64,000 nucleotides of DNA, from contig NZ_PYHR01000002.1 in the NCBI RefSeq assembly GCF_003121705.1, positions 3,782,001 through 3,846,000 of the forward strand, read 5' to 3'. The position numbers were made by a program, and so were the translations under genes. This document shows, piece by piece, positions 1 to 64,000 of the stretch; positions within the stretch are counted from its first letter, which is position 1; each line of letters begins with the position of its first letter. Source of the stretch: Serinibacter arcticus. GTDB lineage: Bacteria; Actinomycetota; Actinomycetes; Actinomycetales; Beutenbergiaceae. A model generated the notes under the pieces. The model made no database searches. It was not told the DNA's origin and was given only the letters and a program-made list of their open reading frames with translations.

Positions 1-643
1 GGATGCCCTTCGCCAGCCACGAGAGATCGCCCGCGTCGGTGTTCGTGGCGTGGACGCTCGTCCGTCCGGCGCCGTAGCGCACGATGGAGACCGAGGCCGG
101 GCTCACGTTGATGCGTTGGAACAGGTCGAGGTGCATGCCGAGCGCGTCGGCGAGGATCGACTTGATGATGTCGCCGTGGCTGACGGCGACCCACACGGCC
201 TCGGGCCCGTAGTTGGCCTCGACGGCTGCGTCGTGGCGACGGATCGCTGCCACCGAGCGCGCCTGCATGGCTGCCATGGACTCACCGTCGGGGAAGGTGA
301 CGGCCGAGGGCTGCGACTGCACCCGCGACCACAGGTCCTCGGCCGCGAGCTCGGACAACGGCCGGCCCTGCCACGCGCCGTAGTCGCACTCGACGAGGTC
401 GGGCTCCACCGGTACCTCCGGCCTGCCCACCTGGCGATCGATGATGTGCTGGGCGGTCTGCCGGCAACGCTCGAGCGGGCTCGACACCACGGCGACCAGG
501 GGGATGGCCGCGAGGCGTTCTCCGGTGAGGGTCGCCTGGTCGCGCCCGACCTCGTCCAAGTCGACGCCGGACGCCCGGCCAGCCAGCAGGCCGGTGGCGT
601 TCGCGGTGGTGCGGCCGTGCCGCACGAGGAGGACTGTCGCCAT
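1..643 (-). CDS. Histidine phosphatase / phosphoglycerate mutase-like protein (3' end outside window)
   Basis: The reverse strand read from the ATG at 643 opens with MATVLLVRHGRTTAN, the RHG phospho-histidine motif of the histidine phosphatase superfamily. The second catalytic histidine is seen in VAVSHGDIIKS near residue 155, and SSPLERCRQTA is the usual third motif. About 214 residues are present and the frame is open to the window edge, so the C-terminus is missing. The length and the SHGDII motif match the actinobacterial 'MSMEG_4193 family' phosphomutase-like proteins; the substrate is unknown. The gene is separated by 42 bp from the next minus-strand gene upstream (686-1084), with which it may be cotranscribed. 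Confidence 0.85.
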   Translation of the reverse strand, partial: MATVLLVRHGRTTANATGLLAGRASGVDLDEVGRDQATLTGERLAAIPLVAVVSSPLERCRQTAQHIIDRQVGRPEVPVEPDLVECDYGAWQGRPLSELAAEDLWSRVQSQPSAVTFPDGESMAAMQARSVAAIRRHDAAVEANYGPEAVWVAVSHGDIIKSILADALGMHLDLFQRINVSPASVSIVRYGAGRTSVHATNTDAGDLSWLAKGI

Positions 644-685
644 CTAGTCAGCCTAATGACCCGGGTGGTCCCGACCGTGGTCTGC

Positions 686-1084
686 CTAGCGCGCACGACG
701 GCGGGCGGCCATGACGCCGGCTCCAGCCGCCGCGACCAGGAAGGCGCTGCCGGCGACACCGGGGATGGTGGCGGCCCAGCTCTCCTCGGGAACGACGACG
801 CTGCTGGGGGTGTCCTTGCCGAACTCGCAGGAGGTGCCCAACGGCCACAGCGTCGTCTCGGTGTGGCGTGGGCTCTCGGGTGCGAAGCCGGGCGGAATCT
901 CGGACGAGGCGCAGAGCTGGCCCATGGTCGATCCGAGCGCGGGCCCGTAGGCAAGGGTCCAGGCCAGGACCAGCAGCGGGACGGCAGCGACAGCAAGGCA
1001 CACCGCAGCCCAGACGACGGGGTCATCGGTCGGCCGAGAGCGGTATCCCTCGGTGACCGTCCTCGCGCGCGGGAACCCGCTCAT
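686..1084 (-). CDS. Small two-helix membrane protein (132 aa), unknown function
   Basis: The protein begins MSGFPRARTVTEG and has two clear hydrophobic helices, around residues 23-46 and 107-127, with a loop of about 60 residues between them that carries two cysteines (QLCASS and SCEFG). It ends in an Arg-rich tail (ARRRAR), so both termini are probably cytoplasmic and the loop extracytoplasmic, where the cysteines could form a disulfide. The start overlaps the stop of the gene upstream (1081-1407) in an ATGA, showing translational coupling. The neighbour has the same two-helix, two-cysteine plan, so the pair may be distant paralogues. No family is recognised. Confidence 0.7.
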   Translation of the reverse strand: MSGFPRARTVTEGYRSRPTDDPVVWAAVCLAVAAVPLLVLAWTLAYGPALGSTMGQLCASSEIPPGFAPESPRHTETTLWPLGTSCEFGKDTPSSVVVPEESWAATIPGVAGSAFLVAAAGAGVMAARRRAR

Positions 1085-1407
1085 CCGTCACCTTCGCTCC
1101 GCCACCGCGGGTTGAGGCTGACGAAGGCCAGGACCAGCAGCAGTCCGGCGAAGCCCAGCGCCCCGTAGCCCGCACCGCGGCCGTCGAAGGCAAGGACGAG
1201 GTCGCCGACGCCGTCGGCGCAGAAGATCTGGAAGTTGCGGACCTCCATGGCCCCGGCCCAGTCCGGGACGACGTTCTGGCAGTGGTGGGTGTCGGAGAGT
1301 CGAGCCGTCCCGTAGGCCACCGCCAGGACCACGAGCGCCGCGCCGAGCACCAGCGCGAAGCCGAGAACCCCGCGGGCGGTCGAGACGCGCGACTGAGCTG
1401 CAGACAT
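1081..1407 (-). CDS. Small two-helix membrane protein (108 aa), unknown function
   Basis: I start this at the internal ATG at 1407 (MSAAQSRVSTARG) rather than at 1488. A TACTGT -10-like hexamer lies 7 nt upstream of that ATG (1415-1420, reverse strand), as expected of a leaderless actinobacterial transcript, and the longer N-terminus is not membrane-protein-like. Helices lie near residues 14-36 and 82-102. The loop carries two cysteines (HHCQN and FCADG). It overlaps the downstream gene by 4 bp and probably works with it. Function unknown. Confidence 0.65.
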   Translation of the reverse strand: MSAAQSRVSTARGVLGFALVLGAALVVLAVAYGTARLSDTHHCQNVVPDWAGAMEVRNFQIFCADGVGDLVLAFDGRGAGYGALGFAGLLLVLAFVSLNPRWRSEGDG

Positions 1408-1603
1408 GTCGATGACAGTAGGAGTCACTGTGAGAGATTGCCGGCCGTGCCACCGGCTGCTGTGCGGACCCACCCATTCCCTCCACAACGTGAAGCCCGG
1501 GCACGTCGGGGCAATCCTGGCTGGGCTGTGTCACCGGTCGGGTCCCTTCGGCACGCGCGGTGCTGCGGTGGCGGAGCAGCGCCGAGTCGGTCACGCTGGG
1601 CGG

Positions 1604-2065
1604 GTGAGAACGCCACACAGCCGTCACCTGGGCGCAGGCCTGGCACTGCTCGTGCTGAGCGGATTGGGCCTGGCGGCGTGTGCCTCGACGTCCGAGGGGC
1701 AGGCGCCGGACGACGTGGTGTGTCCAGCCATCGGCTGGTTCAACACGCTGACGGTGACGTTGGAAGGCGACAGCGCCGGGGTCGATGACATGAAGCTGTG
1801 CCTCGGCGAGGACTGCTACCCCAAGGACGAGCCCGCCACGGACGGGTCCGACCTCGCCGACTCCGTCGGGGTCGAACGCGAGGCGACCCGGAGTCGATGG
1901 ACCTTCGCCCTGATGTCACACGCCCCTGACGAGGTGACCGTCCGCACCTACGACGCCAGCGGCACGATGCTGACCGACGACCTCGTGGCGCCGGGGTGGC
2001 GGCGCACCGGCGGCAGCGAAGAATGCGGCGGGCCTCACTTCGGGCGAGCCACCGTCCGGCTCTAG
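1604..2065 (+). CDS. Putative lipoprotein (153 aa), unknown function
   Basis: The GTG at 1604 gives a textbook lipoprotein signal: RTPHSRH, then a hydrophobic stretch, then the lipobox LAAC with the lipidated Cys at residue 26. The open frame extends further upstream (to 1406) but that part is not signal-like. The mature part is about 128 residues, acidic, with four further cysteines (VVCPAIGW, KLCLGEDCYP, EECGGP), so it is probably disulfide-bonded outside the membrane. No family is recognised. A 41-residue membrane protein follows 13 bp downstream and may be cotranscribed. Confidence 0.7.
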   Translation: MRTPHSRHLGAGLALLVLSGLGLAACASTSEGQAPDDVVCPAIGWFNTLTVTLEGDSAGVDDMKLCLGEDCYPKDEPATDGSDLADSVGVEREATRSRWTFALMSHAPDEVTVRTYDASGTMLTDDLVAPGWRRTGGSEECGGPHFGRATVRL

Positions 2066-2078
2066 CGGGAGACGAGCG

Positions 2079-2204
2079 ATGAATCAGCCCTGGTACAAGG
2101 ACCTTCCGGCGAAGGTCCTTCTTCTGGTTGTCGTGGTCGGTCTCGGTCTCTTCGTCTACACGGGCATCGCCATCCTGGTCAGAACGTTGTTCGGCCTGTT
2201 CTGA
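2079..2204 (+). CDS. Single-pass membrane miniprotein (41 aa)
   Basis: A short frame starts at the ATG at 2079, preceded by GGGAG at 2067-2071 (7-nt spacing). The product begins MNQPWYKDLPAKV, followed by an unbroken hydrophobic segment of valines, leucines and glycines (about residues 14-35), and ends LVRTLFGLF. It starts 13 bp after the lipoprotein gene, which suggests one transcript. The good Shine-Dalgarno, the sharp membrane segment and the tight spacing make it more than a chance frame, but no homologue is recognised and the function is unknown. Confidence 0.5.
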   Translation: MNQPWYKDLPAKVLLLVVVVGLGLFVYTGIAILVRTLFGLF

Positions 2205-2302
2205 CTGTGAGTTGGTCACCACGTCAGCGTGCGAGCCGGTGAACGACATCGGCTAGCAACGGGTGGGAACGTCGCTGAACACCGCGATCACGGTGCTGCC
2301 TG

Positions 2303-2874
2303 CTACGCCCGAGGGATCGGGGGAGGACCTCCATCCGGCGCCCCTGAAACCTCGCATCGGTCACGGCGCGCCCGGCGCCACGGTCCGCTCGCGAACACCG
2401 GCGGACCGAGGAGGAGCACCAGCAGGACGGTCACCCCGAGAACGGCGCCGCGTCGGTCCTCGCCCTGGACGAGCTCCTCGGGGATCCGCGGATCGCGCAT
2501 CGCATCAGCCAGGGGGATCCCGATGACGGCGGCCACGAACACGAGCGCCGGCAGGATCATCGCCACGAGGAGAGATCCGCGCCACAGCCCACCGCGGCGC
2601 TGGGCCCAGGTCAGGGGCTGCAGCGCCCGACGCACGAGCAACCGGTCGACCGTGACGTAGAAGGCGGTCAGCCCGGTGCCGAGGACGAGCAGCAGCATCC
2701 CGGGAAACGCGAGCGCACCGAGGGGTGGGGAACAGCGGGTGCAGTCGGCGTCGCCCCGAGCATGGCCGTCCCCTGCACGACGGCGACGACCGTGATCGAC
2801 GCCAGAGCGCCGACGAAGGCGGCGATCGCGAACGGTGCGTACGGGTAGCGCCGGAACGCGGGCGGGGTTCTCAC
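2303..2874 (-). CDS. Multi-helix membrane protein, frame broken by one missing base
   Basis: Two overlapping minus-strand frames join into one sensible membrane protein. The N-terminal part (GTG at 2874, RTPPAFRRYPYAP, helix near residues 14-37) is in one frame. The remainder, with helices around GMLLLVLGTGLTAFYVTV, SLLVAMILPALVFVAAV and GVTVLLVLLLGPPVFA, is in another. Adding one base to the G4 run at 2722-2725 fuses them as PAVPHPLGALAFPG. The span is 572 bp (2 modulo 3), as expected for one lost base. The start is uncertain because the GGGGAGG Shine-Dalgarno overlaps the GTG. With the base restored it is about 190 residues with four helices; function unknown. Confidence 0.55.
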
Positions 2875-3007
2875 CTCCCCATCGTGACCACGACGGCGGC
2901 GCGGTGCACCGCGACCGCCGCGCTGCCACGACATCGGTCCAGCACGTTCACCGCACCGCCACAGCGTTCCGACCGCGAGGCCCGCGCCGGTCGTCGCGAC
3001 CGTTCGG

Positions 3008-4258
3008 TCAGCCGCCGAGCGCCGCCAACCGGGCACTCCCCGGTGCGAGCGCCCGCGCGACAGTCACGGCCGACCGCACCGCGCTCTCGTGCGAATCCGC
3101 ACCCGCCGTGTAGGGGCCGGCGAGCCACACCCCGCCGCCGCCCTGCACCTCCGCCAGCCGTCGTTGCGCGTCGAAGTAGGTGGGCGTGACCTTGCCGTGC
3201 TCGTACGTCACGACAGGGTGGAGCGGCTCCGGCAGCTTCTCGGCGAACGTCACCCAGCTGCGGAAGACGTCGTGGCTGTGGCCGGGTCCCCACACGGTGT
3301 TCTGCGCGTGCGCGCCGTCCCACCGCACGTTGACCACGGACCACGCCGATCGGTCCGCGGGCATCAGCCGGGTGTCGCCGTGGACCGCGATCCTGGTGTC
3401 GACGTACTCGAACCGTGCGAGCTGCGCCCGCATCTCCTCGAGTCCGTCCAGCGGTCCGAGCAGCGCGAGCGCCTGCCGCGCGTTGGTGGCGACGACGACG
3501 CGGTCGACCGTGTGCGACCCGCCCGAGGAGTCGTGGACCACGAGGTCGCCCCCGTGGCGCTCGACGCGCTCCACGCCCACCCCCGTGCGGACGTCGGCGC
3601 GTTGGACGTCCCGCGCCAGCGCGTCCACGTACGTGCGGAGCCCGCCCTCGAGCGCCACCTGCCGCGGAGGCCGCAACCCGCCCGCGGCCGCCCCCGCGAG
3701 GTAATGCAGCGTGTTGAACGCCGCGAAGCCCTGCAGCTCCTCCGGTTCCACGCACCAGAACGAGAGGAGCAGCGGGTGGAGGAAGCGATCGACGAACGCC
3801 GCGGGGAGGCGCTGCGCCTCGATGTACTCGCGCGTCGTCGTCGTGGTGTCGTTGCTGGCGAGAAAACGGGGGACACCGGCGAGGAATCGGCGGAACCGGA
3901 TCACGTCGGCCAGAGCGCGGGGCGTCAGCGAGCGCCGGACGGGGCCGCCGCGCCAGGGCGGCAGCGCGACCGTGCTCCCCGTCGCCGTCGTGGTGAGCGA
4001 CATCGTGGCGGGATACGGCGTCCGCTCGAGATGGAGCGCGTCGAGCAGGCGGTTGAGGACCGCATAGGTGGGTCCCGTGCCGAAGAACTGGAAGCCCGCC
4101 TCCACCGGCACCCGCGCGCCGTCGACCTCGACCTCGATCGTGTGGGCGTGGCCGCCCAGCCGGACGTCGCGCTCGAGGAGCACGACGTCGTGCTCCTGCT
4201 CGAGCAGCCAGGCCGCCGTCAGACCCGCGCCGCCGGCACCGATGATCGCGATTCGCAT
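3008..4258 (-). CDS. FAD-dependent amine-oxidase-like oxidoreductase
   Basis: From the ATG at 4258 the protein (416 aa) begins MRIAIIGAGGAGLTAAWLL, a Rossmann dinucleotide-binding fold with GxGxxG at residues 7-12, followed by LLERDVRLGGHAHT, the usual FAD ribose/pyrophosphate-binding strand. The C-terminal GVWLAGPYTAGADSHESAV is the second FAD contact of the flavin amine oxidase family. It resembles the COG2907-type 'NAD/FAD-binding' proteins of actinobacteria whose substrate is unknown. GGAGAACG immediately upstream is the Shine-Dalgarno; the longer start at 4291 lacks the Rossmann motif at its N-terminus and was rejected. It is divergent from the gene at 4366. Acting alone in the neighbourhood, its pathway cannot be inferred. 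Confidence 0.8.
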   Translation of the reverse strand: MRIAIIGAGGAGLTAAWLLEQEHDVVLLERDVRLGGHAHTIEVEVDGARVPVEAGFQFFGTGPTYAVLNRLLDALHLERTPYPATMSLTTTATGSTVALPPWRGGPVRRSLTPRALADVIRFRRFLAGVPRFLASNDTTTTTREYIEAQRLPAAFVDRFLHPLLLSFWCVEPEELQGFAAFNTLHYLAGAAAGGLRPPRQVALEGGLRTYVDALARDVQRADVRTGVGVERVERHGGDLVVHDSSGGSHTVDRVVVATNARQALALLGPLDGLEEMRAQLARFEYVDTRIAVHGDTRLMPADRSAWSVVNVRWDGAHAQNTVWGPGHSHDVFRSWVTFAEKLPEPLHPVVTYEHGKVTPTYFDAQRRLAEVQGGGGVWLAGPYTAGADSHESAVRSAVTVARALAPGSARLAALGG

Positions 4259-4365
4259 CGTTCTCCGATCCCGGGCGCGCCTCGAGCCCATCCTTCCCGC
4301 AGTCGTCGAACCCGCGGTTCCGGGACTCGACGTGTGCCGGTGAGGGCCCCGGTAGCGTTCTGGGC

Positions 4366-5436
4366 ATGACGGACGTGAGCGCGACGAACGCCGCGGAGCA
4401 GCGGGTGCAGCAGTTCATGGTCGAGTTCGAGGGGCAGTGGCGGCTCGCGGCCCCGGCCTTCGAGGAGCGCGGAAGCAAGCGGGCGGCATTCGAGGCCTGG
4501 CGTGCGCTGATGGACGAGACTCGGCGGCGCCACTTCACCGACGACACCGCCGTCGACCTCGGCCAGTCCTTCGGCAGTCCCGCCGAGTACGGCCCCGCGT
4601 CGTCGACGTTCCTGCGGTCGGAGCGGCAGGGCGACGCCGTCCACGTGCTCACGCGCGGGACGTCCGGCCTCAGGCGCTTCCGCGACCACACCCTCCGGCA
4701 GCAGGGCGGGGAGTGGCGGATCGCGTCGATCGCCTCCCACCCTCGTGACCCCGTCGAACGGTTCGTCGACGAGCAGACCGTGGCGGTGTCCCTGGGCCAG
4801 GTCGCGGAGGACGCGCCCCTCGGCTCGATCTCCGACGAGCAGGCGCAGCTGGACGAGACCCTCAACTTCACCGAGCGCGTCGTCGTCCGTCCGCGCGACG
4901 GCGAGACGACGCGCACCGAGGTCTCGGAGGTCGGCACGCTCGTCACGAGCACCGGGGTTCTGGCCGTCCTGGACTTCGGCTACGGCAACGACGACGCCCG
5001 GCCGCTCGCCCGCACCGTCGCCCCGGGGACGTACCCGATCGACCGCGTGACCGGGTTCGGGCGCAACGCCGCGGTGCGGGTGCGTTTCAGCGACCGGGTC
5101 CCCGTGTCGTGGCACCCGGCGTCGCTCCCGGCGGGCGGACACGTGATCGGCGTCGACGCCGGCTGCGGCTGCATCGTCGACCACGTCGCCTACGCGGCCA
5201 TGACCCGGCGTGACAAGGCGGCGGTCTACGACCGGTTCACGACGGCGGCGCGCCCCGCCGTCCTGGAGGTCCCGCTCGGAGCGACGGACCTCGGGATTGC
5301 CTTCGACACCGGGTACGGCGACGGCAGCTACCCCGTCTACTGGGGCGTGGACGAGCAGGGTCGGACGGCCCAGCTCGTCGTCGACTGCATGGTGCTCGTG
5401 GCGCAGGACGACGACGGCGTGCTGACGCACCTGTAG
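4366..5436 (+). CDS. Two-domain DUF4241 protein with NTF2-like N-terminus, immunity-like
   Basis: 356 residues. The C-terminal half (about 170-356) carries the features I associate with DUF4241: LPAGGHVIGVDAGCGC in the middle and GDGSYPVYWGVDEQGRTAQ near the end. The N-terminal 130 residues, with HVLTRGTSGLRRFRDHTLR and EWRIASIASH, look like an NTF2-fold domain of the type used as immunity proteins. Both domains are known from polymorphic-toxin immunity loci, so an immunity or toxin-neutralising role is plausible but not shown; no toxin gene is adjacent. A TAGCGT hexamer at 4353-4358 lies 7 nt before the ATG, suggesting leaderless transcription. Confidence 0.65.
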   Translation: MTDVSATNAAEQRVQQFMVEFEGQWRLAAPAFEERGSKRAAFEAWRALMDETRRRHFTDDTAVDLGQSFGSPAEYGPASSTFLRSERQGDAVHVLTRGTSGLRRFRDHTLRQQGGEWRIASIASHPRDPVERFVDEQTVAVSLGQVAEDAPLGSISDEQAQLDETLNFTERVVVRPRDGETTRTEVSEVGTLVTSTGVLAVLDFGYGNDDARPLARTVAPGTYPIDRVTGFGRNAAVRVRFSDRVPVSWHPASLPAGGHVIGVDAGCGCIVDHVAYAAMTRRDKAAVYDRFTTAARPAVLEVPLGATDLGIAFDTGYGDGSYPVYWGVDEQGRTAQLVVDCMVLVAQDDDGVLTHL

Positions 5437-5496
5437 GCACGCGGCGAGCGGACCGTTCCGGGCCCCATGCCCGCGACAGGACTACTGTCACGGCGC

Positions 5497-6216
5497 ATGG
5501 ACATGCTGACGGGCAAGCAGATCGCCGATGCCGATCTCACCGACTGGCGCAAGCTCGCCCAGGGACTCCACGCCCGGTTCCTGATCGAGGACTTCGGCGC
5601 CGGGGTGCGTCTCCTCGAGGCCGTGGCGGAGGCGGGTGACGAGCTCGGTCACCACCCGACCGTCGCGATGGGCGGCGCTCATCTCGACCTCACGCTGGTC
5701 TCCGACGACGCGGTCTACCGCGACGCCTCGGGCACCGAGCACGTCGTGGGATGGGTGACGCAGAAGGACGTCGACCTCGCGCGGCGGATCAGCGCGCTTG
5801 CCGCCGGCCACGGGATCGAGGCCGATCCCGCCTCGGTCAGCGACCTGGAGCTGGGCCTCCACACGGCGAGCTCGGCGGTCATCGCTCCGTTCTGGGCCGT
5901 GCTGCTGACCGGGGGCGCGGACGCGCAGGGCCGGGGGACCCCCAGCGACGAGGTCAGGGACGCCACCGGGCGGGTGCCGAACCTGTGGTTCGACGACGCC
6001 GCCCCCGACGCCGATCGCGCCGCGACGCCGGGCCACCGGTTCCTCCTGGAGATCTACCTGCCGGCCGAGGTCAGGGACGAGCGGATCGCCGCGGCCGTCG
6101 CTGCGGGCGGGCGCGTCGTCGACGACAGCGCCGTGCCGTCGCTCACCGTGCTCGCGGACCAGGACGGCAACCAGGTCGTCGTGTGCGTGGACACGTCCGC
6201 CGTGGCGTCGGCCTGA
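5497..6216 (+). CDS. 4a-hydroxytetrahydrobiopterin dehydratase fused to a VOC-like domain
   Basis: Residues 1-100 form a pterin-4a-carbinolamine dehydratase domain: LTGKQIADADLTDWRKL, then the active-site motif GDELGHHPTV and LDLTLVSDD, with the helical VTQKDVDLARRIS ending the fold. Residues about 115-239 form a glyoxalase/VOC-like domain (FWAVLLTG, NLWFDD, RFLLEIYLP, LADQDGNQVVVC). This fusion occurs in actinobacteria, where the dehydratase probably recycles oxidised pterin or detoxifies a pterin side product; the VOC part has no assigned substrate. I use the ATG at 5497, 8 nt after TACTGT (5483-5488); the ATG at 5467 adds ten unconserved residues. Confidence 0.8.
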   Translation: MDMLTGKQIADADLTDWRKLAQGLHARFLIEDFGAGVRLLEAVAEAGDELGHHPTVAMGGAHLDLTLVSDDAVYRDASGTEHVVGWVTQKDVDLARRISALAAGHGIEADPASVSDLELGLHTASSAVIAPFWAVLLTGGADAQGRGTPSDEVRDATGRVPNLWFDDAAPDADRAATPGHRFLLEIYLPAEVRDERIAAAVAAGGRVVDDSAVPSLTVLADQDGNQVVVCVDTSAVASA

Positions 6217-6290
6217 GCTCGTCGTCGACCTGGACGGGAACGTCGCCCGGGGCCCGGCGTCGCCTGCGACCCCCGGCCCACGGCGGCACG

Positions 6291-7502
6291 CTACCGACGG
6301 GTCAGCGCGTGCGGGTAGGCGGCCTCGCGCCCCTGGAAGGTGAGGATGCGCGGGTTGGCCACCACGCCGTCCTGGATCTCGATCGCCCGGGAGAGCGTGG
6401 CGTCGGCGGCCCACGCCGTCGGGCCCTCGAGGACGGTCCGCAGGAACGGCAGGATCGCCTCGCTGATCTCCCAGGTGGCCGAGTTCCACAGGTACGACGG
6501 CGTGTGGTCGACGGCGTAGTAGTGGACGCCCCCACCGACCGTGAACATCGGCTTCTCGAACGTGGTGGGGGCCGCCCACTCGAAGCCCATGCCCTCGTCG
6601 CACGAGACGTCGACGACGAGGCTGCCCGGGGCGAAGCCTGCGAGGTCCTCGGTGCGCAGGTAGGTCAGCGGTGCCTCGACGTCCTGGAGCGTGCAGTTGA
6701 CCACGATGTCGTGCGCCGCGAGGAAGTCCGGGAGCAGGACGTCGCCGTCGGGGGTGGAGACCTTGCTCAGGTGGGTCGGCCCGCCGTCGGTGTCGAGCTG
6801 GGTCATCTGGGCGGAGTGGATGGGGGAGCCCACCGCCGCGACGTCGCGCTGGGTCAGCACCTGGACGTCGTGCACGCCGTGCGCCTTGAGCGCCGTGACG
6901 GCGCCGCGCGCCGTCGCGCCGAACCCGATGACGACGGCGGAGAGCCGGGGCCCGTAGTCACCCGTCGACCCGACCAGGCGCAGGGCGTGGATCACCGAGC
7001 AGTAGCCGGCGAGCTCGTTGTTCTTGTGGAACACGTGCAGGCTGAAGCGACCTTTCTTCGTCCAGTGGTTCATGGCCTCGAAGGCGATGAGGGTGAGCCG
7101 GTGGTCGATCGCCGTCTGCGTCATGGCAGCGTCCTGGACGCAGTGCGGCCAGCCCCACAGCACCCGTCCGGCCGGGATCTCGACGACGTCAGCGGCCTGC
7201 GGCTTGGGGAGCAGGAGGACGTCGGCGGCGGCGATCACCTCGGCGCGCTCCGCGACCCGGCCCACGCGGGCCTCGAGGTAGCCCGGCTCGACCTGGAAGT
7301 CCGAGCCGTACCCGTGCTCGACGATCATCCGCGCGCGGATGTCGGGGTCGATCCGGTCCAGGTGGTGGGGGTGGATCGGGAGGCGCTGCTCGTTCTCCAT
7401 CGAGGAGCGTGCGAGCAGTCCGAGCGTGAGCAGGGGTCGCGGTGAGTCGTTGGCCCCCGACGTCGACGTCGGAGCGGGGGAGGGTGCAGCGGTGCCGGTC
7501 AT
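6291..7502 (-). CDS. N5-(carboxyethyl)ornithine synthase-like NAD(P) oxidoreductase
   Basis: 403 residues of the alanine dehydrogenase / pyridine nucleotide transhydrogenase superfamily. The N-terminal domain has LGLLARSSMENEQRLPIHP and GWPHCVQD. The Rossmann segment is SAVVIGFGATARGAVTALK, followed by NCTLQDVEAPLTY and VVDVSCDEGMGFEW. The full-length match is to bacterial N5-(carboxyethyl)ornithine synthase, which condenses pyruvate with ornithine (or lysine) reductively; a true alanine dehydrogenase would differ. I favour the ATG at 7502, which has GGGAG 5 nt upstream; an ATG at 7517 is the alternative. The enzyme stands alone, so its role (opine-like metabolism or siderophore precursor) is open. 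Confidence 0.75.
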   Translation of the reverse strand: MTGTAAPSPAPTSTSGANDSPRPLLTLGLLARSSMENEQRLPIHPHHLDRIDPDIRARMIVEHGYGSDFQVEPGYLEARVGRVAERAEVIAAADVLLLPKPQAADVVEIPAGRVLWGWPHCVQDAAMTQTAIDHRLTLIAFEAMNHWTKKGRFSLHVFHKNNELAGYCSVIHALRLVGSTGDYGPRLSAVVIGFGATARGAVTALKAHGVHDVQVLTQRDVAAVGSPIHSAQMTQLDTDGGPTHLSKVSTPDGDVLLPDFLAAHDIVVNCTLQDVEAPLTYLRTEDLAGFAPGSLVVDVSCDEGMGFEWAAPTTFEKPMFTVGGGVHYYAVDHTPSYLWNSATWEISEAILPFLRTVLEGPTAWAADATLSRAIEIQDGVVANPRILTFQGREAAYPHALTRR

Positions 7503-7608
7503 CCGGGCTCCCGTCATTGGGGAACCTAGGTCAGCTCCTGGCGCGACTGTACGCGGGTGGGGCGACGGGGCAGTTCCGGGACGACCGGTCCGTGTGTGGT
7601 CGGAGGTG

Positions 7609-8301
7609 TCAGCTGGTTCCAGCCACGTAGTTCTCGATCCGGCGGTTTCGAGCCCGGATGAACTCGTTGCTCGATCGGACGTAGGCGAGGTACTCGTCCA
7701 CGGTCCGGGGCACCGCGGGTGTCCGGAAGTCGTCGAACGGGTGCATGAACGCGACCTGTCGACTCTCGGCGTGGACGAGATCGTCCAGGAGGAAGAACTC
7801 CGTGTAGGCGTCGAAGGTCTCGAACAGGTCGAAGAATCGTGCGTAGCGGAGGAGTGCGTCCGTCAACGGACTGGTCCCTCCGGCGTAGTGACGTCGGATG
7901 CACTCGAGGGTCAGATCGAACCGGTCGGCGATGCGTGGATGGAATCCGCGAGCTCCGTTGATCGTCGCCTTGCCGTCGATCTTGTCACCGGGGAACACCA
8001 CGGCGCTTCCTATCGTGTAGCCGAGGTTCTCGGGACGATCGTCCGGGGCGATCCGCTGGATCACACGCCAGGCGCGACCGAGGAGGTTGGTGGTGATCGC
8101 GTCGCTCGACAGGAAGAACGTGCCGCGACCTGAGCGGTGGCTCAGGTAGCCCCTGGGCTCGGGGGTGAGAGTGAACGGATCGCCGTTCGGCAACGGCTTG
8201 CTCCACAGGAGCTGGTGGTACCGGCGGAGAGTCGGGCTGTGGGCGTCGGCGTCCTTGCCCGATGGCGTGTCGGAGTGGAACTCGAAGGCGGTGTCGATCA
8301 C
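7609..8301 (-). CDS. DUF6994-like protein (230 aa), possible immunity-type protein
   Basis: The GTG at 8301 is preceded by GGAGGAA at good spacing and gives a 230-residue soluble protein beginning VIDTAFEFHSDTPSGKDAD. Conserved-looking blocks include SPTLRRYHQLLWSKPLP, YLSHRSGRGTFFLSSDAI, GYTIGSAVVFPG and TINGARGFHPRI. I recognise these as the pattern of the uncharacterised DUF6994 family (from memory, not verified). It follows the SMI1/KNR4-type gene by 14 bp on the same strand, so the two are an operon. The company of other immunity-like genes suggests, without proof, a similar role. The longer frame upstream of 8301 lies in the other gene's shadow. Confidence 0.6.
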   Translation of the reverse strand: MIDTAFEFHSDTPSGKDADAHSPTLRRYHQLLWSKPLPNGDPFTLTPEPRGYLSHRSGRGTFFLSSDAITTNLLGRAWRVIQRIAPDDRPENLGYTIGSAVVFPGDKIDGKATINGARGFHPRIADRFDLTLECIRRHYAGGTSPLTDALLRYARFFDLFETFDAYTEFFLLDDLVHAESRQVAFMHPFDDFRTPAVPRTVDEYLAYVRSSNEFIRARNRRIENYVAGTS

Positions 8302-8315
8302 GGCTTCCTCCAACC

Positions 8316-9629
8316 TCAGCGCCGACGCCCGCGGAACCAGCGCGACAGGCGGCCGCCGCCCTCGTCCGAGGTGGGTGCGCCGTCGTCGGGCTCCGGCCTG
8401 GCCTCCCGCAGCCGGGCCACCAGCGCGGACGCCTCGACCACCACCTGGTCCGGGGGCCAGCCGTCGGGGCTGCTCAGCATGACCCCGCCGCCGACCGCGC
8501 GCCGGCCGATCTCCCCGCCGTCGACATCCGCCGCGGCGGTGCCGAGCTGGTCCTCCCGGAGCCAGACGCGGTAGCCCGTCGGTTGGGGGATCCCGCGCTC
8601 GGTGGCGGTGCGGTTCGCAGCCGTGCTGGAGGCGGTGACGCTCGAGGGGGACAGGATCTCCGCGGCCTCGACGACGAGGGCGTCCACCTCCCCCGGAGCG
8701 GGTGGCCCGCCGTCGCCCGCCGACCTCAGGAGGAGCAGCACGTGGTCCTTCGCCGCCGCCGGCCAGGACCGCGTCACGGAGACCTGCCAGGCCCGCCCGT
8801 CCGCCAGGCGTGTCGAGGCGGTGAGGAAGAGGACGTGGGCGCCGTCGGGCAGCACGCGGGTGGCCTCGCTCATCACGCGCTCGAGCCCCGCGGGGCTCCC
8901 GTCCCAGCGACGCGTGGCGATCTCCCACGGGGCGTCCGGCTGCGACCGGGCGAGCCGCCCCATCAGGGTGAGGAGGCCCGACGCCAGCTGCTGGCGGGTG
9001 TCCGGGAGACCGCGGACGACGACGGCGGGCTCGGCGTGCCAGACCTCGCGCGCCCGCGCCTCCTTCGTCTCGCGAGCGACGAACCGCCTCGCGTGCGTCG
9101 CCACCTGTTCCGTCATGGCCCCCAGGAAGTCAGCGAACGACGGGTAGATCTCCCCGATGAACGTGTCCTCCTCGGCCCATCCCGCGAGCGTCACCACCTC
9201 GGGGCCCGCCCGGCCGTCGCGCACCGGAACGAGATAGGTCGCGCCGTAGAACGGATCGACCGCCACGGCGAGGCAGTCCCCGAGGGTGACGCCGGCGTCG
9301 AGGAGCTCCCGGGCGGTCGCGGCCCCCGTGAGCGGTTCGAGGGCCGGACCGGAGAAAGTGCGGGGAGCGCGACCGAGCCACTCGACGCTCGCGATCCGTA
9401 CCGGTCCGGCCAGCTCCTTCGTCCGGCCGGTCGGCTCCCATCCGTCCTGCGCGAGGAGGAGGCGACGGTGCGTCTCGTCGAGAACCAGGCCGAGCTGCGC
9501 CTCGAGCGCGGCGACGCGTTCCGCGGTGGCGCTCGCGGCCGTCCCCGCGCCCTCGACCAGGCCCGCGACCGTCCCGAGCCACGTCACCAGGCCGTCGGAG
9601 GGACGCGTCTCGTCGTCGATGCTCGCCAT
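8316..9629 (-). CDS. SMI1/KNR4-domain protein, immunity-like, with C-terminal extension
   Basis: 437 residues. Residues about 35-175 have the SMI1/KNR4 pattern: a helical start (VAALEAQLGLVLDETHRRLL), then LAQDGWEPTG, LGDCLAVAVDPFYGATYLV and a closing FADFLGAM. SMI1/KNR4 (SUKH) domains are the most widespread immunity proteins of contact-dependent and polymorphic toxin systems. The second half (about 200-420) is not recognised; it is mixed alpha/beta and ends in an Arg-rich tail. GAGGAGG precedes the ATG, and a TAGGGT hexamer lies at 9638-9643, 8 nt upstream. It is first in an operon with the DUF6994-like gene. No toxin with a matching domain is seen in the window. Confidence 0.65.
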   Translation of the reverse strand: MASIDDETRPSDGLVTWLGTVAGLVEGAGTAASATAERVAALEAQLGLVLDETHRRLLLAQDGWEPTGRTKELAGPVRIASVEWLGRAPRTFSGPALEPLTGAATARELLDAGVTLGDCLAVAVDPFYGATYLVPVRDGRAGPEVVTLAGWAEEDTFIGEIYPSFADFLGAMTEQVATHARRFVARETKEARAREVWHAEPAVVVRGLPDTRQQLASGLLTLMGRLARSQPDAPWEIATRRWDGSPAGLERVMSEATRVLPDGAHVLFLTASTRLADGRAWQVSVTRSWPAAAKDHVLLLLRSAGDGGPPAPGEVDALVVEAAEILSPSSVTASSTAANRTATERGIPQPTGYRVWLREDQLGTAAADVDGGEIGRRAVGGGVMLSSPDGWPPDQVVVEASALVARLREARPEPDDGAPTSDEGGGRLSRWFRGRRR

Positions 9630-9697
9630 GCCTCCTCACCCTAGGGCTGTCGGTCGGGCGGGGTGGGGTGGTGTCGCCGTCGTGCCAGGCTGGCCGG

Positions 9698-10279
9698 GTG
9701 ACCTCGCCCCAGACCCTGAGCGACGCCGACCGCCGCCTCCTCGCGGGGTGGGCGGCGGACTGTGCGACGCGCGTCCTTCCCCTCCTCGACGCGGACGCGT
9801 CCAGCCTCGCGCTGGTGCGCGACGCCGTCGCCCGGGCCCACGCCTACGGCCGCGGTGGGAGCACGGCGGCGGCAGAGATCCGGCAACGGATGGTCGCCGT
9901 CACGGCGGCCGGCGCCGCGACGACGCCCGCCGGCGCTGCCGCGGCCAGGGCCGCGGGCCAGGCCTCCGCCGTCGCCCATCTCGCGGCGCACGCCCTCGGG
10001 GCCGCCGCCTACGCCGCGAAGGCCGTCTCGCTCGCGCACCCGGACCGGCCCGAGGCCGTCGACGACGAGCTCCGGTGGCAGGTCGCCCACCTCACGCAGG
10101 AGCAGGCGGCGGCGCTGCGTCGGCTGCCGCTGCTGGAGTCGGTCCCGTCGGGGCCGCTCGGGCCGGGACTGCTGTCGCGCGGCGTCCTCGGGCGGGCGAT
10201 CCGCGAGATCCAGGCCCGCATCGGCGACGACGTCGACGGCGGTCGACCAGCCCCGGCACCCGCGGGACACCACCCGTGA
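9698..10279 (+). CDS. Imm5-like putative immunity protein (193 aa)
   Basis: From the GTG at 9698 the protein begins VTSPQTLSDADRRLLAGWAADCATRVLP, a helical Ala-rich protein with ARAHAYGRGGST, QASAVAHLAAHALGAAAYA and LRWQVAHLTQEQAAALR. The DADRRLLAGWAADCA start and the HLAAHALGAAAYA helix match the Imm5-like putative immunity family as I remember it. The ATG-type start at 9668 adds ten unconserved residues. It is divergent from the SMI1/KNR4 gene across a 68-bp gap. The last 20 residues are Pro-rich and probably disordered. Confidence 0.6.
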   Translation: MTSPQTLSDADRRLLAGWAADCATRVLPLLDADASSLALVRDAVARAHAYGRGGSTAAAEIRQRMVAVTAAGAATTPAGAAAARAAGQASAVAHLAAHALGAAAYAAKAVSLAHPDRPEAVDDELRWQVAHLTQEQAAALRRLPLLESVPSGPLGPGLLSRGVLGRAIREIQARIGDDVDGGRPAPAPAGHHP

Positions 10280-10310
10280 CAGGCAGGCCGCCGCACGGGA
10301 GTGTGGGCAC

Positions 10311-11453
10311 ATGGACCTCGCGATGCGCCCACCCCGGACCCTCTGCCTCATCCTGGCGGGCGGCCAGGGGTCCCGCCTCGGCGCGCTGACCGAGCACCGC
10401 GTCAAGCCGGCGCTGCGGGTGGCCGGCAGCTACCGCCTCATCGACACCGCCCTGTCGACGGTCGTCAACAGCGGTCTCGACGACGTCTGGATCGCCGAGC
10501 AGTACCTTCCCCACTCGCTCAACGACCACCTGGCCAACGGCGGCCCGTGGGACCTGGACCGCGTGAACGGCGGCCTGCGGATCCTGGCGCCGTTCGAGGG
10601 CGGTCCGGGGGAGGGGATGGCGCAGGGAAACAGCGACACCCTCTGGCGGCACCGCGAGCGCCTGGCGGAGTTCGACGCCGAGTGCATCGTCGTGCTCAGC
10701 GCCGACCACCTGTACACGCTCGACCTCCTCACCGTGCTGCAGACGCACGTGGCGAGCGACGCCGAGCTCACGCTGGTCACGACGCGCACCGACGAGGACC
10801 CCTCCAGCTACGGCGTCGTGCAGGTGGACGACGACGGCCGCGTCGCCTCCTACGACTACAAGCCCGAGGACCCGGCGGGGAACCTCGTGGCGGCGGAGGT
10901 CCTGTGCTTCGACGCGACGCTGCTCGTCGATGCGCTGGAGGAGCTGGCCGAGCGCGAGGGCGGTCTCGGCGACTACGGCGACGACCTCGTGCCGTGGTTC
11001 GTGGACCGGGGACGCACCGTCGAGCACCGGCTCGAGGGCTACTGGATGGACATGGGGACGCCGGAGACGTACTGGCGCGCCCACATGCACCTCGTCGACG
11101 GCGAGGGAGCCCGCTTCGACGATCCGCAGCATCCGATCCGCTCGGCGCAGCCGCAGCTGCCGCCCGCCCGGGTGGTCGACGGCGCCGTCGTGGTCGACTC
11201 GCTGCTGGCGGCCGGGTGCCAGGTGGCGGGGGAGGTGCGGCGCAGCGTGATCGGGCCGGGCGTCGTCGTCGAGGCCGGCGCGGTCGTGGAGGAGTCGGTG
11301 CTTCTCGACGACGTGCGCGTGGCCCCGGGCGTGCGCCTGCGGCGCTGCGTGGTCGACGACGGCGTGCAGCTCACCGAGCCGCGCGTCCACGGCGACGGGG
11401 TCGGGGTCACCGTCCTGGGGCCGGACGACGCTGCCGGCTCGGCCGTCAGCTGA
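10311..11453 (+). CDS. Glucose-1-phosphate adenylyltransferase-like nucleotidyltransferase
   Basis: 380 residues. The N-terminal nucleotide-binding motif LILAGGQGSRLGALTEHRVK is followed by GSYRLIDTALSTVVNSG, VLSADHLYTLD, YDYKPED and YWMDMGTPETYW. This is the catalytic domain layout of ADP-glucose pyrophosphorylase (GlgC), which makes ADP-glucose for glycogen or maltosyl-phosphate synthesis. A shortened left-handed beta-helix (SVIGPGVVVEAGAVVEESVL) forms the C-terminus. At 380 residues it is a little shorter than typical actinobacterial GlgC (about 405-415), and the usual KPAVPFGG motif reads KPALRVAG, so it may be a paralogue rather than the housekeeping GlgC. The ATG at 10311 has GGGAG upstream. 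It converges on the photolyase gene with only 9 bp between the stops. Confidence 0.75.
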   Translation: MDLAMRPPRTLCLILAGGQGSRLGALTEHRVKPALRVAGSYRLIDTALSTVVNSGLDDVWIAEQYLPHSLNDHLANGGPWDLDRVNGGLRILAPFEGGPGEGMAQGNSDTLWRHRERLAEFDAECIVVLSADHLYTLDLLTVLQTHVASDAELTLVTTRTDEDPSSYGVVQVDDDGRVASYDYKPEDPAGNLVAAEVLCFDATLLVDALEELAEREGGLGDYGDDLVPWFVDRGRTVEHRLEGYWMDMGTPETYWRAHMHLVDGEGARFDDPQHPIRSAQPQLPPARVVDGAVVVDSLLAAGCQVAGEVRRSVIGPGVVVEAGAVVEESVLLDDVRVAPGVRLRRCVVDDGVQLTEPRVHGDGVGVTVLGPDDAAGSAVS

Positions 11454-11462
11454 GGGCGCGCG

Positions 11463-13070
11463 TCACGAGCTCCGCACCAGCCGCGACCACTCGCCGTCGC
11501 CCTCCAGCAGGCGCCGCGCACGGCCCCGGTGGATCTGGCGCTTGCCCGGGTCCATCTTCTGCAGGAGCGAGACGATCATGCGCGCGCGGGGGTTGGACTC
11601 GAACACCTCGCGGTGGTCCTCGACGAACGTCCAGTACAGGCCGTCCCAGTCGGCACGCCACTCCCCGGCCGGGAGGTCGGACATCGTGCGCAGGTAGTTG
11701 CTCCCGGAGACGTAGGGCTTGGTGGTGATGTCGGCGCCGGCGGCGAACTGGCTCATCGCGTAGACGTTGGGCACCATCACCCAGTCGTAGGCGTCGATGA
11801 ACATCTCCATGAACCACTCGTAGACCTCGTCGGGGTGGATGCGCAGCAGCGCCATCGCGTTGCCCAGCACCATCAGGCGTTCGATGTGGTGCGCGTACCC
11901 GGTCGCCAGCACGCGGGAGACCACGACGTCGACGGGCTGCAGGCCCGTCGTCGCGTCCCACCACCCCTCGCCCAGCGCGCTGTCGTGCGCCAGGTGGTGG
12001 GAGGTGCGCAGCCGACGGCCCTGCGTCCGGTAGGTGGCCCGCATGTACTCCCGCCAGCCGATCACCTGGCGGACGAAGCCCTCGAGCGACGCCAGTGGAG
12101 TGTCGTCGTCGGCACCCTCGAACGCGGCGCGGAGCACCTCGTCGGGGCTCAGCAGGCCGATGTTCAGGGACGCCGTCAGCAGGCTGTGGGCGATGAAGGG
12201 GTGCTCGGTCGAGATCGCGTCCTCGTACGGCCCGAAGTCCGCCAGGCGCTCGCGGACGAACTCCGCCAGGTGCGCCTGCGCCTCGGCGTGGCTCGTGGGC
12301 CACGCGAACAGCTGCGGGTCACCGGGGGCGTCGGGGAACTCCGCCTCGACCCACGCGACCGCGTCCCGCACGTCGCTCTCGCCGTCGTTCTCGCCCGGCT
12401 GCCCGTCGGTGCCGCCGGCGTCGACGTCGAGGCCCGCGAGGTCGAGCGCCCCGTCCTCCGCCAGCACCGGGTGCCGGGCGAACCGCCCGACGACGGGTGG
12501 GGTGTACCCCCGCGGCAGCTTCTTGCGGTTGTCGGCGTCGAACGACCACTGCCCGCCGATCGGGCCGCCGTCGGAGTCCAGGAGAAGGTCCAGGCGGCGC
12601 CGCTGCCACACGTAGAAGTCGTGCATCCGCGCCGTCCGCCCGGTGAACCACCCGTCGATCTGGGACCGCGAGGTGAGGAAGTTGGGCGACTCGAGCTCGT
12701 CGTCGAGCGAGGTCTCGTAGCCACCGTCGGCCAGCGCGGCGCGCAGGTCCCGCTCCAGCCAGTCGTCCACGACGTCGAACCAGGTCACCTGACCGGGGCG
12801 GCGGTCCCGCACGAGGTCGGCGAGCTGGCTGCGGGAGGTGCGGTCGGCCTCGCTGCGCAGCACCACGACCTCGTGACCCTCGCCGCGCAGCAGCCGGGCG
12901 AACCGGGTCATGGACGCGCGGTGCAGCACCAGCTTGTGCGCGTGGAAGGAGTACTGGCGCACGAGCAGGTCGTGCTCGACGAGCACGATCACCGTACCGG
13001 CCGGAGCCGCGAGGTGCTCGGCGAAGAGCTGGTGCGGCAGGACGAGGCGCACCGGCGCTCCAGGGCTCAT
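11463..13070 (-). CDS. PhrB/FeS-BCP-family photolyase-cryptochrome homologue lacking all cysteines
   Basis: 535 residues matching the prokaryotic (6-4) photolyase / 'iron-sulfur bacterial cryptochrome and photolyase' family. It begins with an antenna-domain start (VRLVLPHQLFAEHL) and then has TWFDVVDDWLER, FYVWQRRRLDLLLD, GGQWSFDADNRKKLP, RQVIGWREYMRATY and HHIERLMVLGNAMALLRIHP. The C-terminal catalytic segment has MSQFAAGADITTKPYVSGSN and LYWTFVEDHR. In characterised members four cysteines hold a [4Fe-4S] cluster, three of them between the MS and LYW motifs. Here that segment is only about a dozen residues (DLPAGEWRADWDG) and the whole protein has no Cys, so no cluster can form. A TATCGT hexamer 6 nt before the ATG suggests a leaderless transcript. 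DNA repair versus light sensing is undecided. Confidence 0.85.
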   Translation of the reverse strand: MSPGAPVRLVLPHQLFAEHLAAPAGTVIVLVEHDLLVRQYSFHAHKLVLHRASMTRFARLLRGEGHEVVVLRSEADRTSRSQLADLVRDRRPGQVTWFDVVDDWLERDLRAALADGGYETSLDDELESPNFLTSRSQIDGWFTGRTARMHDFYVWQRRRLDLLLDSDGGPIGGQWSFDADNRKKLPRGYTPPVVGRFARHPVLAEDGALDLAGLDVDAGGTDGQPGENDGESDVRDAVAWVEAEFPDAPGDPQLFAWPTSHAEAQAHLAEFVRERLADFGPYEDAISTEHPFIAHSLLTASLNIGLLSPDEVLRAAFEGADDDTPLASLEGFVRQVIGWREYMRATYRTQGRRLRTSHHLAHDSALGEGWWDATTGLQPVDVVVSRVLATGYAHHIERLMVLGNAMALLRIHPDEVYEWFMEMFIDAYDWVMVPNVYAMSQFAAGADITTKPYVSGSNYLRTMSDLPAGEWRADWDGLYWTFVEDHREVFESNPRARMIVSLLQKMDPGKRQIHRGRARRLLEGDGEWSRLVRSS

Positions 13071-13328
13071 CGCCTCACGATAGGTGGTGCCCCACGGCGC
13101 AGGAGCCGCGAGTTACGGGCATGTGTCCTACCTCCGGCAGCGAGTATCTATTGGGTAACGATTGGTCTCCCTGGGCCATCCGGGGCAGTCGACGGCGGGT
13201 ACCTGTGGTTAGGCTCACAGCGTCCTAAGCAGGTCCCTGGGCGACTCACCCACAAGGCGAGGTCCCCGGTATGTCCGGAACCCCTTCCGGCCGTGCAGCC
13301 CCAGGGGCCCACCCACACTGGAGGAACA
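13071..13328. other. Divergent intergenic region between photolyase and peptide-importer operons
   Basis: This 258-bp stretch must hold the promoter of the minus-strand photolyase gene (TATCGT, reverse of 13077-13082) and that of the plus-strand importer operon. For the latter I see no convincing -35/-10 pair; TTGGTC-like and TTAGGCT-like hexamers occur but with poor spacing. The last 12 bp hold GGAGG for the TTG start at 13329. No riboswitch or small RNA is recognised. Confidence 0.4.
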
Positions 13329-15227
13329 TTGAGAATCCGGAGAATGACCGCGGGCATCGCCGTGGTCGCGGCGACCGCACTCGTGCTGAGCGCCTGCACC
13401 AGCAGCCCGTCGGAGGAGGAGACCACCTCGGCCGGTGACGACGAGACGTCGGAGACCACCGACCCGTCGAGCGAGCCCACCGAGACGTACGAGGGCACCG
13501 ACAAGCAGGACCTGGGCGACGTCACGACGGTGGACGACTCCATCTCCTACTCCCTCGGTGAGGACGAGTGGCTCGGGTACAACGGCAACACGCCGGAGAC
13601 CTACTCCACCTACAACTCCGTGGTGAACGAGCGCTTCCAGAGCGCCTTCACCTACTTCGGCACCGACGGCACCATCTACGTCAACGAGGAGTTCGGCAAC
13701 GTCGAGCTCGTCTCCGAGGACCCGATGACCGTCGAGTACACGATCAACGACGACGCGGTCTGGTCCGACGGCACGCCGATCACCTACGACGACGCCCTCT
13801 TCTCCTGGGCCACGCAGGCGATCGCCGACCCGGTGGCGACCGAGGCCGCCCGCGTCGAGGCCGAGGCTGCGGCCACGGCCGCCGGCGAGGACCCCGCCGC
13901 CGCGCGCGAGGCCGTCGGTGACGTCCCGCTGTTCAACTACGTCGGTGGTCTCGACCTCGGCAGCCGCACCTCGATCCCCGAGGGCGAGCCCGGTGGCAAG
14001 AGCTTCACGCTCAGCTACACCGACCCGTACCCGGACTACATGATCTCGACGATGATGCAGTTCCCGCTGCACGTCGCCCTGGACTCGGCCGGCATGACGG
14101 TCGAGGACTTCGTCGCCGCCGTCGAGGCCGAGGACGCCGAGGCCCTGCGCCCCGTCGCGGACTTCTACAACAACGACTGGCTCTCGCAGCCGGGTCAGCT
14201 GCCCGACGCGGCGATCGCCCTGAGCTCCGGCCCGTACCTGGCCCCGACCTCGTGGGAGGCCGGCCAGAGCATCACGATGGAGGCGAACCCCGACTGGTGG
14301 GGCACGCCGCCCGCCACGAGCACCCTCGTCTACCGCTTCGCGGCTCCCGAGACCCAGGTCCAGGCCCTGCAGAACGGTGACCTCAACATCATCGAGCCGC
14401 AGGCCACGGTCGACACGGTCTCGCAGATCGAGGCCATCGGCGACTCCGTGTCCCTGCTGACCGGTCCGTCGCTGACGTGGGAGCACCTCGACTTCAACTT
14501 CAACAACGGGCCGTTCGCCACGAGCCTCCCGCTGCGCGAGGCCTTCGCCATGTGCGTGCCGCGCCAGCAGATCATCGACAACCTCATCGCGCCGATCGAC
14601 CCCGAGGCGCAGGTCATGAACGCCCGTGAGGTCTTCCCGTTCCAGCCCAACTACGAGACCGTCCTCGAGGGCTCCTACGACGGCCGCTACGACGAGGTCG
14701 ACCTCGAGGGTGCCGAGGCGAAGATCGCCGAGTCCGGCGTCGCCGGGCCCATCACGGTCCGCATCGGCTACTCCGCCCCGAACCAGCGTCGTACCGACCA
14801 GGTCGCCCTGATCAAGGACAGCTGCGACCAGGCAGGCTTCGACGTCCAGGACGTCGGCAACGCCGACTTCTTCGACCAGACGCTGCCCAACGGTGACTAC
14901 GAGGTCGCGCTCTTCGCGTGGGCCGGCTCCGGCCAGATCACCTCGGGTCAGAACATCTACTCCAGCACCGGTGGTCAGAACTACGGCGGCTTCTCCAACG
15001 CCGACGTCGACGCCGCCTGGGACACCCTGAGCGCCACGCTCGACACGGATGTCCAGCTCGAGCAGACGATCATCATCGAGAAGGCCCTGTGGGACGAGCT
15101 GTACGGGATCCCGCTGTTCGCCCACCCGGGCGTCGTGGCCTTCGACTCGTCGATCCAGAACGTCCGTGACACTGCCACGCAGAGCACGGTCGCCTGGAAC
15201 GCCGAGCAGTGGCTCCGCAGCAGCTGA
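13329..15227 (+). CDS. Peptide/nickel-type ABC transporter substrate-binding lipoprotein
   Basis: 632 residues of solute-binding protein family 5. The start is taken as TTG at 13329 because GGAGG sits 5 nt upstream; the ATG at 13344 has no such site. A lipoprotein signal ends with LVLSAC (Cys23), followed by an acidic Ser/Thr/Glu linker (about residues 25-60) typical of Gram-positive anchored binding proteins. Family blocks are AVWSDGTPITYDDALFSW, SSGPYLAPTSW, PDWWGTPP and NGDLNIIEPQA. It delivers oligopeptides or a similar ligand to the permeases encoded next. A perfect 18-bp hairpin follows the stop, before the permease gene, and probably lifts the level of this subunit above the rest. Confidence 0.9.
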   Translation: MRIRRMTAGIAVVAATALVLSACTSSPSEEETTSAGDDETSETTDPSSEPTETYEGTDKQDLGDVTTVDDSISYSLGEDEWLGYNGNTPETYSTYNSVVNERFQSAFTYFGTDGTIYVNEEFGNVELVSEDPMTVEYTINDDAVWSDGTPITYDDALFSWATQAIADPVATEAARVEAEAAATAAGEDPAAAREAVGDVPLFNYVGGLDLGSRTSIPEGEPGGKSFTLSYTDPYPDYMISTMMQFPLHVALDSAGMTVEDFVAAVEAEDAEALRPVADFYNNDWLSQPGQLPDAAIALSSGPYLAPTSWEAGQSITMEANPDWWGTPPATSTLVYRFAAPETQVQALQNGDLNIIEPQATVDTVSQIEAIGDSVSLLTGPSLTWEHLDFNFNNGPFATSLPLREAFAMCVPRQQIIDNLIAPIDPEAQVMNAREVFPFQPNYETVLEGSYDGRYDEVDLEGAEAKIAESGVAGPITVRIGYSAPNQRRTDQVALIKDSCDQAGFDVQDVGNADFFDQTLPNGDYEVALFAWAGSGQITSGQNIYSSTGGQNYGGFSNADVDAAWDTLSATLDTDVQLEQTIIIEKALWDELYGIPLFAHPGVVAFDSSIQNVRDTATQSTVAWNAEQWLRSS

Positions 15228-15272
15228 GGTCTTCTGACCTCCAGCTCCGCTGAATCCCAGCACGGCTGACCA

Positions 15273-15311
15273 CACGACGGGGCAAGGGCTCTGAGCCCTT
15301 GCCCCGTCGTG
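15273..15311 (+). terminator. Perfect 18-bp hairpin between binding-protein and permease genes
   Basis: The arms CACGACGGGGCAAGGGCT and AGCCCTTGCCCCGTCGTG are exact reverse complements around the trinucleotide CTG. No T-run follows. It lies 45 bp after the binding-protein stop and 108 bp before the permease start. It can act as a partial terminator or as a 3' stabiliser of the processed binding-protein mRNA. Confidence 0.75.
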
Positions 15312-15419
15312 CTGCGCCCACCCGCACCCGCTCCCACCTCGGCAAGGACGCCGTGACGTGGGTCTACAGTGGTCGGGCGCCGACCGTGCTCCGACGTCAC
15401 TTCCGAAGGGCCACAACCC

Positions 15420-16940
15420 GTGATCAAGTTCATCCTCAAGCGCCTGGGGATCTCTCTCCTCGTGCTGCTCGGCGGCTCCCTGCTGATGTTCGTGCTGACG
15501 ATCAACTCCGGGGATCCGCTCGAGGACTACCGCGAGTCGAACGACCGGAACAAAGAGCAGATCATTGCCGCCATCACCCGCAACCTCCGTCTGGACGACG
15601 CGTGGTACGAGCGGTACTGGGAGTGGTTGAGGGGCGTCTCGGGCTGCGTCGTCGGCAAGTGCGACCTCGGCACGAACATCAACGGCAACGACGTCACGGT
15701 GCTCCTGGGCAACGCGGCCGGCTCCACGCTCCGCCTGGTCTTCATCGCCACGATCCTCGCGATCTTCATCGGTATCGCGGTCGGCATCGTCACGGCGATC
15801 CGTCAGTACTCCGGCTTCGACTACGTCGTCACCTTCCTGACCTTCCTCTTCTTCTCGCTGCCGGTGTTCTGGGCCGCGGTGCTGCTGAAGGAGTACGGCG
15901 CGATCCGCTACAACGACTGGATCGCCGACCCCCAGATCTCGCCGCTGCAGGCGATCATCGCCGCGCTCGTGCTCGCGTTCGTCCTGCAGTCGGTGCTCGG
16001 TGGTGACTGGCGTCGACGCCTCATCACGGGTGGCGTGACCGCGGTCTTCGTGTTCGCGGCCCTCACCTACTTCACCTCGGTCGGCTGGTGGCGCGCCCCC
16101 GCGCTGGGCATCGGCATCGTCGCCGTCGTCGCGATCGCCACCGCCGTCGGCCTCACCGCGCTCGTCGCGGGCCTCAACAACCGCCGGGTCCTGTACTCGA
16201 CGCTGACCACGGTGGCCGTCGGGATCGTGTCCTACTACGCCGTCTCGCCGCTGCTCGAGGCGCCGACCATCGTGGTCCTGCTGGTCCTGCTCGTGGTCGC
16301 GATCGCCGTCGGCCTCGTCTCGGGCTACTTCTGGGGCGGCTACTCCAGCCGCCGCACGGCGATGAGCCTGTCGGCCATCACCGCCGTCGTCATGGGCCTG
16401 CTGATCCTGGTCGACCGCGCGGTCTACGCGTGGGCGGAGTTCCTCAACCTGAAGCCGCGCCCGATCTCGACGATCGGCTCGAGCACCCCCAACTTCCGCG
16501 GGGAGTACTGGGAGTCGATCCTCGACAACGCGACCCAGCTCCTGCTCCCGACCATCCTGCTCACGCTGATCTCGGTCGCGAGCTACTCGCGCTACACCCG
16601 GTCGTCGATGCTCGAGACCATGAACCAGGACTACGTGCGCACCGCCCGGTCCAAGGGCCTGTCGGAGCGTGTCGTCATCGTCAAGCACGCGTTCCGCAAC
16701 GCGCTCATCCCGATCACGACGATCGTCGCCTTCGACTTCGCCGCCCTCATCGGTGGCGCTGTCATCACCGAGTCGGTCTTCGGCTGGAAGGGGATGGGCG
16801 AGCTGTTCCGCACCGGTCTGACCGCGGTGGACCCGGCACCCGTGATGGCGTTCTTCCTCGTCACCGCCCTGGCCGCCATCGTCATGAACATGTTGGCCGA
16901 CATCGCCTACGCGTTCCTCGACCCGCGGATCCGGAGGTGA
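15420..16940 (+). CDS. Peptide ABC transporter permease, DppB type, with extra membrane segments
   Basis: 506 residues from the GTG at 15420 (VIKFILKRLGISLL). The N-terminal TM segment and the LGNAAGSTLRLVFIATILAI helix are typical of DppB/OppB. The C-terminal block holds the permease loop that contacts the ATPase (DYVRTARSKGLSE) and ends FLDPRIRR. Typical DppB is about 310-340 residues. Here about 180 extra residues (about 160-342), with roughly six hydrophobic helices, are inserted between SLPVFWAAVLLKEYG and LKPRPISTIGSSTPNF, in the middle of the membrane domain. It is the first permease of the importer operon and precedes DppC by 55 bp. Confidence 0.9.
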   Translation: MIKFILKRLGISLLVLLGGSLLMFVLTINSGDPLEDYRESNDRNKEQIIAAITRNLRLDDAWYERYWEWLRGVSGCVVGKCDLGTNINGNDVTVLLGNAAGSTLRLVFIATILAIFIGIAVGIVTAIRQYSGFDYVVTFLTFLFFSLPVFWAAVLLKEYGAIRYNDWIADPQISPLQAIIAALVLAFVLQSVLGGDWRRRLITGGVTAVFVFAALTYFTSVGWWRAPALGIGIVAVVAIATAVGLTALVAGLNNRRVLYSTLTTVAVGIVSYYAVSPLLEAPTIVVLLVLLVVAIAVGLVSGYFWGGYSSRRTAMSLSAITAVVMGLLILVDRAVYAWAEFLNLKPRPISTIGSSTPNFRGEYWESILDNATQLLLPTILLTLISVASYSRYTRSSMLETMNQDYVRTARSKGLSERVVIVKHAFRNALIPITTIVAFDFAALIGGAVITESVFGWKGMGELFRTGLTAVDPAPVMAFFLVTALAAIVMNMLADIAYAFLDPRIRR

Positions 16941-16995
16941 GGCAGGTGCACGACCTCAGCCCCGCCACCCCCCGGACCGCAGAACGGAGTGACCG

Positions 16996-18060
16996 ATGAG
17001 CGACAAGAGCGACAACAACGACGCGAACCCGCCCGAGCCGGAGAACCTCGTCCCCGGCCCGGAGCGCGACGCCCCCACCCCGCAGCCCGGCGGCTTCGTC
17101 GGCCTCGAGCCCGCGGCCGGACAGTCGGGCACCCTGACCGTCGAGGCACCCGTCCCCTCGGGCGAGAAGTCCTACAGCCAGGGCCAGCTGGTCCGCCGGC
17201 GGTTCTTCCGCCACAAGGGCGCGATGACCTCGATCGTCGTGCTGGCGTTCATCACGGTGCTGGCCTTCACGTCGATCGGCATCGGCCCGATCCCGGGCTG
17301 GTGGGACAAGAGCTTCAGCACGACGGGTTCCGTCCTCGACGGCGGCCGCCCCACGCTCGGCTTCTTCCAGCTCGGGGAGCACCCCTTCGGCCAGGACCAG
17401 ACCGGCCGCGACTACTTCGCCCTCGTCATGCGGGGCACGCAGATCTCGCTGATCATCGCGTTCGTCGTCGGCATCGGCTCGACGATCATCGGCACCGTGA
17501 TCGGCAGCCTCGCCGGCTACTTCCGCGGCTGGGTCGAGTCGATCCTCATGCGACTGACCGACCTGCTCATCATCATCCCGCTGCTCGTTCTCGCCGCCGT
17601 CATCGCCCGCCGAGCGGGCGAGGCCGGGATCTGGGCCCTCGCCGTCGTGCTCGCCGCGGTGACGTGGACGTCGCTGGCGCGACTCGTGCGCGGTGAGGTG
17701 CTGTCGCTGCGCGAGCGCGAGTTCGTCTCCGCCGCCCGGGCGATCGGTACCCACCCCGCCCGGATCCTCTTCCGCCACATCCTGCCGAACACCATCGGCG
17801 TGATCATCGTGTCGACCACGCTGTCGATCTCCGCGGCGATCCTGCTCGAGACGTCGCTGAGCTTCCTCGGCTTCGGCGTGCAGCCCCCCGACGTCTCGCT
17901 CGGGTCCCTGATCAACACCTACCAGACGGCCTTCACCGCCCGACCGTGGCTGTTCTGGTTCCCCGGTCTGTTCATCCTCGCGATCGCGCTCTGCGTCAAC
18001 TTCATCGGTGACGGCCTGCGCGACGCCTTCGACCCGCGTCAGAACAGGAACCGCGACTGA
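16996..18060 (+). CDS. Peptide ABC transporter permease, DppC type
   Basis: 354 residues. An unusual soluble N-terminus of about 60 residues, rich in Asn, Pro, Glu and Asp, precedes the conserved QLVRRRFFRHKGAMTSI and first TM helix. The DppC landmarks follow: GEHPFGQDQTGRDYFALV, then five helices and the coupling loop EFVSAARAIGTHPARIL, and LPNTIGVIIV, ending GDGLRDAFDP. GGAG lies upstream of the ATG at 16996, and the stop overlaps the next start by one base. It pairs with the long DppB-type permease to form the channel. Confidence 0.92.
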   Translation: MSDKSDNNDANPPEPENLVPGPERDAPTPQPGGFVGLEPAAGQSGTLTVEAPVPSGEKSYSQGQLVRRRFFRHKGAMTSIVVLAFITVLAFTSIGIGPIPGWWDKSFSTTGSVLDGGRPTLGFFQLGEHPFGQDQTGRDYFALVMRGTQISLIIAFVVGIGSTIIGTVIGSLAGYFRGWVESILMRLTDLLIIIPLLVLAAVIARRAGEAGIWALAVVLAAVTWTSLARLVRGEVLSLREREFVSAARAIGTHPARILFRHILPNTIGVIIVSTTLSISAAILLETSLSFLGFGVQPPDVSLGSLINTYQTAFTARPWLFWFPGLFILAIALCVNFIGDGLRDAFDPRQNRNRD

Positions 18061-19802
18061 TGGCACTCTTCGGCAAGCGCTCCCATCCCGAGCACGTCCC
18101 GGCGACGTCCTCCGGTGCGGACACGGCTTCGGTCCTGTCGTTCAGCGATCTCGACGTCAAGTTCGGGACCGAGTTCGGCACCGTGCACGCCGTCAAGGGC
18201 ATCTCCCTCGACGTCAAGGCCGGTGAGGTGCTCGCCCTCGTCGGTGAGTCCGGGTCCGGCAAGTCCGTGACCTCCATGACGGCGCTGGGTCTGCTGCCCG
18301 GCAACGCCCGCGTCAACGGCGGCATCACGGTGGACGGCAAGGCCGTCGACCGGATGAGCCCGTCCGCCCTGCGCCGCATGCGCGGCAACGACGTCGCGAT
18401 GGTCTTCCAGGAGCCGATGACGGCGCTGAACCCCGTCCTGACCGTCGGGTCCCAGCTCGTCGAGGCGCTCGAGCTCCACGGCATGGCCTACGGGCGCGAC
18501 GCCGAGAAGCGCGCGGCCGAGCTGCTCACCATGGTCGGCATCCCCGATGCCGAGCGTCGCCTCAAGCAGTACCCGCACGAGTACTCCGGCGGCCAGCGCC
18601 AGCGCGTGGTCATCGCCATGGCGATCTCCTGCAACCCCAAGGTGATCATCGCCGACGAGCCGACCACGGCCCTGGACGTCACCGTCCAGGCCGAGATCCT
18701 CGACCTCCTGCGGTCGTTGAAGACGGAGCTCAACACCGGCATCCTCCTCATCACCCACAACATGGGGGTGGTGGCCGACATGGCCGACCGCGTCGCCGTC
18801 ATGTACAAGGGCGACCTCGTCGAGATGGGCAGCGCGGACGAGGTGCTCGTCACGCCCAAGCACGAGTACACCAAGCGTCTCCTCGCGGCCGTGCCGCACC
18901 TCGGTGCCCGCGACAACGCCCCCGAGGGGACCGTGCGCGCGGCCGGGACTCCGGCGCTCACGGTGGAGAACCTCGTCATCGAGTACGAGCGCATGGGCAA
19001 GGCCCCGTTCCGCGCCGTCGACGACGTGTCGCTCTCGGTCAACAAGGGCGAGATCGTCGGCCTGGTGGGGGAGTCGGGGTCGGGCAAGTCGACCATCGCG
19101 CGCTGCGCCCTCGGCCTCATCCCGGCGAAGTCCGGCGTGATCGAGATCCTCGAGACGGACCTGCTCCGCCTGCGGGGCGCGGAGCTCAAGGCGATGCGTC
19201 GCCGGATCGGCGTCGTCTTCCAGGATCCCGCGAGCTCGCTCAACCCGCGGTTCCCGATCGGTGACTGCATCGGCGAGCCGCTCGACGTGCACAAGGTGGG
19301 CGACGCGGCGTCGCGGAAGAACCGCGTGATGGAGCTGCTCGACGCCGTCGAGCTGCCCCGAAGCGTGTACAACCGCTACCCGCACGAGCTCTCCGGCGGA
19401 CAGCGCCAGCGCGTCAGCATCGCCCGCGCCCTCACGCTCGACCCCGAGCTGCTGGTCGCCGACGAGCCGACGTCGGCCCTGGACGTGTCCGTGCAGGCCA
19501 GCGTGCTGGAGATGTTCACCACGCTCCAGCGCGAGTTCCAGTTCGCCTGCCTGTTCGTCAGCCACGACCTCGCGGTGATCGACATGCTCGCGGACCGCGT
19601 CGTCGTGCTCCAGAACGGCAAGGTCGTCGAGCAGGGTGAGCGCGAGCAGGTGCTGCAGCACCCGACCAAGGAGTACACGCGTCGTCTGCTCGCCGCGGCC
19701 CCCGTGCCGGACCCGGCCGAGCAGCGTGCACGTCGCGAGGCGCGCTACGCGCTGATGGCCGAGCTCGGCGAGGAGTCGCACGAGCTCAACACGGCCGTCT
19801 AG
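18060..19802 (+). CDS. Fused DppD-DppF ABC transporter ATPase
   Basis: 580 residues carrying two complete ABC ATPase domains. The first has Walker A GESGSGKSVTS, signature YSGGQRQRVVIAMA and Walker B VIIADEPTTALD. The second has Walker A GESGSGKSTIA, signature LSGGQRQRVSIARA and Walker B LLVADEPTSALD. Each domain has its own oligopeptide-type C-terminal KHEYTKRLLAAVP / KEYTRRLLAAAP motif. The fusion provides both ATPases of a Dpp/Opp-type importer. The start overlaps the DppC stop by one base, and the product completes the four-gene importer begun at 13329. Confidence 0.93.
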   Translation: MALFGKRSHPEHVPATSSGADTASVLSFSDLDVKFGTEFGTVHAVKGISLDVKAGEVLALVGESGSGKSVTSMTALGLLPGNARVNGGITVDGKAVDRMSPSALRRMRGNDVAMVFQEPMTALNPVLTVGSQLVEALELHGMAYGRDAEKRAAELLTMVGIPDAERRLKQYPHEYSGGQRQRVVIAMAISCNPKVIIADEPTTALDVTVQAEILDLLRSLKTELNTGILLITHNMGVVADMADRVAVMYKGDLVEMGSADEVLVTPKHEYTKRLLAAVPHLGARDNAPEGTVRAAGTPALTVENLVIEYERMGKAPFRAVDDVSLSVNKGEIVGLVGESGSGKSTIARCALGLIPAKSGVIEILETDLLRLRGAELKAMRRRIGVVFQDPASSLNPRFPIGDCIGEPLDVHKVGDAASRKNRVMELLDAVELPRSVYNRYPHELSGGQRQRVSIARALTLDPELLVADEPTSALDVSVQASVLEMFTTLQREFQFACLFVSHDLAVIDMLADRVVVLQNGKVVEQGEREQVLQHPTKEYTRRLLAAAPVPDPAEQRARREARYALMAELGEESHELNTAV

Positions 19803-19834
19803 GACACCACCGACGGCGAGCACGCCCACCCTCG

Positions 19835-22800
19835 ATGAGTCGTTTCCCGTGGCAGCGAGGCCGCGCCCAGCTGGTCATGCTGGGCGCGCTCGCCGTCCTG
19901 GTCGCGCTCGTGACGGCGACAGCGGTCGCGGCCGTCGGGTTCGTCGAGCGACGGTCGGGGGAGATCTCCTCCGAGCAGCTGCGGGCGGCGACGGCGGCGA
20001 GCGGGGCGCTCGTCCTGCAGACCCGGCTCGGTGACGATCCCGACGCCCAGGACGCCGCGTGGTCGGCGCAGCTCGCGACCCGGGCTCCGGGCGGGAGCCT
20101 CGAGGTCGTCCGCCTCCTCATCACCGAACCGCTGACGCTCGGCGTGCAGGGCCGGGCGGAGGAGCCCGCCTCCCGCACGTCGCTCGCCTCGGCCGCGTGG
20201 CTGCCCGACCAGGCGGACCTCGTCTCGGGGTCGTGGCTCGAGGACGCCCCCGCCGTCGAGCCGGGGCGGATCGCCGCCGTCGTCCCGCACGCCTCGGCGC
20301 AGGAGCTCGGCGTCGAGGTCGGCGACGTGCTGCTGCTCGGGCGCGGTCAGGACACGGCGGTCGAGATCGTCGGGACCTGGGAGCCGCGCGAGGCCGCCGC
20401 CCCCGCTGGGTCGGGTTCGGCTCGGTCGACCTGTCCGGGTCCGCCGCGGCCTTCGGCCCCGTGCTCGTCACGGTGGACGACCTCGCCGCCGTCGGCGGCG
20501 ACCCGTTCGTCCGGTGGTCGCTCGTCCCCGGCCCGGCCGACCTCGACGTCGCGGCCACGGCCGCGCTGGCCGACGGCGTCGCCACGCTGGTGGCCGCCGT
20601 CGACGCCGACGAGGCCATCGCCCCGCGCGGGGTGACCTCGACCGGCGACCTGGCCGGGACCCTCGCCGCGCTGCGCGACGCGTCGGGCTCGGCGATCGTC
20701 GTCGGCAGCGTCGCGCTCGTCCTGCTGGTCGTCCTCGGTGCGGTCACCGTCACCCAGGTCGCCCGTCTGGTGGCCCAGACCCGCGCGGGGGAGACGGCGA
20801 TCCTCGTGGCGCGCGGCGCGTCCCGGGGCAGCCTCGCGGTGCTCACGTGGGGCGAGGCCGCCGTCGTCGCCGTCGTCGGGACGGGTGCCGGGACGGCGGT
20901 CGGCCTGGCGCTCGGCGGCGCGCTGCCCGCACCGGGTGCCGTCGTCGTGCTCGCCGCGGTGGTGCTGTGGACCCTGGCGATCGGGCTGCCCGGCTGGAGC
21001 AGCACGCGGTCGCTCACGCGCGGCGTCCGGATCGACGTCTCGGGGCGCTCGCGCACGCTCGCGACGGGCGGCGCCGCGGTCCTGCTGCTCCTCGCGGCCG
21101 GCGGCAGCCTGTGGCGCTTCTCGCGCGACGACCCCGCCCGCACCCCGCTCGACCAGGCGCTCGCCATCGGCGCGCCCGGGCTCGTGACGCTCGCGCTCGC
21201 CGTCGTCGTCCTCGTGCTGCTGACGCCGGTCTGGAGCCTGCTGGAGCGCGCCGCTGCCGGCCGGGTCGGCACCGCCCCGCGGCTCGCCCTGCTGTCGGTC
21301 TCCCGGCGCCGGTCCGTGCTCGGCGTCCCGCTCCTGCTCGTGGTCGTCGCCGTGGCGACGTCGGTGCTCGGCGCCGGTTACACGGCCAGCACGCAGGCCG
21401 CCCAGGACCGGCTCGACGGCACCCGCGTCGGCGCCGACGCGCGGCTCGAGCTGCCGGCCCGCTCCGCCGTCACCCCGCTGTTCCCGCCCCGCACCACGGC
21501 GGCGGTCGAGGCCGTCGACGGCGTCACCGCCGCCGCGCTCGTCGCACGCGTCCCGGCACGCACCGGCCAGCAGGACCTCGTGCTCGAGGCCGTCGCCGCA
21601 CCGGCCGTCGAGGCCGTGGTCCGCGGCGGCACCGTGTCGCCCGCGCGGGTCTCGGCCGCGCTCGCCCCGACCAGCCGGCCGCCCGCGGTCCCGGAGGGGA
21701 CGGTGAGCGTCGCCGTCCTCCCGGCCCAGGGCGCCGGCACGTTCGACGGCGACATCACCACGCTCTCGGCCACCGGCACGCTCTGGCTCACCTCGCCCGT
21801 GGGCGAGCTGGCCCGGGTCGAACTCGCCGGCGGCGATCTGGCGCTCGGCGCGACGGGCACGCTCGTGGGCGACGTGCCTCCGGGGGACTGGCGCCTGCTC
21901 GCCGTCGACGTCGTGGCCGACGGCACGACGAGCGGGTGGGAGAACACCCTCGAGCTGACCGTCCAGGAGGTCACTGTCGACGGCGCCCCCGTGGCGACCG
22001 GCGCCGACGCGTGGGCCACCGCCGCCTGGCCGGTCGCCTCGGGCGCCGGCACGGGCGCGGCCGGGACCAACCCGAGTGACGGCGCGACGGCGGCCGCCCG
22101 GTTCCAGGGCTCGGCCACCCTCCGCTTCGTGCCCGACCCGGTCGGCCCCGTGCCCGCCGTCGTGACCCGGGCTCTCGCCGACCGCCTCGACCTCGCCACG
22201 GGCGACGGCCTGACCGTGAGCTACCGCGGCGGCACGGTCGAGGTCACGATCGGCGCCGTGACCGACCTCGTGCCCGGGGTGCTGGACGAGCCGGCCGCCG
22301 TCGTCGACCTCACGGCGCTCCAGCGCGGCGAGGCCCTCGTGCGCCGCTCGGTCGCGGACGCGTCGGAGATCTGGGTCGCGCTCGAGCCGGGGGCGGCGGG
22401 GACGGCCGCCGTCACGGAGCTGCGGGCCCTCGCGCGCGGGGAGTCGGCGACCCTCGTGACGACCGAGTCCGCCCGGGCGGGCACGGCCGTGGCCCAGCCC
22501 GTGTTCGCGGCCGTGGGCCTGGTGGCGGTCGTGCTGGCCGTCGTCGGCGCGCTGGCGGCGTTCGACGTCCTCACCCGGACGCGGCGGGGCGAGGTCGTCG
22601 CACTGCGCGCCGTCGGTGTCCCCGGTCGCGTCCAGGGGCGCAGCCGGCTGGTCGAGGCGCTCGTGCTGGGCGCGGTCGCCGTGCCCGCCGGGGTGGCGGT
22701 CGGCTGGGCCGTGGCCTCGCTGACGATCGGCACCCTGGTGCGTCTCAGCGTGCCCGGCCTCGCCGGGTTGTCGCAGCCGCTCGCGCTGGCCCCGCTCGAG

Positions 22801-22914
22801 CTCGCCCTCGGCCTCGCGCTCGCGCTGGGCGGGGTGGCGGCCGTCGGAGCGCTCGTGAGCCGACGGGTGCGGCGACAGCACCGTGACACCGACCACCGCG
22901 AGGAGACCCGGTGA
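19835..22914 (+). CDS. FtsX/MacB-type ABC transporter permease, frame broken by one missing base
   Basis: About 1026 residues when one base is restored. The N-terminal 190 residues (MSRFPWQRGRAQLVMLG, first helix, then an extracytoplasmic domain to EIVGTWEPREA) are in one frame. The rest, starting PRWVGFGSVDLSGSAAAFG, is in the next frame. The break sits in the C5 run at 20400-20404; one more C gives REAAAPRWVGFGS. The C-terminal half has paired FtsX-like membrane blocks (VFAAVGLVAVVLAVVGALAA, then GEVVALRAVGVPGRV). It is the first gene of a four-gene export or envelope operon and overlaps the next start in GTGA. Substrate unknown; antibiotic, lipid or lipoprotein export are the usual options. 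Confidence 0.75.
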
Positions 22915-25677
22915 CGCGCGCGGCCGCGCCGACCTCGGCGACGCCCCTGACGTGGGCGCGGCTGTCGACCCGCGCGCTCGTGCAGCAGCGGTGGGTGTGC
23001 CTGCTCGTCGTCGTGATCGTGGCGCTCATCGCCGGCCTGCTCGCCGCCTGGCCCCGCGTCGAGGCCGACGCGCGCGCCGACCAGGTGCGGTTCCGGCTCG
23101 CCGACGCCTCCTCCCTGGGCAGCGACGTCGCGGGCCGGGTCTCGGCGGCGGGCGTCGTGCTCGGGCTCGCCGAGGACCCGTACGAGGACCCGCCGCGCAC
23201 GACCGAGGCCGAGCGGGCGCTCTGGGACGCGTTCGACGCCGAGCTCGAGGCGCTGCGGCTGTCCACGGACGCCCCGCTGCGCGACGTGCTCGCGCCCGCG
23301 CAGCGCGTGGCCGTGACCGAGAAGGCGTTCGACCTCCCGATCAACCCCGCGGTGGACGTGCGCGGACCCGCGCTGTCGTTGGCGGGCGACCCGACGGTGG
23401 CCGACCGGGTCACGCTCGCCGACGGTCGGTGGCCCGAGGCGCCGGCGTGGGACGGTCAGCCCGCCCCGACCGGCGCGGTCGACCTCGAGTCGCTGCCCGA
23501 CCTCGACGTCGAGGTCGTCGTGCTGCAGGAGACGGCCGAGCGGCTGGGCCTGACGCTCGGGGAGCCGCTCCGGGTGCCCACGCTCTCCTACGACCTCGCC
23601 ATCGTCCCGGTCGGCACCTACACCGTGGACGATCCCGACGACCCGTACTGGCGCCACATCACCGCGGCCGCGTCGCCCGGCGTCGTGGAGGACCTGAACG
23701 CCGGGACGTCGGTCGTGGGCGTCGGCTACACCGCCGCGGACGGCTGGTGGCGCACGAGCCAGGCGACGGCCGAACCGGCGCGGGTCGACGTCTGGTACGC
23801 GGTCGACCCCGGCACGCTCGACGGCGTCGACCCCGCGCGGCTCGGGGCCCAGCTGCGGGCGTTCCTCGGGGCCGACCACTCCCTGACGGGCGCGACGTTC
23901 CCCGGCGACACCCGGTTCACCAGCGAGCTTCCCGAACGGCTCGACGCCGTGGCGCAGGAGAACGAGGCCGTCGCGGCCGTGGTGCTGCTCGTCGCCGTCG
24001 GACCGCTCGGTGTCGCCCTCGCCGTGCTGGCGCTCGTGGCGCGGCTGCTGCTGGACCGGCGTCGCCGCGCGCTGGCGATGATCGCGGCCCGCGGCGCCTC
24101 CCCGCGGCAGCTGCGCACGACCCTTGGCGTCGAGGGCCTCCTGCTCGGGCTACCGGCCGCTGCGCTCGGGTGGGGCGCCGTCGCGGTCGCGCTCGGCGGT
24201 GACCCGGGTGCGCGGGGCTGGGTGCCCAGCCTCGCCCTCGGGCTCGTGCCGGCTCTCGTCCTGACGACGGCGCCGCTCCCGTCCGGCCTGCGACGCACCC
24301 GCCGCGACCTGCGCGCCGGGGGAGTGGTGCGCGACGTCGTCGTCGCCGTCCTCGCGGCCCTCGTGCTCGCGCAGGTGATCGCCTCGCCCACCGGGGCCGT
24401 GGCCGGGACGGGCGACCCGCTGCTGATCGCGGCGCCGCTCGTGCTCGCCCTCGCGGTCACCGTGGCGGTGCTGCGGGTCTACCCGTGGCTGGCGCGGGCC
24501 GCGCACGCCGCGCTGCGCCGCGGCCGGTCGTTGCCGCACGTGCTGGGGTCCGCGCGCGCCGTCCGCGAGAGCGCGGCGAGCCTGACGTCGGTGCTGGCCG
24601 TCGTCGTCGGCGTGAGCGTCGCGGTGTTCTCGGTGGTGGCGCTCGGGTCGCTGCGCGCGGGTCTCGAGCGCACCGTGTGGGTGACGGCGGGCGCCGACCT
24701 GCGGATCAGCGGTCCGGTCGTCGACGCCGACCAGCTCGAGGCGGTGCAGGCGCTCGACGGCGTCGCCGCGGTCGCGGCCGTGAGCACCGTCAGCCCGGCG
24801 ATCCTGCAGCTCCCCGGCTCCTCCCCGCGCGTCCAGCTCGTCCTCACGGACACCGCCGCCTACGCCGCCGTGCTCCAGGACGTGCCCGGCACGGTCGGGG
24901 CGGCCCCGGTCGACAGCGTCGCGGCCGACGACGGCGTCGATCCCGTCCCGGTGCTCACCTCCCCACGGCTCGGTGGCCAGGGCGCCGACGGCGTGCGCCT
25001 GGTGGCGTCGCAGAACGTCGCCGTGGAGGTGCTGGCCTCGGGCGACGTGCTCCCCGGGGTCGCCGACTCCTCGGTCGCCTGGGTCCTGGCCGACGCCGCC
25101 GGGCTGCCCGAGGCGGCCGCCGGCTCCCCACCGCGCCTCCTCCTCGTCCGGGTGGCGCCGGGCGCGGACCCGGCGACGGTCGGCACGGCGATCACCGACG
25201 TCATCGGCCCGGCGGCGGTGGAGCGCTCCGTCGACGCGCGCGACGCCGTCGCGGACACCCCCGCGTTCCGTCTGCTGGCCGGCGCCCTGACGGTGAGCAT
25301 CGTGCTCGCCGCGCTGCTCGCCGTCGCCGCACTCGTGCTGGTCCAGGTCACCGCCGCCCCCGCCCGGGGCAGCTGCTCGCGCGGCTGCGGCTGCTGGGGA
25401 TGCGTCGCTCGGGCGAGCGCCGCCTCGCAGCGTGGGAGCTGCTGCCGTGGGTGACGCTCAGCGTGCTGGCGGGCTTCGGGCTCGGGCTGCTGAGCGCCGT
25501 CGTGCTGCTGCGACCCCTCGACCTGCAGCCCTTCACCCAGGGTGCGGGCCAGCCGCCGCTCGCGGCCGATCCGGTGGCGCTCGGGGGCGTGGCAGCCGCC
25601 GCGCTCGGCGTCGCCGTCGTGCTCTCGCTCGTCACCACGGTCCGCCGGACCGCTGCGCCCACGTCCGAGGAGGACTG

Positions 25678-25678
<1 letters not shown>
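22911..25678 (+). CDS. FtsX/MacB-type ABC transporter permease, frame broken by one missing base
   Basis: Second large permease of the operon, about 922 residues when repaired. It begins TRAAAPTSATPLTWARLST with a first TM helix at CLLVVVIVALIAGLLAAWP, then a long extracytoplasmic domain. Later come the FtsX helices with the characteristic RRALAMIAARGASPRQLR. Near the end the frame shifts at 25357-25369 (C5 or G4 run); one added base restores ARGQLLARLRLLGMRRSGERRL and the last two helices up to TAAPTSEED. The span of 2768 bp is 2 modulo 3. It overlaps the preceding gene by 4 bp and the ATPase start by one base, so the operon is tightly coupled. Confidence 0.75.
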
Positions 25679-26549
<871 letters not shown>

Positions 26550-26553
<4 letters not shown>

Positions 26554-27311
26554 GGCACAGGGGAACGGGACCGCAGGAGGGGGCGGCCGGGGCGTCCGGG
26601 CCTGAGCACGACGGCGGGGCGGCCGACGGAGGCACGCGCGACGTCAGGGTCGAGCTCGCCGGGGTCCACCGCACGTTCGTCACGCCCGCCGGCGCGGTGC
26701 CGGTCCTGCGCGGGGTGGACCTGCGCGTGCACGCGGGGGAGCTGGTGGTCGTCGTCGGCCCGTCGGGATCGGGCAAGACCACGCTGCTCAACATCGTCGC
26801 GACGATCGACCCGCCCACCGCCGGCACGGTCGCGATCGCGGGGACGGTGACGGCGGGGCTGTCAGACGACGCCCTGGCGGACCTGCGCGCACGCCGGATG
26901 GGGTACGTCTTCCAGTCCTTCGGCCTGCTGCCGGTGCTGTCGGCCGCCGAGAACGTCGAGGTGCCGCTGCGGCTGCTGGAGACCGAGCCGGGGGAGCGGC
27001 GCGAGCGCGTGGCCCACGCCCTGGAGACCGTCGGCCTCGCACGGCACGCGCGCCAGCGGCCGTACGAGCTCTCCGGCGGCCAGCAGCAGCGCGTCGGGGT
27101 GGCGCGCGCGCTCGTCACGCGCCCCGAGGTGCTGGTGGCGGACGAGCCGACGGGCCAGCTCGACAGCGCGACGGCCGCGTCGGTGATGACGCTCATCGCC
27201 GACCTGGTGCACACGGAGGGGGTGGCCGCCGTCGTGGCGACCCACGACCCGGCCCTGATGGAGCGCGCCGACCGGGTCGTCACGCTCCACGAGGGCCGGC
27301 TGGTCGGCTAA
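26550..27311 (+). CDS. ABC transporter ATPase, LolD/MacB type
   Basis: 253 residues starting in an ATGA overlap with the previous gene. After a Gly/Ala-rich leader of about 32 residues come Walker A GPSGSGKTTLLN, Q-loop VFQSFGLLPVLSA, signature LSGGQQQRVGVARA, Walker B VLVADEPTGQLD and the switch histidine in VATHDPAL. It is the fourth and last gene of the FtsX-FtsX-ATPase-ATPase operon and is convergent with the DUF6458 gene, with 29 bp between stops. Confidence 0.9.
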
Positions 27312-27340
27312 CGGACGGCGCATCCGCCGCGGGGTCGTGC

Positions 27341-27610
27341 CTACAGCTCGTCGCGGCGGACCTCGCGCTCGGACCGGACGGTGCCGCCGGGGGCGGAGGG
27401 GTCGCGCACGACCTGGCGCTCGCTGGTGACGGCGCTGCGACGACGGTTGACGATCAGCTCGATCACGAGCCACACGGCGCCCGCGATCATGAGGATCAGG
27501 CCGATCATCGTGAGGTCGACACCCTCGACCATGTCCGAGACGGCGAAGTACAGGATGGCGCCGATGATGGCGACGGCGATCGGTCCCCCGATGCGAGCAC
27601 TGCGGCCCAT
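27341..27610 (-). CDS. DUF6458 family small membrane protein
   Basis: 89 residues beginning MGRSARIGGPIAVAIIGAIL. Two helices (about residues 8-25 and 34-53) enclose the loop SDMVEGVDLTMIG; a basic, soluble tail follows, with RRDEL at the end. This matches the actinobacterial DUF6458 pattern, of unknown function. I use the ATG at 27610, which has a GGAG upstream; a longer frame to 27730 is not membrane-protein-like. It is divergent from typA. Confidence 0.8.
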   Translation of the reverse strand: MGRSARIGGPIAVAIIGAILYFAVSDMVEGVDLTMIGLILMIAGAVWLVIELIVNRRRSAVTSERQVVRDPSAPGGTVRSEREVRRDEL

Positions 27611-27795
27611 GGTCAGCTCCGTTCCTCGTGGGGCCCGGCATCTCGCCCGGCCCCGGTCGCCTGCCACGCTAGGGCGCTGGGCGTGACTTTGCACGCATTC
27701 GCTGCTGGGGATTGGCCTGGCGGGTAGCATGGCCCCGCGCCATGTCTGGCTTGCGACGCGACCAGAGCGTACGGCGCACCACCGACGCCGATGAG

Positions 27796-29754
<1,959 letters not shown>

Positions 29755-29756
29755 GC

Positions 29757-31264
29757 GTGACGACGGCGAGCACCGGTTCCGAGCCCACCGCACCGTCCGC
29801 GGTGGTGCCCGGCCCGGTGCTCGCCGTTCTCGCACACCCCGACGACGAGACGCTGCTCGCCGGCGGCCTGCTCGCGCTGGCCGCCGCGCGCGGCGCTCGC
29901 GTCGTCGTCGTCACCGCCACGCGCGGTGAGCGGGGCGAGATGATCGGCGCCCCGCAGCTCGAGGGGACGGACGCGGTCGCCCCGACGAGGTCCCAGGAGA
30001 TCGCCGCGGCGCTCACGGCGCTCGGAGTGCGCGAGCACGTGTTCCTGGACGGGCTCGCCGCGCACGTGTCCGACCCCGCCGCACCCGTGCGGTGGACCGA
30101 CTCCGGCATGGCCTGGATCCGCCCCGGCGTCGCCGGACCGGCCCCGACGCGCCCGCCACGGCCCTCGGCGCCGGCGACCTCGAGTCCCAGGCCGCCGCGC
30201 TGGCGCGGCTCGTGCGGGACGTGCGCCCCGCCGTCGTGATCAGCGACGAGGCCGGCGGCTCCTACGGCCATCCCGACCACCGCCGCACCCACGCGATCGT
30301 GGTGCGCGCGCTCGACCTCGCCGCGCAGGAGGGCCCCGGCACGCGGGGGACGCCGCTGGCCGGCGTCCAACCCGTGCACGCGGCCGTCGCCGTCGCCGAG
30401 GACCGGCTGCGCGCCGCGAACGCCTCCGTCACGGAGCAGGTGCGCGGGCTCGGACCGCTCGGCGCCCTGGCGCAGCCGCTGCTCGTTCCCGGCACCGACC
30501 TGCCGTCGCTGGCCGTGCCGGCCGAGGGCGTCGACCTCGAGGTCGACACGACCTCGGTCGCCCCGGCGGTGCTGGCCGCGCTGCGCGCCTACCGCTCACA
30601 GGTCCAGGGCTCCACGATCCCCGTGCTCGACACCCCGCTGCAGCAGCGGCGCGCGACCGACCAGCTCACCCCCGACCAGGCCGCCATCGGCTGGTACGCA
30701 CTGAGCAACGACGTCGCCCAGCCGATCCTGCCCGTCGTGGGCCTCGTGGTCGTCCGCGGCGACGCGGCACGCCTGCGGGACGCGCTCGCCGGGCTGCCCG
30801 CGCTCGCGCGGCCCGGGACCGACGGCGCTGCGCCCGCCTCGCCCGTCGCGGCGCCGGACGTCCAGCCGCTGATGACCCCGCCGTCCGCCGGTCGGATCGC
30901 GGCCGTCGTGAGCTGCCTCGTCCTCGGTGTCCTGGTCGGCGTGGTGACGACGGTCGTGCACCGCTGGCGCCTGGGTGACCTCCCGCTCGGCATGCTCCTC
31001 GCGCTCGTCACGATCGGTGCCGGAGCGCTGCTGTCCCGCGCGGTCACGCGCGGTGCGGGGCTGCTCGGGTTCGCCGTCGGCGCCGTCGGCGCCATCCAGG
31101 CGATGGCGTTCCTCGTCGCCGGGGGCGACGTCCTGGTCCCGGGGGACACGCTCGGCATGGTGTGGCTGCTCGGTTCCGTCCTCGCGATCGGCGTCGCGGC
31201 GTTCCTGCCCGACCGCTGGGTCGGACGTCACCGCGACCGCGGCGCGGAGGCGGCCCGGCCGTGA
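29757..31264 (+). CDS. MshB-like N-acetyl-sugar deacetylase fused to a membrane domain, frame broken by one missing base
   Basis: The N-terminal part has the LmbE/PIG-L zinc-binding motif LAVLAHPDDETLLAGG and, after the frame break, DEAGGSYGHPDHRRTHAIV, the second metal motif. It therefore resembles MshB, which deacetylates GlcNAc-Ins in mycothiol synthesis. The break lies in the C4 run at 30142-30145; one more C joins VAGPAPDAPATALGAGDLES. The last 130 residues hold about four TM helices (AAVVSCLVLGVLVGVVTTVV onwards), absent from standard MshB (about 300 residues). About 502 residues in total. Start GTG at 29757 is 2 bp after the typA stop; the stop overlaps the flavin reductase start in GTGA. 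Confidence 0.75.
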
Positions 31265-31761
31265 CCTCCGAGGAGACCGAGGAGCTGACCCGCCGCTACC
31301 GCGCGGCGATGGCGCGGCTGCCCGGCGGGGTCGCCGTGCTTGCCGCCCGCGCGGGAGGCCACGACGTCGTCGCCGTCGTCACCTCGTTCGTCTCGGTCTC
31401 CCTCGACCCGCCGACCGCCCTCGTCGTGGTGCACTCCGCCGGGCGGCTCGGCGAGGTGCTCGACGTCGGCAGCCGCTGGGCGGCCACCGTGATGGGGGCG
31501 GACTCGGCCCCCCACGTCGCCTGGATCGCCGAGCCCGGCCGCCCCGACATCGGGCAGCTGCAGGGCATCGCCCACCACCGCGGCGACACGAGCGGCGCCG
31601 CCGTGCTGGACGGCGGGGGCTCGTGGGTCGAGTGCGTCACCGAGCAGGTGCTGGACGCCGGCGACCACCTCGTCGTCGTCGGCCGCGTGACCGACGCCGG
31701 ACCGGGGGAGGCCGAGGGCGCGCTGGTGCACCGCCTCGGCCGCGTGCGCGCGCTGCCCTGA
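31261..31761 (+). CDS. Flavin reductase-like domain protein
   Basis: 166 residues: YRAAMARLPGGVAVLAARAG, then FVSVSLDPPTALVVVHSAGR and WAATVMGADSAP, ending HLVVVGRVTDAGPGEAEGAL. This is the flavin reductase (FMN-binding split barrel) layout, in which the SVSLDPP motif contacts the flavin. Such proteins supply reduced flavin to monooxygenases or act as stand-alone reductases; the partner is unknown. It is translationally coupled to the deacetylase gene by a 4-bp overlap, and is the last gene before the sugar locus. Confidence 0.85.
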   Translation: MTSEETEELTRRYRAAMARLPGGVAVLAARAGGHDVVAVVTSFVSVSLDPPTALVVVHSAGRLGEVLDVGSRWAATVMGADSAPHVAWIAEPGRPDIGQLQGIAHHRGDTSGAAVLDGGGSWVECVTEQVLDAGDHLVVVGRVTDAGPGEAEGALVHRLGRVRALP

Positions 31762-31793
31762 TCTGACCTGTCCGCGGCGACCCGGCCTGGCTG

Positions 31794-31822
31794 TTGACAT
31801 TTACTTTTGCTGGCGAAAGAAT
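31794..31822 (+). promoter_or_regulatory. Promoter of the sugar-importer operon with overlapping operator
   Basis: TTGACA (31794-31799) is followed after 17 nt by AAGAAT (31817-31822), a plausible -35/-10 pair. The spacer and -10 are the operator: TTACTTTTGC (31801-31810), two bases, then GCGAAAGAAT. The left arm is identical to the palindrome before the alpha-galactosidase gene (44410-44431), the right arm 7/10. The locus regulator of the ROK family is the likely binder; occupancy would block RNA polymerase. Confidence 0.75.
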
Positions 31823-31874
31823 GTGGAGCCAGCACCGCCGGGGGTCTCGGCGGCGCTCAGATCAAAGGAGATGT

Positions 31875-33206
31875 GTGCGCATGCAACGGAAGACACGTGT
31901 GACGACCGCGGCCGCCGTGGCCGGGATGCTCGTCCTGGCGGCCTGCTCCGGCGGGTCCGACGGTTCGGGCGGTGGGTCGTCCGACGACGCGACGACCGGG
32001 GCCGACGGGACGGTCACCCTCGACTACTGGGCCTGGGGCACGACGCAGAAGCCGCTCGTCGACGCCTGGAACGCCGCCAACCCCGACGTCCAGGTCCGCC
32101 ACACCGACGTCGGCGGCGGTGGTGACACGGCCTCCAAGCTCGTCACGGCCACCCGGGCGGGCAACGCGCCCGACGTCGCGCTCGTGGAGTACCAGACGCT
32201 CCCGGCGATGATCGTGGCCGGCGTCGCCACCGACATCAGCGAGTACACGGGGGAGATCTCCTCGGACTTCGCGGACGGGATCTGGAACCAGGCCACGTTC
32301 GACGGCGTGAGCTACGGGGTGCCGCAGGACGCCGGCCCCCAGGCGCTCACGTACAACGCCACCCGCCTCGCGGAGCTCGGGGTCGAGGTGCCCACCACCT
32401 GGGAGGAGTTCGCCGAGGCCGCGGAGCAGGTCAAGGCCGCGGACCCCACGACCTACATCACGACGTTCGCCCCGGGGGAGTTCGGTGGCTTCGCCGGGTT
32501 CGCCCAGCAGGCCGGTGCCCAGTGGTGGTCCATCGACGGCGACACCTGGACGGTCGACTTCGACGGCGAGGAGTCCCGCGCCGTCGCCGAGTACTGGCAG
32601 GACCTCATCGACCGGGACCTCGTGCTGGCCGAGCCGCTGCTGACGCCGGAGTGGAACGCCGCCCTCAACGAGGGCCGCATCCTGTCCTGGCCCGCCGGGA
32701 TGTGGGCCGCCGGCGTCCTCTACGGCGTGGCCGAGGGCATGGCGGGGGAGTGGGCCATGGCGCCCCTGCCGCAGTGGACCTCCGGTGACGCCGCCGTCGG
32801 CTTCCAGGGCGGATCGGCCGCCATCGTGACGACGTCGTCGGACGACGCCGAGGCCGCCGCGCGGTTCGCAGCCTGGATCGGCTCCTCCGAGGAGGGCGCG
32901 AGGATCCAGATCGAGCAGGGTCAGTACCCCGCGTCGCTCTCCGGGCAGGAGCTCACCCTCGAGAGCGACCCGCCGCTGCTCATGCCGCAGCAGACCGACT
33001 ACTGGGCCGTGGCCGCCGACATCGCCGCCGACACCATCCCGCAGATCACGTGGGGCCCGAACGTCAACGTGGCGGACTCCGCCTTCCAGGACGCCATGTC
33101 CGCCGCGATCAACGACGGCACGCCGCTCGTGGACGCACTGGTCGAGACCGAGCGCGTCGTCCTCGACGACATGAGGACCTCGGGCTTCACGGTCAGCAAC
33201 GACTGA
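31875..33206 (+). CDS. Sugar ABC transporter substrate-binding lipoprotein (family 1)
   Basis: 443 residues. The signal RMQRKTRVTTAAAVAGMLV ends in the lipobox LAAC (Cys24), followed by a Gly/Ser linker. The body fits extracellular solute-binding protein family 1: VTLDYWAWGTTQKPLVDAWN, APDVALVEYQTLP, PQDAGPQALTYNATRL and LPQWTSGDAAVGFQGG, the last block being typical of oligosaccharide binders. I favour the GTG at 31875 because AAAGGAG is 4 nt upstream; the ATG at 31881 is the alternative. Together with MalFG-type permeases it takes up an oligosaccharide. A strong hairpin follows the stop. Confidence 0.92.
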   Translation: MRMQRKTRVTTAAAVAGMLVLAACSGGSDGSGGGSSDDATTGADGTVTLDYWAWGTTQKPLVDAWNAANPDVQVRHTDVGGGGDTASKLVTATRAGNAPDVALVEYQTLPAMIVAGVATDISEYTGEISSDFADGIWNQATFDGVSYGVPQDAGPQALTYNATRLAELGVEVPTTWEEFAEAAEQVKAADPTTYITTFAPGEFGGFAGFAQQAGAQWWSIDGDTWTVDFDGEESRAVAEYWQDLIDRDLVLAEPLLTPEWNAALNEGRILSWPAGMWAAGVLYGVAEGMAGEWAMAPLPQWTSGDAAVGFQGGSAAIVTTSSDDAEAAARFAAWIGSSEEGARIQIEQGQYPASLSGQELTLESDPPLLMPQQTDYWAVAADIAADTIPQITWGPNVNVADSAFQDAMSAAINDGTPLVDALVETERVVLDDMRTSGFTVSND

Positions 33207-33213
33207 GACACCT

Positions 33214-33241
33214 CGGCCGGCGCCCTCGCGGGCGCCGGCCG
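33214..33241 (+). terminator. Perfect 12-bp GC hairpin after the sugar-binding protein gene
   Basis: Arms CGGCCGGCGCCC and GGGCGCCGGCCG are exact complements with a TCGC loop, 7 bp after the stop and 17 bp before the permease start. With no T-run it is more likely a partial terminator or mRNA stabiliser within the operon, like the hairpin at 15273-15311. Confidence 0.7.
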
Positions 33242-33258
33242 ACGGAAGGACGAACCTC

Positions 33259-34185
33259 ATGACCAGCACCTCGATCCCGGTGCGGCGCTCACGCCGACGC
33301 TGGGTGGCGCCCTACCTCTTCCTGCTGCCGGCAGGCGTGCTCTTCATCGCCTTCCTGGCCATCCCGATCGTCTACGCGGTCTACCTGAGCCTGCGCGGCC
33401 TGAAGGTGACGGGCAGCGGCCCGTTCGGCACGAGGGAGGAGACGTGGGTCGGCCTCGACAACTACGTCCGCACGTTCACGGATCCGGAGTTCTTCGCGGG
33501 CTTCGGCCGCCTCGCGCTCTACGGCCTCATCGCGATCCCGCTCACGCTCGGGCTCGCGCTGCTCTTCGCCCTGCTGCTGGACCTGCCGCGCGTGCGGGCG
33601 GCCCGGTTCTCGCGCGTCGCGATCTTCATCCCCTACGCGGTCCCCGGTGTCATCGCCTCGCTGCTGTGGGGCTTCCTGTACCTGCCCTCGACGAGCCCGC
33701 TGAACTGGTTCACCGAACGACTCGGCCTGCCGGACGTGCTGATGCTCCAGGGCGGGGCGCTGTTCCCGGCGATCGCGAACATCGCGATCTGGGGCGGGGT
33801 CGGGTTCAACATGATCATCATCTACACCTCCCTGCGGGGCATCCCCGGGGAGGTGCTCGAGGCCGCCCGCATCGACGGCGCGAACGAGTCCACGATCGCC
33901 AGGCGGATCAAGATCCCGCTGGTCTCACCCGCCCTGGTGCTGACGGGGCTCTTCGCCCTGATCGGCACGTTGCAGGTCTACGGCGAGCCGACGACGCTGC
34001 GGCCGATGACGAACGCGATCTCCCAGACCTGGGTGCCGCTCATGAAGATCTACCGCGACGCCTTCACCCGTGACGACCTGTCGCTCGCCGCCGCGTCGTC
34101 GGTGGTGCTCGCCATCGGCACCCTGGTGCTGTCCGTCCTCCTGCTCCGCGCCACCCGGGGCAGCTCCTTCGGAGGAGACCGATGA
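33259..34185 (+). CDS. Sugar ABC transporter permease, MalF type
   Basis: 308 residues. The protein begins with a basic leader and the first helix YLFLLPAGVLFIAFLAIPIV, then WVGLDNYVRTFTD and four central helices. The coupling motif is EAARIDGANESTIARRIKIP, which docks into the ATPase. It begins 17 bp after a hairpin, with a GGAAGGA site, and its stop overlaps the next start in ATGA. It forms the sugar channel with the MalG-type partner. No ATPase gene is in the locus, so a shared ATPase (MsiK type) elsewhere is implied. Confidence 0.92.
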   Translation: MTSTSIPVRRSRRRWVAPYLFLLPAGVLFIAFLAIPIVYAVYLSLRGLKVTGSGPFGTREETWVGLDNYVRTFTDPEFFAGFGRLALYGLIAIPLTLGLALLFALLLDLPRVRAARFSRVAIFIPYAVPGVIASLLWGFLYLPSTSPLNWFTERLGLPDVLMLQGGALFPAIANIAIWGGVGFNMIIIYTSLRGIPGEVLEAARIDGANESTIARRIKIPLVSPALVLTGLFALIGTLQVYGEPTTLRPMTNAISQTWVPLMKIYRDAFTRDDLSLAAASSVVLAIGTLVLSVLLLRATRGSSFGGDR

Positions 34186-35072
34186 CCACGCTCACCACGC
34201 CCCGGCCCGTGCGGCCGACCTCCTCCATCGCCCCGCGCCGCCGCCACAAGCGCTCCGTGGTGGCCACCCTGGTGCTGCTGGGCGGCGCGATCTACTGCCT
34301 GGTCCCGGTCGTCTGGGTGATCATCGCCTCCACCAAGAGCAACTCCGAGCTCTTCACCACCCTGACGTTCCTGCCGGGCAGCGGGCTGATGGACAACATC
34401 AACGACCTGTTCAGCTACGGCGGCGGTCTGTTCGCCGGGTGGGCCGCCAACAGCCTGCTCTACGCGGGTGTCGGGGCGGCGCTCGCGACCCTCGTCTCGA
34501 CGATGGCGGGCTACGCGCTGGCGAAGTTCGACTTCCCGGGGCGTCAGGTCTGGTTCTACGCGATCCTCGCCGGCGTGCTGCTGCCCGGCATCACGCTGGC
34601 GATCCCGCAGTACCTGCTGATGTCGATGATGGGTCTCGCCGGCAGCCACTGGTCGGTGCTGCTGCCGTCGATCATCTCGCCGTTCGGGATCTTCCTCGCC
34701 CGGGTCTTCGCCAGCAGCGCGGTCCCCACCGACACGCTCGAGGCCGCGCGGATCGACGGCGCAGGCGAGGGCCGCATCTTCGGTGCGATCGTGCTGCCGA
34801 TGATGGTGCCCGGCATGGTGACCGTGTTCCTGCTGCAGTTCGTCGGCATCTGGAACAACTTCCTGCTGCCGTTCATCATGCTCTCGGACGAGAGCCGCTA
34901 CCCGCTGACGGTGGGCCTGTACACGCTGCTGTCCAAGGGGTCGGGGACGCCGTCGCTCTACAGCCTCGCGATCATCGGCTCGGCGGTGAGCATCATCCCG
35001 CTGATCGTGATGATGCTGGTGCTGCAGCGGTACTGGCGGCTCGACCTGGTGAGCGGGGGGCTGAAGGGATGA
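34182..35072 (+). CDS. Sugar ABC transporter permease, MalG type
   Basis: 296 residues with six predicted helices. Landmarks are the first helix AIYCLVPVVWVIIASTKSN, GYALAKFDFPGRQV, PQYLLMSMMGLAGSHWSVLL and the coupling motif EAARIDGAGEGRIFGAIVLP. It overlaps the MalF-type gene by 4 bp (ATGA) and the aldo/keto reductase gene by 4 bp, so the whole set is one tightly coupled operon. Confidence 0.92.
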   Translation: MTTLTTPRPVRPTSSIAPRRRHKRSVVATLVLLGGAIYCLVPVVWVIIASTKSNSELFTTLTFLPGSGLMDNINDLFSYGGGLFAGWAANSLLYAGVGAALATLVSTMAGYALAKFDFPGRQVWFYAILAGVLLPGITLAIPQYLLMSMMGLAGSHWSVLLPSIISPFGIFLARVFASSAVPTDTLEAARIDGAGEGRIFGAIVLPMMVPGMVTVFLLQFVGIWNNFLLPFIMLSDESRYPLTVGLYTLLSKGSGTPSLYSLAIIGSAVSIIPLIVMMLVLQRYWRLDLVSGGLKG

Positions 35073-35992
35073 CCGCGTCCTCCCGCAGCATCCGGCTCGG
35101 CGCCACGGGGCTGACGAGCGCGCCGCTCGCGCTCGGCACGTCGGCGATCGGGGGCAGGGAACCCGCGCAGGCCAGGGCCGCCCTGCTCGCCGCGGCCGAG
35201 GCGGGGATCCACGACTGGGACAGCAGCAACAACTACGGCCGCTCGGAGGAGTACGTCGGGGCCGCGCTGGCCGAGCTCGGGCCCGGGTCCGACATCCAGG
35301 TCTTCACCAAGGTCGACCCGCTGCCGGGGTCGGCGGACTTCTCGGGGACGAGGGTCAGGGCCTCGGTGGAGGAGTCGTTGACCCGGCTGGGGCGCGACCA
35401 CCTCCCGCTCGTGCACCTGCACGACCCCGAACGGATCTCCTTCGCCGACGCGATGGCGCCCGGCGGGCCGGTCGAGGCGCTCGTGGCCCTGCGGGACGAG
35501 GGTGTCATCGGACACCTCGGCGTCGCCGGCGGACCGGTCTCGCTGCTGGAGCGCTTCGTGCGCACCGGGGCGTTCGAGGCCGTCGTCACCCACAACCGGT
35601 TCACCCTCGTGGACCGCTCGGCCGCGACGCTGCTCGACCTGTGCGCCGAGCGCGGCCTGGCCACGTTCAACGCCGCACCGTTCGGCAGCGGCGCGCTGGC
35701 TCGCGACGACGGACCCGTCGGCACCTACCAGTACCGGGAGCCGGATCCCGCGGTCGCCGACGCCGTCCTCGCGCTGCGCCGGATCGCCCGCGAGGCCGGC
35801 GTCCCGATCGCGGCGCTGGCGCTCGCGTTCAGCCTCGCCGATCCGCGCGTCGACGTCACCATCGTCGGCTCGACCGACCCCGGCAGGATCGCCGAGATCG
35901 CCCGGCTGGCCCGCGTCACCGTGCCGGCAGGCGTCTGGGACGAGGTCGAGGCGGTCGTCCCGACCACCCAGATCGGGCCCCAGCACCGCTGA
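35069..35992 (+). CDS. Aldo/keto reductase (D-threo-aldose 1-dehydrogenase-like)
   Basis: 307 residues. The catalytic Asp and Tyr are in IHDWDSSNNYGRSEEYVG, the Lys in QVFTKVDPLP and the His in LVHLHDPE, the order seen in aldo/keto reductases. The Rossmann-like NAD(P) contact is in VTIVGSTDPGRIAEI. SSNNYGRSEEYVG-type N-termini occur in D-threo-aldose 1-dehydrogenases (L-fucose or galactose dehydrogenases). In this operon it may oxidise the sugar released by the glycosidases, but the substrate is inferred. Overlaps of 4 bp with the permease gene support cotranscription. Confidence 0.8.
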   Translation: MTASSRSIRLGATGLTSAPLALGTSAIGGREPAQARAALLAAAEAGIHDWDSSNNYGRSEEYVGAALAELGPGSDIQVFTKVDPLPGSADFSGTRVRASVEESLTRLGRDHLPLVHLHDPERISFADAMAPGGPVEALVALRDEGVIGHLGVAGGPVSLLERFVRTGAFEAVVTHNRFTLVDRSAATLLDLCAERGLATFNAAPFGSGALARDDGPVGTYQYREPDPAVADAVLALRRIAREAGVPIAALALAFSLADPRVDVTIVGSTDPGRIAEIARLARVTVPAGVWDEVEAVVPTTQIGPQHR

Positions 35993-36071
35993 CGCGGCGC
36001 CGGCGCCCGACCCCTCGCCCGACACGACCGTGCCCACCACCCCCTCGCCCGACACGACGGGAGCACCACCC

Positions 36072-38105
36072 ATGCCCATGCCCACCCCCGACCGACTCCT
36101 GTTCGGCGGCGACTACAACCCCGAGCAGTGGACCCGCGACGTCTGGCTGGAGGACATCGAGCTGATGCGGCGAGCCCGGGTCAACACCGTGACGCTCGGG
36201 GTGTTCTCGTGGTCGGCGCTCGAGCCCGAGGAGGGCCGCTTCACCCCCGAGTGGCTCGACGACGTCATCACCCTGCTCGACGACGCGGGCATCGGGTTCT
36301 TCCTCTCCACCCCGACGGCGTCGCCGCCGCCGTGGTTCTCCCTGGCCCACCCCGACGCGCTCCCCGTGCGGGCCGACGGCGTGCAGCTGAGCCACGGGTC
36401 CCGCGACACGTACGCGATCAGCGCCCCCGCCTACCGGGACGCCGCCCGCCGGATCGCCCGGCTCCTGGCGGAGCGCTACGGCGACCACCCGCGGCTCCGC
36501 GGCTGGCACGTCCACAACGAGTACGGGACGCTCGACCTCGGACCGCACGCCGCTGCCGCGTTCCGCCGCTGGCTGCGGGGACGCTACGGCGACCTCGCCG
36601 CTCTGAACGAGGCGTGGACCACCGCGTTCTGGTCGCAGCGGTACTCCTCCTGGGAGGAGATCCTCCCGCCCCGGGTCACGCAGTACCTGCACAACCCGGC
36701 GCACGCCCTGGACTTCCGGCGCTTCAGCTCGCAGGAGATGCTCGACGCGTTCGTCGAGCAGCGGGAGGAGATCCGCGCAGCCGGCTCGACCGCTCCCGTC
36801 ACGACCAACTTCATGCTGCCGACGTGGAACCACCTGGACCAGTGGTCGTGGGCGAGCGAGCAGGACGCCGTCTCGATCGACCACTACGTCGACACGACGG
36901 GACCCGACGGCGAGGCGCACGTCGCCTACGGCTCGGACCTGACCCGGTCGTGGGCGCAGGGCCCCTGGCTGCTGATGGAGCAGAGCGCCACGGGCGTCAG
37001 GATGGGGGACCGGACGTACACCAAGGCTCCCGAGCGGATGATCCGGAACTCCCTCGGCTACATCGCCCGGGGCTCGCAGAGCTCCCTGTTCTTCCAGTGG
37101 CGCGGCAGCGCCGGCGGGTCGGAGCAGTGGCACTCGGCGCTCGTGCCGCACGCGGGCGGGGACTCGCGCGCGTTCCGGGCCGTGGAGCAGCTGGGCGGGA
37201 TCCTCGAGGAGCTGGCGGACGTGACGGCGCCGCCCGAGGAGGGACCCGTCGTCGCGGCCGACGTCGCGATCCTGTGGGACGCCGCCTGCTGGTGGGGGAT
37301 GGAGACGCCGCACAAGCCCAACGACGCGATCACGTACTCCGACCGGGTGCGGGCCGCCCACCGGTCCTTCTACCGGGCGGGGGTGCCGGTGGACTTCGTG
37401 GCGCCGGGCGCGGACCTGAGCCGCTACCGGCTGCTGGTCCTCCCGTGCGCGTACGTCCTCGAGGCGTCCTCCGCCTCCTGGCTGCACGACTTCGTCGCGG
37501 GCGGCGGGGACCTGGTGGTCACCTTCCTCAGCGGCGTCGCGGACGAGCACCTGCGCGTCGTGACCGGGGGCTACCCCGGTCTGCTGCGCGACCTGCTGGG
37601 CGTGCGGGTCGAGGAGATCCACGTGCTCGGGCCGCAGGAGACCAGCGTGCTCGACGACGGCTCGACCGCGCGCAGCTGGACCGAGGTGGTCGCCCCGAGC
37701 GGCGCCGCGGTGCTGGCGCGCTACACGCAGGGCCCGGTCGCGGGCGGCGCGGCGATCACCCGGCACGACGTCGGTGCCGGGCACGCGTACTACGTCTCCA
37801 CCGAGCTGGAGCAGGAGGCGTGGGACGCGTTCCTCGCCGCGCGCGCGGCCGACGTCGGGGCGACGGCGACGCTGGCCGGTGCCGCCGAGGCCGGGGTGGA
37901 GGCGGTGCTGCGCCGCGGGCGCGAGACGGACCACCTGTTCCTGCTGCACCACGGGGAGCACGAGCCGGTCACCGTGCAGGGGGCGGGGACCGACGTGATC
38001 TCGGGTGGGTCCGCCGAGGCGGGCCTGACGATCGAGCCGGGCGGGTTCGCCGTGCTCCGGCTCTCCAGGGGCGGGCCGCTGCCCGCGATCGTCGCGGCTC
38101 GCTGA
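36072..38105 (+). CDS. GH42 beta-galactosidase
   Basis: 677 residues. The GH42 start RLLFGGDYNPEQW is followed by the catalytic (beta/alpha)8 barrel: acid/base Glu150 in GWHVHNEYG and nucleophile Glu303 in WLLMEQSATG. TTNFMLPTWN and the trimerisation domain (PVDFVAPGADLSRYRLLVLP) follow; the last 60 residues form the small beta-domain. No signal peptide, so it works in the cytoplasm on imported oligosaccharides. The ATG at 36072 has GGGAG 8 nt upstream. Just upstream two copies of an 18-bp repeat (36011-36028, 36041-36058) encode, in frame, a Pro/Thr/Asp run with an alternative GTG at 36030. The gene ends the plus-strand sugar operon. Confidence 0.92.
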   Translation: MPMPTPDRLLFGGDYNPEQWTRDVWLEDIELMRRARVNTVTLGVFSWSALEPEEGRFTPEWLDDVITLLDDAGIGFFLSTPTASPPPWFSLAHPDALPVRADGVQLSHGSRDTYAISAPAYRDAARRIARLLAERYGDHPRLRGWHVHNEYGTLDLGPHAAAAFRRWLRGRYGDLAALNEAWTTAFWSQRYSSWEEILPPRVTQYLHNPAHALDFRRFSSQEMLDAFVEQREEIRAAGSTAPVTTNFMLPTWNHLDQWSWASEQDAVSIDHYVDTTGPDGEAHVAYGSDLTRSWAQGPWLLMEQSATGVRMGDRTYTKAPERMIRNSLGYIARGSQSSLFFQWRGSAGGSEQWHSALVPHAGGDSRAFRAVEQLGGILEELADVTAPPEEGPVVAADVAILWDAACWWGMETPHKPNDAITYSDRVRAAHRSFYRAGVPVDFVAPGADLSRYRLLVLPCAYVLEASSASWLHDFVAGGGDLVVTFLSGVADEHLRVVTGGYPGLLRDLLGVRVEEIHVLGPQETSVLDDGSTARSWTEVVAPSGAAVLARYTQGPVAGGAAITRHDVGAGHAYYVSTELEQEAWDAFLAARAADVGATATLAGAAEAGVEAVLRRGRETDHLFLLHHGEHEPVTVQGAGTDVISGGSAEAGLTIEPGGFAVLRLSRGGPLPAIVAAR

Positions 38106-38134
38106 CGGCGAGCACCGCCCGCGGCGACGACGGG

Positions 38135-38178
38135 GACGAGGAGGAGGGGTGGGCCGCGGCCCACCCCTCCTCCTCGTC
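38135..38178. terminator. Bidirectional terminator, 21-bp perfect inverted repeat
   Basis: Arms of 21 bp (38135-38155 and 38158-38178) are exact reverse complements with two bases between them, a G-rich purine arm facing its pyrimidine complement. It lies between the convergent GH42 and GH1 genes and can stop transcription from both sides. Confidence 0.75.
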
Positions 38179-38185
38179 GGGGCTC

Positions 38186-39621
38186 TCAGGCCTGGTGCGC
38201 TCGACGCTGCTGCGCGATGAAGTCCCGGTACCAGGCGCCCGAGTCCTTCACGGTCCGCTCCAGCGTGGAGTAGTCCACGCGGACGATCCCGAACCGGCGG
38301 TCGTAGCCGTACGCCCACTCGAAGTTGTCCATCAGCGACCACAGGAAGTACCCGCGCACGTCCGCGCCCTGCGCCCGGGCACGCGCCACGGCGTCGATGT
38401 GGTCGCGCACGTACGCCGTGCGCGCCTCGTCGTGGATCGCGCCGTCCGGGCTCACGACGTCCTCGAACGCGGCGCCGTTCTCGGTCACGTAGAGCGGCAG
38501 ACCGGGATACCGCCGCGCGACCCCGGTGAGGAGCTCCACCAGCCCGTCGGGGTCGATGTTCCAGCCCATGCTCGTGGACGGGCCGGGCTGCGCGAGGAAC
38601 TCCAGCCGGTCGGAGCCCACCCAGGCGCTGTGCGGCGACGTCTGGTGCCCGTCGGCACCGGGCCGGCCGTCGCCGACGGGAGGAACGCCGTCGCGTACCA
38701 GGGAGGTGTTGTAGTAGTTGATCCCGAGCGAGTCCAGCGGCACCCCGATCGTGGCCAGGTCGCCGTCCTGCACGAACGAGAAGTCGCTGACGCCCGCCGT
38801 CTCGGCGAGCAGGGACTCGGGGTAGGCGCCGTCCAGCATCGGCCCCAGGAACGCCTCGTTGGCCAGGTTCTCGGCCCGCCTCCTGGCGGCGAGGTCGGCC
38901 GGGTCGTCCGACGCGGCGCGGACGACGTGCAGGTTGAGCACGACAGACAGGTCGACGTCGGTGGCGGCCCGCTCGCGCACCTGCCGGCCGGCCAGGCCGT
39001 GGCCGAGGTTGAGGTGGTGCACCGCGGCGAGCGCCTGGGCGCCGTCGGTGATGCCGGGGGCGTGCACCCCGGAGGCGTGCCCGAGGTAGGCGCTGCAGTA
39101 GGGCTCGTTCAGGGTCGTCCAGCGCGTGACCCGGTCGCCGAGGGCGTCGGCCACCCACCCGGCGTACTCGGCGAACCGGTGCGCGGTGTCGCGCTCCGGC
39201 CAGCCGCCCCGGTCCTGCACCCACTGCGGCAGGTCCCAGTGGTAGAGGGTCAGGACCGGGGTGATCCCCGCGCCGAGCACCTCGTCCACGAGGCGGTCGT
39301 AGAAGTCCAGCCCGGCGCGGTTCGGGGTGCTCCCCGGGGTGGGCTGCACCCGCGGCCACGCGACGGAGAACCGGTAGGCGTCCAGGTTGAGGGAGCGCAT
39401 CAGCGCCACGTCCTCCGGGACGCGGTGGTAGTGGTCGGCGGCGACCGCGCCGCTGTCGCCGTTGCGGGTCTTCCCGGGGGTGGCGGCGAAGGTGTCCCAG
39501 ATGCAGGGCGTGCGGCCGTCCTCGGCCACCGCCCCTCGATCTGGTAGGCGGCGGTCGCGCTGCCCCACACGAAGTCCGCCGGGAACGGCGTCTGCTCGCG
39601 GGGCGTGGGGGTCGTGGTCAT
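38186..39621 (-). CDS. GH1 beta-glucosidase/beta-galactosidase, frame broken by one missing base
   Basis: About 478 residues when repaired. The N-terminus from the ATG at 39621 (TPFPADFVWGSATAAYQIEG) is in one frame and the rest in another. One G added to the run at 39532-39535 gives [20 protein letters not shown], the normal GH1 sequence. Acid/base Glu is in TTLNEPYC (about residue 173), nucleophile Glu in YVTENGAAF (about residue 381), and FLWSLMDNFEWAYGY and RVQPTPGST are GH1 signatures. Last gene of the minus-strand operon, 24 bp after GH2. It would release glucose, galactose or mannose from beta-linked ends. Confidence 0.85.
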
Positions 39622-39645
39622 CGGTTCCTCCGTGGTGGGTGGCGG

Positions 39646-42156
39646 TCAGGGGAGCGGACGGCGCAGGTCGTTCGCGCTGCGCAGGACGTCGCGACGCAGC
39701 AGGTCCTCGGGATCGATCGACTCCGACGTGCGCACCCGCAGGGTCGCGGTCGCACCCGCCGGCAGCGTGAGGAGGGCGTCGTCGACCACCGCGTCCCGCA
39801 GGACGCGATCGGCCAGCAGCGTGACGTCCCTGACGAGGGACGCGGCGCGCAGGTGGACCTCGTACCCGTCGTCGGTCGCCGTGACGCTCGCGCTCAGCGC
39901 GGCGGGGTCGAGCGCGAGGTCGACGTCCTCCACGGCGGCGTGCACCTCCACGAGGCCGTCGGCCGAGGCGGTCACGACCTCGCGGGAGGTGTCGGTGAGG
40001 GCGGCCACGTCGGCGGGCACCGGCACGACCGTCACGCTGCGCGGCGCGACCTCGACGCCGACCGTGGCGCTCGCGACGACGTCGCCCGCGAGCGACTCGC
40101 GCCTCAGCGCGAGCTCGGTGCGCCACACGGAGTCGGAGTCGCCCGCGAGGGCGACGGCGAGCGCCCCGTCCCGCTCGACGAACGTGAGCAGGCGCGGGGC
40201 GAAGGACCGCCGGACGGCGTACCAGGCCGGCTTCGGACGCTCGAGCGAGTCGATCAGCGACCAGGACGTCACCGGCCAGCAGTCGTTGAGCTGCCAGAGG
40301 ATGGCGCCCGCCGTGCGGGGCCACCAGGAGCGGTAGTGGTCGATCGCGTGGCGCAGCGCCCTGGCCTGGTTCAGAGCCCCTGCCCACAGCCAGTCCTCCC
40401 AGTCCGTGGGAACCCCGAGGTGTGGTGCCATCCCGCGGTCGAGCTTGCCGTTGCCGTCCTGGGCCTTCTGGTGCACGAGCCACACGGGGTCGTTCCTGGG
40501 GTCGGGCGCGTCCGCCAGCGGCCCGCCGTCGGCCGCGTGGACGTGATCGGCGATGGTGCGGGAGGTGGGAGGTCCCTGGAAGCCGAACTCGGAGCAGAAC
40601 CGGGGGACGTCGGCGCGGTAGGCGCGGTAGTCCACCCGGTTCCACACCTCCCACTGGTGGTGGGTGCCGTGGTCGGGGTCGTTCGGGTGGATCTGCTCGG
40701 GGGCCCGGTGCGGGGTGCTGGGGCTGTTGTCGCTGTACGGACGCGTGGGGTCGAGCTCGGCCACGAGAGCGGGCAGGAGCACCCGGGCGTAGTGCTCGCC
40801 CCAGGTCAGGCCGCCCAGCTTCTCCTTCCAGCCCCAGTCCTCGTGGCCCCACAGGTTCTCGTTGCCGCCGTTCCAGATCACGAGGGAGGGGTGCGGCGAG
40901 AGCCTGGCGATGTTCTCGCGCGCCTCCGCCGCGATCTCCGAGCGGATCGGGTCGTCCTCGGCGTAGGCGCCGCAGGCGAGGAGGAAGTCCTGCCAGACCA
41001 GGAGGCCGCGCTCGTCGGCGGACTCGTAGAAGTCCCGGCTCTCGTAGACGCCGCCGCCCCACACGCGCAGGAGGTTGACGTTCGCCGCCAGCGCCTGGTC
41101 CTGGCGCCGGGCCACCCGCTCCCGCGTGAGGCGGGTCAGGAGGTGGTCGTCGGGGATCCAGTTCGCGCCCTTGACCAGGACGGGACGTCCGTTGACGGCG
41201 AGGACGAACCCCGACCCGTGCTCGTCGGCGCTCGTGTCGAGCTCGACGCGACGGAACCCGAGGCGTCGGTCGACGCGGTCGAGCTCGGCCGCGTCCCCGT
41301 CGCCGTCCGACAGCGTGAGGGAGAAGGCGTGCAGCGACGGCGCGCCGTACCCCACGGGCCACCACGGGGCCACGTCGGGAACCTCGAGCGTCAGGACAGC
41401 GGACTCCGCCCCGGCCGCCAGCGTGGCGGTGACCTCGACGCCGGCGACGGCGGCGGCCAGGTGCAGCGGACCGGCGGTGCCCAGGCCCGAGCGCTCGACG
41501 CGGACGTGCACCTCGGCGGTGCCGGTGCCGTCGGGCCGGAGGTCCACCAGGGGCCGGACCTCGGCCAGCCGGGCCACGCGCCAGCGGTGGAGCCGCACCG
41601 GTCGCCAGATGCCGGCGGTGCGCAGGTCCGGCCCCCAGTCCCAGCCGAACGAGCACGCCATCTTCCTCACGAACGGGAACGGGGCGGTGGTGGCGGAGTT
41701 GGCCCCGGGACGGGCGCCGATCCGGTCGCTGAGCTCCTCGGCGTACCGCGTCGCGGAGGCGAAGGTCACCGTGAGGTCGCGGGCGACGCCGTCGGCCTCC
41801 GGGCGGAGGTCGAACCGGTAGGAGCGGTGCATGTTGGCCGTGCTGCCGAGCCGCCGGTCGCCGAGGTCGAGGGCCGCGACGGTGTCGAGTCCCTCGCACA
41901 CGAGGTCGACCCGCTCGTCCGGCGCGGCCGGCTCCAGCGTGAGCGACCGGCGGTAGCGCCAGTCCACGTCCCAGGCCCAGCGCAGCGAGGTCTCGTTCGC
42001 GTCGAGGTAGGGGTCGTCGATGAGGTCGGCGTCCAGCAGGTCCGTGTGGACGGTGCCGGGGACCGTGGCCGGGACGTCCCGCCCCGCGATGGTGGCGGGC
42101 GCCTCGCCCCGCTCCAGCCGCAGGGTCCAGCCGTCGTGCAGGTCGGTGCTCGTCAC
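39646..42156 (-). CDS. GH2 beta-mannosidase
   Basis: 836 residues. The start DGWTLRLERGEAPAT leads into a sugar-binding sandwich domain (TVHTDLLDADLIDDPYLD), then CSFGWDWGPDLRTAGIWRP. The barrel has VNLLRVWGGGVYES, the acid/base in IWNGGNENLWGHEDW and the nucleophile in FCSEFGFQGPP, with WQLNDCWPVTSWSLID near the end. These match GH2 beta-mannosidases rather than beta-galactosidases or glucuronidases. No signal peptide. The GTG at 42156 overlaps the GH36 stop by 4 bp (GTGA). A mannosidase beside an alpha-galactosidase points to galactomannan-type oligosaccharides. Confidence 0.9.
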   Translation of the reverse strand: MTSTDLHDGWTLRLERGEAPATIAGRDVPATVPGTVHTDLLDADLIDDPYLDANETSLRWAWDVDWRYRRSLTLEPAAPDERVDLVCEGLDTVAALDLGDRRLGSTANMHRSYRFDLRPEADGVARDLTVTFASATRYAEELSDRIGARPGANSATTAPFPFVRKMACSFGWDWGPDLRTAGIWRPVRLHRWRVARLAEVRPLVDLRPDGTGTAEVHVRVERSGLGTAGPLHLAAAVAGVEVTATLAAGAESAVLTLEVPDVAPWWPVGYGAPSLHAFSLTLSDGDGDAAELDRVDRRLGFRRVELDTSADEHGSGFVLAVNGRPVLVKGANWIPDDHLLTRLTRERVARRQDQALAANVNLLRVWGGGVYESRDFYESADERGLLVWQDFLLACGAYAEDDPIRSEIAAEARENIARLSPHPSLVIWNGGNENLWGHEDWGWKEKLGGLTWGEHYARVLLPALVAELDPTRPYSDNSPSTPHRAPEQIHPNDPDHGTHHQWEVWNRVDYRAYRADVPRFCSEFGFQGPPTSRTIADHVHAADGGPLADAPDPRNDPVWLVHQKAQDGNGKLDRGMAPHLGVPTDWEDWLWAGALNQARALRHAIDHYRSWWPRTAGAILWQLNDCWPVTSWSLIDSLERPKPAWYAVRRSFAPRLLTFVERDGALAVALAGDSDSVWRTELALRRESLAGDVVASATVGVEVAPRSVTVVPVPADVAALTDTSREVVTASADGLVEVHAAVEDVDLALDPAALSASVTATDDGYEVHLRAASLVRDVTLLADRVLRDAVVDDALLTLPAGATATLRVRTSESIDPEDLLRRDVLRSANDLRRPLP

Positions 42157-44387
42157 GGGTGCTCCCTCGCTCGGCGGGGGTCGTCGGTGACCCCGGTGAT
42201 CTCGGTGGTGCGGGCGGTGCCGGCGGTGACCTCGGTCACGTGGAGGAGGCACGCCTGCTCGGGCTTCTGCTGCGGGACCTGGACGCCGGCCGTCGCCAGG
42301 ACGGCGCCGGTCAGCTCGATGCCCGCGGCCCACCACGACGGCAGGATCCGGCGGGGTTCGGGCACGCCGTCGGGCCACACCGCCTCCACCCGGTAGCGCC
42401 GGTCGGGGCGCAGACCCGGCAGCCGCAGGCGTCCCGGGGGCGAGACGATCGACGTCGCCATCGCGACGACGGCGTACAGCGCCTCCGCGCCGTCGGGGGA
42501 GACGACGCCGTGCACCCAGGTGGCGGGGTCGGGATGGTCGGACCGGACCACCACCCCGGAGTGCAGGAGGTCCCGGTGCCGCTTGTGCAGGGCGACCCAG
42601 CGGGTGAGCTCCTCGACGGCCGCGGGATCGGCGTCGAGCGCCGCGTCCAGGTCCCACTCGATGCCGAGGTGGCCGAACAGCGCGGTGATCGCCCGGAACG
42701 GCAGGTCCTGGACTCGTCCCGTGGTGTGCGCCCGGGCGCCGCCCACGTGCGCCCCGACCAGCTCGGGCGGGACGAGCAGTCCCGTCCAGCGCTGGATCTG
42801 CTGACGTTCGAGCGGGTCCAGGCAGTCGCTGGCCCACACCCGGTCGGTGCGTTCCAGCACCCCCAGGTCGACGCGGCCACCGCCGGACGAGCACGACTCG
42901 ATCTCGAGCCCGGGGTGCCGCCGCCGGAGCCCGTCGAGCAGGCGGTAGACGGCGAGGGTCTGGTCGTGGACGCCCGCGCGGCCGGTGGTGGGGTGGCCGC
43001 CGTCGACGAGATCGCGGTTGTGGTCCCACTTGAGGTAGTCCACCCGGTACTCGGTCACGAGGGCGTCGAGCCGGCCGGCGATGTGCTCGAACGCGGCCGG
43101 GTTGGCCAGGTCGAGCACCTGCTGGCCGCGCGAGAGCGGCGGCAGGCGGTCCCCGGTCGACATCACCCAGTCGGGGTGCGCCAGCGCGAGCGCCGAGCCC
43201 GGGCTGATCATCTCCGGCTCGACCCACAGCCCGAACTCCAGGCCGAGACCGCGCACGTGGTCGACCAGCGGGTGGAGGCCGTCCGGCCACACGTCGGGGT
43301 CGACGTCCCAGTCGCCCAGCCCGACGGCGTCGTGCCGGCGCCCGCGGAACCAGCCGTCGTCGAGGACGAACCGCTCCGCCCCGACCCGCGCCGCCGCGTC
43401 CGCGAGCCGGGTCAGCTTGTCGACGTCGTGCTGGAAGTACACGGCCTCCCAGGTGTTGACGACGACCGGCCGTCTCGTGCGCGGGTGCCCGGGACGGGCG
43501 CGGAGGTGGCGGTGGAAGCGCGCGGAGATCGCGTCGAGGCCGTGACCGTGGGAGCCGTAGACGTCGGGGGTGGTGTAGCTCTCGCCCGGGGCCAGGACCC
43601 CCTCGCCCGGGAGGAGCAGCTCACCGCCGCTGAGGAGCGAGACCCCGGTGGGCAACCGCTCGGCGGCGTGCACGTGGTTGCCGCTCCACGCCGTGTGCAC
43701 CGCCCAGGCCTCGCCCGAGCGGAACCCGAAGCCGGACTCGCCCGCCACCAGCAGGAGCGTCGCGTCGGTGCCGGTGCGGCCGCGGCGGCCCTCCCGCAGG
43801 TGCGTGCCCAGGGTGAAGGCGTGCCGCTGCGGGGCCCGCTCCCGCGTCCAGCGGCCGGTGAGGTCGAGCAGCTCGGCGGCCTCGGCGGGGATCGGGAGGG
43901 AGAGCTGGAGGCGTTCGAGCACGTACTCGCTCGTGCCGGTGTTGGTCAGCGTGGCGCTCAGCCGTACGAGCCCCGATCCGGGCAGCAGGGCGATCCGCAG
44001 CTCCAGGTCCACCTCGAGCGCGCTGTCGCGGCCGAGGATCCGCAGCGCGCCGGCCGTGGCGTCGTCGCCGTCCGGCACGTCCACGGCGACGAGGTCGAAC
44101 AGGGGGGAGAAGCCGCGACCGCCGCGATGGCCGGACAGGCCGGGGGTCCCGACCCACCCGACGGCGGCCTCCGGCAGCACGCCGACCGGCACCTCCTCGT
44201 CCATGAGGTTGAGGACCGTGGGAGGCCGACCGGCCTCGACGACGGCCCGCACGTCGGACGGGTCGAGCTCCCCGAGGTCGGCGCCCCAGTAGGCGATGCG
44301 TGGCAGCCGGGGCCCCGTGGTGTCCAGGACGAGACTGACCCCGTCGGACCGCAGGTGAACGGCGTCGTTCATCGGTGCTGCAGGCAT
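42153..44387 (-). CDS. GH36 alpha-galactosidase
   Basis: 744 residues. An N-terminal beta-supersandwich domain (to about residue 300) precedes the barrel start VVVNTWEAVYFQHDVDKL. The nucleophile Asp is in VDYLKWDHNRDL. The acid/base Asp is in the SCSSGGGRVDLG ... WASDCLDPLERQ segment, the classic GH36 arrangement; GMFIEPEMIS-like FGLWVEPEMISPGSAL and HVGGARAHTTGR also fit. No signal peptide, hence intracellular. GGGAGG lies 6 nt before the ATG at 44387. It heads the minus-strand operon and its promoter overlaps the palindromic operator at 44410-44431. Confidence 0.93.
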   Translation of the reverse strand: MPAAPMNDAVHLRSDGVSLVLDTTGPRLPRIAYWGADLGELDPSDVRAVVEAGRPPTVLNLMDEEVPVGVLPEAAVGWVGTPGLSGHRGGRGFSPLFDLVAVDVPDGDDATAGALRILGRDSALEVDLELRIALLPGSGLVRLSATLTNTGTSEYVLERLQLSLPIPAEAAELLDLTGRWTRERAPQRHAFTLGTHLREGRRGRTGTDATLLLVAGESGFGFRSGEAWAVHTAWSGNHVHAAERLPTGVSLLSGGELLLPGEGVLAPGESYTTPDVYGSHGHGLDAISARFHRHLRARPGHPRTRRPVVVNTWEAVYFQHDVDKLTRLADAAARVGAERFVLDDGWFRGRRHDAVGLGDWDVDPDVWPDGLHPLVDHVRGLGLEFGLWVEPEMISPGSALALAHPDWVMSTGDRLPPLSRGQQVLDLANPAAFEHIAGRLDALVTEYRVDYLKWDHNRDLVDGGHPTTGRAGVHDQTLAVYRLLDGLRRRHPGLEIESCSSGGGRVDLGVLERTDRVWASDCLDPLERQQIQRWTGLLVPPELVGAHVGGARAHTTGRVQDLPFRAITALFGHLGIEWDLDAALDADPAAVEELTRWVALHKRHRDLLHSGVVVRSDHPDPATWVHGVVSPDGAEALYAVVAMATSIVSPPGRLRLPGLRPDRRYRVEAVWPDGVPEPRRILPSWWAAGIELTGAVLATAGVQVPQQKPEQACLLHVTEVTAGTARTTEITGVTDDPRRAREHP

Positions 44388-44404
44388 GGAAGACCTCCCG
44401 GTGT

Positions 44405-44446
44405 CCGGCTTACTTTTGCAAGCAAAAGTAAATAGGTCAAGCCGGA
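44405..44446 (-). promoter_or_regulatory. Palindromic operator and promoter of the glycosidase operon
   Basis: Positions 44410-44431 form a near-perfect 22-bp palindrome: TTACTTTTGC, AA, GCAAAAGTAA, with 10-bp arms exactly complementary. On the minus strand TTGACC (reverse of about 44435-44440) lies three bases before it in the promoter's -35 place, so the operator covers the spacer. The same left arm recurs at 31801. The -10 is weak (AAAAGT or similar), as expected for an activated or repressed promoter. The divergently placed ROK gene ends about 30 bp to the right. Confidence 0.8.
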
Positions 44447-44465
44447 GGGGCCGGGCCCGGGGCGG

Positions 44466-45641
44466 TCAGCGGGGGGCGGTCTCGCGGTCGGCGGCGCTCG
44501 TGACGAAGTCCTGCACGGCGAGCACGGCGGCCCCGCGCGCCCAGGCCTCGAAGCCCATCGGATGGATCTCCGTGACGACGGGCGGCGCGTGCGGCACCCG
44601 GCTGGCGGCGATGCCGCGCTCCACCTCGTCCGGCGCCAGCGAGGCCAGGCCGATGCCCTCGCCCGACAGGATGATCAGCTCGGTCAGCGCGATGTCCGCG
44701 ACGGCTGCGACGAGGCGACCCAGCTGGAAGGCCGCGGCCCGGACCACCCCGAGGCACGCGGTCTCGCCCGCCTCGGCGCGCCGCATCACCTCCTCGTAGG
44801 TGAGGTCGCTGCCGGCCGCGGCCGAGCCCGCGCGCCGGATCGCCTCGGAGGAGAGGTAGGCGGACGCCGTCCCGTCCGGTGAACCCGGCTGCGCGGGACC
44901 GTGCGGATCCAGCACGTGGTTGCCGATCCCGGACAGGTCCGCCCCCGCACCGCGGACGATCGCGTCGTGGACCACGAGCGCGTAGCCGATGCCTGCCCCG
45001 ATCGTGATCACGGCGAACGTGTCGTGCCCCCGGGCGGGCCCGAACCAGTGCAGCGACTCGGTCAGGGCCACCACGTCGTTGTCGACGACCGAGGGGAGGC
45101 CGGTGGCCTGACGCAGCAGCGAGGCGAGCGGCAGGTCGTTCCAGCCCAGGAACGGGGCGCGGACGACGTCCGAGCGGTCGCGGGTGCGGCCGCCGAGCGA
45201 GACCCCGAGCCCGCGCAGCCGGTCGGCCGGGGCGCCCAGGTCGGCCACCACCGCGGCGATCGCCTCGACGACGGTGTCCGGGCGCGTGGAGGTCAGCGGC
45301 ACGTGACGCTGCGTGAGCACGTCGCCGCGCAGGTCGGTGAGCGCCGCGTAGAGATCCTCGCCCGTGAGCTTCACCCCGACGACGAGGTGCTCGGAGGCGA
45401 GCACGTCCAGCGGGAGGCGCGGTCGACCCTTGCCCGGCGTGCGCTGGGCGGACCCCTCGGCGAGCACCCCGTGGTCGAGCAGGGGCTTCGTGAGACGGGT
45501 CAGGCTCGCGAGCGTCAGCTCGAAGGTCTGGGCGAGCTCGGTCCGCGACTGGGGCCCGTGGACGAGGATGCGCCGCAGGATCGCCCGGGCGGCGCGGGGC
45601 AGGGAGTCGAGTTCGTCCTTCAGACCGGCTGGCACGGCCAC
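44466..45641 (-). CDS. ROK-family transcriptional regulator of the sugar locus
   Basis: 391 residues. An N-terminal winged helix-turn-helix (AARAILRRILVHGPQSRTELAQTF, then LASLTRLTKPLLDHGVL) is followed by a ROK sugar-binding fold: LGVSLGGRTRD, PSVVDNDVVALTESL, FAVITIGAGIGYALV. ROK repressors such as XylR and NagC bind AT-rich palindromes like the one at 44410. The usual Cys-rich zinc motif that follows GIGNHVL is replaced by DPHGPAQPGSPDGTASAYLS, with no cysteine. GTG at 45641 is the first start; 45635 is another. It is transcribed toward the glycosidase operon. The sugar it senses is presumably a locus product. Confidence 0.85.
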   Translation of the reverse strand: MAVPAGLKDELDSLPRAARAILRRILVHGPQSRTELAQTFELTLASLTRLTKPLLDHGVLAEGSAQRTPGKGRPRLPLDVLASEHLVVGVKLTGEDLYAALTDLRGDVLTQRHVPLTSTRPDTVVEAIAAVVADLGAPADRLRGLGVSLGGRTRDRSDVVRAPFLGWNDLPLASLLRQATGLPSVVDNDVVALTESLHWFGPARGHDTFAVITIGAGIGYALVVHDAIVRGAGADLSGIGNHVLDPHGPAQPGSPDGTASAYLSSEAIRRAGSAAAGSDLTYEEVMRRAEAGETACLGVVRAAAFQLGRLVAAVADIALTELIILSGEGIGLASLAPDEVERGIAASRVPHAPPVVTEIHPMGFEAWARGAAVLAVQDFVTSAADRETAPR

Positions 45642-45806
45642 ACGGTACCGCCGACCGCCGCTGTCCCGGCCCTGCCCGGGGCGTGCACGACCTTCCCCGG
45701 GCGTGCGCGAGATCACCACGAACGCTGCCCCGCCCGGGCGCGCGCCGCGGCCTCGTCGACCGTAGTATTGGCCGATCCCACCGCTTGTCCGACAGGAGAA
45801 CCACGC

Positions 45807-47603
45807 GTGACTGACACCGCTGAGGTCGGCGGCTCTCCGCTCGACGAGCTCGAGGGCGAGAAGCCCTCGCGTCGTGGCCGCAACGTCGGCATCGGTGTCG
45901 GGATCGGGATCGTCGTCCTGGCCGGCGCGTACGTCGCCGCCGTGGTCGCGACGGCCGACACGCTGCCGCGCGAGGCCACCGTCGCCGGCGTCGACGTCAG
46001 CGGGCTGCATCGCGACGACGCGGTCGCGACGCTCGAGGACGAGCTCGGCTCCCGCACCGGCGAGCCCATCCCGATCGTCGTGGGCGAGGTCGAGGCGAGC
46101 CTCGACCCCGCGACCGCCGGCCTGACCTTCGACCCCGAGGCGAGCGTGGCGGCCGCGACGGGCCGCACCTGGAGCCCCGGCGACCTCGTCACCCGGTTCT
46201 TCGGCAGCCTGGACGTCCCCGCGGTCACCGCCGTGGACTCCGAGGCCCTGGAGACCTCCCTCGCCGAGGCCCAGTCCTTCGTCGACGTCTCCCCGGTGGA
46301 CGCGACCATCGCCTTCGCCGACGGCGCCGCCGTCGTCGGGGACCCGGTCGACGGCGCGGCGCTCGACGTGCCGGCCGCCGTCGACGTCCTCACCGAGAGC
46401 TGGCTCTCGGCGCAGGGACCGATCGAGCTCCCCGTGACGGTGGTGACCCCGACGCTCGACCAGGCGGCGCTGGACGCCGCGATGACGAGCATCGTCGACC
46501 CGCTGCTGTCCGGCCCGGTCACGGTCACGGCCGGCGAGCAGAGCGCGGCCCTCGAGCCGGCCACCCTGACGGGCATGGCGACGGTCTCGGGCGCCGACGG
46601 GGCGTTCGCCCTGCAGCTCGACCAGGACGCGCTGGCCGCTGCCGTCACCGAGGCACTCCCCGAGGCTGGCACGGCCCCCGTCGACGCCTCGTTCACGTTC
46701 GTCGACGGCGCGCCGTCGATCGTCCCGGGGGAGAACGGCACCGGGATCGACCCGGCCCAGCTCCTCGCGGTCGTCACCACCGCGGCGCAGTCGCCGACGG
46801 AGCGCACGGCCGCCGTCGAGCTCGTGGAGGCCGAGCCCGAGTTCAGCACCGCCGACGCCGAGGCCCTCGGCATCGTCGAGGTCATCTCCACGTTCTCCAC
46901 CCCGATGCCCAACGACCCGCCCCGCACGGAGAACCTCCGGATCGCCGCGGCGAAGGTCACGGGCACGCTGGTCAAGCCGGGGGAGACGTTCTCGCTCCTG
47001 GAGACCATCGGGCCGCTCTCGCTGGCCAACGGCTACAACCTCTCGCACGGCGTCGCCGACGGCGTCGTGGTGGACGTCGCCGCGGGCGGCGTGTCCCAGA
47101 TGTCGACGACCATGTTCAACGCGGGCTTCGAGGCCGGCATGGAGGACGTGGTCCACCGGGCCCACAGCCGCTGGTTCGACCGCTACCCGGCGGGCCGCGA
47201 GGCGACGGTCGACGACCCGAGCCTCGACATGCAGTGGCGCAACAACACGCCGTACGGCGTGCTGGCCCAGTCCTGGGTCGCCGACGGCCGCACGCACGTG
47301 CAGCTGTGGGGCACGAAGCACTGGGACGTCTCGATCGAGTCGGGCGGCAAGTACGGGTTCACGTCCTCGCGCACGATCTACAACACGCGGGCGAGCTGCC
47401 AGCCGGAGTCGGGCGGACGCGAGGGCTTCTCCATCGACGTGACCCGCACGGTGTCGCTCGACGGGGCGAGGAACGACGAGTTCTCGAACACCTACACCAC
47501 GACGTACGTCGCGTGGCCCCGCGTGGTCTGCGGGCCCGACCCGTCCACCCTGCCGCCGCCGGCGCCTGCCCCCGAGGAGCCGGCGCCGCCGGCCGAGGGC
47601 TGA
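45807..47603 (+). CDS. VanW family protein with repeated N-terminal YoaR-like domains
   Basis: 598 residues. After a short cytoplasmic tail (RRGRNVGIG) one TM helix (residues about 30-55) anchors a large extracytoplasmic part. Two YoaR/PG-binding_4-like repeats start at TVAGVDVSGLHRDDAVATL and at about residue 250 (SIVDPLLSGPVTVTAGEQ). The VanW domain at the C-terminus has FSTPMPNDPPRTENLRIAA, KPGETFSLLETIGPL, VDVAAGGVSQMSTTMFNAGFEA and NNTPYGVLAQ. It ends in a Pro/Glu-rich tail. VanW proteins are cell-wall-associated; the exact activity is unknown. AGGAGA lies 8 nt before the GTG at 45807. Confidence 0.9.
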   Translation: MTDTAEVGGSPLDELEGEKPSRRGRNVGIGVGIGIVVLAGAYVAAVVATADTLPREATVAGVDVSGLHRDDAVATLEDELGSRTGEPIPIVVGEVEASLDPATAGLTFDPEASVAAATGRTWSPGDLVTRFFGSLDVPAVTAVDSEALETSLAEAQSFVDVSPVDATIAFADGAAVVGDPVDGAALDVPAAVDVLTESWLSAQGPIELPVTVVTPTLDQAALDAAMTSIVDPLLSGPVTVTAGEQSAALEPATLTGMATVSGADGAFALQLDQDALAAAVTEALPEAGTAPVDASFTFVDGAPSIVPGENGTGIDPAQLLAVVTTAAQSPTERTAAVELVEAEPEFSTADAEALGIVEVISTFSTPMPNDPPRTENLRIAAAKVTGTLVKPGETFSLLETIGPLSLANGYNLSHGVADGVVVDVAAGGVSQMSTTMFNAGFEAGMEDVVHRAHSRWFDRYPAGREATVDDPSLDMQWRNNTPYGVLAQSWVADGRTHVQLWGTKHWDVSIESGGKYGFTSSRTIYNTRASCQPESGGREGFSIDVTRTVSLDGARNDEFSNTYTTTYVAWPRVVCGPDPSTLPPPAPAPEEPAPPAEG

Positions 47604-47636
47604 GGTCGCACTCGTCGGCTCGGAGCGTCGGTCGCG

Positions 47637-47867
47637 TCAGCGCCGCGGCGCGCGGCGCGGCGGTGCGGGCGGGACCTGCTTGACCAGGGCGACGTCCGCC
47701 GTCGGGATCCGCACGTCGCCGCGCCTCGTGGCGATCACGACGGCGTCGGGACCGACGTCGAGCACCTCGCCGATCGCGTCGGTGAGGGAGTGGTCGGCGT
47801 CCTGGATGCGGTACCGCACGACGACCCGTGTCCCGATCTGCAGGCGTGGATCGTGGGCATCGGTCAT
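47637..47867 (-). CDS. Stand-alone SH3-like domain protein (Rv0428c N-domain type)
   Basis: 76 residues: DPRLQIGTRVVVRYRIQDA, then LTDAIGEVLDVGPDAVVIA and TRRGDVRIPTADVALVKQVPP. In mycobacterial Rv0428c-type proteins this SH3-like beta-barrel precedes a GNAT acetyltransferase domain. Here the frame stops after it, with a basic Pro/Arg tail (PRRAPRR), so it is a free domain. TAGTAT (reverse of 47876-47881) lies 8 nt before the ATG, suggesting a leaderless transcript. It is divergent from the ferredoxin gene. The homology is by pattern memory; function unknown. Confidence 0.65.
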   Translation of the reverse strand: MTDAHDPRLQIGTRVVVRYRIQDADHSLTDAIGEVLDVGPDAVVIATRRGDVRIPTADVALVKQVPPAPPRRAPRR

Positions 47868-47909
47868 GGCAGGCGATACTAGAGGTTCGCCAGTACTGGA
47901 GGAGTGTTC

Positions 47910-48230
47910 GTGACCTATGTGATCGCGCAGCCCTGCGTCGACGTCAAGGACAAGGCCTGCATCGACGAGTGCCCTGTCGACTGCATCTACGAGGGTGAGC
48001 GCTCGCTCTACATCCACCCCGACGAGTGTGTCGACTGCGCCGCGTGCGAGCCGGTCTGCCCCGTCGAGGCGATCTACTACGAGGACGACGTGCCCGGCCA
48101 GTGGTCGGCGTTCACGCTCGCCAACGCGGAGTTCTTCGACGACGTCGGCTCGCCCGGCGGCGCTGCGAAGATGGGCCTGATCGCCAAGGACCACCCGCTC
48201 GTGTCCGCTCTCGGGCCGCAGGCCGAGTAG
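47910..48230 (+). CDS. fdxA: Seven-iron-type bacterial ferredoxin
   Basis: 106 residues beginning VTYVIAQPCVDVKDKACIDECPVDCIYEG. The two cluster sites are in the IDECPVDC region and DECVDCAACEPVCPVEAIYY, the pattern of actinobacterial 7Fe ferredoxins (a [3Fe-4S] and a [4Fe-4S] cluster). The helical C-terminal tail ends LVSALGPQAE. GGAGG lies upstream of the GTG at 47910. The dapC gene follows 8 bp downstream, the conserved actinobacterial fdx-dapC arrangement. Confidence 0.93.
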   Translation: MTYVIAQPCVDVKDKACIDECPVDCIYEGERSLYIHPDECVDCAACEPVCPVEAIYYEDDVPGQWSAFTLANAEFFDDVGSPGGAAKMGLIAKDHPLVSALGPQAE

Positions 48231-48238
48231 CGGCGTCG

Positions 48239-49453
48239 ATGGGCTTCCACCCGCTCGGCGTCGCCTACCCGTGGGACGCCGTGGCGCCGCTGCGCGGCCG
48301 CGCCCTGCTCCACCCCGACGGCCTGGTCGACCTGTCGATCGGCACGCCCGTCGACCCGACGCCCGACGTCGTCCGCCGCGCGCTCGCCGACGCGTCGGAC
48401 GCGCACGGCTACCCGATGGTCGCCGGCACGACGCAGCTGCGCACCGCCGTCGCGGACTTCTTCGCCCGACGGCGCGGTGTGCCCGGGCTCTCGCCCGAGG
48501 CGGTGCTGCCGACGATCGGCTCCAAGGAGCTGGTGGCGCTGCTGCCGAGCCAGCTGGGGCTGGGCCCCGGCGACGTCGTCGTCGTCCCGACGGCGGCGTA
48601 CCCCACCTACGAGGTCGGCGCGCGGCTGGCGGGGGCCGAGGTCCTCGCGAGCGACGACCCGGCCGAGTGGGCCGGACGCGAGGAGGTCGCCCTCGTCTGG
48701 GTGAACTCCCCGGCCAACCCCACCGGTGAGGTGCTCGGCGTGGACGCGCTGGCCGCCGTCGTCGCCGCGGCCCGCGAGGTCGACGCGGTGGTGGCCAGCG
48801 ACGAGTGCTACGCCCAGCTGCCCTGGACCGCCCCGTGGACGGATGCGGTGGCGGACGGCGGGGGAGTGCCCTGCATCCTCGACGAGCGCGTCAGCGGCGG
48901 TGACCACACCGGCCTGCTCGCGGTCTACTCGCTGTCCAAGCAGTCCAACCTCGCCGGCTACCGCGCCGCGTTCGCCGCGGGGGACGCCGCGCTCGTGGAC
49001 CAGCTGCTCCAGCAGCGCCGCCACCTCGGCATGATGCTGCCGTGGCCGGTGCAGCAGGCGATGGCCGCGGCGCTGGCCGACGACGCGCACGTGACGGAGC
49101 AGGTGGAGCGCTACCGCGCGCGCCGCGAGACGCTGCTGCCGGCCCTGGTCGCCGCGGGCTTCGAGGTGGACCACTCCGAGGCCGGGCTGTACCTGTGGGT
49201 CCGCCCCGGCGACGCGCTCCGCGCGCGGCTCGCGGTCGACGGCGGTGACGGCGAGGTCGTCGACGCGCCCGAGACCGACGACGCGCCCGAGGCGCCGTGC
49301 TGGCCGGTGATGCGCCTCCTCGCGGAGCACGGCATCCTCGCCGGGCCGGGGGTCTTCTACGGTCCGGCGGCGGCCGGACACGTGCGGATCTCCCTCACCG
49401 CGACCGACGAGCGGGTGGCCGCGGCCGCTTCGCGACTGGCGGCGTGGTCGTGA
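48239..49453 (+). CDS. dapC: Succinyldiaminopimelate transaminase DapC
   Basis: 404 residues of fold-type I aminotransferase. GTPVDPTPDVVRRAL and GYPMVAGTTQLR at the N-terminus, VVVPTAAYPTYEVGARLAG and WVNSPANPTGEVLG in the core, and the PLP lysine in VYSLSKQSNLAGYR are seen. The substrate assignment rests on the fdx-dapC neighbourhood and on the dapD gene nearby (51836-52825), which together provide the succinylase branch of lysine/diaminopimelate synthesis. Close paralogues could have other substrates. The ATG at 48239 is 8 bp after the ferredoxin stop. Confidence 0.88.
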   Translation: MGFHPLGVAYPWDAVAPLRGRALLHPDGLVDLSIGTPVDPTPDVVRRALADASDAHGYPMVAGTTQLRTAVADFFARRRGVPGLSPEAVLPTIGSKELVALLPSQLGLGPGDVVVVPTAAYPTYEVGARLAGAEVLASDDPAEWAGREEVALVWVNSPANPTGEVLGVDALAAVVAAAREVDAVVASDECYAQLPWTAPWTDAVADGGGVPCILDERVSGGDHTGLLAVYSLSKQSNLAGYRAAFAAGDAALVDQLLQQRRHLGMMLPWPVQQAMAAALADDAHVTEQVERYRARRETLLPALVAAGFEVDHSEAGLYLWVRPGDALRARLAVDGGDGEVVDAPETDDAPEAPCWPVMRLLAEHGILAGPGVFYGPAAAGHVRISLTATDERVAAAASRLAAWS

Positions 49454-49556
49454 GAGGATCGCACCAGCTTCTTTGCCCGTTCCTGAAGGAACGCGGCGAT
49501 TCCCATGAACAGCGCGGTCCGGGATCGACCCGCGCGACGGCAGAGACGGAGACCCG

Positions 49557-50849
49557 ATGACGGCGAGCACCCCGACAGCGACCCTCGCGGTGGACGGTAC
49601 GAGCGTCGAGTTCGAGCGCGTGCCCGCGGTCGTCGGCAACGACGGCGTGGCGATCTCGTCGCTGCTGGCCGACACCGGCCTGGTGACGTACGACCCCGGC
49701 TTCATGAACACGGCCAACTGCCGCTCGGAGATCACCTACATCGACGGCGACGCGGGCATCCTGCGCTACCGCGGGTACCCGATCGAGCAGCTCGCCGCCA
49801 GCTCGAACTACCTCGAGGTCTCCTACCTCCTCGCCAAGGGCGAGCTGCCGAGCAAGGCCGAGTTCGAGGCCTTCGAGACCCGCGTGCTGCGTCACACGCA
49901 CGTGCACGAGGACTTCCGCCGCCTCATCTCCTCCTTCCCCCGCACGGCCCACCCGATGGCGATCATCTCCAGCGCCGTCTCGGCCCTGCCCGGGTTCTAC
50001 CCCGAGGTCTTCGCGGTGGCCGGTGAGGACGAGGAGGAGCTCGCGACCGTCCTCCTGCTGGCCAAGATGCCGACGATCGTCGCCTACGTCCTGCGTCACA
50101 CGCAGGGCCAGCGGATGCTCGACGTCGACCCCGAGAACGGCTTCGTCGACGACTTCCTGCGCCTCGCCCTGCACCAGGTGCGCGGCGAGCAGTTCGGTCC
50201 CGAGGTCGTGGCCGCGATGGACAAGCTCCTCGTGCTGCACGCCGACCACGAGCAGAACTGCTCCACGGCCACGGTGCGCTCGGTCGGGTCCGCCCACACC
50301 AACCTGTTCCTGTCGGTCTCGGCCGGCATCAACGCGCTGTCGGGTCCGCTGCACGGCGGCGCCAACGAGGCCGTGCTCACGATGCTCGAGGAGATCCGGG
50401 ACGACCACGGCGACGCGAAGTCGTTCGTGGCCAAGGTCAAGGACAAGTCCAGCGGGGCGCGCCTGATGGGCTTCGGCCACCGCGTCTACAAGAACTACGA
50501 CCCGCGCGCCGCGATCGTCAAGGAGGCCGCCGACTCGGCCCTCGAGGCGCTCGGCGCCCGCGACGAGCTGCTCGACATCGCCATGGGGCTCGAGGAGATC
50601 GCGCTCTCGGACGACTACTTCGTCTCGCGGAAGCTCTACCCCAACGTCGACTTCTACACCGGCCTCATCTACCGCGCGATGGGCTTCCCGACGTCGATGT
50701 TCACGCCGCTCTTCGCCGTCGGGCGGATGCCGGGCTGGATCGCGCAGTGGCGCGAGATGATGCACGACCCGACCACCAAGATCGCGCGTCCGCGCCAGGT
50801 CTACACGGGTCCGGGCGAGCGCGACTTCGTGAGCCTCGACGCTCGCTGA
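49557..50849 (+). CDS. gltA: Citrate synthase (type II)
   Basis: 430 residues. N-terminal MNTANCRSEITYIDGDAGIL and LRYRGYPIEQLA precede the catalytic residues: His in HADHEQNCSTATVR, His in GFGHRVYKNYDPRA and Asp in KLYPNVDFYTGLIY. The Gram-positive/actinobacterial type II length and the N-terminal beta-strands are intact. It condenses acetyl-CoA and oxaloacetate. GGAGA precedes the ATG at 49557. A GC-rich hairpin at 50885 follows the stop. The 103 bp between dapC and this gene hold a small GTTCC-TGAA-GGAAC inverted repeat. Confidence 0.96.
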   Translation: MTASTPTATLAVDGTSVEFERVPAVVGNDGVAISSLLADTGLVTYDPGFMNTANCRSEITYIDGDAGILRYRGYPIEQLAASSNYLEVSYLLAKGELPSKAEFEAFETRVLRHTHVHEDFRRLISSFPRTAHPMAIISSAVSALPGFYPEVFAVAGEDEEELATVLLLAKMPTIVAYVLRHTQGQRMLDVDPENGFVDDFLRLALHQVRGEQFGPEVVAAMDKLLVLHADHEQNCSTATVRSVGSAHTNLFLSVSAGINALSGPLHGGANEAVLTMLEEIRDDHGDAKSFVAKVKDKSSGARLMGFGHRVYKNYDPRAAIVKEAADSALEALGARDELLDIAMGLEEIALSDDYFVSRKLYPNVDFYTGLIYRAMGFPTSMFTPLFAVGRMPGWIAQWREMMHDPTTKIARPRQVYTGPGERDFVSLDAR

Positions 50850-50884
50850 GCTCGTGACTCGGCTGCGCTGCTGAGCGCGGCCGC

Positions 50885-50920
50885 CGACGGCGGGTCGCCC
50901 CCAGGGGCGGCCCGCCGTCG
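50885..50920 (+). terminator. Terminator-like hairpin after citrate synthase
   Basis: Arms CGACGGCGGG and CCCGCCGTCG (10 bp) extend into a GC-rich inner stem (TCGCCCC pairing GGGGCGG with one wobble) around CA. It lies 36 bp after the stop and 32 bp before the convergent stop of the secreted-protein gene. A short T-run follows (TCGTTCCC), so terminator activity is plausible. Confidence 0.7.
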
Positions 50921-50951
50921 TCGTTCCCGTCCGTGCGCGTGGGTCCGGACG

Positions 50952-51833
50952 TCAGGAGCCGACGACGACCTGGCCCCGGGCCGGCATCGGGTCGGCGGCG
51001 GTGCGGTCGCGCCAGCCCGAGTCGATGCCGTCGCGCACCCAGACCTTGTCGGCGATGCTCACGCGGCCGGCGCCCGTCTCGCTCGCGCCGGCGACGGCGG
51101 CGTGCGCCACCGCCCAGGCCAGCCGGTCGACGTCGCTCGAGGACGGGTCCTCGACGGGGACGTCGACGACGACCTCGCGCTCGCCGTCGGGCCCCTCGCG
51201 CAGCGTGCCGGTGACCGCGAGGTCGCGGGCGAGGCGCGTGACGACCGCCTCGGGGACGCCGGCGGTGTCCTCGACGTCGTGCAGCGTGCAGCTGAGATCG
51301 GCCCGGCTCCACCCGCTCAGCGACGACGCGAACGCGCGCGCCAGCTCCTCGTGCTGCGCGTAGGCGTCGGGGAACGCGCTGCGCTGGACGGCCTGGGCGG
51401 CCTCGGTGACGGCCATCTCGGTGTAGCCGGGGACCTCCACGAGGTGGTCGTAGAAGATCGACGTCGAGTAGACCAGGTCCTGCACCTGCTCGGGCGTGCC
51501 CCAGCCCTGCGACGGGCGCTGCTGGAACATCCCCAGCGAGTCGCGGTCGCCGTAGTCGATGGGGCGCATGCGGGACTCCTGCATGGCCGTGGCGATGCCG
51601 ATGGTGCCGGCCCGCGCGGGGAGGCCCCGCTGGACGGTCATGCCGACGACGAGGGCGGCGTTCGCGGTCTGGTCGGGTTCGAGGCGGTGGTCGCCCGCGG
51701 TGCAGGTCTCGGCGAGCGGACGCGTGGACTCCAGCGATCGGAGCAGCAGCACGAGCCCGCCGGTTCCGACGACCGCGAGGACCCCGAGCGCGAGGAACCA
51801 GGCCAGGACCCGGGTGGCGCGACGGCGGACCAC
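50952..51833 (-). CDS. Membrane-anchored lysozyme/transglycosylase-like protein
   Basis: 293 residues with one N-terminal helix (FLALGVLAVVGTGGLVLLL), so the rest is extracytoplasmic. The central block LPARAGTIGIATAMQESRM, then DYGDRDSLGMFQQRPSQG and YSTSIFYDHLVEVPGY, is the lysozyme-fold pattern common in actinobacterial cell-wall proteins, with the candidate catalytic Glu in MQES. The last 120 residues are Asp/Glu-rich. GTG at 51833 is 2 bp after the dapD stop on the same strand, so the two may be cotranscribed. No activity is shown; related proteins are often labelled 'hypothetical'. Confidence 0.7.
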   Translation of the reverse strand: MVRRRATRVLAWFLALGVLAVVGTGGLVLLLRSLESTRPLAETCTAGDHRLEPDQTANAALVVGMTVQRGLPARAGTIGIATAMQESRMRPIDYGDRDSLGMFQQRPSQGWGTPEQVQDLVYSTSIFYDHLVEVPGYTEMAVTEAAQAVQRSAFPDAYAQHEELARAFASSLSGWSRADLSCTLHDVEDTAGVPEAVVTRLARDLAVTGTLREGPDGEREVVVDVPVEDPSSSDVDRLAWAVAHAAVAGASETGAGRVSIADKVWVRDGIDSGWRDRTAADPMPARGQVVVGS

Positions 51834-51835
51834 GG

Positions 51836-52825
51836 CTACTGGGCGTGGAGCGCGGAGTTGAGCTCCACGGTCCGGGTGGCGCGCGGCAGGGCCTCGACCC
51901 CGCCCGTGAGGGAGTGGCGACGCAGCAGGACGCCGCCGAGGCCGGAGAGGACCTTGGCGGAGACGACCGGGCGACCGTCGGTGTCGGTGGCCGCGCCCGT
52001 GAGGTCGACGCCCCAGCTCGTCGCGTCGCCGAGGAGGCGCACCTTCGTGCCGGCCGTCACGTAGAGGCCGGCCTCGACGACGCAGTCGTCCCCGAGGCTG
52101 ATCCCGATGCCCGCGTTGGCTCCGAGGAGCGTGCGCTCGCCGATCGTCACGCGCTCCTTGCCGCCGCCCGACAGCGTGCCCATGATCGAGGCACCGCCGC
52201 CGATGTCGGTGCCGTCGCCGATGACGACGCCCTGCGAGACGCGGCCCTCGATCATCGCGACGCCGAGTGAACCGGCGTTGAAGTTGACGAAGCCCTCGTG
52301 CATGACGGTCGTCCCGGCACCCAGGTGGGCGCCGAGCCGGACGCGCGAGGCGTCGGCGATGCGCACGCCCTCGGGCAGCACGTAGTCCGTCAGCCGGGGG
52401 AACTTGTCGACGCCGTGCACCGTGACGCCCGGGTGCTTGGCCTGCAAGTGCATCCGCGTGGTCTCGAAGTCGACGGGGGAGCACGGGCCGGCCGAGGTCC
52501 ACACGACGTTGGCGAGCACGCCGAACACGCCGTCGAGGTTGATCGAGTTGGGCACGACGAGTCGGTGGGAGAGCAGGTGCAGGCGCAGGTAGGCGTCGGC
52601 GGCGTCGGTGGGCGCTGCATCGAGGTCGATCTCGGTCCGCACGACCGACCGGCGGACGCGGCGGACCGGGTCGGTCACCTCGAGGGCCCCCATCTCGGCG
52701 GGCACGTCCCACGGGCTCGTGGTCCCGGGCTCACCGAGCTTCGGGGCCGGGTACCAGGTGTCCAGGACCGTCCCGTCGATGTCCGAGATGGTGGCCAGTC
52801 CGATTCCCCAGGCTGCGCGTGTCAT
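51836..52825 (-). CDS. dapD: 2,3,4,5-tetrahydropyridine-2,6-dicarboxylate N-succinyltransferase (actinobacterial DapD)
   Basis: 329 residues. The N-terminal domain begins [21 protein letters not shown] left-handed beta-helix forms the middle, with [20 protein letters not shown] and [42 protein letters not shown] and [13 protein letters not shown] are typical of the actinobacterial DapD. It transfers succinyl from succinyl-CoA to tetrahydrodipicolinate, the step before DapC. TACCCT (reverse of 52832-52837) is 6 nt before the ATG, and GGAGG overlaps that gap. Confidence 0.95.
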
Positions 52826-52898
52826 GCCTCCAGGGTACGCAGCGGGGCGCGACCGCGTCGGGCGACGCCGAGGGGTGAACGTGAGGATCGGGCGGGGG

Positions 52899-53801
52899 TC
52901 AGGCGGGGAGGTGGCGGGGACGAGGTGCCTGGTCCAGGTGGCGCCGCAGCGTCTCCGGGCCGACGACGCGCGCACGCTCCGGGAGCCGACTCCGCAGCTC
53001 GCGGTCCGCCGTCGCCACGGCGAGCGCCTCGCTCGGGGACGCCGCGGCGAGTCGGACGATCTCGTCGTCGCCGCTCCCCGAGGCGGGCACGACGGAGACG
53101 CCCAGGGTGCCCGGGGCGGGTGGGGGCGGGGGAGGGGTGGCGGCGCGGGCGGCCCCCTCGAGGACGGCGACGACGTCCGGCCAGGCCTCGCCTGCGTCCA
53201 GGCCGAACCAGTCGGCGGGGAGCGGGCCGGCGTCCGCCAGGGTGGCGAGCAGGTGCGTCGTGGCGCCGGGGCGGTCGCGCCACCAGCCGTCGGGGCGCGA
53301 CCCGAGGACGTTGGCGACGTCCACGAGCAGCTCGGCGCGCGTCGTGGCGAGCGTCCGGAGGGCGGGCCAGGCCTGCGCGAAGGCCGGATGGAGCGGGAGC
53401 CGGTCCACGGCGTCGAGCTCGACCCACGCGAGATCCGCGGACTCGCCGTCCAGCGGGAGCAGAACCGGCCGCTCGCCGACGACGTCGGCGACGACCGTGG
53501 TGTAGCGCCAGACCTCGTGGTCGAGCACGCGCGCGAACCGCGGTCGGACGGCGTCGCTCGCGATCGCCGCCTCCTCCTGGGCCTCGCGGAGCGCGCCGGC
53601 GAGCGGGGACTCCCCGGTGCCGATCGCGCCGCCAGGGAGCGCCCACGACCCGCCCTGGTGGCTGGCCGCGGACCGCAGCTGCAGCGCGACGGTGCCCGTG
53701 GCACGGTCGACGAGCGCGAGGCCGGCGGCGCCGCCGAGACCCCAGTGACGGGATCCGCAGGTGCACTCGACCCAGGCGTCGTTCGGGTCGCGTCGGGTCA
53801 C
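52899..53801 (-). CDS. Nudix hydrolase fused to a PIN/NYN-like C-terminal domain
   Basis: 300 residues. The N-terminal half has [21 protein letters not shown] and the Nudix box with [22 protein letters not shown] (residues about 58-79), matching the GX5EX7REUXEE pattern closely enough to bind Mg2+ and cleave a nucleoside diphosphate linkage. The C-terminal half (about 165-300) has acidic clusters of a PIN/NYN ribonuclease: [23 protein letters not shown] and [12 protein letters not shown] Pro-rich linker separates it from the core ([11 protein letters not shown]). I read this as a Nudix-PIN/NYN fusion; the second domain is inferred from pattern only. The gene is 73 bp upstream of dapD on the same strand. 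Confidence 0.75.
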
Positions 53802-53900
53802 CCGGTCAGTCTGCCGCAGTTCCGGCTCGCCGATCGTGAGCGGGTCGGACCGGTCCGCGGGGCGGACTCGTCCGCGGCTCGGTCCAGTCCGCGACCCGGT

Positions 53901-55763
<1,863 letters not shown>

Positions 55764-56018
55764 CCACTCTCCTGTGTTGCTCGCGTGGGGTGCTCGCGGT
55801 TCGGGCCACGGTAGCGCCGGTGGCGACGGCGACCCAAGGACCGGCTCGGCCCGTCGGGAAGTCTGTCAGGGGCGGCAAGGCGCGCCGGTCATCGATTGTA
55901 GGTTCCCGACAACACCGGGGCGACGTCAGGGGGTGTAGCGGCGCGTCGGTCGTGGGGATTCTCCAGCGTCGCGGGGTGTGACGGCTGGCGGAAGGACTGG
56001 CGCCCGCCGGGCGACGGG
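55764..56018. other. Intergenic region upstream of accA (255 bp)
   Basis: The 255 bp between the maf stop (56019) and the accA start (55763) hold no supported gene. The reverse strand has TACAAT (55895-55900), a good -10 match, but no TTGACA-like hexamer at 16-18 nt. Some short open frames are shadows. The promoter of accA must be here. Confidence 0.4.
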
Positions 56019-56738
56019 TCAGGTCCAGAGCGCCGGGTAGGGGATGCCGAGCCCGCCCAGGAGACGCCGCAGCAGGGGCAGGCTGAGGCCGAGCACGCCG
56101 TGGTGGTCGCCCTCGACACCCTCGACGAACGCGCCCCCGAGACCGTCGATCGTGAAGGCTCCGGCGACCTGGAGCGGCTCGCCGGTCGCGACGTACACCG
56201 CGATCTCGGCGTCGCTGACGGCGCCGAAGTGCACGGTGGTCGAGCTGACGCCCGTCCGGGTCCGGCGACGCGGGCGGCCGCCCGACGGGGCGACGGCGCG
56301 CGCGCCCTCGACGTCGTCGAACCGTCCCGTCGCGATCAGGTGGTGGCCCGTGTGCAGCACCCCGGACCGTCCCCGCATCTCGGTCCACGCCTGCGTCGCC
56401 CGCTCCGGGGTGCCGGGCTTGCCGTGCGCGACGCCGTCGATCTCCAGCAGGGAGTCGCAGCCCAGCACGAGACGCGGGCCGTCGTCGGCCGGGAGGGTCG
56501 CCAGGACCGCCTCGGCCTTGGCCTGGGCGAGGACAGTCACCTGCTCGGGGACGGTGAGCTCGCGGGTGGCCGCGATCGAGGCGGCGACGAGGGCCGCGTC
56601 CTCGTCGACGTCGGACACGACCACCTGCGGGGTCACGCCCGCCGCCTGCAGGAGCTGCAGGCGTGCGGGGGAGGCGGAGGCGAGGACGAGGCGCACGTGC
56701 GTGCGCGGCCGGGCGCGGCGCCGTCGGCTGTCGGTCAC
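56019..56738 (-). CDS. maf: Maf-family nucleoside triphosphate pyrophosphatase
   Basis: 239 residues. LVLASASPARLQLLQAAGV at the N-terminus, LVLGCDSLLEIDG and HGKPGTPERA in the middle and YVATGEPLQVAGAFTIDGLG are Maf signatures. A basic insert of about 15 residues (GGRPRRRTRTGVS) precedes VHFGAVSDAE. It hydrolyses non-canonical or modified NTPs. The GTG start at 56738 has GGAGA close upstream. Maf commonly stands next to accA and accE in actinobacteria, but here a DUF885 gene and a DUF559 gene lie between it and accE. Confidence 0.92.
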   Translation of the reverse strand: MTDSRRRRARPRTHVRLVLASASPARLQLLQAAGVTPQVVVSDVDEDAALVAASIAATRELTVPEQVTVLAQAKAEAVLATLPADDGPRLVLGCDSLLEIDGVAHGKPGTPERATQAWTEMRGRSGVLHTGHHLIATGRFDDVEGARAVAPSGGRPRRRTRTGVSSTTVHFGAVSDAEIAVYVATGEPLQVAGAFTIDGLGGAFVEGVEGDHHGVLGLSLPLLRRLLGGLGIPYPALWT

Positions 56739-56829
56739 GGTGTCTCCTCGCGGTGGTGGGGGCGGGCGGGTGTGTCCGGCCGGAGCGATCGGGTGGCGGC
56801 GAGGACGCCGTCACCCGATCGTCGGGCCG

Positions 56830-58491
56830 TCAGCGCAGGGCGTCGGCGAGCACGTCGAGTCCGACGGAGCCGACGTCGAGCGCCCGGCGGTGGAACGCCT
56901 TGAGGTCGAAGGCGGCACCCTCGCGGGCGGCGGTCTCGTCGCGGATCTTCTCCCACAGGCGCTGGCCGACCTTGTAGGACGGGGCCTGGCCCGGCCAGCC
57001 GAGATAGCGGTCGAGCTCGAACTCCAGGAACCCGTCGGCCATGTTGGCGTTGGCGAACAGGAACGTCCGCGCCTTGGCGGCGTCCCAGGTGCCGCCGCCG
57101 AGCTCGGACGGCGCGTCCTTGTGGAGGTGGACGCCGATGTCGAGCACGACGCGCGCGGCGCGCAGGCGCTGGCCGTCGAGCATGCCCAGGCGGTCGGCCG
57201 GGTCGTCGAGGAAGCCGAGGTCGGCCATCAGGCGCTCGGAGTAGAGCGCCCAGCCCTCGCCGTGACCGCTGACCCAGGAGGCCAGCCGGCGCCAGGAGTT
57301 GAGCAGCTCGCGGCGGTAGGTCGTCTGGCCGACCTGGAGGTGGTGGCCCGGGACGCCCTCGTGGTAGACGGTCGTCTTCTCGCGCCAGGTGCCGAACTCG
57401 GTCACGCCGGCGGGAACGGACCACCACATGCGGCCGGGCCGGGAGAAGTCGTCGGTCGGACCGGTGTAGTAGATGCCACCCGACGTCGTCGGGGCGATCA
57501 TGCACTCGAGCGTGCGGACCGGGCCCGGGATGTCGAACTGGGTGTCGGCGAGCGCAGCGACGGCCTCGTCGGAGGTGCGCTGCATCCACTCCTGCAGCGC
57601 GGCGGTGCCGTGCAGCTGGCGGGCCGGGTCGGCGTCGAGCCGGTCCATGGCCTCCTCCGGCGAGGTGCCCGCGCCGTAGAGCTCGGCCGCGGTCGCCTCC
57701 TGCTCGGCGACGATGCGGGCCAGCTCCTCGCGGCCCCACTCGTACGTCTCGTCGAGGTCGATCGTGGCGCCGAGGAACTGGCGGGAGAACAGCGAGTAGC
57801 GCTCCCGACCCACGCCGTCGCCCTCGGGGGCGCGGTGGATCAGCTCGGAGCGCAGGAACTCCGCCAGGTCGGCGTAGGCGGCGCGGGCCTTCTCGGCGCC
57901 GGCGGCCAGCGCCGCGGCGTCACCGGTGGCGGCGCCGCGCTCGGCGAGCGAGGTCCAGAAGGACTCGGCGCCGGCGAGCTCCTCGGCCTGGCCGATGCCG
58001 GCCTCGACCTGACGGCGGGCGGCCACGATCCCGGTGGCGGCCCCCTCGCGCAGCGACTCGACGTAGCCGGCGAGCGCCCCGGGGACGTTGCCCATCCGGG
58101 CCGCGACGACGTCCCAGTCCTGCGCCGTCCCGGTCGCCATGAGGTCGAACACGTCGCGCGTGTCCTGGAGCGGCGAGGCGATCACGTTCAGCGTGGCGAA
58201 CTGCTCGCCCGCGTCGTACAGCTCGCCCTCGAGGCCCAGGCGCTCGAGCATCGCGGCCTTCGTGACGGCGTCGACGTCGTCGGCGGGGGTCAGCCTCGAG
58301 AGCTTGCCCATGACGGCGGTGCGCTCGGCGTCGAGCGTCGCCAGGCCGGCGGGCGAGACGTCGTCGAGCTCGCTCTGGTCGCCGGGGAGGCCCAGGTGGG
58401 TGCGCAGGCCGGGGGAGAGGCGGGCGAGGGTGGCGACGTAGTCGTCGGCGACGGCGTCGATCTCGGTGGGGGTGCGGGGGGATTCGGTCAC
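56830..58491 (-). CDS. DUF885 family protein, putative metal-dependent hydrolase
   Basis: 553 residues. The metal-binding-like motif is TTVYHEGVPGHHLQVGQ, the HExxxGHH pattern of DUF885, with GEGWALYSERLMADLGF further on and the C-terminal DAAKARTFLFANANMADGF. DUF885 proteins are usually called peptidase-like, but the substrate is unknown. I start at the GTG at 58491 (VTESPRTPTEID) because TAGGGT (reverse of 58499-58504) sits 7 nt upstream. The frame before it is Gly-rich and includes repeat copy A. No signal peptide. Downstream of the DUF559 gene on the same strand. Confidence 0.8.
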   Translation of the reverse strand: MTESPRTPTEIDAVADDYVATLARLSPGLRTHLGLPGDQSELDDVSPAGLATLDAERTAVMGKLSRLTPADDVDAVTKAAMLERLGLEGELYDAGEQFATLNVIASPLQDTRDVFDLMATGTAQDWDVVAARMGNVPGALAGYVESLREGAATGIVAARRQVEAGIGQAEELAGAESFWTSLAERGAATGDAAALAAGAEKARAAYADLAEFLRSELIHRAPEGDGVGRERYSLFSRQFLGATIDLDETYEWGREELARIVAEQEATAAELYGAGTSPEEAMDRLDADPARQLHGTAALQEWMQRTSDEAVAALADTQFDIPGPVRTLECMIAPTTSGGIYYTGPTDDFSRPGRMWWSVPAGVTEFGTWREKTTVYHEGVPGHHLQVGQTTYRRELLNSWRRLASWVSGHGEGWALYSERLMADLGFLDDPADRLGMLDGQRLRAARVVLDIGVHLHKDAPSELGGGTWDAAKARTFLFANANMADGFLEFELDRYLGWPGQAPSYKVGQRLWEKIRDETAAREGAAFDLKAFHRRALDVGSVGLDVLADALR

Positions 58492-58545
58492 GCCCCCAAC
58501 CCTACGACCCACCCCCCACAGGCCCGGGCTCCCCCCCACCCCGCC

Positions 58546-58601
58546 GAGTGCTGAGCTGTTGACGACGACACGCCGACCGCCCCGGCAACAGTTCAGCACT
58601 C
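58546..58601. repeat. Palindromic repeat copy A, 3' flank of the DUF559 gene
   Basis: Sixteen-base arms GAGTGCTGAGCTGTTG (58546-58561) and CAACAGTTCAGCACTC (58586-58601) pair 15/16 around a 24-nt centre. Copy B (59581-59636) has the same 16-24-16 layout. The centre of A matches that of B in reverse orientation (shared CGGCGTGTCG / CGACACGCCG core), so A and B are inverted relative to each other. A ends 7 bp from the DUF559 stop. Confidence 0.8.
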
Positions 58602-58608
58602 AGGCAGC

Positions 58609-59514
58609 TCAGCGGAGGCCGGTGCGGCGGCAGGCCCGGTCGTAGGCCCGACGGACCCGCCGGACCACCTCGTCTGGCCGGCGGAGCACGTCGTCAGCGG
58701 TGAACACGAGCACCTCCCACCCCTGGTCGCGGAGGACCTCGCGACGGCGGACGTCGCTGCGCCACGTGCCCTGATCCGTCCGGTGGAGGTCGCCGTCGTA
58801 CTCGAGCGCGAGCTTCAGCCGGGCGAACGCGAGGTCCAGCAGGGCGAGGAACGCTCCGTCCGACCCCAGAACCTCGACGTTCACGTCGGGGCAGGGCAGA
58901 CCGGCGTGCACGAGGAGCAGCCGAAGTCTGGTTTCCATGCTCGAGTCCGTGCGGGGCCGAACCAGCGGGAGCGCCTCGCGGCACGTGGCGATCCCCTTCA
59001 TCTTCCAGGTGCTCCGCGCGGCTTCCTCGAGCTCGGCCGGGGTCTCGACCGCGCTACCGCGCCGCATCATCGAGTCACCCAGGACGACCATGGCGTCGAC
59101 GTCGACGTCGAGCGCGGACGCGAGCAGCAGCCACGTCCACGCCGCGGAGGTGAGGCGCACGCCGTCGACCTCGGTCGTCGTCAGCGAGCGCTGGGCGCAG
59201 AAGTGGGCGACGACCCCGAGGCGTTGCGGACGCCAGCCCCGGCGCGGGGCGACGACGTGGATCCGATCGTCCTTCTCGAGCTGCCACGGAACCTCCGTGC
59301 CGAGCAGGCGCAGCGCCGTCACACCGGTGAAGACGCACGCGGGAGGAAGGATCTGGGCGACGGCGCGGCACTCGTCGGTGATCCGCGACGATCCGGCCAC
59401 CGTTCGGACGCCCCGGGTGAGGGTCGTCAGCTCGGAGGCGTAGATCTGACGGTGGGTCAGCCCGGCGGCGAGGGCCGCCGTCGTGGTGAACGGAGCGGGT
59501 AGCTGGTCGGCCAT
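58609..59514 (-). CDS. AbiEi-like N-domain / DUF559 (Vsr-like) endonuclease-fold protein
   Basis: 301 residues. The N-terminal segment FTTTAALAAGLTHRQIYA, then LTRGVRTVAGSSR, is the helix-turn-helix start of AbiEi-type antitoxin proteins. The C-terminal 110 residues are DUF559/Vsr-like: SSMETRLRLLLVHAGLPCP, then FLALLDLAFARLKLALEYDG and GTWRSDVRRREVLRDQGWEV, with candidate nuclease residues Glu (METRL), Asp (LLDLAF) and the EYDG motif. There is no AbiEii toxin partner. It is flanked by two inverted copies of a 56-bp palindromic repeat and interrupts the usual maf-accE neighbourhood, so mobility is possible but unproven. Confidence 0.75.
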   Translation of the reverse strand: MADQLPAPFTTTAALAAGLTHRQIYASELTTLTRGVRTVAGSSRITDECRAVAQILPPACVFTGVTALRLLGTEVPWQLEKDDRIHVVAPRRGWRPQRLGVVAHFCAQRSLTTTEVDGVRLTSAAWTWLLLASALDVDVDAMVVLGDSMMRRGSAVETPAELEEAARSTWKMKGIATCREALPLVRPRTDSSMETRLRLLLVHAGLPCPDVNVEVLGSDGAFLALLDLAFARLKLALEYDGDLHRTDQGTWRSDVRRREVLRDQGWEVLVFTADDVLRRPDEVVRRVRRAYDRACRRTGLR

Positions 59515-59580
59515 GCCCCACCGTCACAGAGCGAGCCACTCACGCGCTGGCTATCCACAGGTGGGTGGACCCACCCCCGT

Positions 59581-59636
59581 GAGTGCGGAGTTCTTGACGG
59601 TCGCGACGGCGTGTCGGCGGCAGAAACTCAGCACTC
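59581..59636. repeat. Palindromic repeat copy B, 5' flank of the DUF559 gene
   Basis: Arms GAGTGCGGAGTTCTTG (59581-59596) and CAGAAACTCAGCACTC (59621-59636) pair at 13/16 positions around a 24-nt centre that contains GACGGCGTGTCGGCGG. It lies 66 bp upstream of the DUF559 start and 17 bp from the accE stop. It is inverted relative to copy A. Confidence 0.75.
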
Positions 59637-59653
59637 AGCGAGTGGGGGGAGGG

Positions 59654-60043
59654 CTAGGGGTGGAGCGACCAGCGCCAGGCGGCGTCGCCGCGCGACGGCA
59701 GGCCGCGCTCGCCGCCGCGCAGCGCGTGCGAGCGGTCCATCCAGCGGTGGCGCACCACCTCGGCGGGCTCCTCGCCGTGCGAGGCGGCGGCCGCCGCCGT
59801 CAGCCCCGCGATGAGGGCGGCGAGCTCGTCGGCGTCGGGCTCGCCCCGCACCACCCGGACCGTCGCCGGGGCCAGCACGACGCGGTCGTCCGCACCGCTC
59901 GCGCCACCGGCCGGGCCCGCCACCTGCGCGGCGGGCGCCTCCGGGACCTCGCCGTACAGCTCGCCGATGCGCGTGCGCTCGGAGGCGTCGGGCGCGTCCG
60001 CCCCCGTCGCGCCCCCGAGGTCCACGCCGCCGTCGCCGGTCAC
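59654..60043 (-). CDS. accE: Acyl-CoA carboxylase epsilon subunit
   Basis: 129 residues. The conserved C-terminus has [20 protein letters not shown] and [14 protein letters not shown], and ends WRWSLHP, the pattern of the small epsilon subunits (AccE/PccE) that stabilise actinobacterial acyl-CoA carboxylases. The N-terminal 60 residues are Gly/Ala-rich, possibly disordered. The GTG at 60043 overlaps the beta-subunit stop by 4 bp (GTGA), so the two are coupled. Confidence 0.85.
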
Positions 60044-61652
60044 AGCGGGATGTTCCCGTGCTTCTTCGCCGGCAGCGCCGCGCGCTTGGTGCGCAGGGCG
60101 CGGAGGGCCTTCGTGATCTGGACCCGCGTGTCCGACGGCGCGATGACCGCGTCGACGTAGCCGCGGTCCGCGGCCTCCCACGGGTTCACGATCGCGTCGT
60201 TGTACTCGTCCACGAGCCTCGTGCGCTCCGCCTCGACGTCGCCGCCGGCGTCCGCCACGGTCTTCAGCGCGCCGCGCTGCAGGATGTTGACGGCACCGGA
60301 GGCGCCCATGACGGCGATCTGCGCCGTCGGCCACGCGAGGTTGACGTCGGCGCCGAGCTGCTTGGAGCCCATGACGATGTACGCGCCGCCGTAGGCCTTG
60401 CGCGTGATGACGGTGACGAGCGGGACCGTCGCCTCCGCGTAGGCGTAGATGAGCTTGGCGCCGCGACGGATGATGCCGTTCCACTCCTGGTCGGTGCCTG
60501 GCAGGAAGCCGGGCACGTCCACGAACGTCAGGACGGGGATGTTGAACGCGTCGCACGTGCGCACGAACCGGGCGGCCTTCTCGGCCGCGTTGATGTCCAG
60601 CGTTCCGGCCATCACCTGCGGCTGGTTCGCCACGATCCCGACGGCGTGGCCCTCGACGTGCCCGAAGCCCACCAGCACGTTCTTCGCGAACAGCGGCTGG
60701 ACCTCCAGCAGGACGCCCTCGTCCAGCACCGACTCCACCACGACGCGCATGTCGTACGGCTGGTTGTCGGAGTCGGGGACGAGGGTGTCCAGGGCGAGGT
60801 CGCCGTCGCTCACCTCGAGCGGGAGGTCCTCCTCGTAGCTGGGCGGGTCGGCCAGGTTGTTGGAGGGGAGGTAGGACAGCAGCGCGCGCACGTAGTCGAA
60901 CGCCTCCTCCTCGTCGGCCGCGAGGTAGTGCGCGACGCCGGAGCGCTCGTTGTGCGTGAGGCCGCCGCCGAGCTCCTCGAAGCCGACGTCCTCGCCGGTG
61001 ACGGCGCGGATGACGTCGGGTCCGGTGATGAACATGTTGGACGTCTTGTCGGCCATCACGATGAAGTCGGTCAGCGCGGGGAGTAGACCGCGCCGCCGGC
61101 CGACGGGCCGAGGATGAGGGAGATCTGGGGGATGACGCCGGAGGCCGCGACGTTGCGGCGGAAGATCTCGGCGAACTGCGTCAGCGCCGCGACGCCCTCC
61201 TGGATGCGGGCGCCGCCGCCGTCGCTGATCCCGACCAGCGGTACGCCGGTCCGCAGCGCGAAGTCCTGGATCTTGGCGATCTTGGCACCGTGCACCTCGC
61301 CGAGCGACCCGCCGAACACGGAGAAGTCCTGGCTGTAGACGCAGACCCGGCGGCCGTCGATCGTGCCGTGCCCGATGACGACGCCGTCGCCGTACGGCCG
61401 GCGCGAGGCCAGCCCGAACGCGGTGGCGCGGTGACGGGTGAACGCGTCGATCTCGGTGAAGCTGTCCTCATCGAGCAGCGCGTCGATGCGGGAGCGGGCC
61501 GACCCCTTGCCGCGAGCGCCCTGCTTCGCCGCCGCGGCCTCCGCGGGGGCGTCGATGCCCTCCGCGGTGCGCCGGTGGAGATCGGCGAGCTTGCCGGCCG
61601 TGGTGGTGAGGTCGGGGACGGCGGGGTCGGTGGTTGCGCTGGTGTCACTCAC
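60040..61652 (-). CDS. accD: Acyl-CoA carboxylase beta subunit, frame broken by one missing base
   Basis: About 537 residues when repaired. The N-terminal part from the GTG at 61652 has [19 protein letters not shown] and [18 protein letters not shown], and breaks after [12 protein letters not shown]. The rest, in another frame, has [39 protein letters not shown] and [18 protein letters not shown]. One base added to the G4 run at 61078-61081 gives [20 protein letters not shown]. The pair of crotonase-fold halves and the oxyanion Gly pairs are typical of AccD/PccB; acetyl versus propionyl preference cannot be told. It is divergent from birA by 32 bp. Confidence 0.88.
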
Positions 61653-61684
61653 GCAGGCGAGGCTACCGGTGGCAGGCTGGAGCC

Positions 61685-62556
61685 GTGAGCCGAGAGCCCA
61701 GCAACGCGTCCCTCCCGCCCGACCCCGCCCCGTTCTCGCGGGTGGTCGAGGTCGCCTCCGCCGGTTCGACCAGCTCCGACCTCGTCGCCGCCGTCCTCGC
61801 CGACGACGACGCCTGGCCCCACCTGTCCGTGCTGCGCGCCGACCACCAGGTCGCGGGCCGCGGCCGCGCCGGGCGGGCCTGGCACACCCCGCCCGGATCC
61901 GCGCTCACGGCGTCGATCGTGCTGCGCCCCGGGCGGTCGCCGCAGGAGTGGGCAACGCTGTCTCTCGTGGCGGGGCTCGCCGTCGTGACGGCGCTGCGCG
62001 AGCTCGCCGCGGAGCGCGCCGTCGCCCTCGCCCCCGCGCTGAAGTGGCCGAACGACGTCCTGCTCCGGCCGCCCGGTGCCACCACCGACAGAGACACCAC
62101 CGACACCGACACAGACACCCCCGCCGTCGCCGGCTGGGGCACGACCCGCAAGGTCGCCGGCCTCCTGGCCGAGATCGTCCCCGGGCGGGACGCCCTCGTC
62201 CTGGGGATCGGCGTCAACGTCGCCCAGACCCCCGAGCACCTGCCCGTCCCGTGGGCCACGTCGCTGGCGCTCGCGGGCCTGCGGACCACCTCCGCCGAGC
62301 TCCTGGACCGCATCGGCGCCGCGCTCGCGCCGCTGCTGGACCGGTGGGAGACGACCGGGTTCGACGGCGTGCGCGCGGACGTCGCAGAGGTCACCGACAC
62401 GCTCGGCCGGGACGTGGAGGCGGACCTCGGGGGCCGTCCCCGCTCGTGGGCCGGGCCACGGCGCTCGACGGCGCAGGTCGCCTCGTGCTCACCACGCCCG
62501 ACGGCGAGGACCACGCCGTCGCGGCCGGCGACGTCGTGCACGCGCGGAGCCGGTGA
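61685..62556 (+). CDS. birA: Biotin-[acetyl-CoA carboxylase] ligase, frame broken by one missing base
   Basis: About 290 residues when repaired. [18 protein letters not shown] and [20 protein letters not shown] give the ATP/biotin-binding GRGRxGRxW motif. KWPNDVLL and [12 protein letters not shown] follow, and [15 protein letters not shown] ends the catalytic domain. No N-terminal HTH, so it is a ligase only, not a repressor. An Asp/Thr-rich insert ([14 protein letters not shown]) follows KWPNDVLL. One C added to the run at 62439-62442 joins [18 protein letters not shown] and completes the C-terminal domain. The product biotinylates the AccA subunit at 53901-55763. Confidence 0.85.
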
Positions 62557-62632
62557 GCGCCTCCCCGGGAGCCCGTGCCGACCCCCTCGGCCCCGTGCGG
62601 AGACCGGGCCCGGGCGCGTAGGGTCTCGTGAC

Positions 62633-63673
62633 GTGGACCACAGCGACGGGCGGGGGAACGAGCGGGAGCAGGACCTCACCCTCGAGCGGCAGACCCGCCT
62701 CCTCCTGGGCGACCTGCCCGACATGGACGCCTACGACGTCGCCCGGCTCGTCGGCACCAGCGCCGCGCGTGTCCTGCAGTTCTGGCGGTCCCTGGGCTTC
62801 GCCGGCATCGCCGCCAACGAGAAGGCCTTCACCCGTTCGGACGCCGACGCGCTGCGCGCCGCGCTCAGCCTCATCGAGGACTCCGGCCTGACGGAGACGG
62901 CCTGGCGGGCCGTCGTCCGCGCCGCTGCCCACTCGGCCGACCGGCTCGCGCTGTGGCAGCTGGAGACCCTGGTCGAGGACGCCGAGCGGCGCTGGGTCCT
63001 GGACGACACCTCCGCGCGACTCGTCGTGCTCGACACGGTGGGGGAGTCGGTCGCGGCCCTCGAGGCGCTCACCTCCCACGCGTGGCGCCGGCACCTGCTC
63101 GCGCTGCTCACCCGCACCGAGCAGTCCGTGGGCCAGGCGGGCACCGCGGACGACGCCGACGCGCTGCCGCTCGAGCGCGCGACCGGGTTCGTCGACGTCG
63201 TCGCCTACACGGAGCGCTCGGCCCAGCTGGGAGCCGTCGGGCTCGCGGAGCTCGTCGCCTCGTTCGAGGAGCGGGCGCGCGACGTCGTCACCGCCTCCGG
63301 CGCCCGGGTCGTGAAGACGATGGGCGACGGCGTGCTGTTCGTCGCCGACGACCTCCCCACCGGCATCGAGGTCGCCCTCGACCTCGTGGACTCCTACGCC
63401 GACGCCCCGGTCCCGCTCGAGGTGCACGGCGCCGTCACGTGGGGCCGCGTCCTCTCGCGCTCCGGAGACGTCTTCGGACCGACGGTCAACCTCGCCGCGC
63501 GCCTGTCCGACATCGCGCAGGCGGGGCAGATCCTCACCGACGAGATCACCTGGGCGCTCGCCGAGGCCGACTCGGGCATCCGGGCCGGCGTGGCGGCGCT
63601 CTCGCTCCCGACGGCGCAGGTCCCGGGGATCGGGCCGGTCGAGCCGGTCCTGCTGGGGCGTGTCGAGCACTGA
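62633..63673 (+). CDS. Class III adenylate cyclase
   Basis: 346 residues from the GTG at 62633 (VDHSDGRGNERE). The N-terminal 175 residues are a helical regulatory domain that starts like a MerR or adenylate-cyclase regulatory fold (YDVARLVGTSAARVLQFWRS). The cyclase domain has the first metal Asp in FVDVVAYTERS, the second in VVKTMGDGVLFVAD with the purine-specifying Lys, and the transition-state Asn/Arg in VNLAARLSDIAQAG. These residues predict a cAMP-forming enzyme. TAGGGT (62619-62624) lies 8 nt before the GTG. Confidence 0.88.
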   Translation: MDHSDGRGNEREQDLTLERQTRLLLGDLPDMDAYDVARLVGTSAARVLQFWRSLGFAGIAANEKAFTRSDADALRAALSLIEDSGLTETAWRAVVRAAAHSADRLALWQLETLVEDAERRWVLDDTSARLVVLDTVGESVAALEALTSHAWRRHLLALLTRTEQSVGQAGTADDADALPLERATGFVDVVAYTERSAQLGAVGLAELVASFEERARDVVTASGARVVKTMGDGVLFVADDLPTGIEVALDLVDSYADAPVPLEVHGAVTWGRVLSRSGDVFGPTVNLAARLSDIAQAGQILTDEITWALAEADSGIRAGVAALSLPTAQVPGIGPVEPVLLGRVEH

Positions 63674-63698
63674 TTCCCGCGTCCTGGCACCAGGGAGG

Positions 63699-63758
63699 GC
63701 CGATGCCAGGCCGATAGCAGCCCGATATGCGGGCTTGGGGAGCCGATGGCATTAGCAT
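63699..63758 (+). promoter_or_regulatory. Response-regulator promoter with phased CCGAT direct repeats
   Basis: CCGAT recurs at 63700, 63711, 63722 and 63743, spacings of 11, 11 and 21 bp, one or two helical turns. TAGCAT (63753-63758) is a -10 candidate 6 nt before the GTG start, so the repeats occupy the -35 region. OmpR-type regulators bind such direct repeats, so autoregulation is suggested. Confidence 0.45.
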
Positions 63759-63764
63759 GCACGT

Positions 63765-64000
63765 GTGACGAAGGTGCTGCTTGCTGAAGACGACCCGGCC
63801 ATCGCCGAGCCCCTGGCCCGCGCCCTGACCCGGGAGGGGTACGAGGTCTCGGTCCACGGAACGGGCCGCGGTGCCATCGACGGTGCGCCGACGGCCGACC
63901 TGTTCGTGCTCGATCTCGGGCTGCCGGACATGGACGGCCTCGACGTCGCCCGCTGGATCCGCAGCCAGGGCATGACGACGCCGATCCTGGTGCTCACGGC
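63765..64000 (+). CDS. OmpR-type response regulator receiver domain (5' part only)
   Basis: Starts at the GTG at 63765: VTKVLLAEDDPAIAEPLARALTREG. The acidic pair is in AEDDPAI, the phosphorylated Asp in LFVLDLGLPDMDGLDVA and the conserved Thr in ILVLTA at the window edge. The missing C-terminus would decide the family, but this length and context suggest a winged-helix OmpR/PhoB regulator. A TAGCAT hexamer is 6 nt upstream, as for leaderless genes in this window. Its sensor kinase lies outside. Confidence 0.85.
   Translation, partial: MTKVLLAEDDPAIAEPLARALTREGYEVSVHGTGRGAIDGAPTADLFVLDLGLPDMDGLDVARWIRSQGMTTPILVLT

Follow-up and report, generated by a model that had tools for sequence, protein, structure and literature searches.

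A prokaryotic (6-4) photolyase-type gene without [4Fe-4S] ligand cysteines in Serinibacter arcticus

The photolyase gene and its surroundings

The window, by which we mean the whole stretch of 64,000 nucleotides that was analysed, covers positions 3782001-3846000 of contig C2 in the genome of Serinibacter arcticus (4.06 Mb, two contigs). It holds one gene of the PF04244 family, which is also the only copy of the family in the genome. Papers are cited by PMC number. The features are:

9762..11453 (+): ORF with a GlgC-type nucleotidyltransferase match (PF00483 at residues 196-444), convergent with the photolyase gene and outside the system
11463..13070 (-): gene of prokaryotic (6-4) photolyase type whose 535-residue product contains no cysteine and presumably no cluster
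11634..11681 (-): residues 464-479, the shortened loop, where Trp471, Trp475 and Asp476 stand at the site of PhrB Cys438, Cys441 and Cys454 (alignment and predicted structure)
11883..11891 (-): His394, His395 and Ile396; His395 corresponds to PhrB His366, required for (6-4) repair according to mutant data (PMC4619345)
11934..11936 (-): Pro379, replacing the cluster ligand Cys350 (alignment to 4dja; Pro in 103/103 type-A rows, see below)
12471..13049 (-): N-terminal DPRP (PF04244) antenna-binding domain, residues 8-200 (Pfam match)
13278..15227 (+): binding protein of an oligopeptide ABC transporter (PF00496; read in frame over this stretch), transcribed away from the photolyase gene and likewise outside the system

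The photolyase frame is intact and runs on the minus strand from an ATG at 13070 to a stop ending at 11463. Its product scores 162.4 bits against the Pfam cut-off of 22.1 for PF04244 and has a weak Pfam match to the photolyase FAD-binding domain. PF00875 (DNA_photolyase), the N-terminal domain of class I CPD photolyases, gave no match at E 0.1, and the NCBIfam class I CPD equivalog reached at best 19.2, far below its cut-off of 884.6. The closest named relative, among the best 80 of 298 listed, is from Serinibacter arcticus and has 75% identity. The structure of the protein was predicted with a pLDDT of 92.4 and a pTM of 0.93, and the ten best solved matches of the model are without exception prokaryotic (6-4) photolyases, with Z 40.5-42.9 and an rmsd of 2.0-2.3 across 478-490 residues. 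Among other photolyases the top Z is 26.2, class I and class II enzymes lying at this value or lower, and Foldseek likewise ranks the prokaryotic (6-4) family first. The protein is a prokaryotic (6-4) photolyase in the wide sense. A preliminary description had seen here a 535-residue homologue of PhrB without any cysteine, and this is borne out by the ORF translation, by PF04244 and by the solved-structure matches; the alignment and the model also agree with its view that the rest of the fold and the catalytic blocks are conserved.

The family search of the window neighbours showed no regulatory partner beside the gene. Elsewhere the host genome carries a gene for a class I photolyase, which is split over two frames (L162 496-2867, and L189 at about 953779-955133 of host contig C2). 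The N-terminal frame stops exactly where the gene of another genome of the genus, G002, reads on, and the G002 gene is whole; a genuine frameshift and an error of sequencing are both conceivable as the cause of the split.

Ligand sites, active site and antenna pocket

Homologues were gathered from genomes, named genome contigs, plasmids and viral contigs. A first set of 151 rows contained 63 with all four cluster cysteines and 88 with none at the ligand columns. In a larger set of 181 rows all four are found in 74 and the full set in none of the other 105 full-length rows. The 107 rows outside the cluster type consist of two partial frames (L005 and L185), which were left out of the residue counts, two rows of a second type called B (L202 and L203), which were counted separately, and 103 rows of type A, to which the window protein belongs. 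L206 and L207, being repeats of L169 and L180, were kept out of the set. The 103 type-A rows represent 97 distinct sequences at 97% identity, and several loci come from the same organism. A lone cysteine at the fourth ligand column occurs in one full-length row, L167.

When the protein is aligned to PhrB (4dja), Cys350 is replaced by Pro379, Cys438 by Pro467 and Cys454 by Ala473, and Cys441 falls inside a deletion of 10 residues. The stretch from MSD to LYW has 12 residues in the window protein versus 22 in PhrB. The earlier account of the missing ligands, with a cysteine loop between MS and LYW cut to about a dozen residues, was therefore exact. None of the four [4Fe-4S] ligands which define the FeS-BCP subtype is found at its column (Pro, Pro, gap, Ala), which on these residues places the protein outside that subtype, and since the ligands are absent the cluster itself is presumably absent as well. 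That the loss is neither chance nor a sequencing error is clear from the proline at Cys350, present in every type-A row, and from the same 12-residue loop, present in 98/103. The complete lack of cysteines is less of a distinction: 24 of the 103 rows have no cysteine at all, and the other 79 have 1-9, nearly all at non-ligand positions.

The position of the former cluster loop is occupied in the type-A rows by a conserved WxxxWD motif. Trp471 is present in 103/103 and Trp475 in 102/103 type-A rows, and Asp476 in 88/88 cluster-free rows of the first set; the 74 cluster rows most often have D and F at the two tryptophan columns. In the model a helix (470-485) starts within the shortened loop, so Trp471 and Trp475 stand one turn apart (i, i+4), and the confidence is high here, with a pLDDT of 94 for residues 461-470 and 97 for residues 471-480. 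The predicted geometry suggests that the two tryptophans occupy or cap the place where the cluster would sit. The type-B proteins keep a longer loop and have WW and Ser where the ligands would be.

The residues expected at the lesion and the flavin are largely kept. All 103 type-A rows have the equivalents of PhrB His365, His366, Leu370, Trp390, Met410, Tyr424, Tyr430, Asp179 and Asp254, and Trp342 is kept in 99/103. We take Asp179 and Asp254 to be the Mg-site pair. His366, Tyr424 and Tyr430 correspond to His395, Tyr453 and Tyr459 of the window protein. In PhrB repair is lost in the H366N mutant and reduced in Y430F, and the Y424F mutant no longer binds the lesion (PMC4619345). Other positions differ from PhrB: Tyr391 is Phe in all 103 rows (Phe420 in the window protein), Tyr395 is Phe in 98/103 (Phe424), and Glu403, near N5 of the FAD, is Met in all 103 (Met432). 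These changes agree with the published description of subgroups other than A, B and G (PMC9178010). The Tyr460 equivalent is present in 100/103 type-A rows. This is at odds with a statement that Tyr460 occurs in 93% of 464 homologues and that the remaining 7% also lack the Fe-S cysteines (PMC4619345, 2015); the mismatch may reflect a different alignment.

For the antenna the lumazine-pocket sites were taken from PMC9178010. The FeS-BCP set (Leu8, Gly9, Asp10, Glu33, Lys47, Met55) is not complete in the window protein, which retains Leu11, Glu32, Lys46 and Met54 and has Pro12 for Gly9 (Pro in 101/103 type-A rows) and His13 for Asp10 (His in 99/103). In addition Glu37 of PhrB is replaced by Leu36. 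Lumazine synthase (PF00885, RibH) gave no match in the host genome, with 14/14 control genomes positive, and none in the three genomes of the genus (the host, G001 and G002); the CofG part of FO synthase gave no match in the host genome either. Neither DMRL nor 8-HDF thus appears to be home-made in the host, each route having been probed with one family, so that a diverged gene could be missed. Three other type-A genomes (G013, G046 and G268) do have lumazine synthase. The lack of a PF00885 match in the three genomes also raises the possibility of riboflavin auxotrophy.

Distribution and descent of the cluster-free type

The frequency of the cluster-free type was estimated in two samples of 396 genomes each. 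In the phylum sample 50 genomes have a family match, and of the 48 loci fetched 46 are of the cluster type and two are cluster-free, the window gene and G268. In the order sample 74 genomes have a match, 22 with type A and two with type B; the remaining 50 have 35-45% identity to the query, and all 19 of these which were inspected have the four cysteines. None of the 24 cluster-free genomes of the order sample shows a second copy of the family, the extra pieces being parts of the same gene. The 80 named contigs were picked by similarity, as the top 80 among 298 relatives, and are for that reason uninformative on frequency.

Named actinomycete members of type A belong to Micrococcales, Propionibacteriales and Mycobacteriales, and beyond Actinomycetota the type includes two Persicobacter plasmids (Bacteroidota) and one IMG/VR contig (L133). 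Type B, the second cluster-free type, is from the same order and is known from two genomes, G702 (L202) and G599 (L203). The viral contigs gave two loci, L133 without the ligand cysteines and L134 with them; the phage collection gave no match at E 1e-5. The L133 relative (504-2183) lies on an AT-rich contig and adjoins genes which match phage helicase-loader and exonuclease families; it is possibly phage-borne.

A separate observation concerns DUF2256 (PF10013), a 40-residue domain of unknown function which on two plasmids is encoded next to a photolyase gene of the cluster type (L156 763-894, L158 2511-2678) and directly adjoins the photolyase gene in both type-B genomes. Among 80 selected genomes it occurs in 23/43 of the cluster type, the 43 being part of roughly 97 such genomes with the unfetched ones typed by identity to the query, in 8/23 of type A, in 2/2 of type B and in 1/12 without a family match. 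The domain tracks the family rather than the cluster, and the idea that it is a helper of the cluster was dropped.

The family tree proposed in the preliminary description, with the cysteine state marked, puts the cluster-free rows on one side of one branch. A tree of 14 cluster-free and 47 cluster rows, made without the ligand columns, needs one change of state, with support 100/100 and in 200/200 bootstrap trees. With type B included (17 cluster-free and 41 cluster rows) one change is again needed, with support 100/99, and types A and B are adjacent. The cysteine state has thus switched once in these data. On trees without an outgroup gain and loss are indistinguishable. When two class I photolyases are used as outgroup the cluster-free rows nest inside the cluster rows, which weakly suggests loss of the cluster rather than gain; the result is given little weight, since the outgroup sits on a branch of more than 9 changes per column, in a tree that still contains the ligand columns.

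Interpretation and comparison with known systems

In 2011 the cluster cysteines were said to be completely conserved (PMC3204975). The preliminary description allowed for a cluster-less clade already in the literature, and in this respect novelty does not stand: such members are in print (PMC4619345, PMC9178010, PMC12082625) and the branch is not new. Among 110 sequences in seven subgroups all except subgroup M carry the four cysteines, and M has 20 members from multiple lineages, including PromaPL of Prochlorococcus (PMC9178010, 2022). Most picocyanobacterial Phr2 proteins are without the cluster cysteines (PMC9426592), and several orthologs without them are mentioned elsewhere (PMC12082625). 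Our search of open-access papers found none on the actinomycete branch as such, and no recognised member of it for which repair had been assayed. In the proteome of Nesterenkonia sp. Act20 a "6-4 photolyase" is confined to the samples taken after UV and during photorecovery, and TC64 was repaired better in the light, a difference which is not statistically significant (PMC8965627); the Act20 homologue is our type-A row L048, and the proteomic protein is presumably the product of the same gene. The phr1 gene of Curtobacterium aetherium, expressed in E. coli, improved survival only when a CPD photolyase was present too (PMC12029717), and may be a functional test of the cluster-free branch.

The reading which we consider quite probable, judging from the sequence and the model, is that the window protein is an FAD-dependent (6-4) photolyase of a cluster-free branch in which the cluster site has been rebuilt as packed protein. 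The (6-4) photoproduct would bind in the usual pocket, light-excited FADH- would donate an electron to the lesion and His395 would supply the proton. The [4Fe-4S] cluster, in PhrB a stabiliser of the C-terminal domain, would be absent, and its site would be closed by Pro379, by the loop that is 10 residues shorter and by the start of a helix with Trp471 and Trp475. The Act20 proteome counts in favour of this reading. Counting against it are the fruitless search for a repair assay on the actinomycete branch, the CPD activity suggested for picocyanobacterial Phr2 (PMC9426592) and the non-significant TC64 difference in Act20. Moreover, Cys-to-Ser mutants of PhrB are insoluble (PMC4619345), which means that these enzymes do not easily do without the cluster, and the antenna pocket is altered (His13, Leu36) in a host whose genome has no RibH or CofG match. 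A more far-reaching version, which we offer tentatively and hold to be doubtful, is that a specific protein module, made up of Pro379 and the WxxxWD at the helix start, took the place of the cluster in a single event and assumed its structural role, in enzymes whose antenna changed too. The enzyme of this genus may then use a scavenged flavin or no antenna, and type A (loop cut) and type B (loop kept, cysteines gone) would be two outcomes or two stages.

The preliminary description left the choice between a cluster-free branch and a different role. The branch is supported by the single change of state on the tree; a different role is without positive support because every tested lesion-site residue is invariant. 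One rival reading is a cryptochrome, a blue-light receptor with the fold kept and repair lost, acting as a regulator. CryB, a close solved relative, has regulatory roles (PMC9178010), and the altered antenna pocket can be counted in favour. Going by the title of a study, however, CryB is also a (6-4) photolyase. The His that donates the proton, the pair of lesion-site Tyr and the two Mg-site Asp are invariant in 103/103 rows, and the adjacent genes code for a GlgC-type protein and for part of a peptide transporter, not for a regulator. We regard this reading as unlikely. We give no better chance to a CPD photolyase whose lesion was switched when the cluster was lost. CPD activity has been suggested as a possibility for the cluster-less picocyanobacterial Phr2 (PMC9426592), and another CPD enzyme could be useful to a host in whose assembly the class I photolyase occupies two separate frames; yet the equivalents of His366, Leu370, Met410, Tyr424 and Tyr430 are all kept, G002 of the same genus has a whole class I photolyase as well as the cluster-free gene, and PromaPL, of the same cluster-less kind, is called a 6-4 photolyase (PMC9178010). 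The genome has at least one other gene with an apparent frameshift, that of the class I enzyme, which could make one suspect that a broken gene or a sequencing artefact removed the cysteine loop. This is refuted by the 103 type-A rows, where the same substitutions and loop length recur across many genera, and with an intact ORF and a confident structure model we see practically no room for it.

As a discovery the case is modest because cluster-less members have been published; it offers a natural comparison and not a new kind of enzyme. What is added here is the wide actinomycete distribution of the cluster-free branch, the two type-B genomes and a host without lumazine synthase or CofG matches. 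The function of the [4Fe-4S] cluster has been called yet unknown (PMC12082625). Since loss of a ligand makes PhrB insoluble, a natural cluster-free branch is a means to separate a structural from a redox role of the cluster, and the actinomycete members, with the type-B pair which keeps part of the loop, provide cultured organisms or short genes for such a test.

Among named systems the window protein agrees with subgroup M, as a prokaryotic (6-4) photolyase without the four cysteines; it was compared with PromaPL by description, and the cysteines are absent in both. With a Met near N5 of the FAD (Met432) and no intact Tyr chain it also resembles the subgroups outside A, B and G (PMC9178010). 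The full-length fold is common to three FeS-BCP proteins, PhrB of Agrobacterium (4dja), CryB of Rhodobacter (3zxs) and the Caulobacter (6-4) photolyase (9hnk). With these the window protein also shares the lesion pocket, the catalytic His, the Asp pair of the presumed Mg site and the Trp342/Trp390 pair, whereas it has no [4Fe-4S] ligands, a loop 10 residues shorter, Phe420 and Phe424 for Tyr391 and Tyr395, Met432 for Glu403 and His13 for Asp10. SePhrB of Synechococcus elongatus (8ijy) gives the highest Z, 42.9, tied with the next rows, and has the Met near N5 in common with the window protein; SePhrB has the cluster and an 8-HDF antenna, whereas the host of the window protein has no CofG match.

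Follow-up and report, generated by a model that had tools for sequence, protein, structure and literature searches.

A probable Vsr-like nuclease gene bracketed by its own palindrome recurs across Micrococcales and suggests a REPtron-like element

The palindrome-bracketed DUF559 gene and its predicted product

The window analyzed in this study, a 64,000-nucleotide stretch of a Serinibacter genome, harbors two 56-bp repeats, designated palindromes A (58546 to 58601, minus strand) and B (59581 to 59636, plus strand), which share a 16-24-16 architecture. The arms of palindrome A read GAGTGCTGAGCTGTTG-24-CAACAGTTCAGCACTC and those of palindrome B read GAGTGCGGAGTTCTTG-24-CAGAAACTCAGCACTC, while the 10-bp core is CGACACGCCG in A and its exact reverse complement, CGGCGTGTCG, in B, such that CGGCGTGTCG reads on the minus strand in A and on the plus strand in B. 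Only one gene is located between the two repeats (58609 to 59514, minus strand; 301 codons plus stop), with palindrome A positioned 3′ and palindrome B positioned 5′ of it. The arrangement which had been claimed for this locus in an earlier note, i.e., a single AbiEi-N/DUF559 gene between two inverted copies of a palindromic repeat, was therefore confirmed, with one correction: the left arm of B is GAGTGCGGAG, and B thus represents an imperfect palindrome. Palindrome A folds far better than shuffled sequences (z of about -5), whereas B does so to a lesser extent (z of -1.8 to -2.7 as DNA and -2.0 to -3.2 as RNA). The arm ends of A, GAGTGCTGA and TCAGCACTC (58546 to 58554 and 58593 to 58601), resemble the half-sites of the CIRCE heat shock operator, yet in reversed order and with the wrong spacing, and this resemblance is probably a coincidence. 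Within the window alone the occurrence of the 10-mer is not significant, and the case consequently rests on the remainder of the genome and on its relatives.

The product of the bracketed gene was assigned to DUF559 (E value of 8e-8) and MTES_1575 (E value of 6e-7), whereas its AbiEi-like portion is weakly supported by sequence (PADLOC, E value of 6e-4) but clear by predicted fold. An AlphaFold2 model based on 40 homologs (mean pLDDT of 94.3) divides the protein into two halves. Residues 1 to 186 (58957 to 59514, minus strand) match the AbiEi antitoxin (PDB 6y8q; Z of 10.0) and PDB 1zel (Z of 7.4), while residues 189 to 296 (58627 to 58950, minus strand) match the catalytic domain of the homing endonuclease I-Bth0305I (PDB 3r3p; Z of 13.2), NGO0050 (Z of 12.3), and Vsr (PDB 1cw0; Z of 10.9), in agreement with a profile search (3hrl, E value of 2e-5; 3r3p, E value of 1e-3). 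Across 40 sequences, E194, E238, and G241 are invariant, and D227, D254, and R257 are nearly so, which is consistent with a working nuclease of the Vsr/EDxHD superfamily, both fold and catalytic residues being retained. In contrast to the I-Bth0305I and Vsr nucleases (EDxHD/PD-(D/E)XK), this domain is fused to an AbiEi-like domain and no intron is present; T:G mismatch activity was not examined. The locus does not have the composition of a type IV toxin-antitoxin (AbiE) system, as no AbiEii nucleotidyltransferase toxin gene is located between the palindromes, and the neighbors are a DUF885 gene and acyl-CoA carboxylase-type genes (the latter as read from sequence). AbiEi and Rv2827c bind their own inverted repeats and not those of each other (PMC7319586), and a DUF559 protein of Caulobacter is responsible for an SOS response in vivo (PMC12907096). 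Taken together, these data make a repeat-specific nuclease the simplest reading, although neither binding nor cleavage was assayed here.

Gene-specific palindrome families and their association with DUF559

Pattern searches with GAGTGC-N-GCACTC and GAGTGCNGAGNNNTTGACG identified the exact 56-bp form at eleven places of the genome, and a covariance model added a twelfth, the copies being located at positions 704792, 908254, 1104792, 3019430, 3030948, 3656625/713/801, and 4023894/982 of contig C2, in addition to A and B. In the half of the chromosome used for controls, nine copies of this type were found, against 0.05 expected with shuffled arms. Two tandem arrays with an 88-bp spacing (3656625 to 3656856 and 4023894 to 4024037) lie directly downstream of two rRNA operons and are nearly identical in both, probably owing to concerted evolution of the operons. 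The flanks often extend the palindrome outward (CCCGCT...AGCGGG). In G024, a relative belonging to another family, 29 copies recovered by their left half displayed a nearly invariant head of about 29 nucleotides including the core, a variable stretch of about 17 nucleotides, and a conserved inverted end, CCAGCATTC; the anchor TGCTGGGTT and a loose core match were fixed by the search, while the remainder was not. Thus, sequence at both ends and in the core, rather than perfect pairing, is what is retained. Covariation within the window family did not exceed that of shuffled sequences, and selection for hairpin formation itself is, therefore, not shown. No curated Rfam family matched the palindromes at threshold, palindrome A producing only a weak hit to DUF3800-IX (18.4 bits, below the cutoff of 36.8).

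Whether the repeats co-occur with DUF559 genes had been put forward in the earlier note as a test of its proposal. When the other DUF559 genes of this genome were inspected, none possessed the repeat of the window, but most possessed a palindrome pair of their own. A four-arm score was then applied, representing the number of positions, of 16, at which both arms of the left and both arms of the right palindrome agree, since simpler pairing scores missed pairs where gene calls (made with a simple purpose-written gene caller) overran the palindromes. In a first set, 24 of 35 loci scored 11 or more, against 10 of 600 re-paired flanks. With gene limits defined by homology, 30 of 62 nonredundant loci scored 11 or more, against 1.07% of 3,000 re-paired flanks and 2 of 787 control genes of the same genome (Fisher P of about 1e-35), both exceptions being dispersed copies of the palindrome type linked to the DUF559 gene at 3359557. 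The score favors clear palindromes, and about half of the loci fall below this strict threshold; loci from related genomes are, furthermore, not fully independent, though the palindromes differ between them. Two of the 11 DUF559 genes in this genome, the intact paralogs at 2841994 to 2842839 and 2453892 to 2454719 of contig C2, show no detectable matching palindrome pair. Genes of DUF3800, for which families of neighboring hairpins (DUF3800-I to XI in Rfam) are described, were considered as an alternative partner and rejected, as no DUF3800 gene was found in this genome, in G009 (another relative), or in G024, where the repeats are abundant, and 0 of 14 DUF3800 loci exhibited matching pairs.

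A 2-Mb scan which ignored gene positions returned, outside coding repeats, four pairs enclosing DUF559 genes (one a divergent member not found by BLAST), three pairs that are dispersed copies of DUF559-linked types, and a few weak GC-rich chance pairs at the threshold. The same arrangement was evident in genomes retrieved for another purpose, namely, those of Promicromonospora sukumoe, Actinomyces bowdenii, and Pseudactinotalea terrae. In P. sukumoe (locus L311, 6530 to 8528), the DUF559 gene has three palindromes on each side, alternating with tandem short repeats in a BIME-like array.

Each DUF559 gene tends to carry its own palindrome type, and the types are typically dispersed. In half of the chromosome, to which all counts other than those of the window type are restricted, about 14 to 20 copies were found for the 3359557 type, 11 for 2907048, 11 for 3602602, 6 for 1393246, 16 for 1711066, and 12 for 2967193, against shuffled-arm means of 0.05 to 1.25 across the types tested. 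Some of these lists include a few unrelated or cross-type palindromes, and the true numbers are thus somewhat lower, while the 2101414 type has only its own two copies. Dispersed copies favor convergent gene ends (19 of 40, versus 134 of 685 in the background) and avoid divergent regions (2 of 40 versus 147 of 685), the remaining 19 lying between codirectional genes (background, 404).

Covariation with the protein and presence or absence of whole units

Across the 30 paired loci, palindrome similarity follows protein identity (Mantel r of 0.32; 0 of 5,000 permutations), with 60% of protein pairs of at least 45% identity sharing an arm, compared to 10 to 21% of others. Several of the nearest homologs of the window protein (48 to 53% identity; loci L134, L135, L136, and L143) share its GAGTGC ends. 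The same core palindrome is found beside DUF559 genes in other genera: in G009 (locus L136); in G024, where the gene at 1248597 to 1249400 is bracketed by model hits at 1248430 to 1248484 and 1249595 to 1249649; and in the relative G056, where a DUF559 gene lies 132 bp from one. The genus mates G001 and G002 lack both the gene type of the window and its palindrome family, whereas genome G016 has weak model hits without an adjacent DUF559 gene. At the malic enzyme-rsgA locus (names read from sequence), the orthologous genes of this genome and G001 (65% protein identity) have palindromes that changed on both sides in the same way.

A comparison with close relatives for an empty site had likewise been put forward in the earlier note as a test, and one was found in Serinibacter arcticus K3-2, whose DUF885 neighbor is 86% identical. 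Here, the carboxylase gene and the DUF885 gene are separated by some tens of bases, and B, the gene, and A are all missing as one unit, the unaligned stretch corresponding approximately to positions 58510 to 59651 of the window. The short spacer (locus L293, 3944 to 3984) holds GCGACACGCGG, one base from the core, which may be a remnant or chance. None of 79 further relatives has a DUF559 gene between these neighbors, and conservation of the gene at this position in all relatives without the repeats, which had been named as an outcome that would count against the proposal, was not observed. When the joined flanks of six other units were used as a single query, four units of this genome (loci L032, L036, L037, and L038) were found to have empty sites in relatives: the unit at 1711066 is absent from G001 and G002 (about 140 bp instead of 1,660), that at 1393246 from G001 (about 111 instead of 1,302), that at 2907048 from G002 and the relatives G007 and G011, and that at 2967193 from G007. 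Where the site is long in G001 or G002, a DUF559 gene lies in it. Similarly, Promicromonospora panici lacks the gene that two congeners possess and retains a half palindrome at that position. These are differences in presence and absence, and their direction is inferred from the wider absence. Among viral contigs no relative was found, and a plasmid collection returned one weak hit.

Proposed function and alternative explanations

It is proposed, with a probability of roughly 0.6, that the unit is one member of a large class of small elements in which a solitary AbiEi-N/Vsr-like nuclease gene (DUF559/MTES_1575) is bracketed by two or more copies of its own cognate palindrome, which is also scattered through the genome as solo copies, thus working like a REP-RAYT system (REPtron) but with an unrelated enzyme. 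In this model, the AbiEi-like N-terminal half would recognize the cognate inverted repeat, the Vsr/I-Bth0305I-like C-terminal half would nick or cut DNA at or beside it, and repair or replication would then copy either the solo palindrome or the whole palindrome-gene-palindrome unit into new intergenic sites. What the present data demonstrate is the association of gene and palindrome, the existence of gene-specific palindrome families, their dispersal, their covariation with the protein, and the presence or absence of whole units, whereas binding, cleavage, and the causation of spread by this protein rather than by a hidden partner are inferences. No target site duplication or recent de novo copy was observed. 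A broader reading, considered somewhat less likely than not, is that DUF559/MTES_1575 proteins with an AbiEi-like half are the enzymes of a new class of mobile element in Actinomycetota, i.e., nucleases without HUH, DDE, tyrosine, or serine recombinase chemistry which recognize and spread their own palindromes, both solo and with the gene, with many independent gene-palindrome pairs coexisting in one genome.

The suggestion in the earlier note of a resemblance to REP-associated transposase units or homing elements, and of a possibly general, undescribed mobile or hairpin-processing system, is supported by these analyses, although homing, hairpin processing, and active mobility, while plausible, were not examined experimentally. 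The comparison with RAYTs, REPtrons, and TIRtrons (Nunvar 2010, PMC2817692; PMC3733652) holds for anatomy and distribution: a solitary gene is flanked by two copies of its palindrome, the palindromes are dispersed in intergenic, mostly unidirectional or convergent regions and are sometimes clustered, gene and repeat coevolve, and the presence of a gene type goes with that of its repeats. It does not extend to membership, as the defining Y1/HUH (IS200/IS605-type) transposase is absent (PF01797 was not found in the genome) and the bracketed protein is predicted to be Vsr-like. The published RAYT hallmarks (PMC2817692), namely, flanking by two inverted REPs, coevolution, and correlation of gene and repeat, are fulfilled in part. 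The flanking copies are inverted in the window, direct in L134, L136, L149, L157, and L181, and often of unclear orientation, so that no verdict on a fixed inverted arrangement is reached. Several different gene-palindrome types are present per genome, no GTAG/CGTC tag was seen, and copies number 5 to 35 rather than hundreds. No report joining DUF559 with palindromes in the relevant sense, or describing DUF559 as a mobile element, was found in a search confined to open-access literature.

Of the alternatives, the one which best survives, though unlikely, is a homing-type selfish gene, whereby the nuclease would cut genomes lacking the unit, the unit would be copied in by recombination, and the palindromes would serve as recognition marks, with solo palindromes being scars or decoys rather than mobile products. 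This is consistent with the closest solved fold being that of I-Bth0305I and with the unit-wise presence and absence. However, a homing gene normally disrupts its target site, whereas here both ends carry an intact copy, and up to about 20 dispersed solo copies per type in half of the genome exceed what scars would give. An empty site holding the intact target would be expected, yet the S. arcticus site has no palindrome and that of P. panici retains half of one, observations which do not settle the matter in either direction.

A regulatory reading, in which the AbiEi-like half is an autorepressor, the palindromes are its operators or insulators, and the dispersed copies form a regulon, is considered less likely still. 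AbiEi antitoxins repress by binding inverted repeats in their own promoter (PMC7319586), and one palindrome lies about 90 to 430 bp 5′ of the gene at the paired loci. Nevertheless, a matching copy also lies 3′ of the gene, usually within 10 to 130 bp, the dispersed copies avoid divergent, promoter-bearing regions, and the intact nuclease residues would be unexplained. It is also improbable that the palindromes are recombination or transposition sites of another, unidentified enzyme for which the DUF559 gene is frequent cargo, in the manner of an integron cassette or Tn cargo. Although no transposition chemistry has been shown for DUF559 and repeats could be moved in trans (integrases in these genomes were not examined), the palindrome types are gene specific and covary with the DUF559 protein, and the 2-Mb scan found no other gene family enriched between matching pairs. 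Ordinary intrinsic terminators or chance GC-rich palindromes, the former, without a link to DUF559, also specified in advance as an outcome which would refute the proposal, are contradicted by the controls: although many copies sit at 3′ ends, including the arrays downstream of the rRNA operons, 0 of 60 have TTTT within 10 nucleotides, and the left-right sequence matching and type-specific families are far above controls.

DUF559 is an abundant family of unknown function, often with about 10 copies per actinobacterial genome, and 98 of 246 sampled Actinomycetota genomes matched. Linking each copy to its own dispersed palindrome family provides the protein with a substrate to test, explains a set of short intergenic repeats, and suggests that REP-like repeat systems arose more than once with unrelated nucleases. 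If cleavage is site specific, the many natural protein-palindrome pairs would represent a ready set for studying how a nuclease changes target. A second kind of end, or a recent unit, is possibly represented by the DUF559 genes of A. bowdenii (locus L325, around 3031 to 3726) and of positions 2101414/2102640 of contig C2, which are flanked by longer (at least 84 bp), almost identical, weakly palindromic direct repeats.
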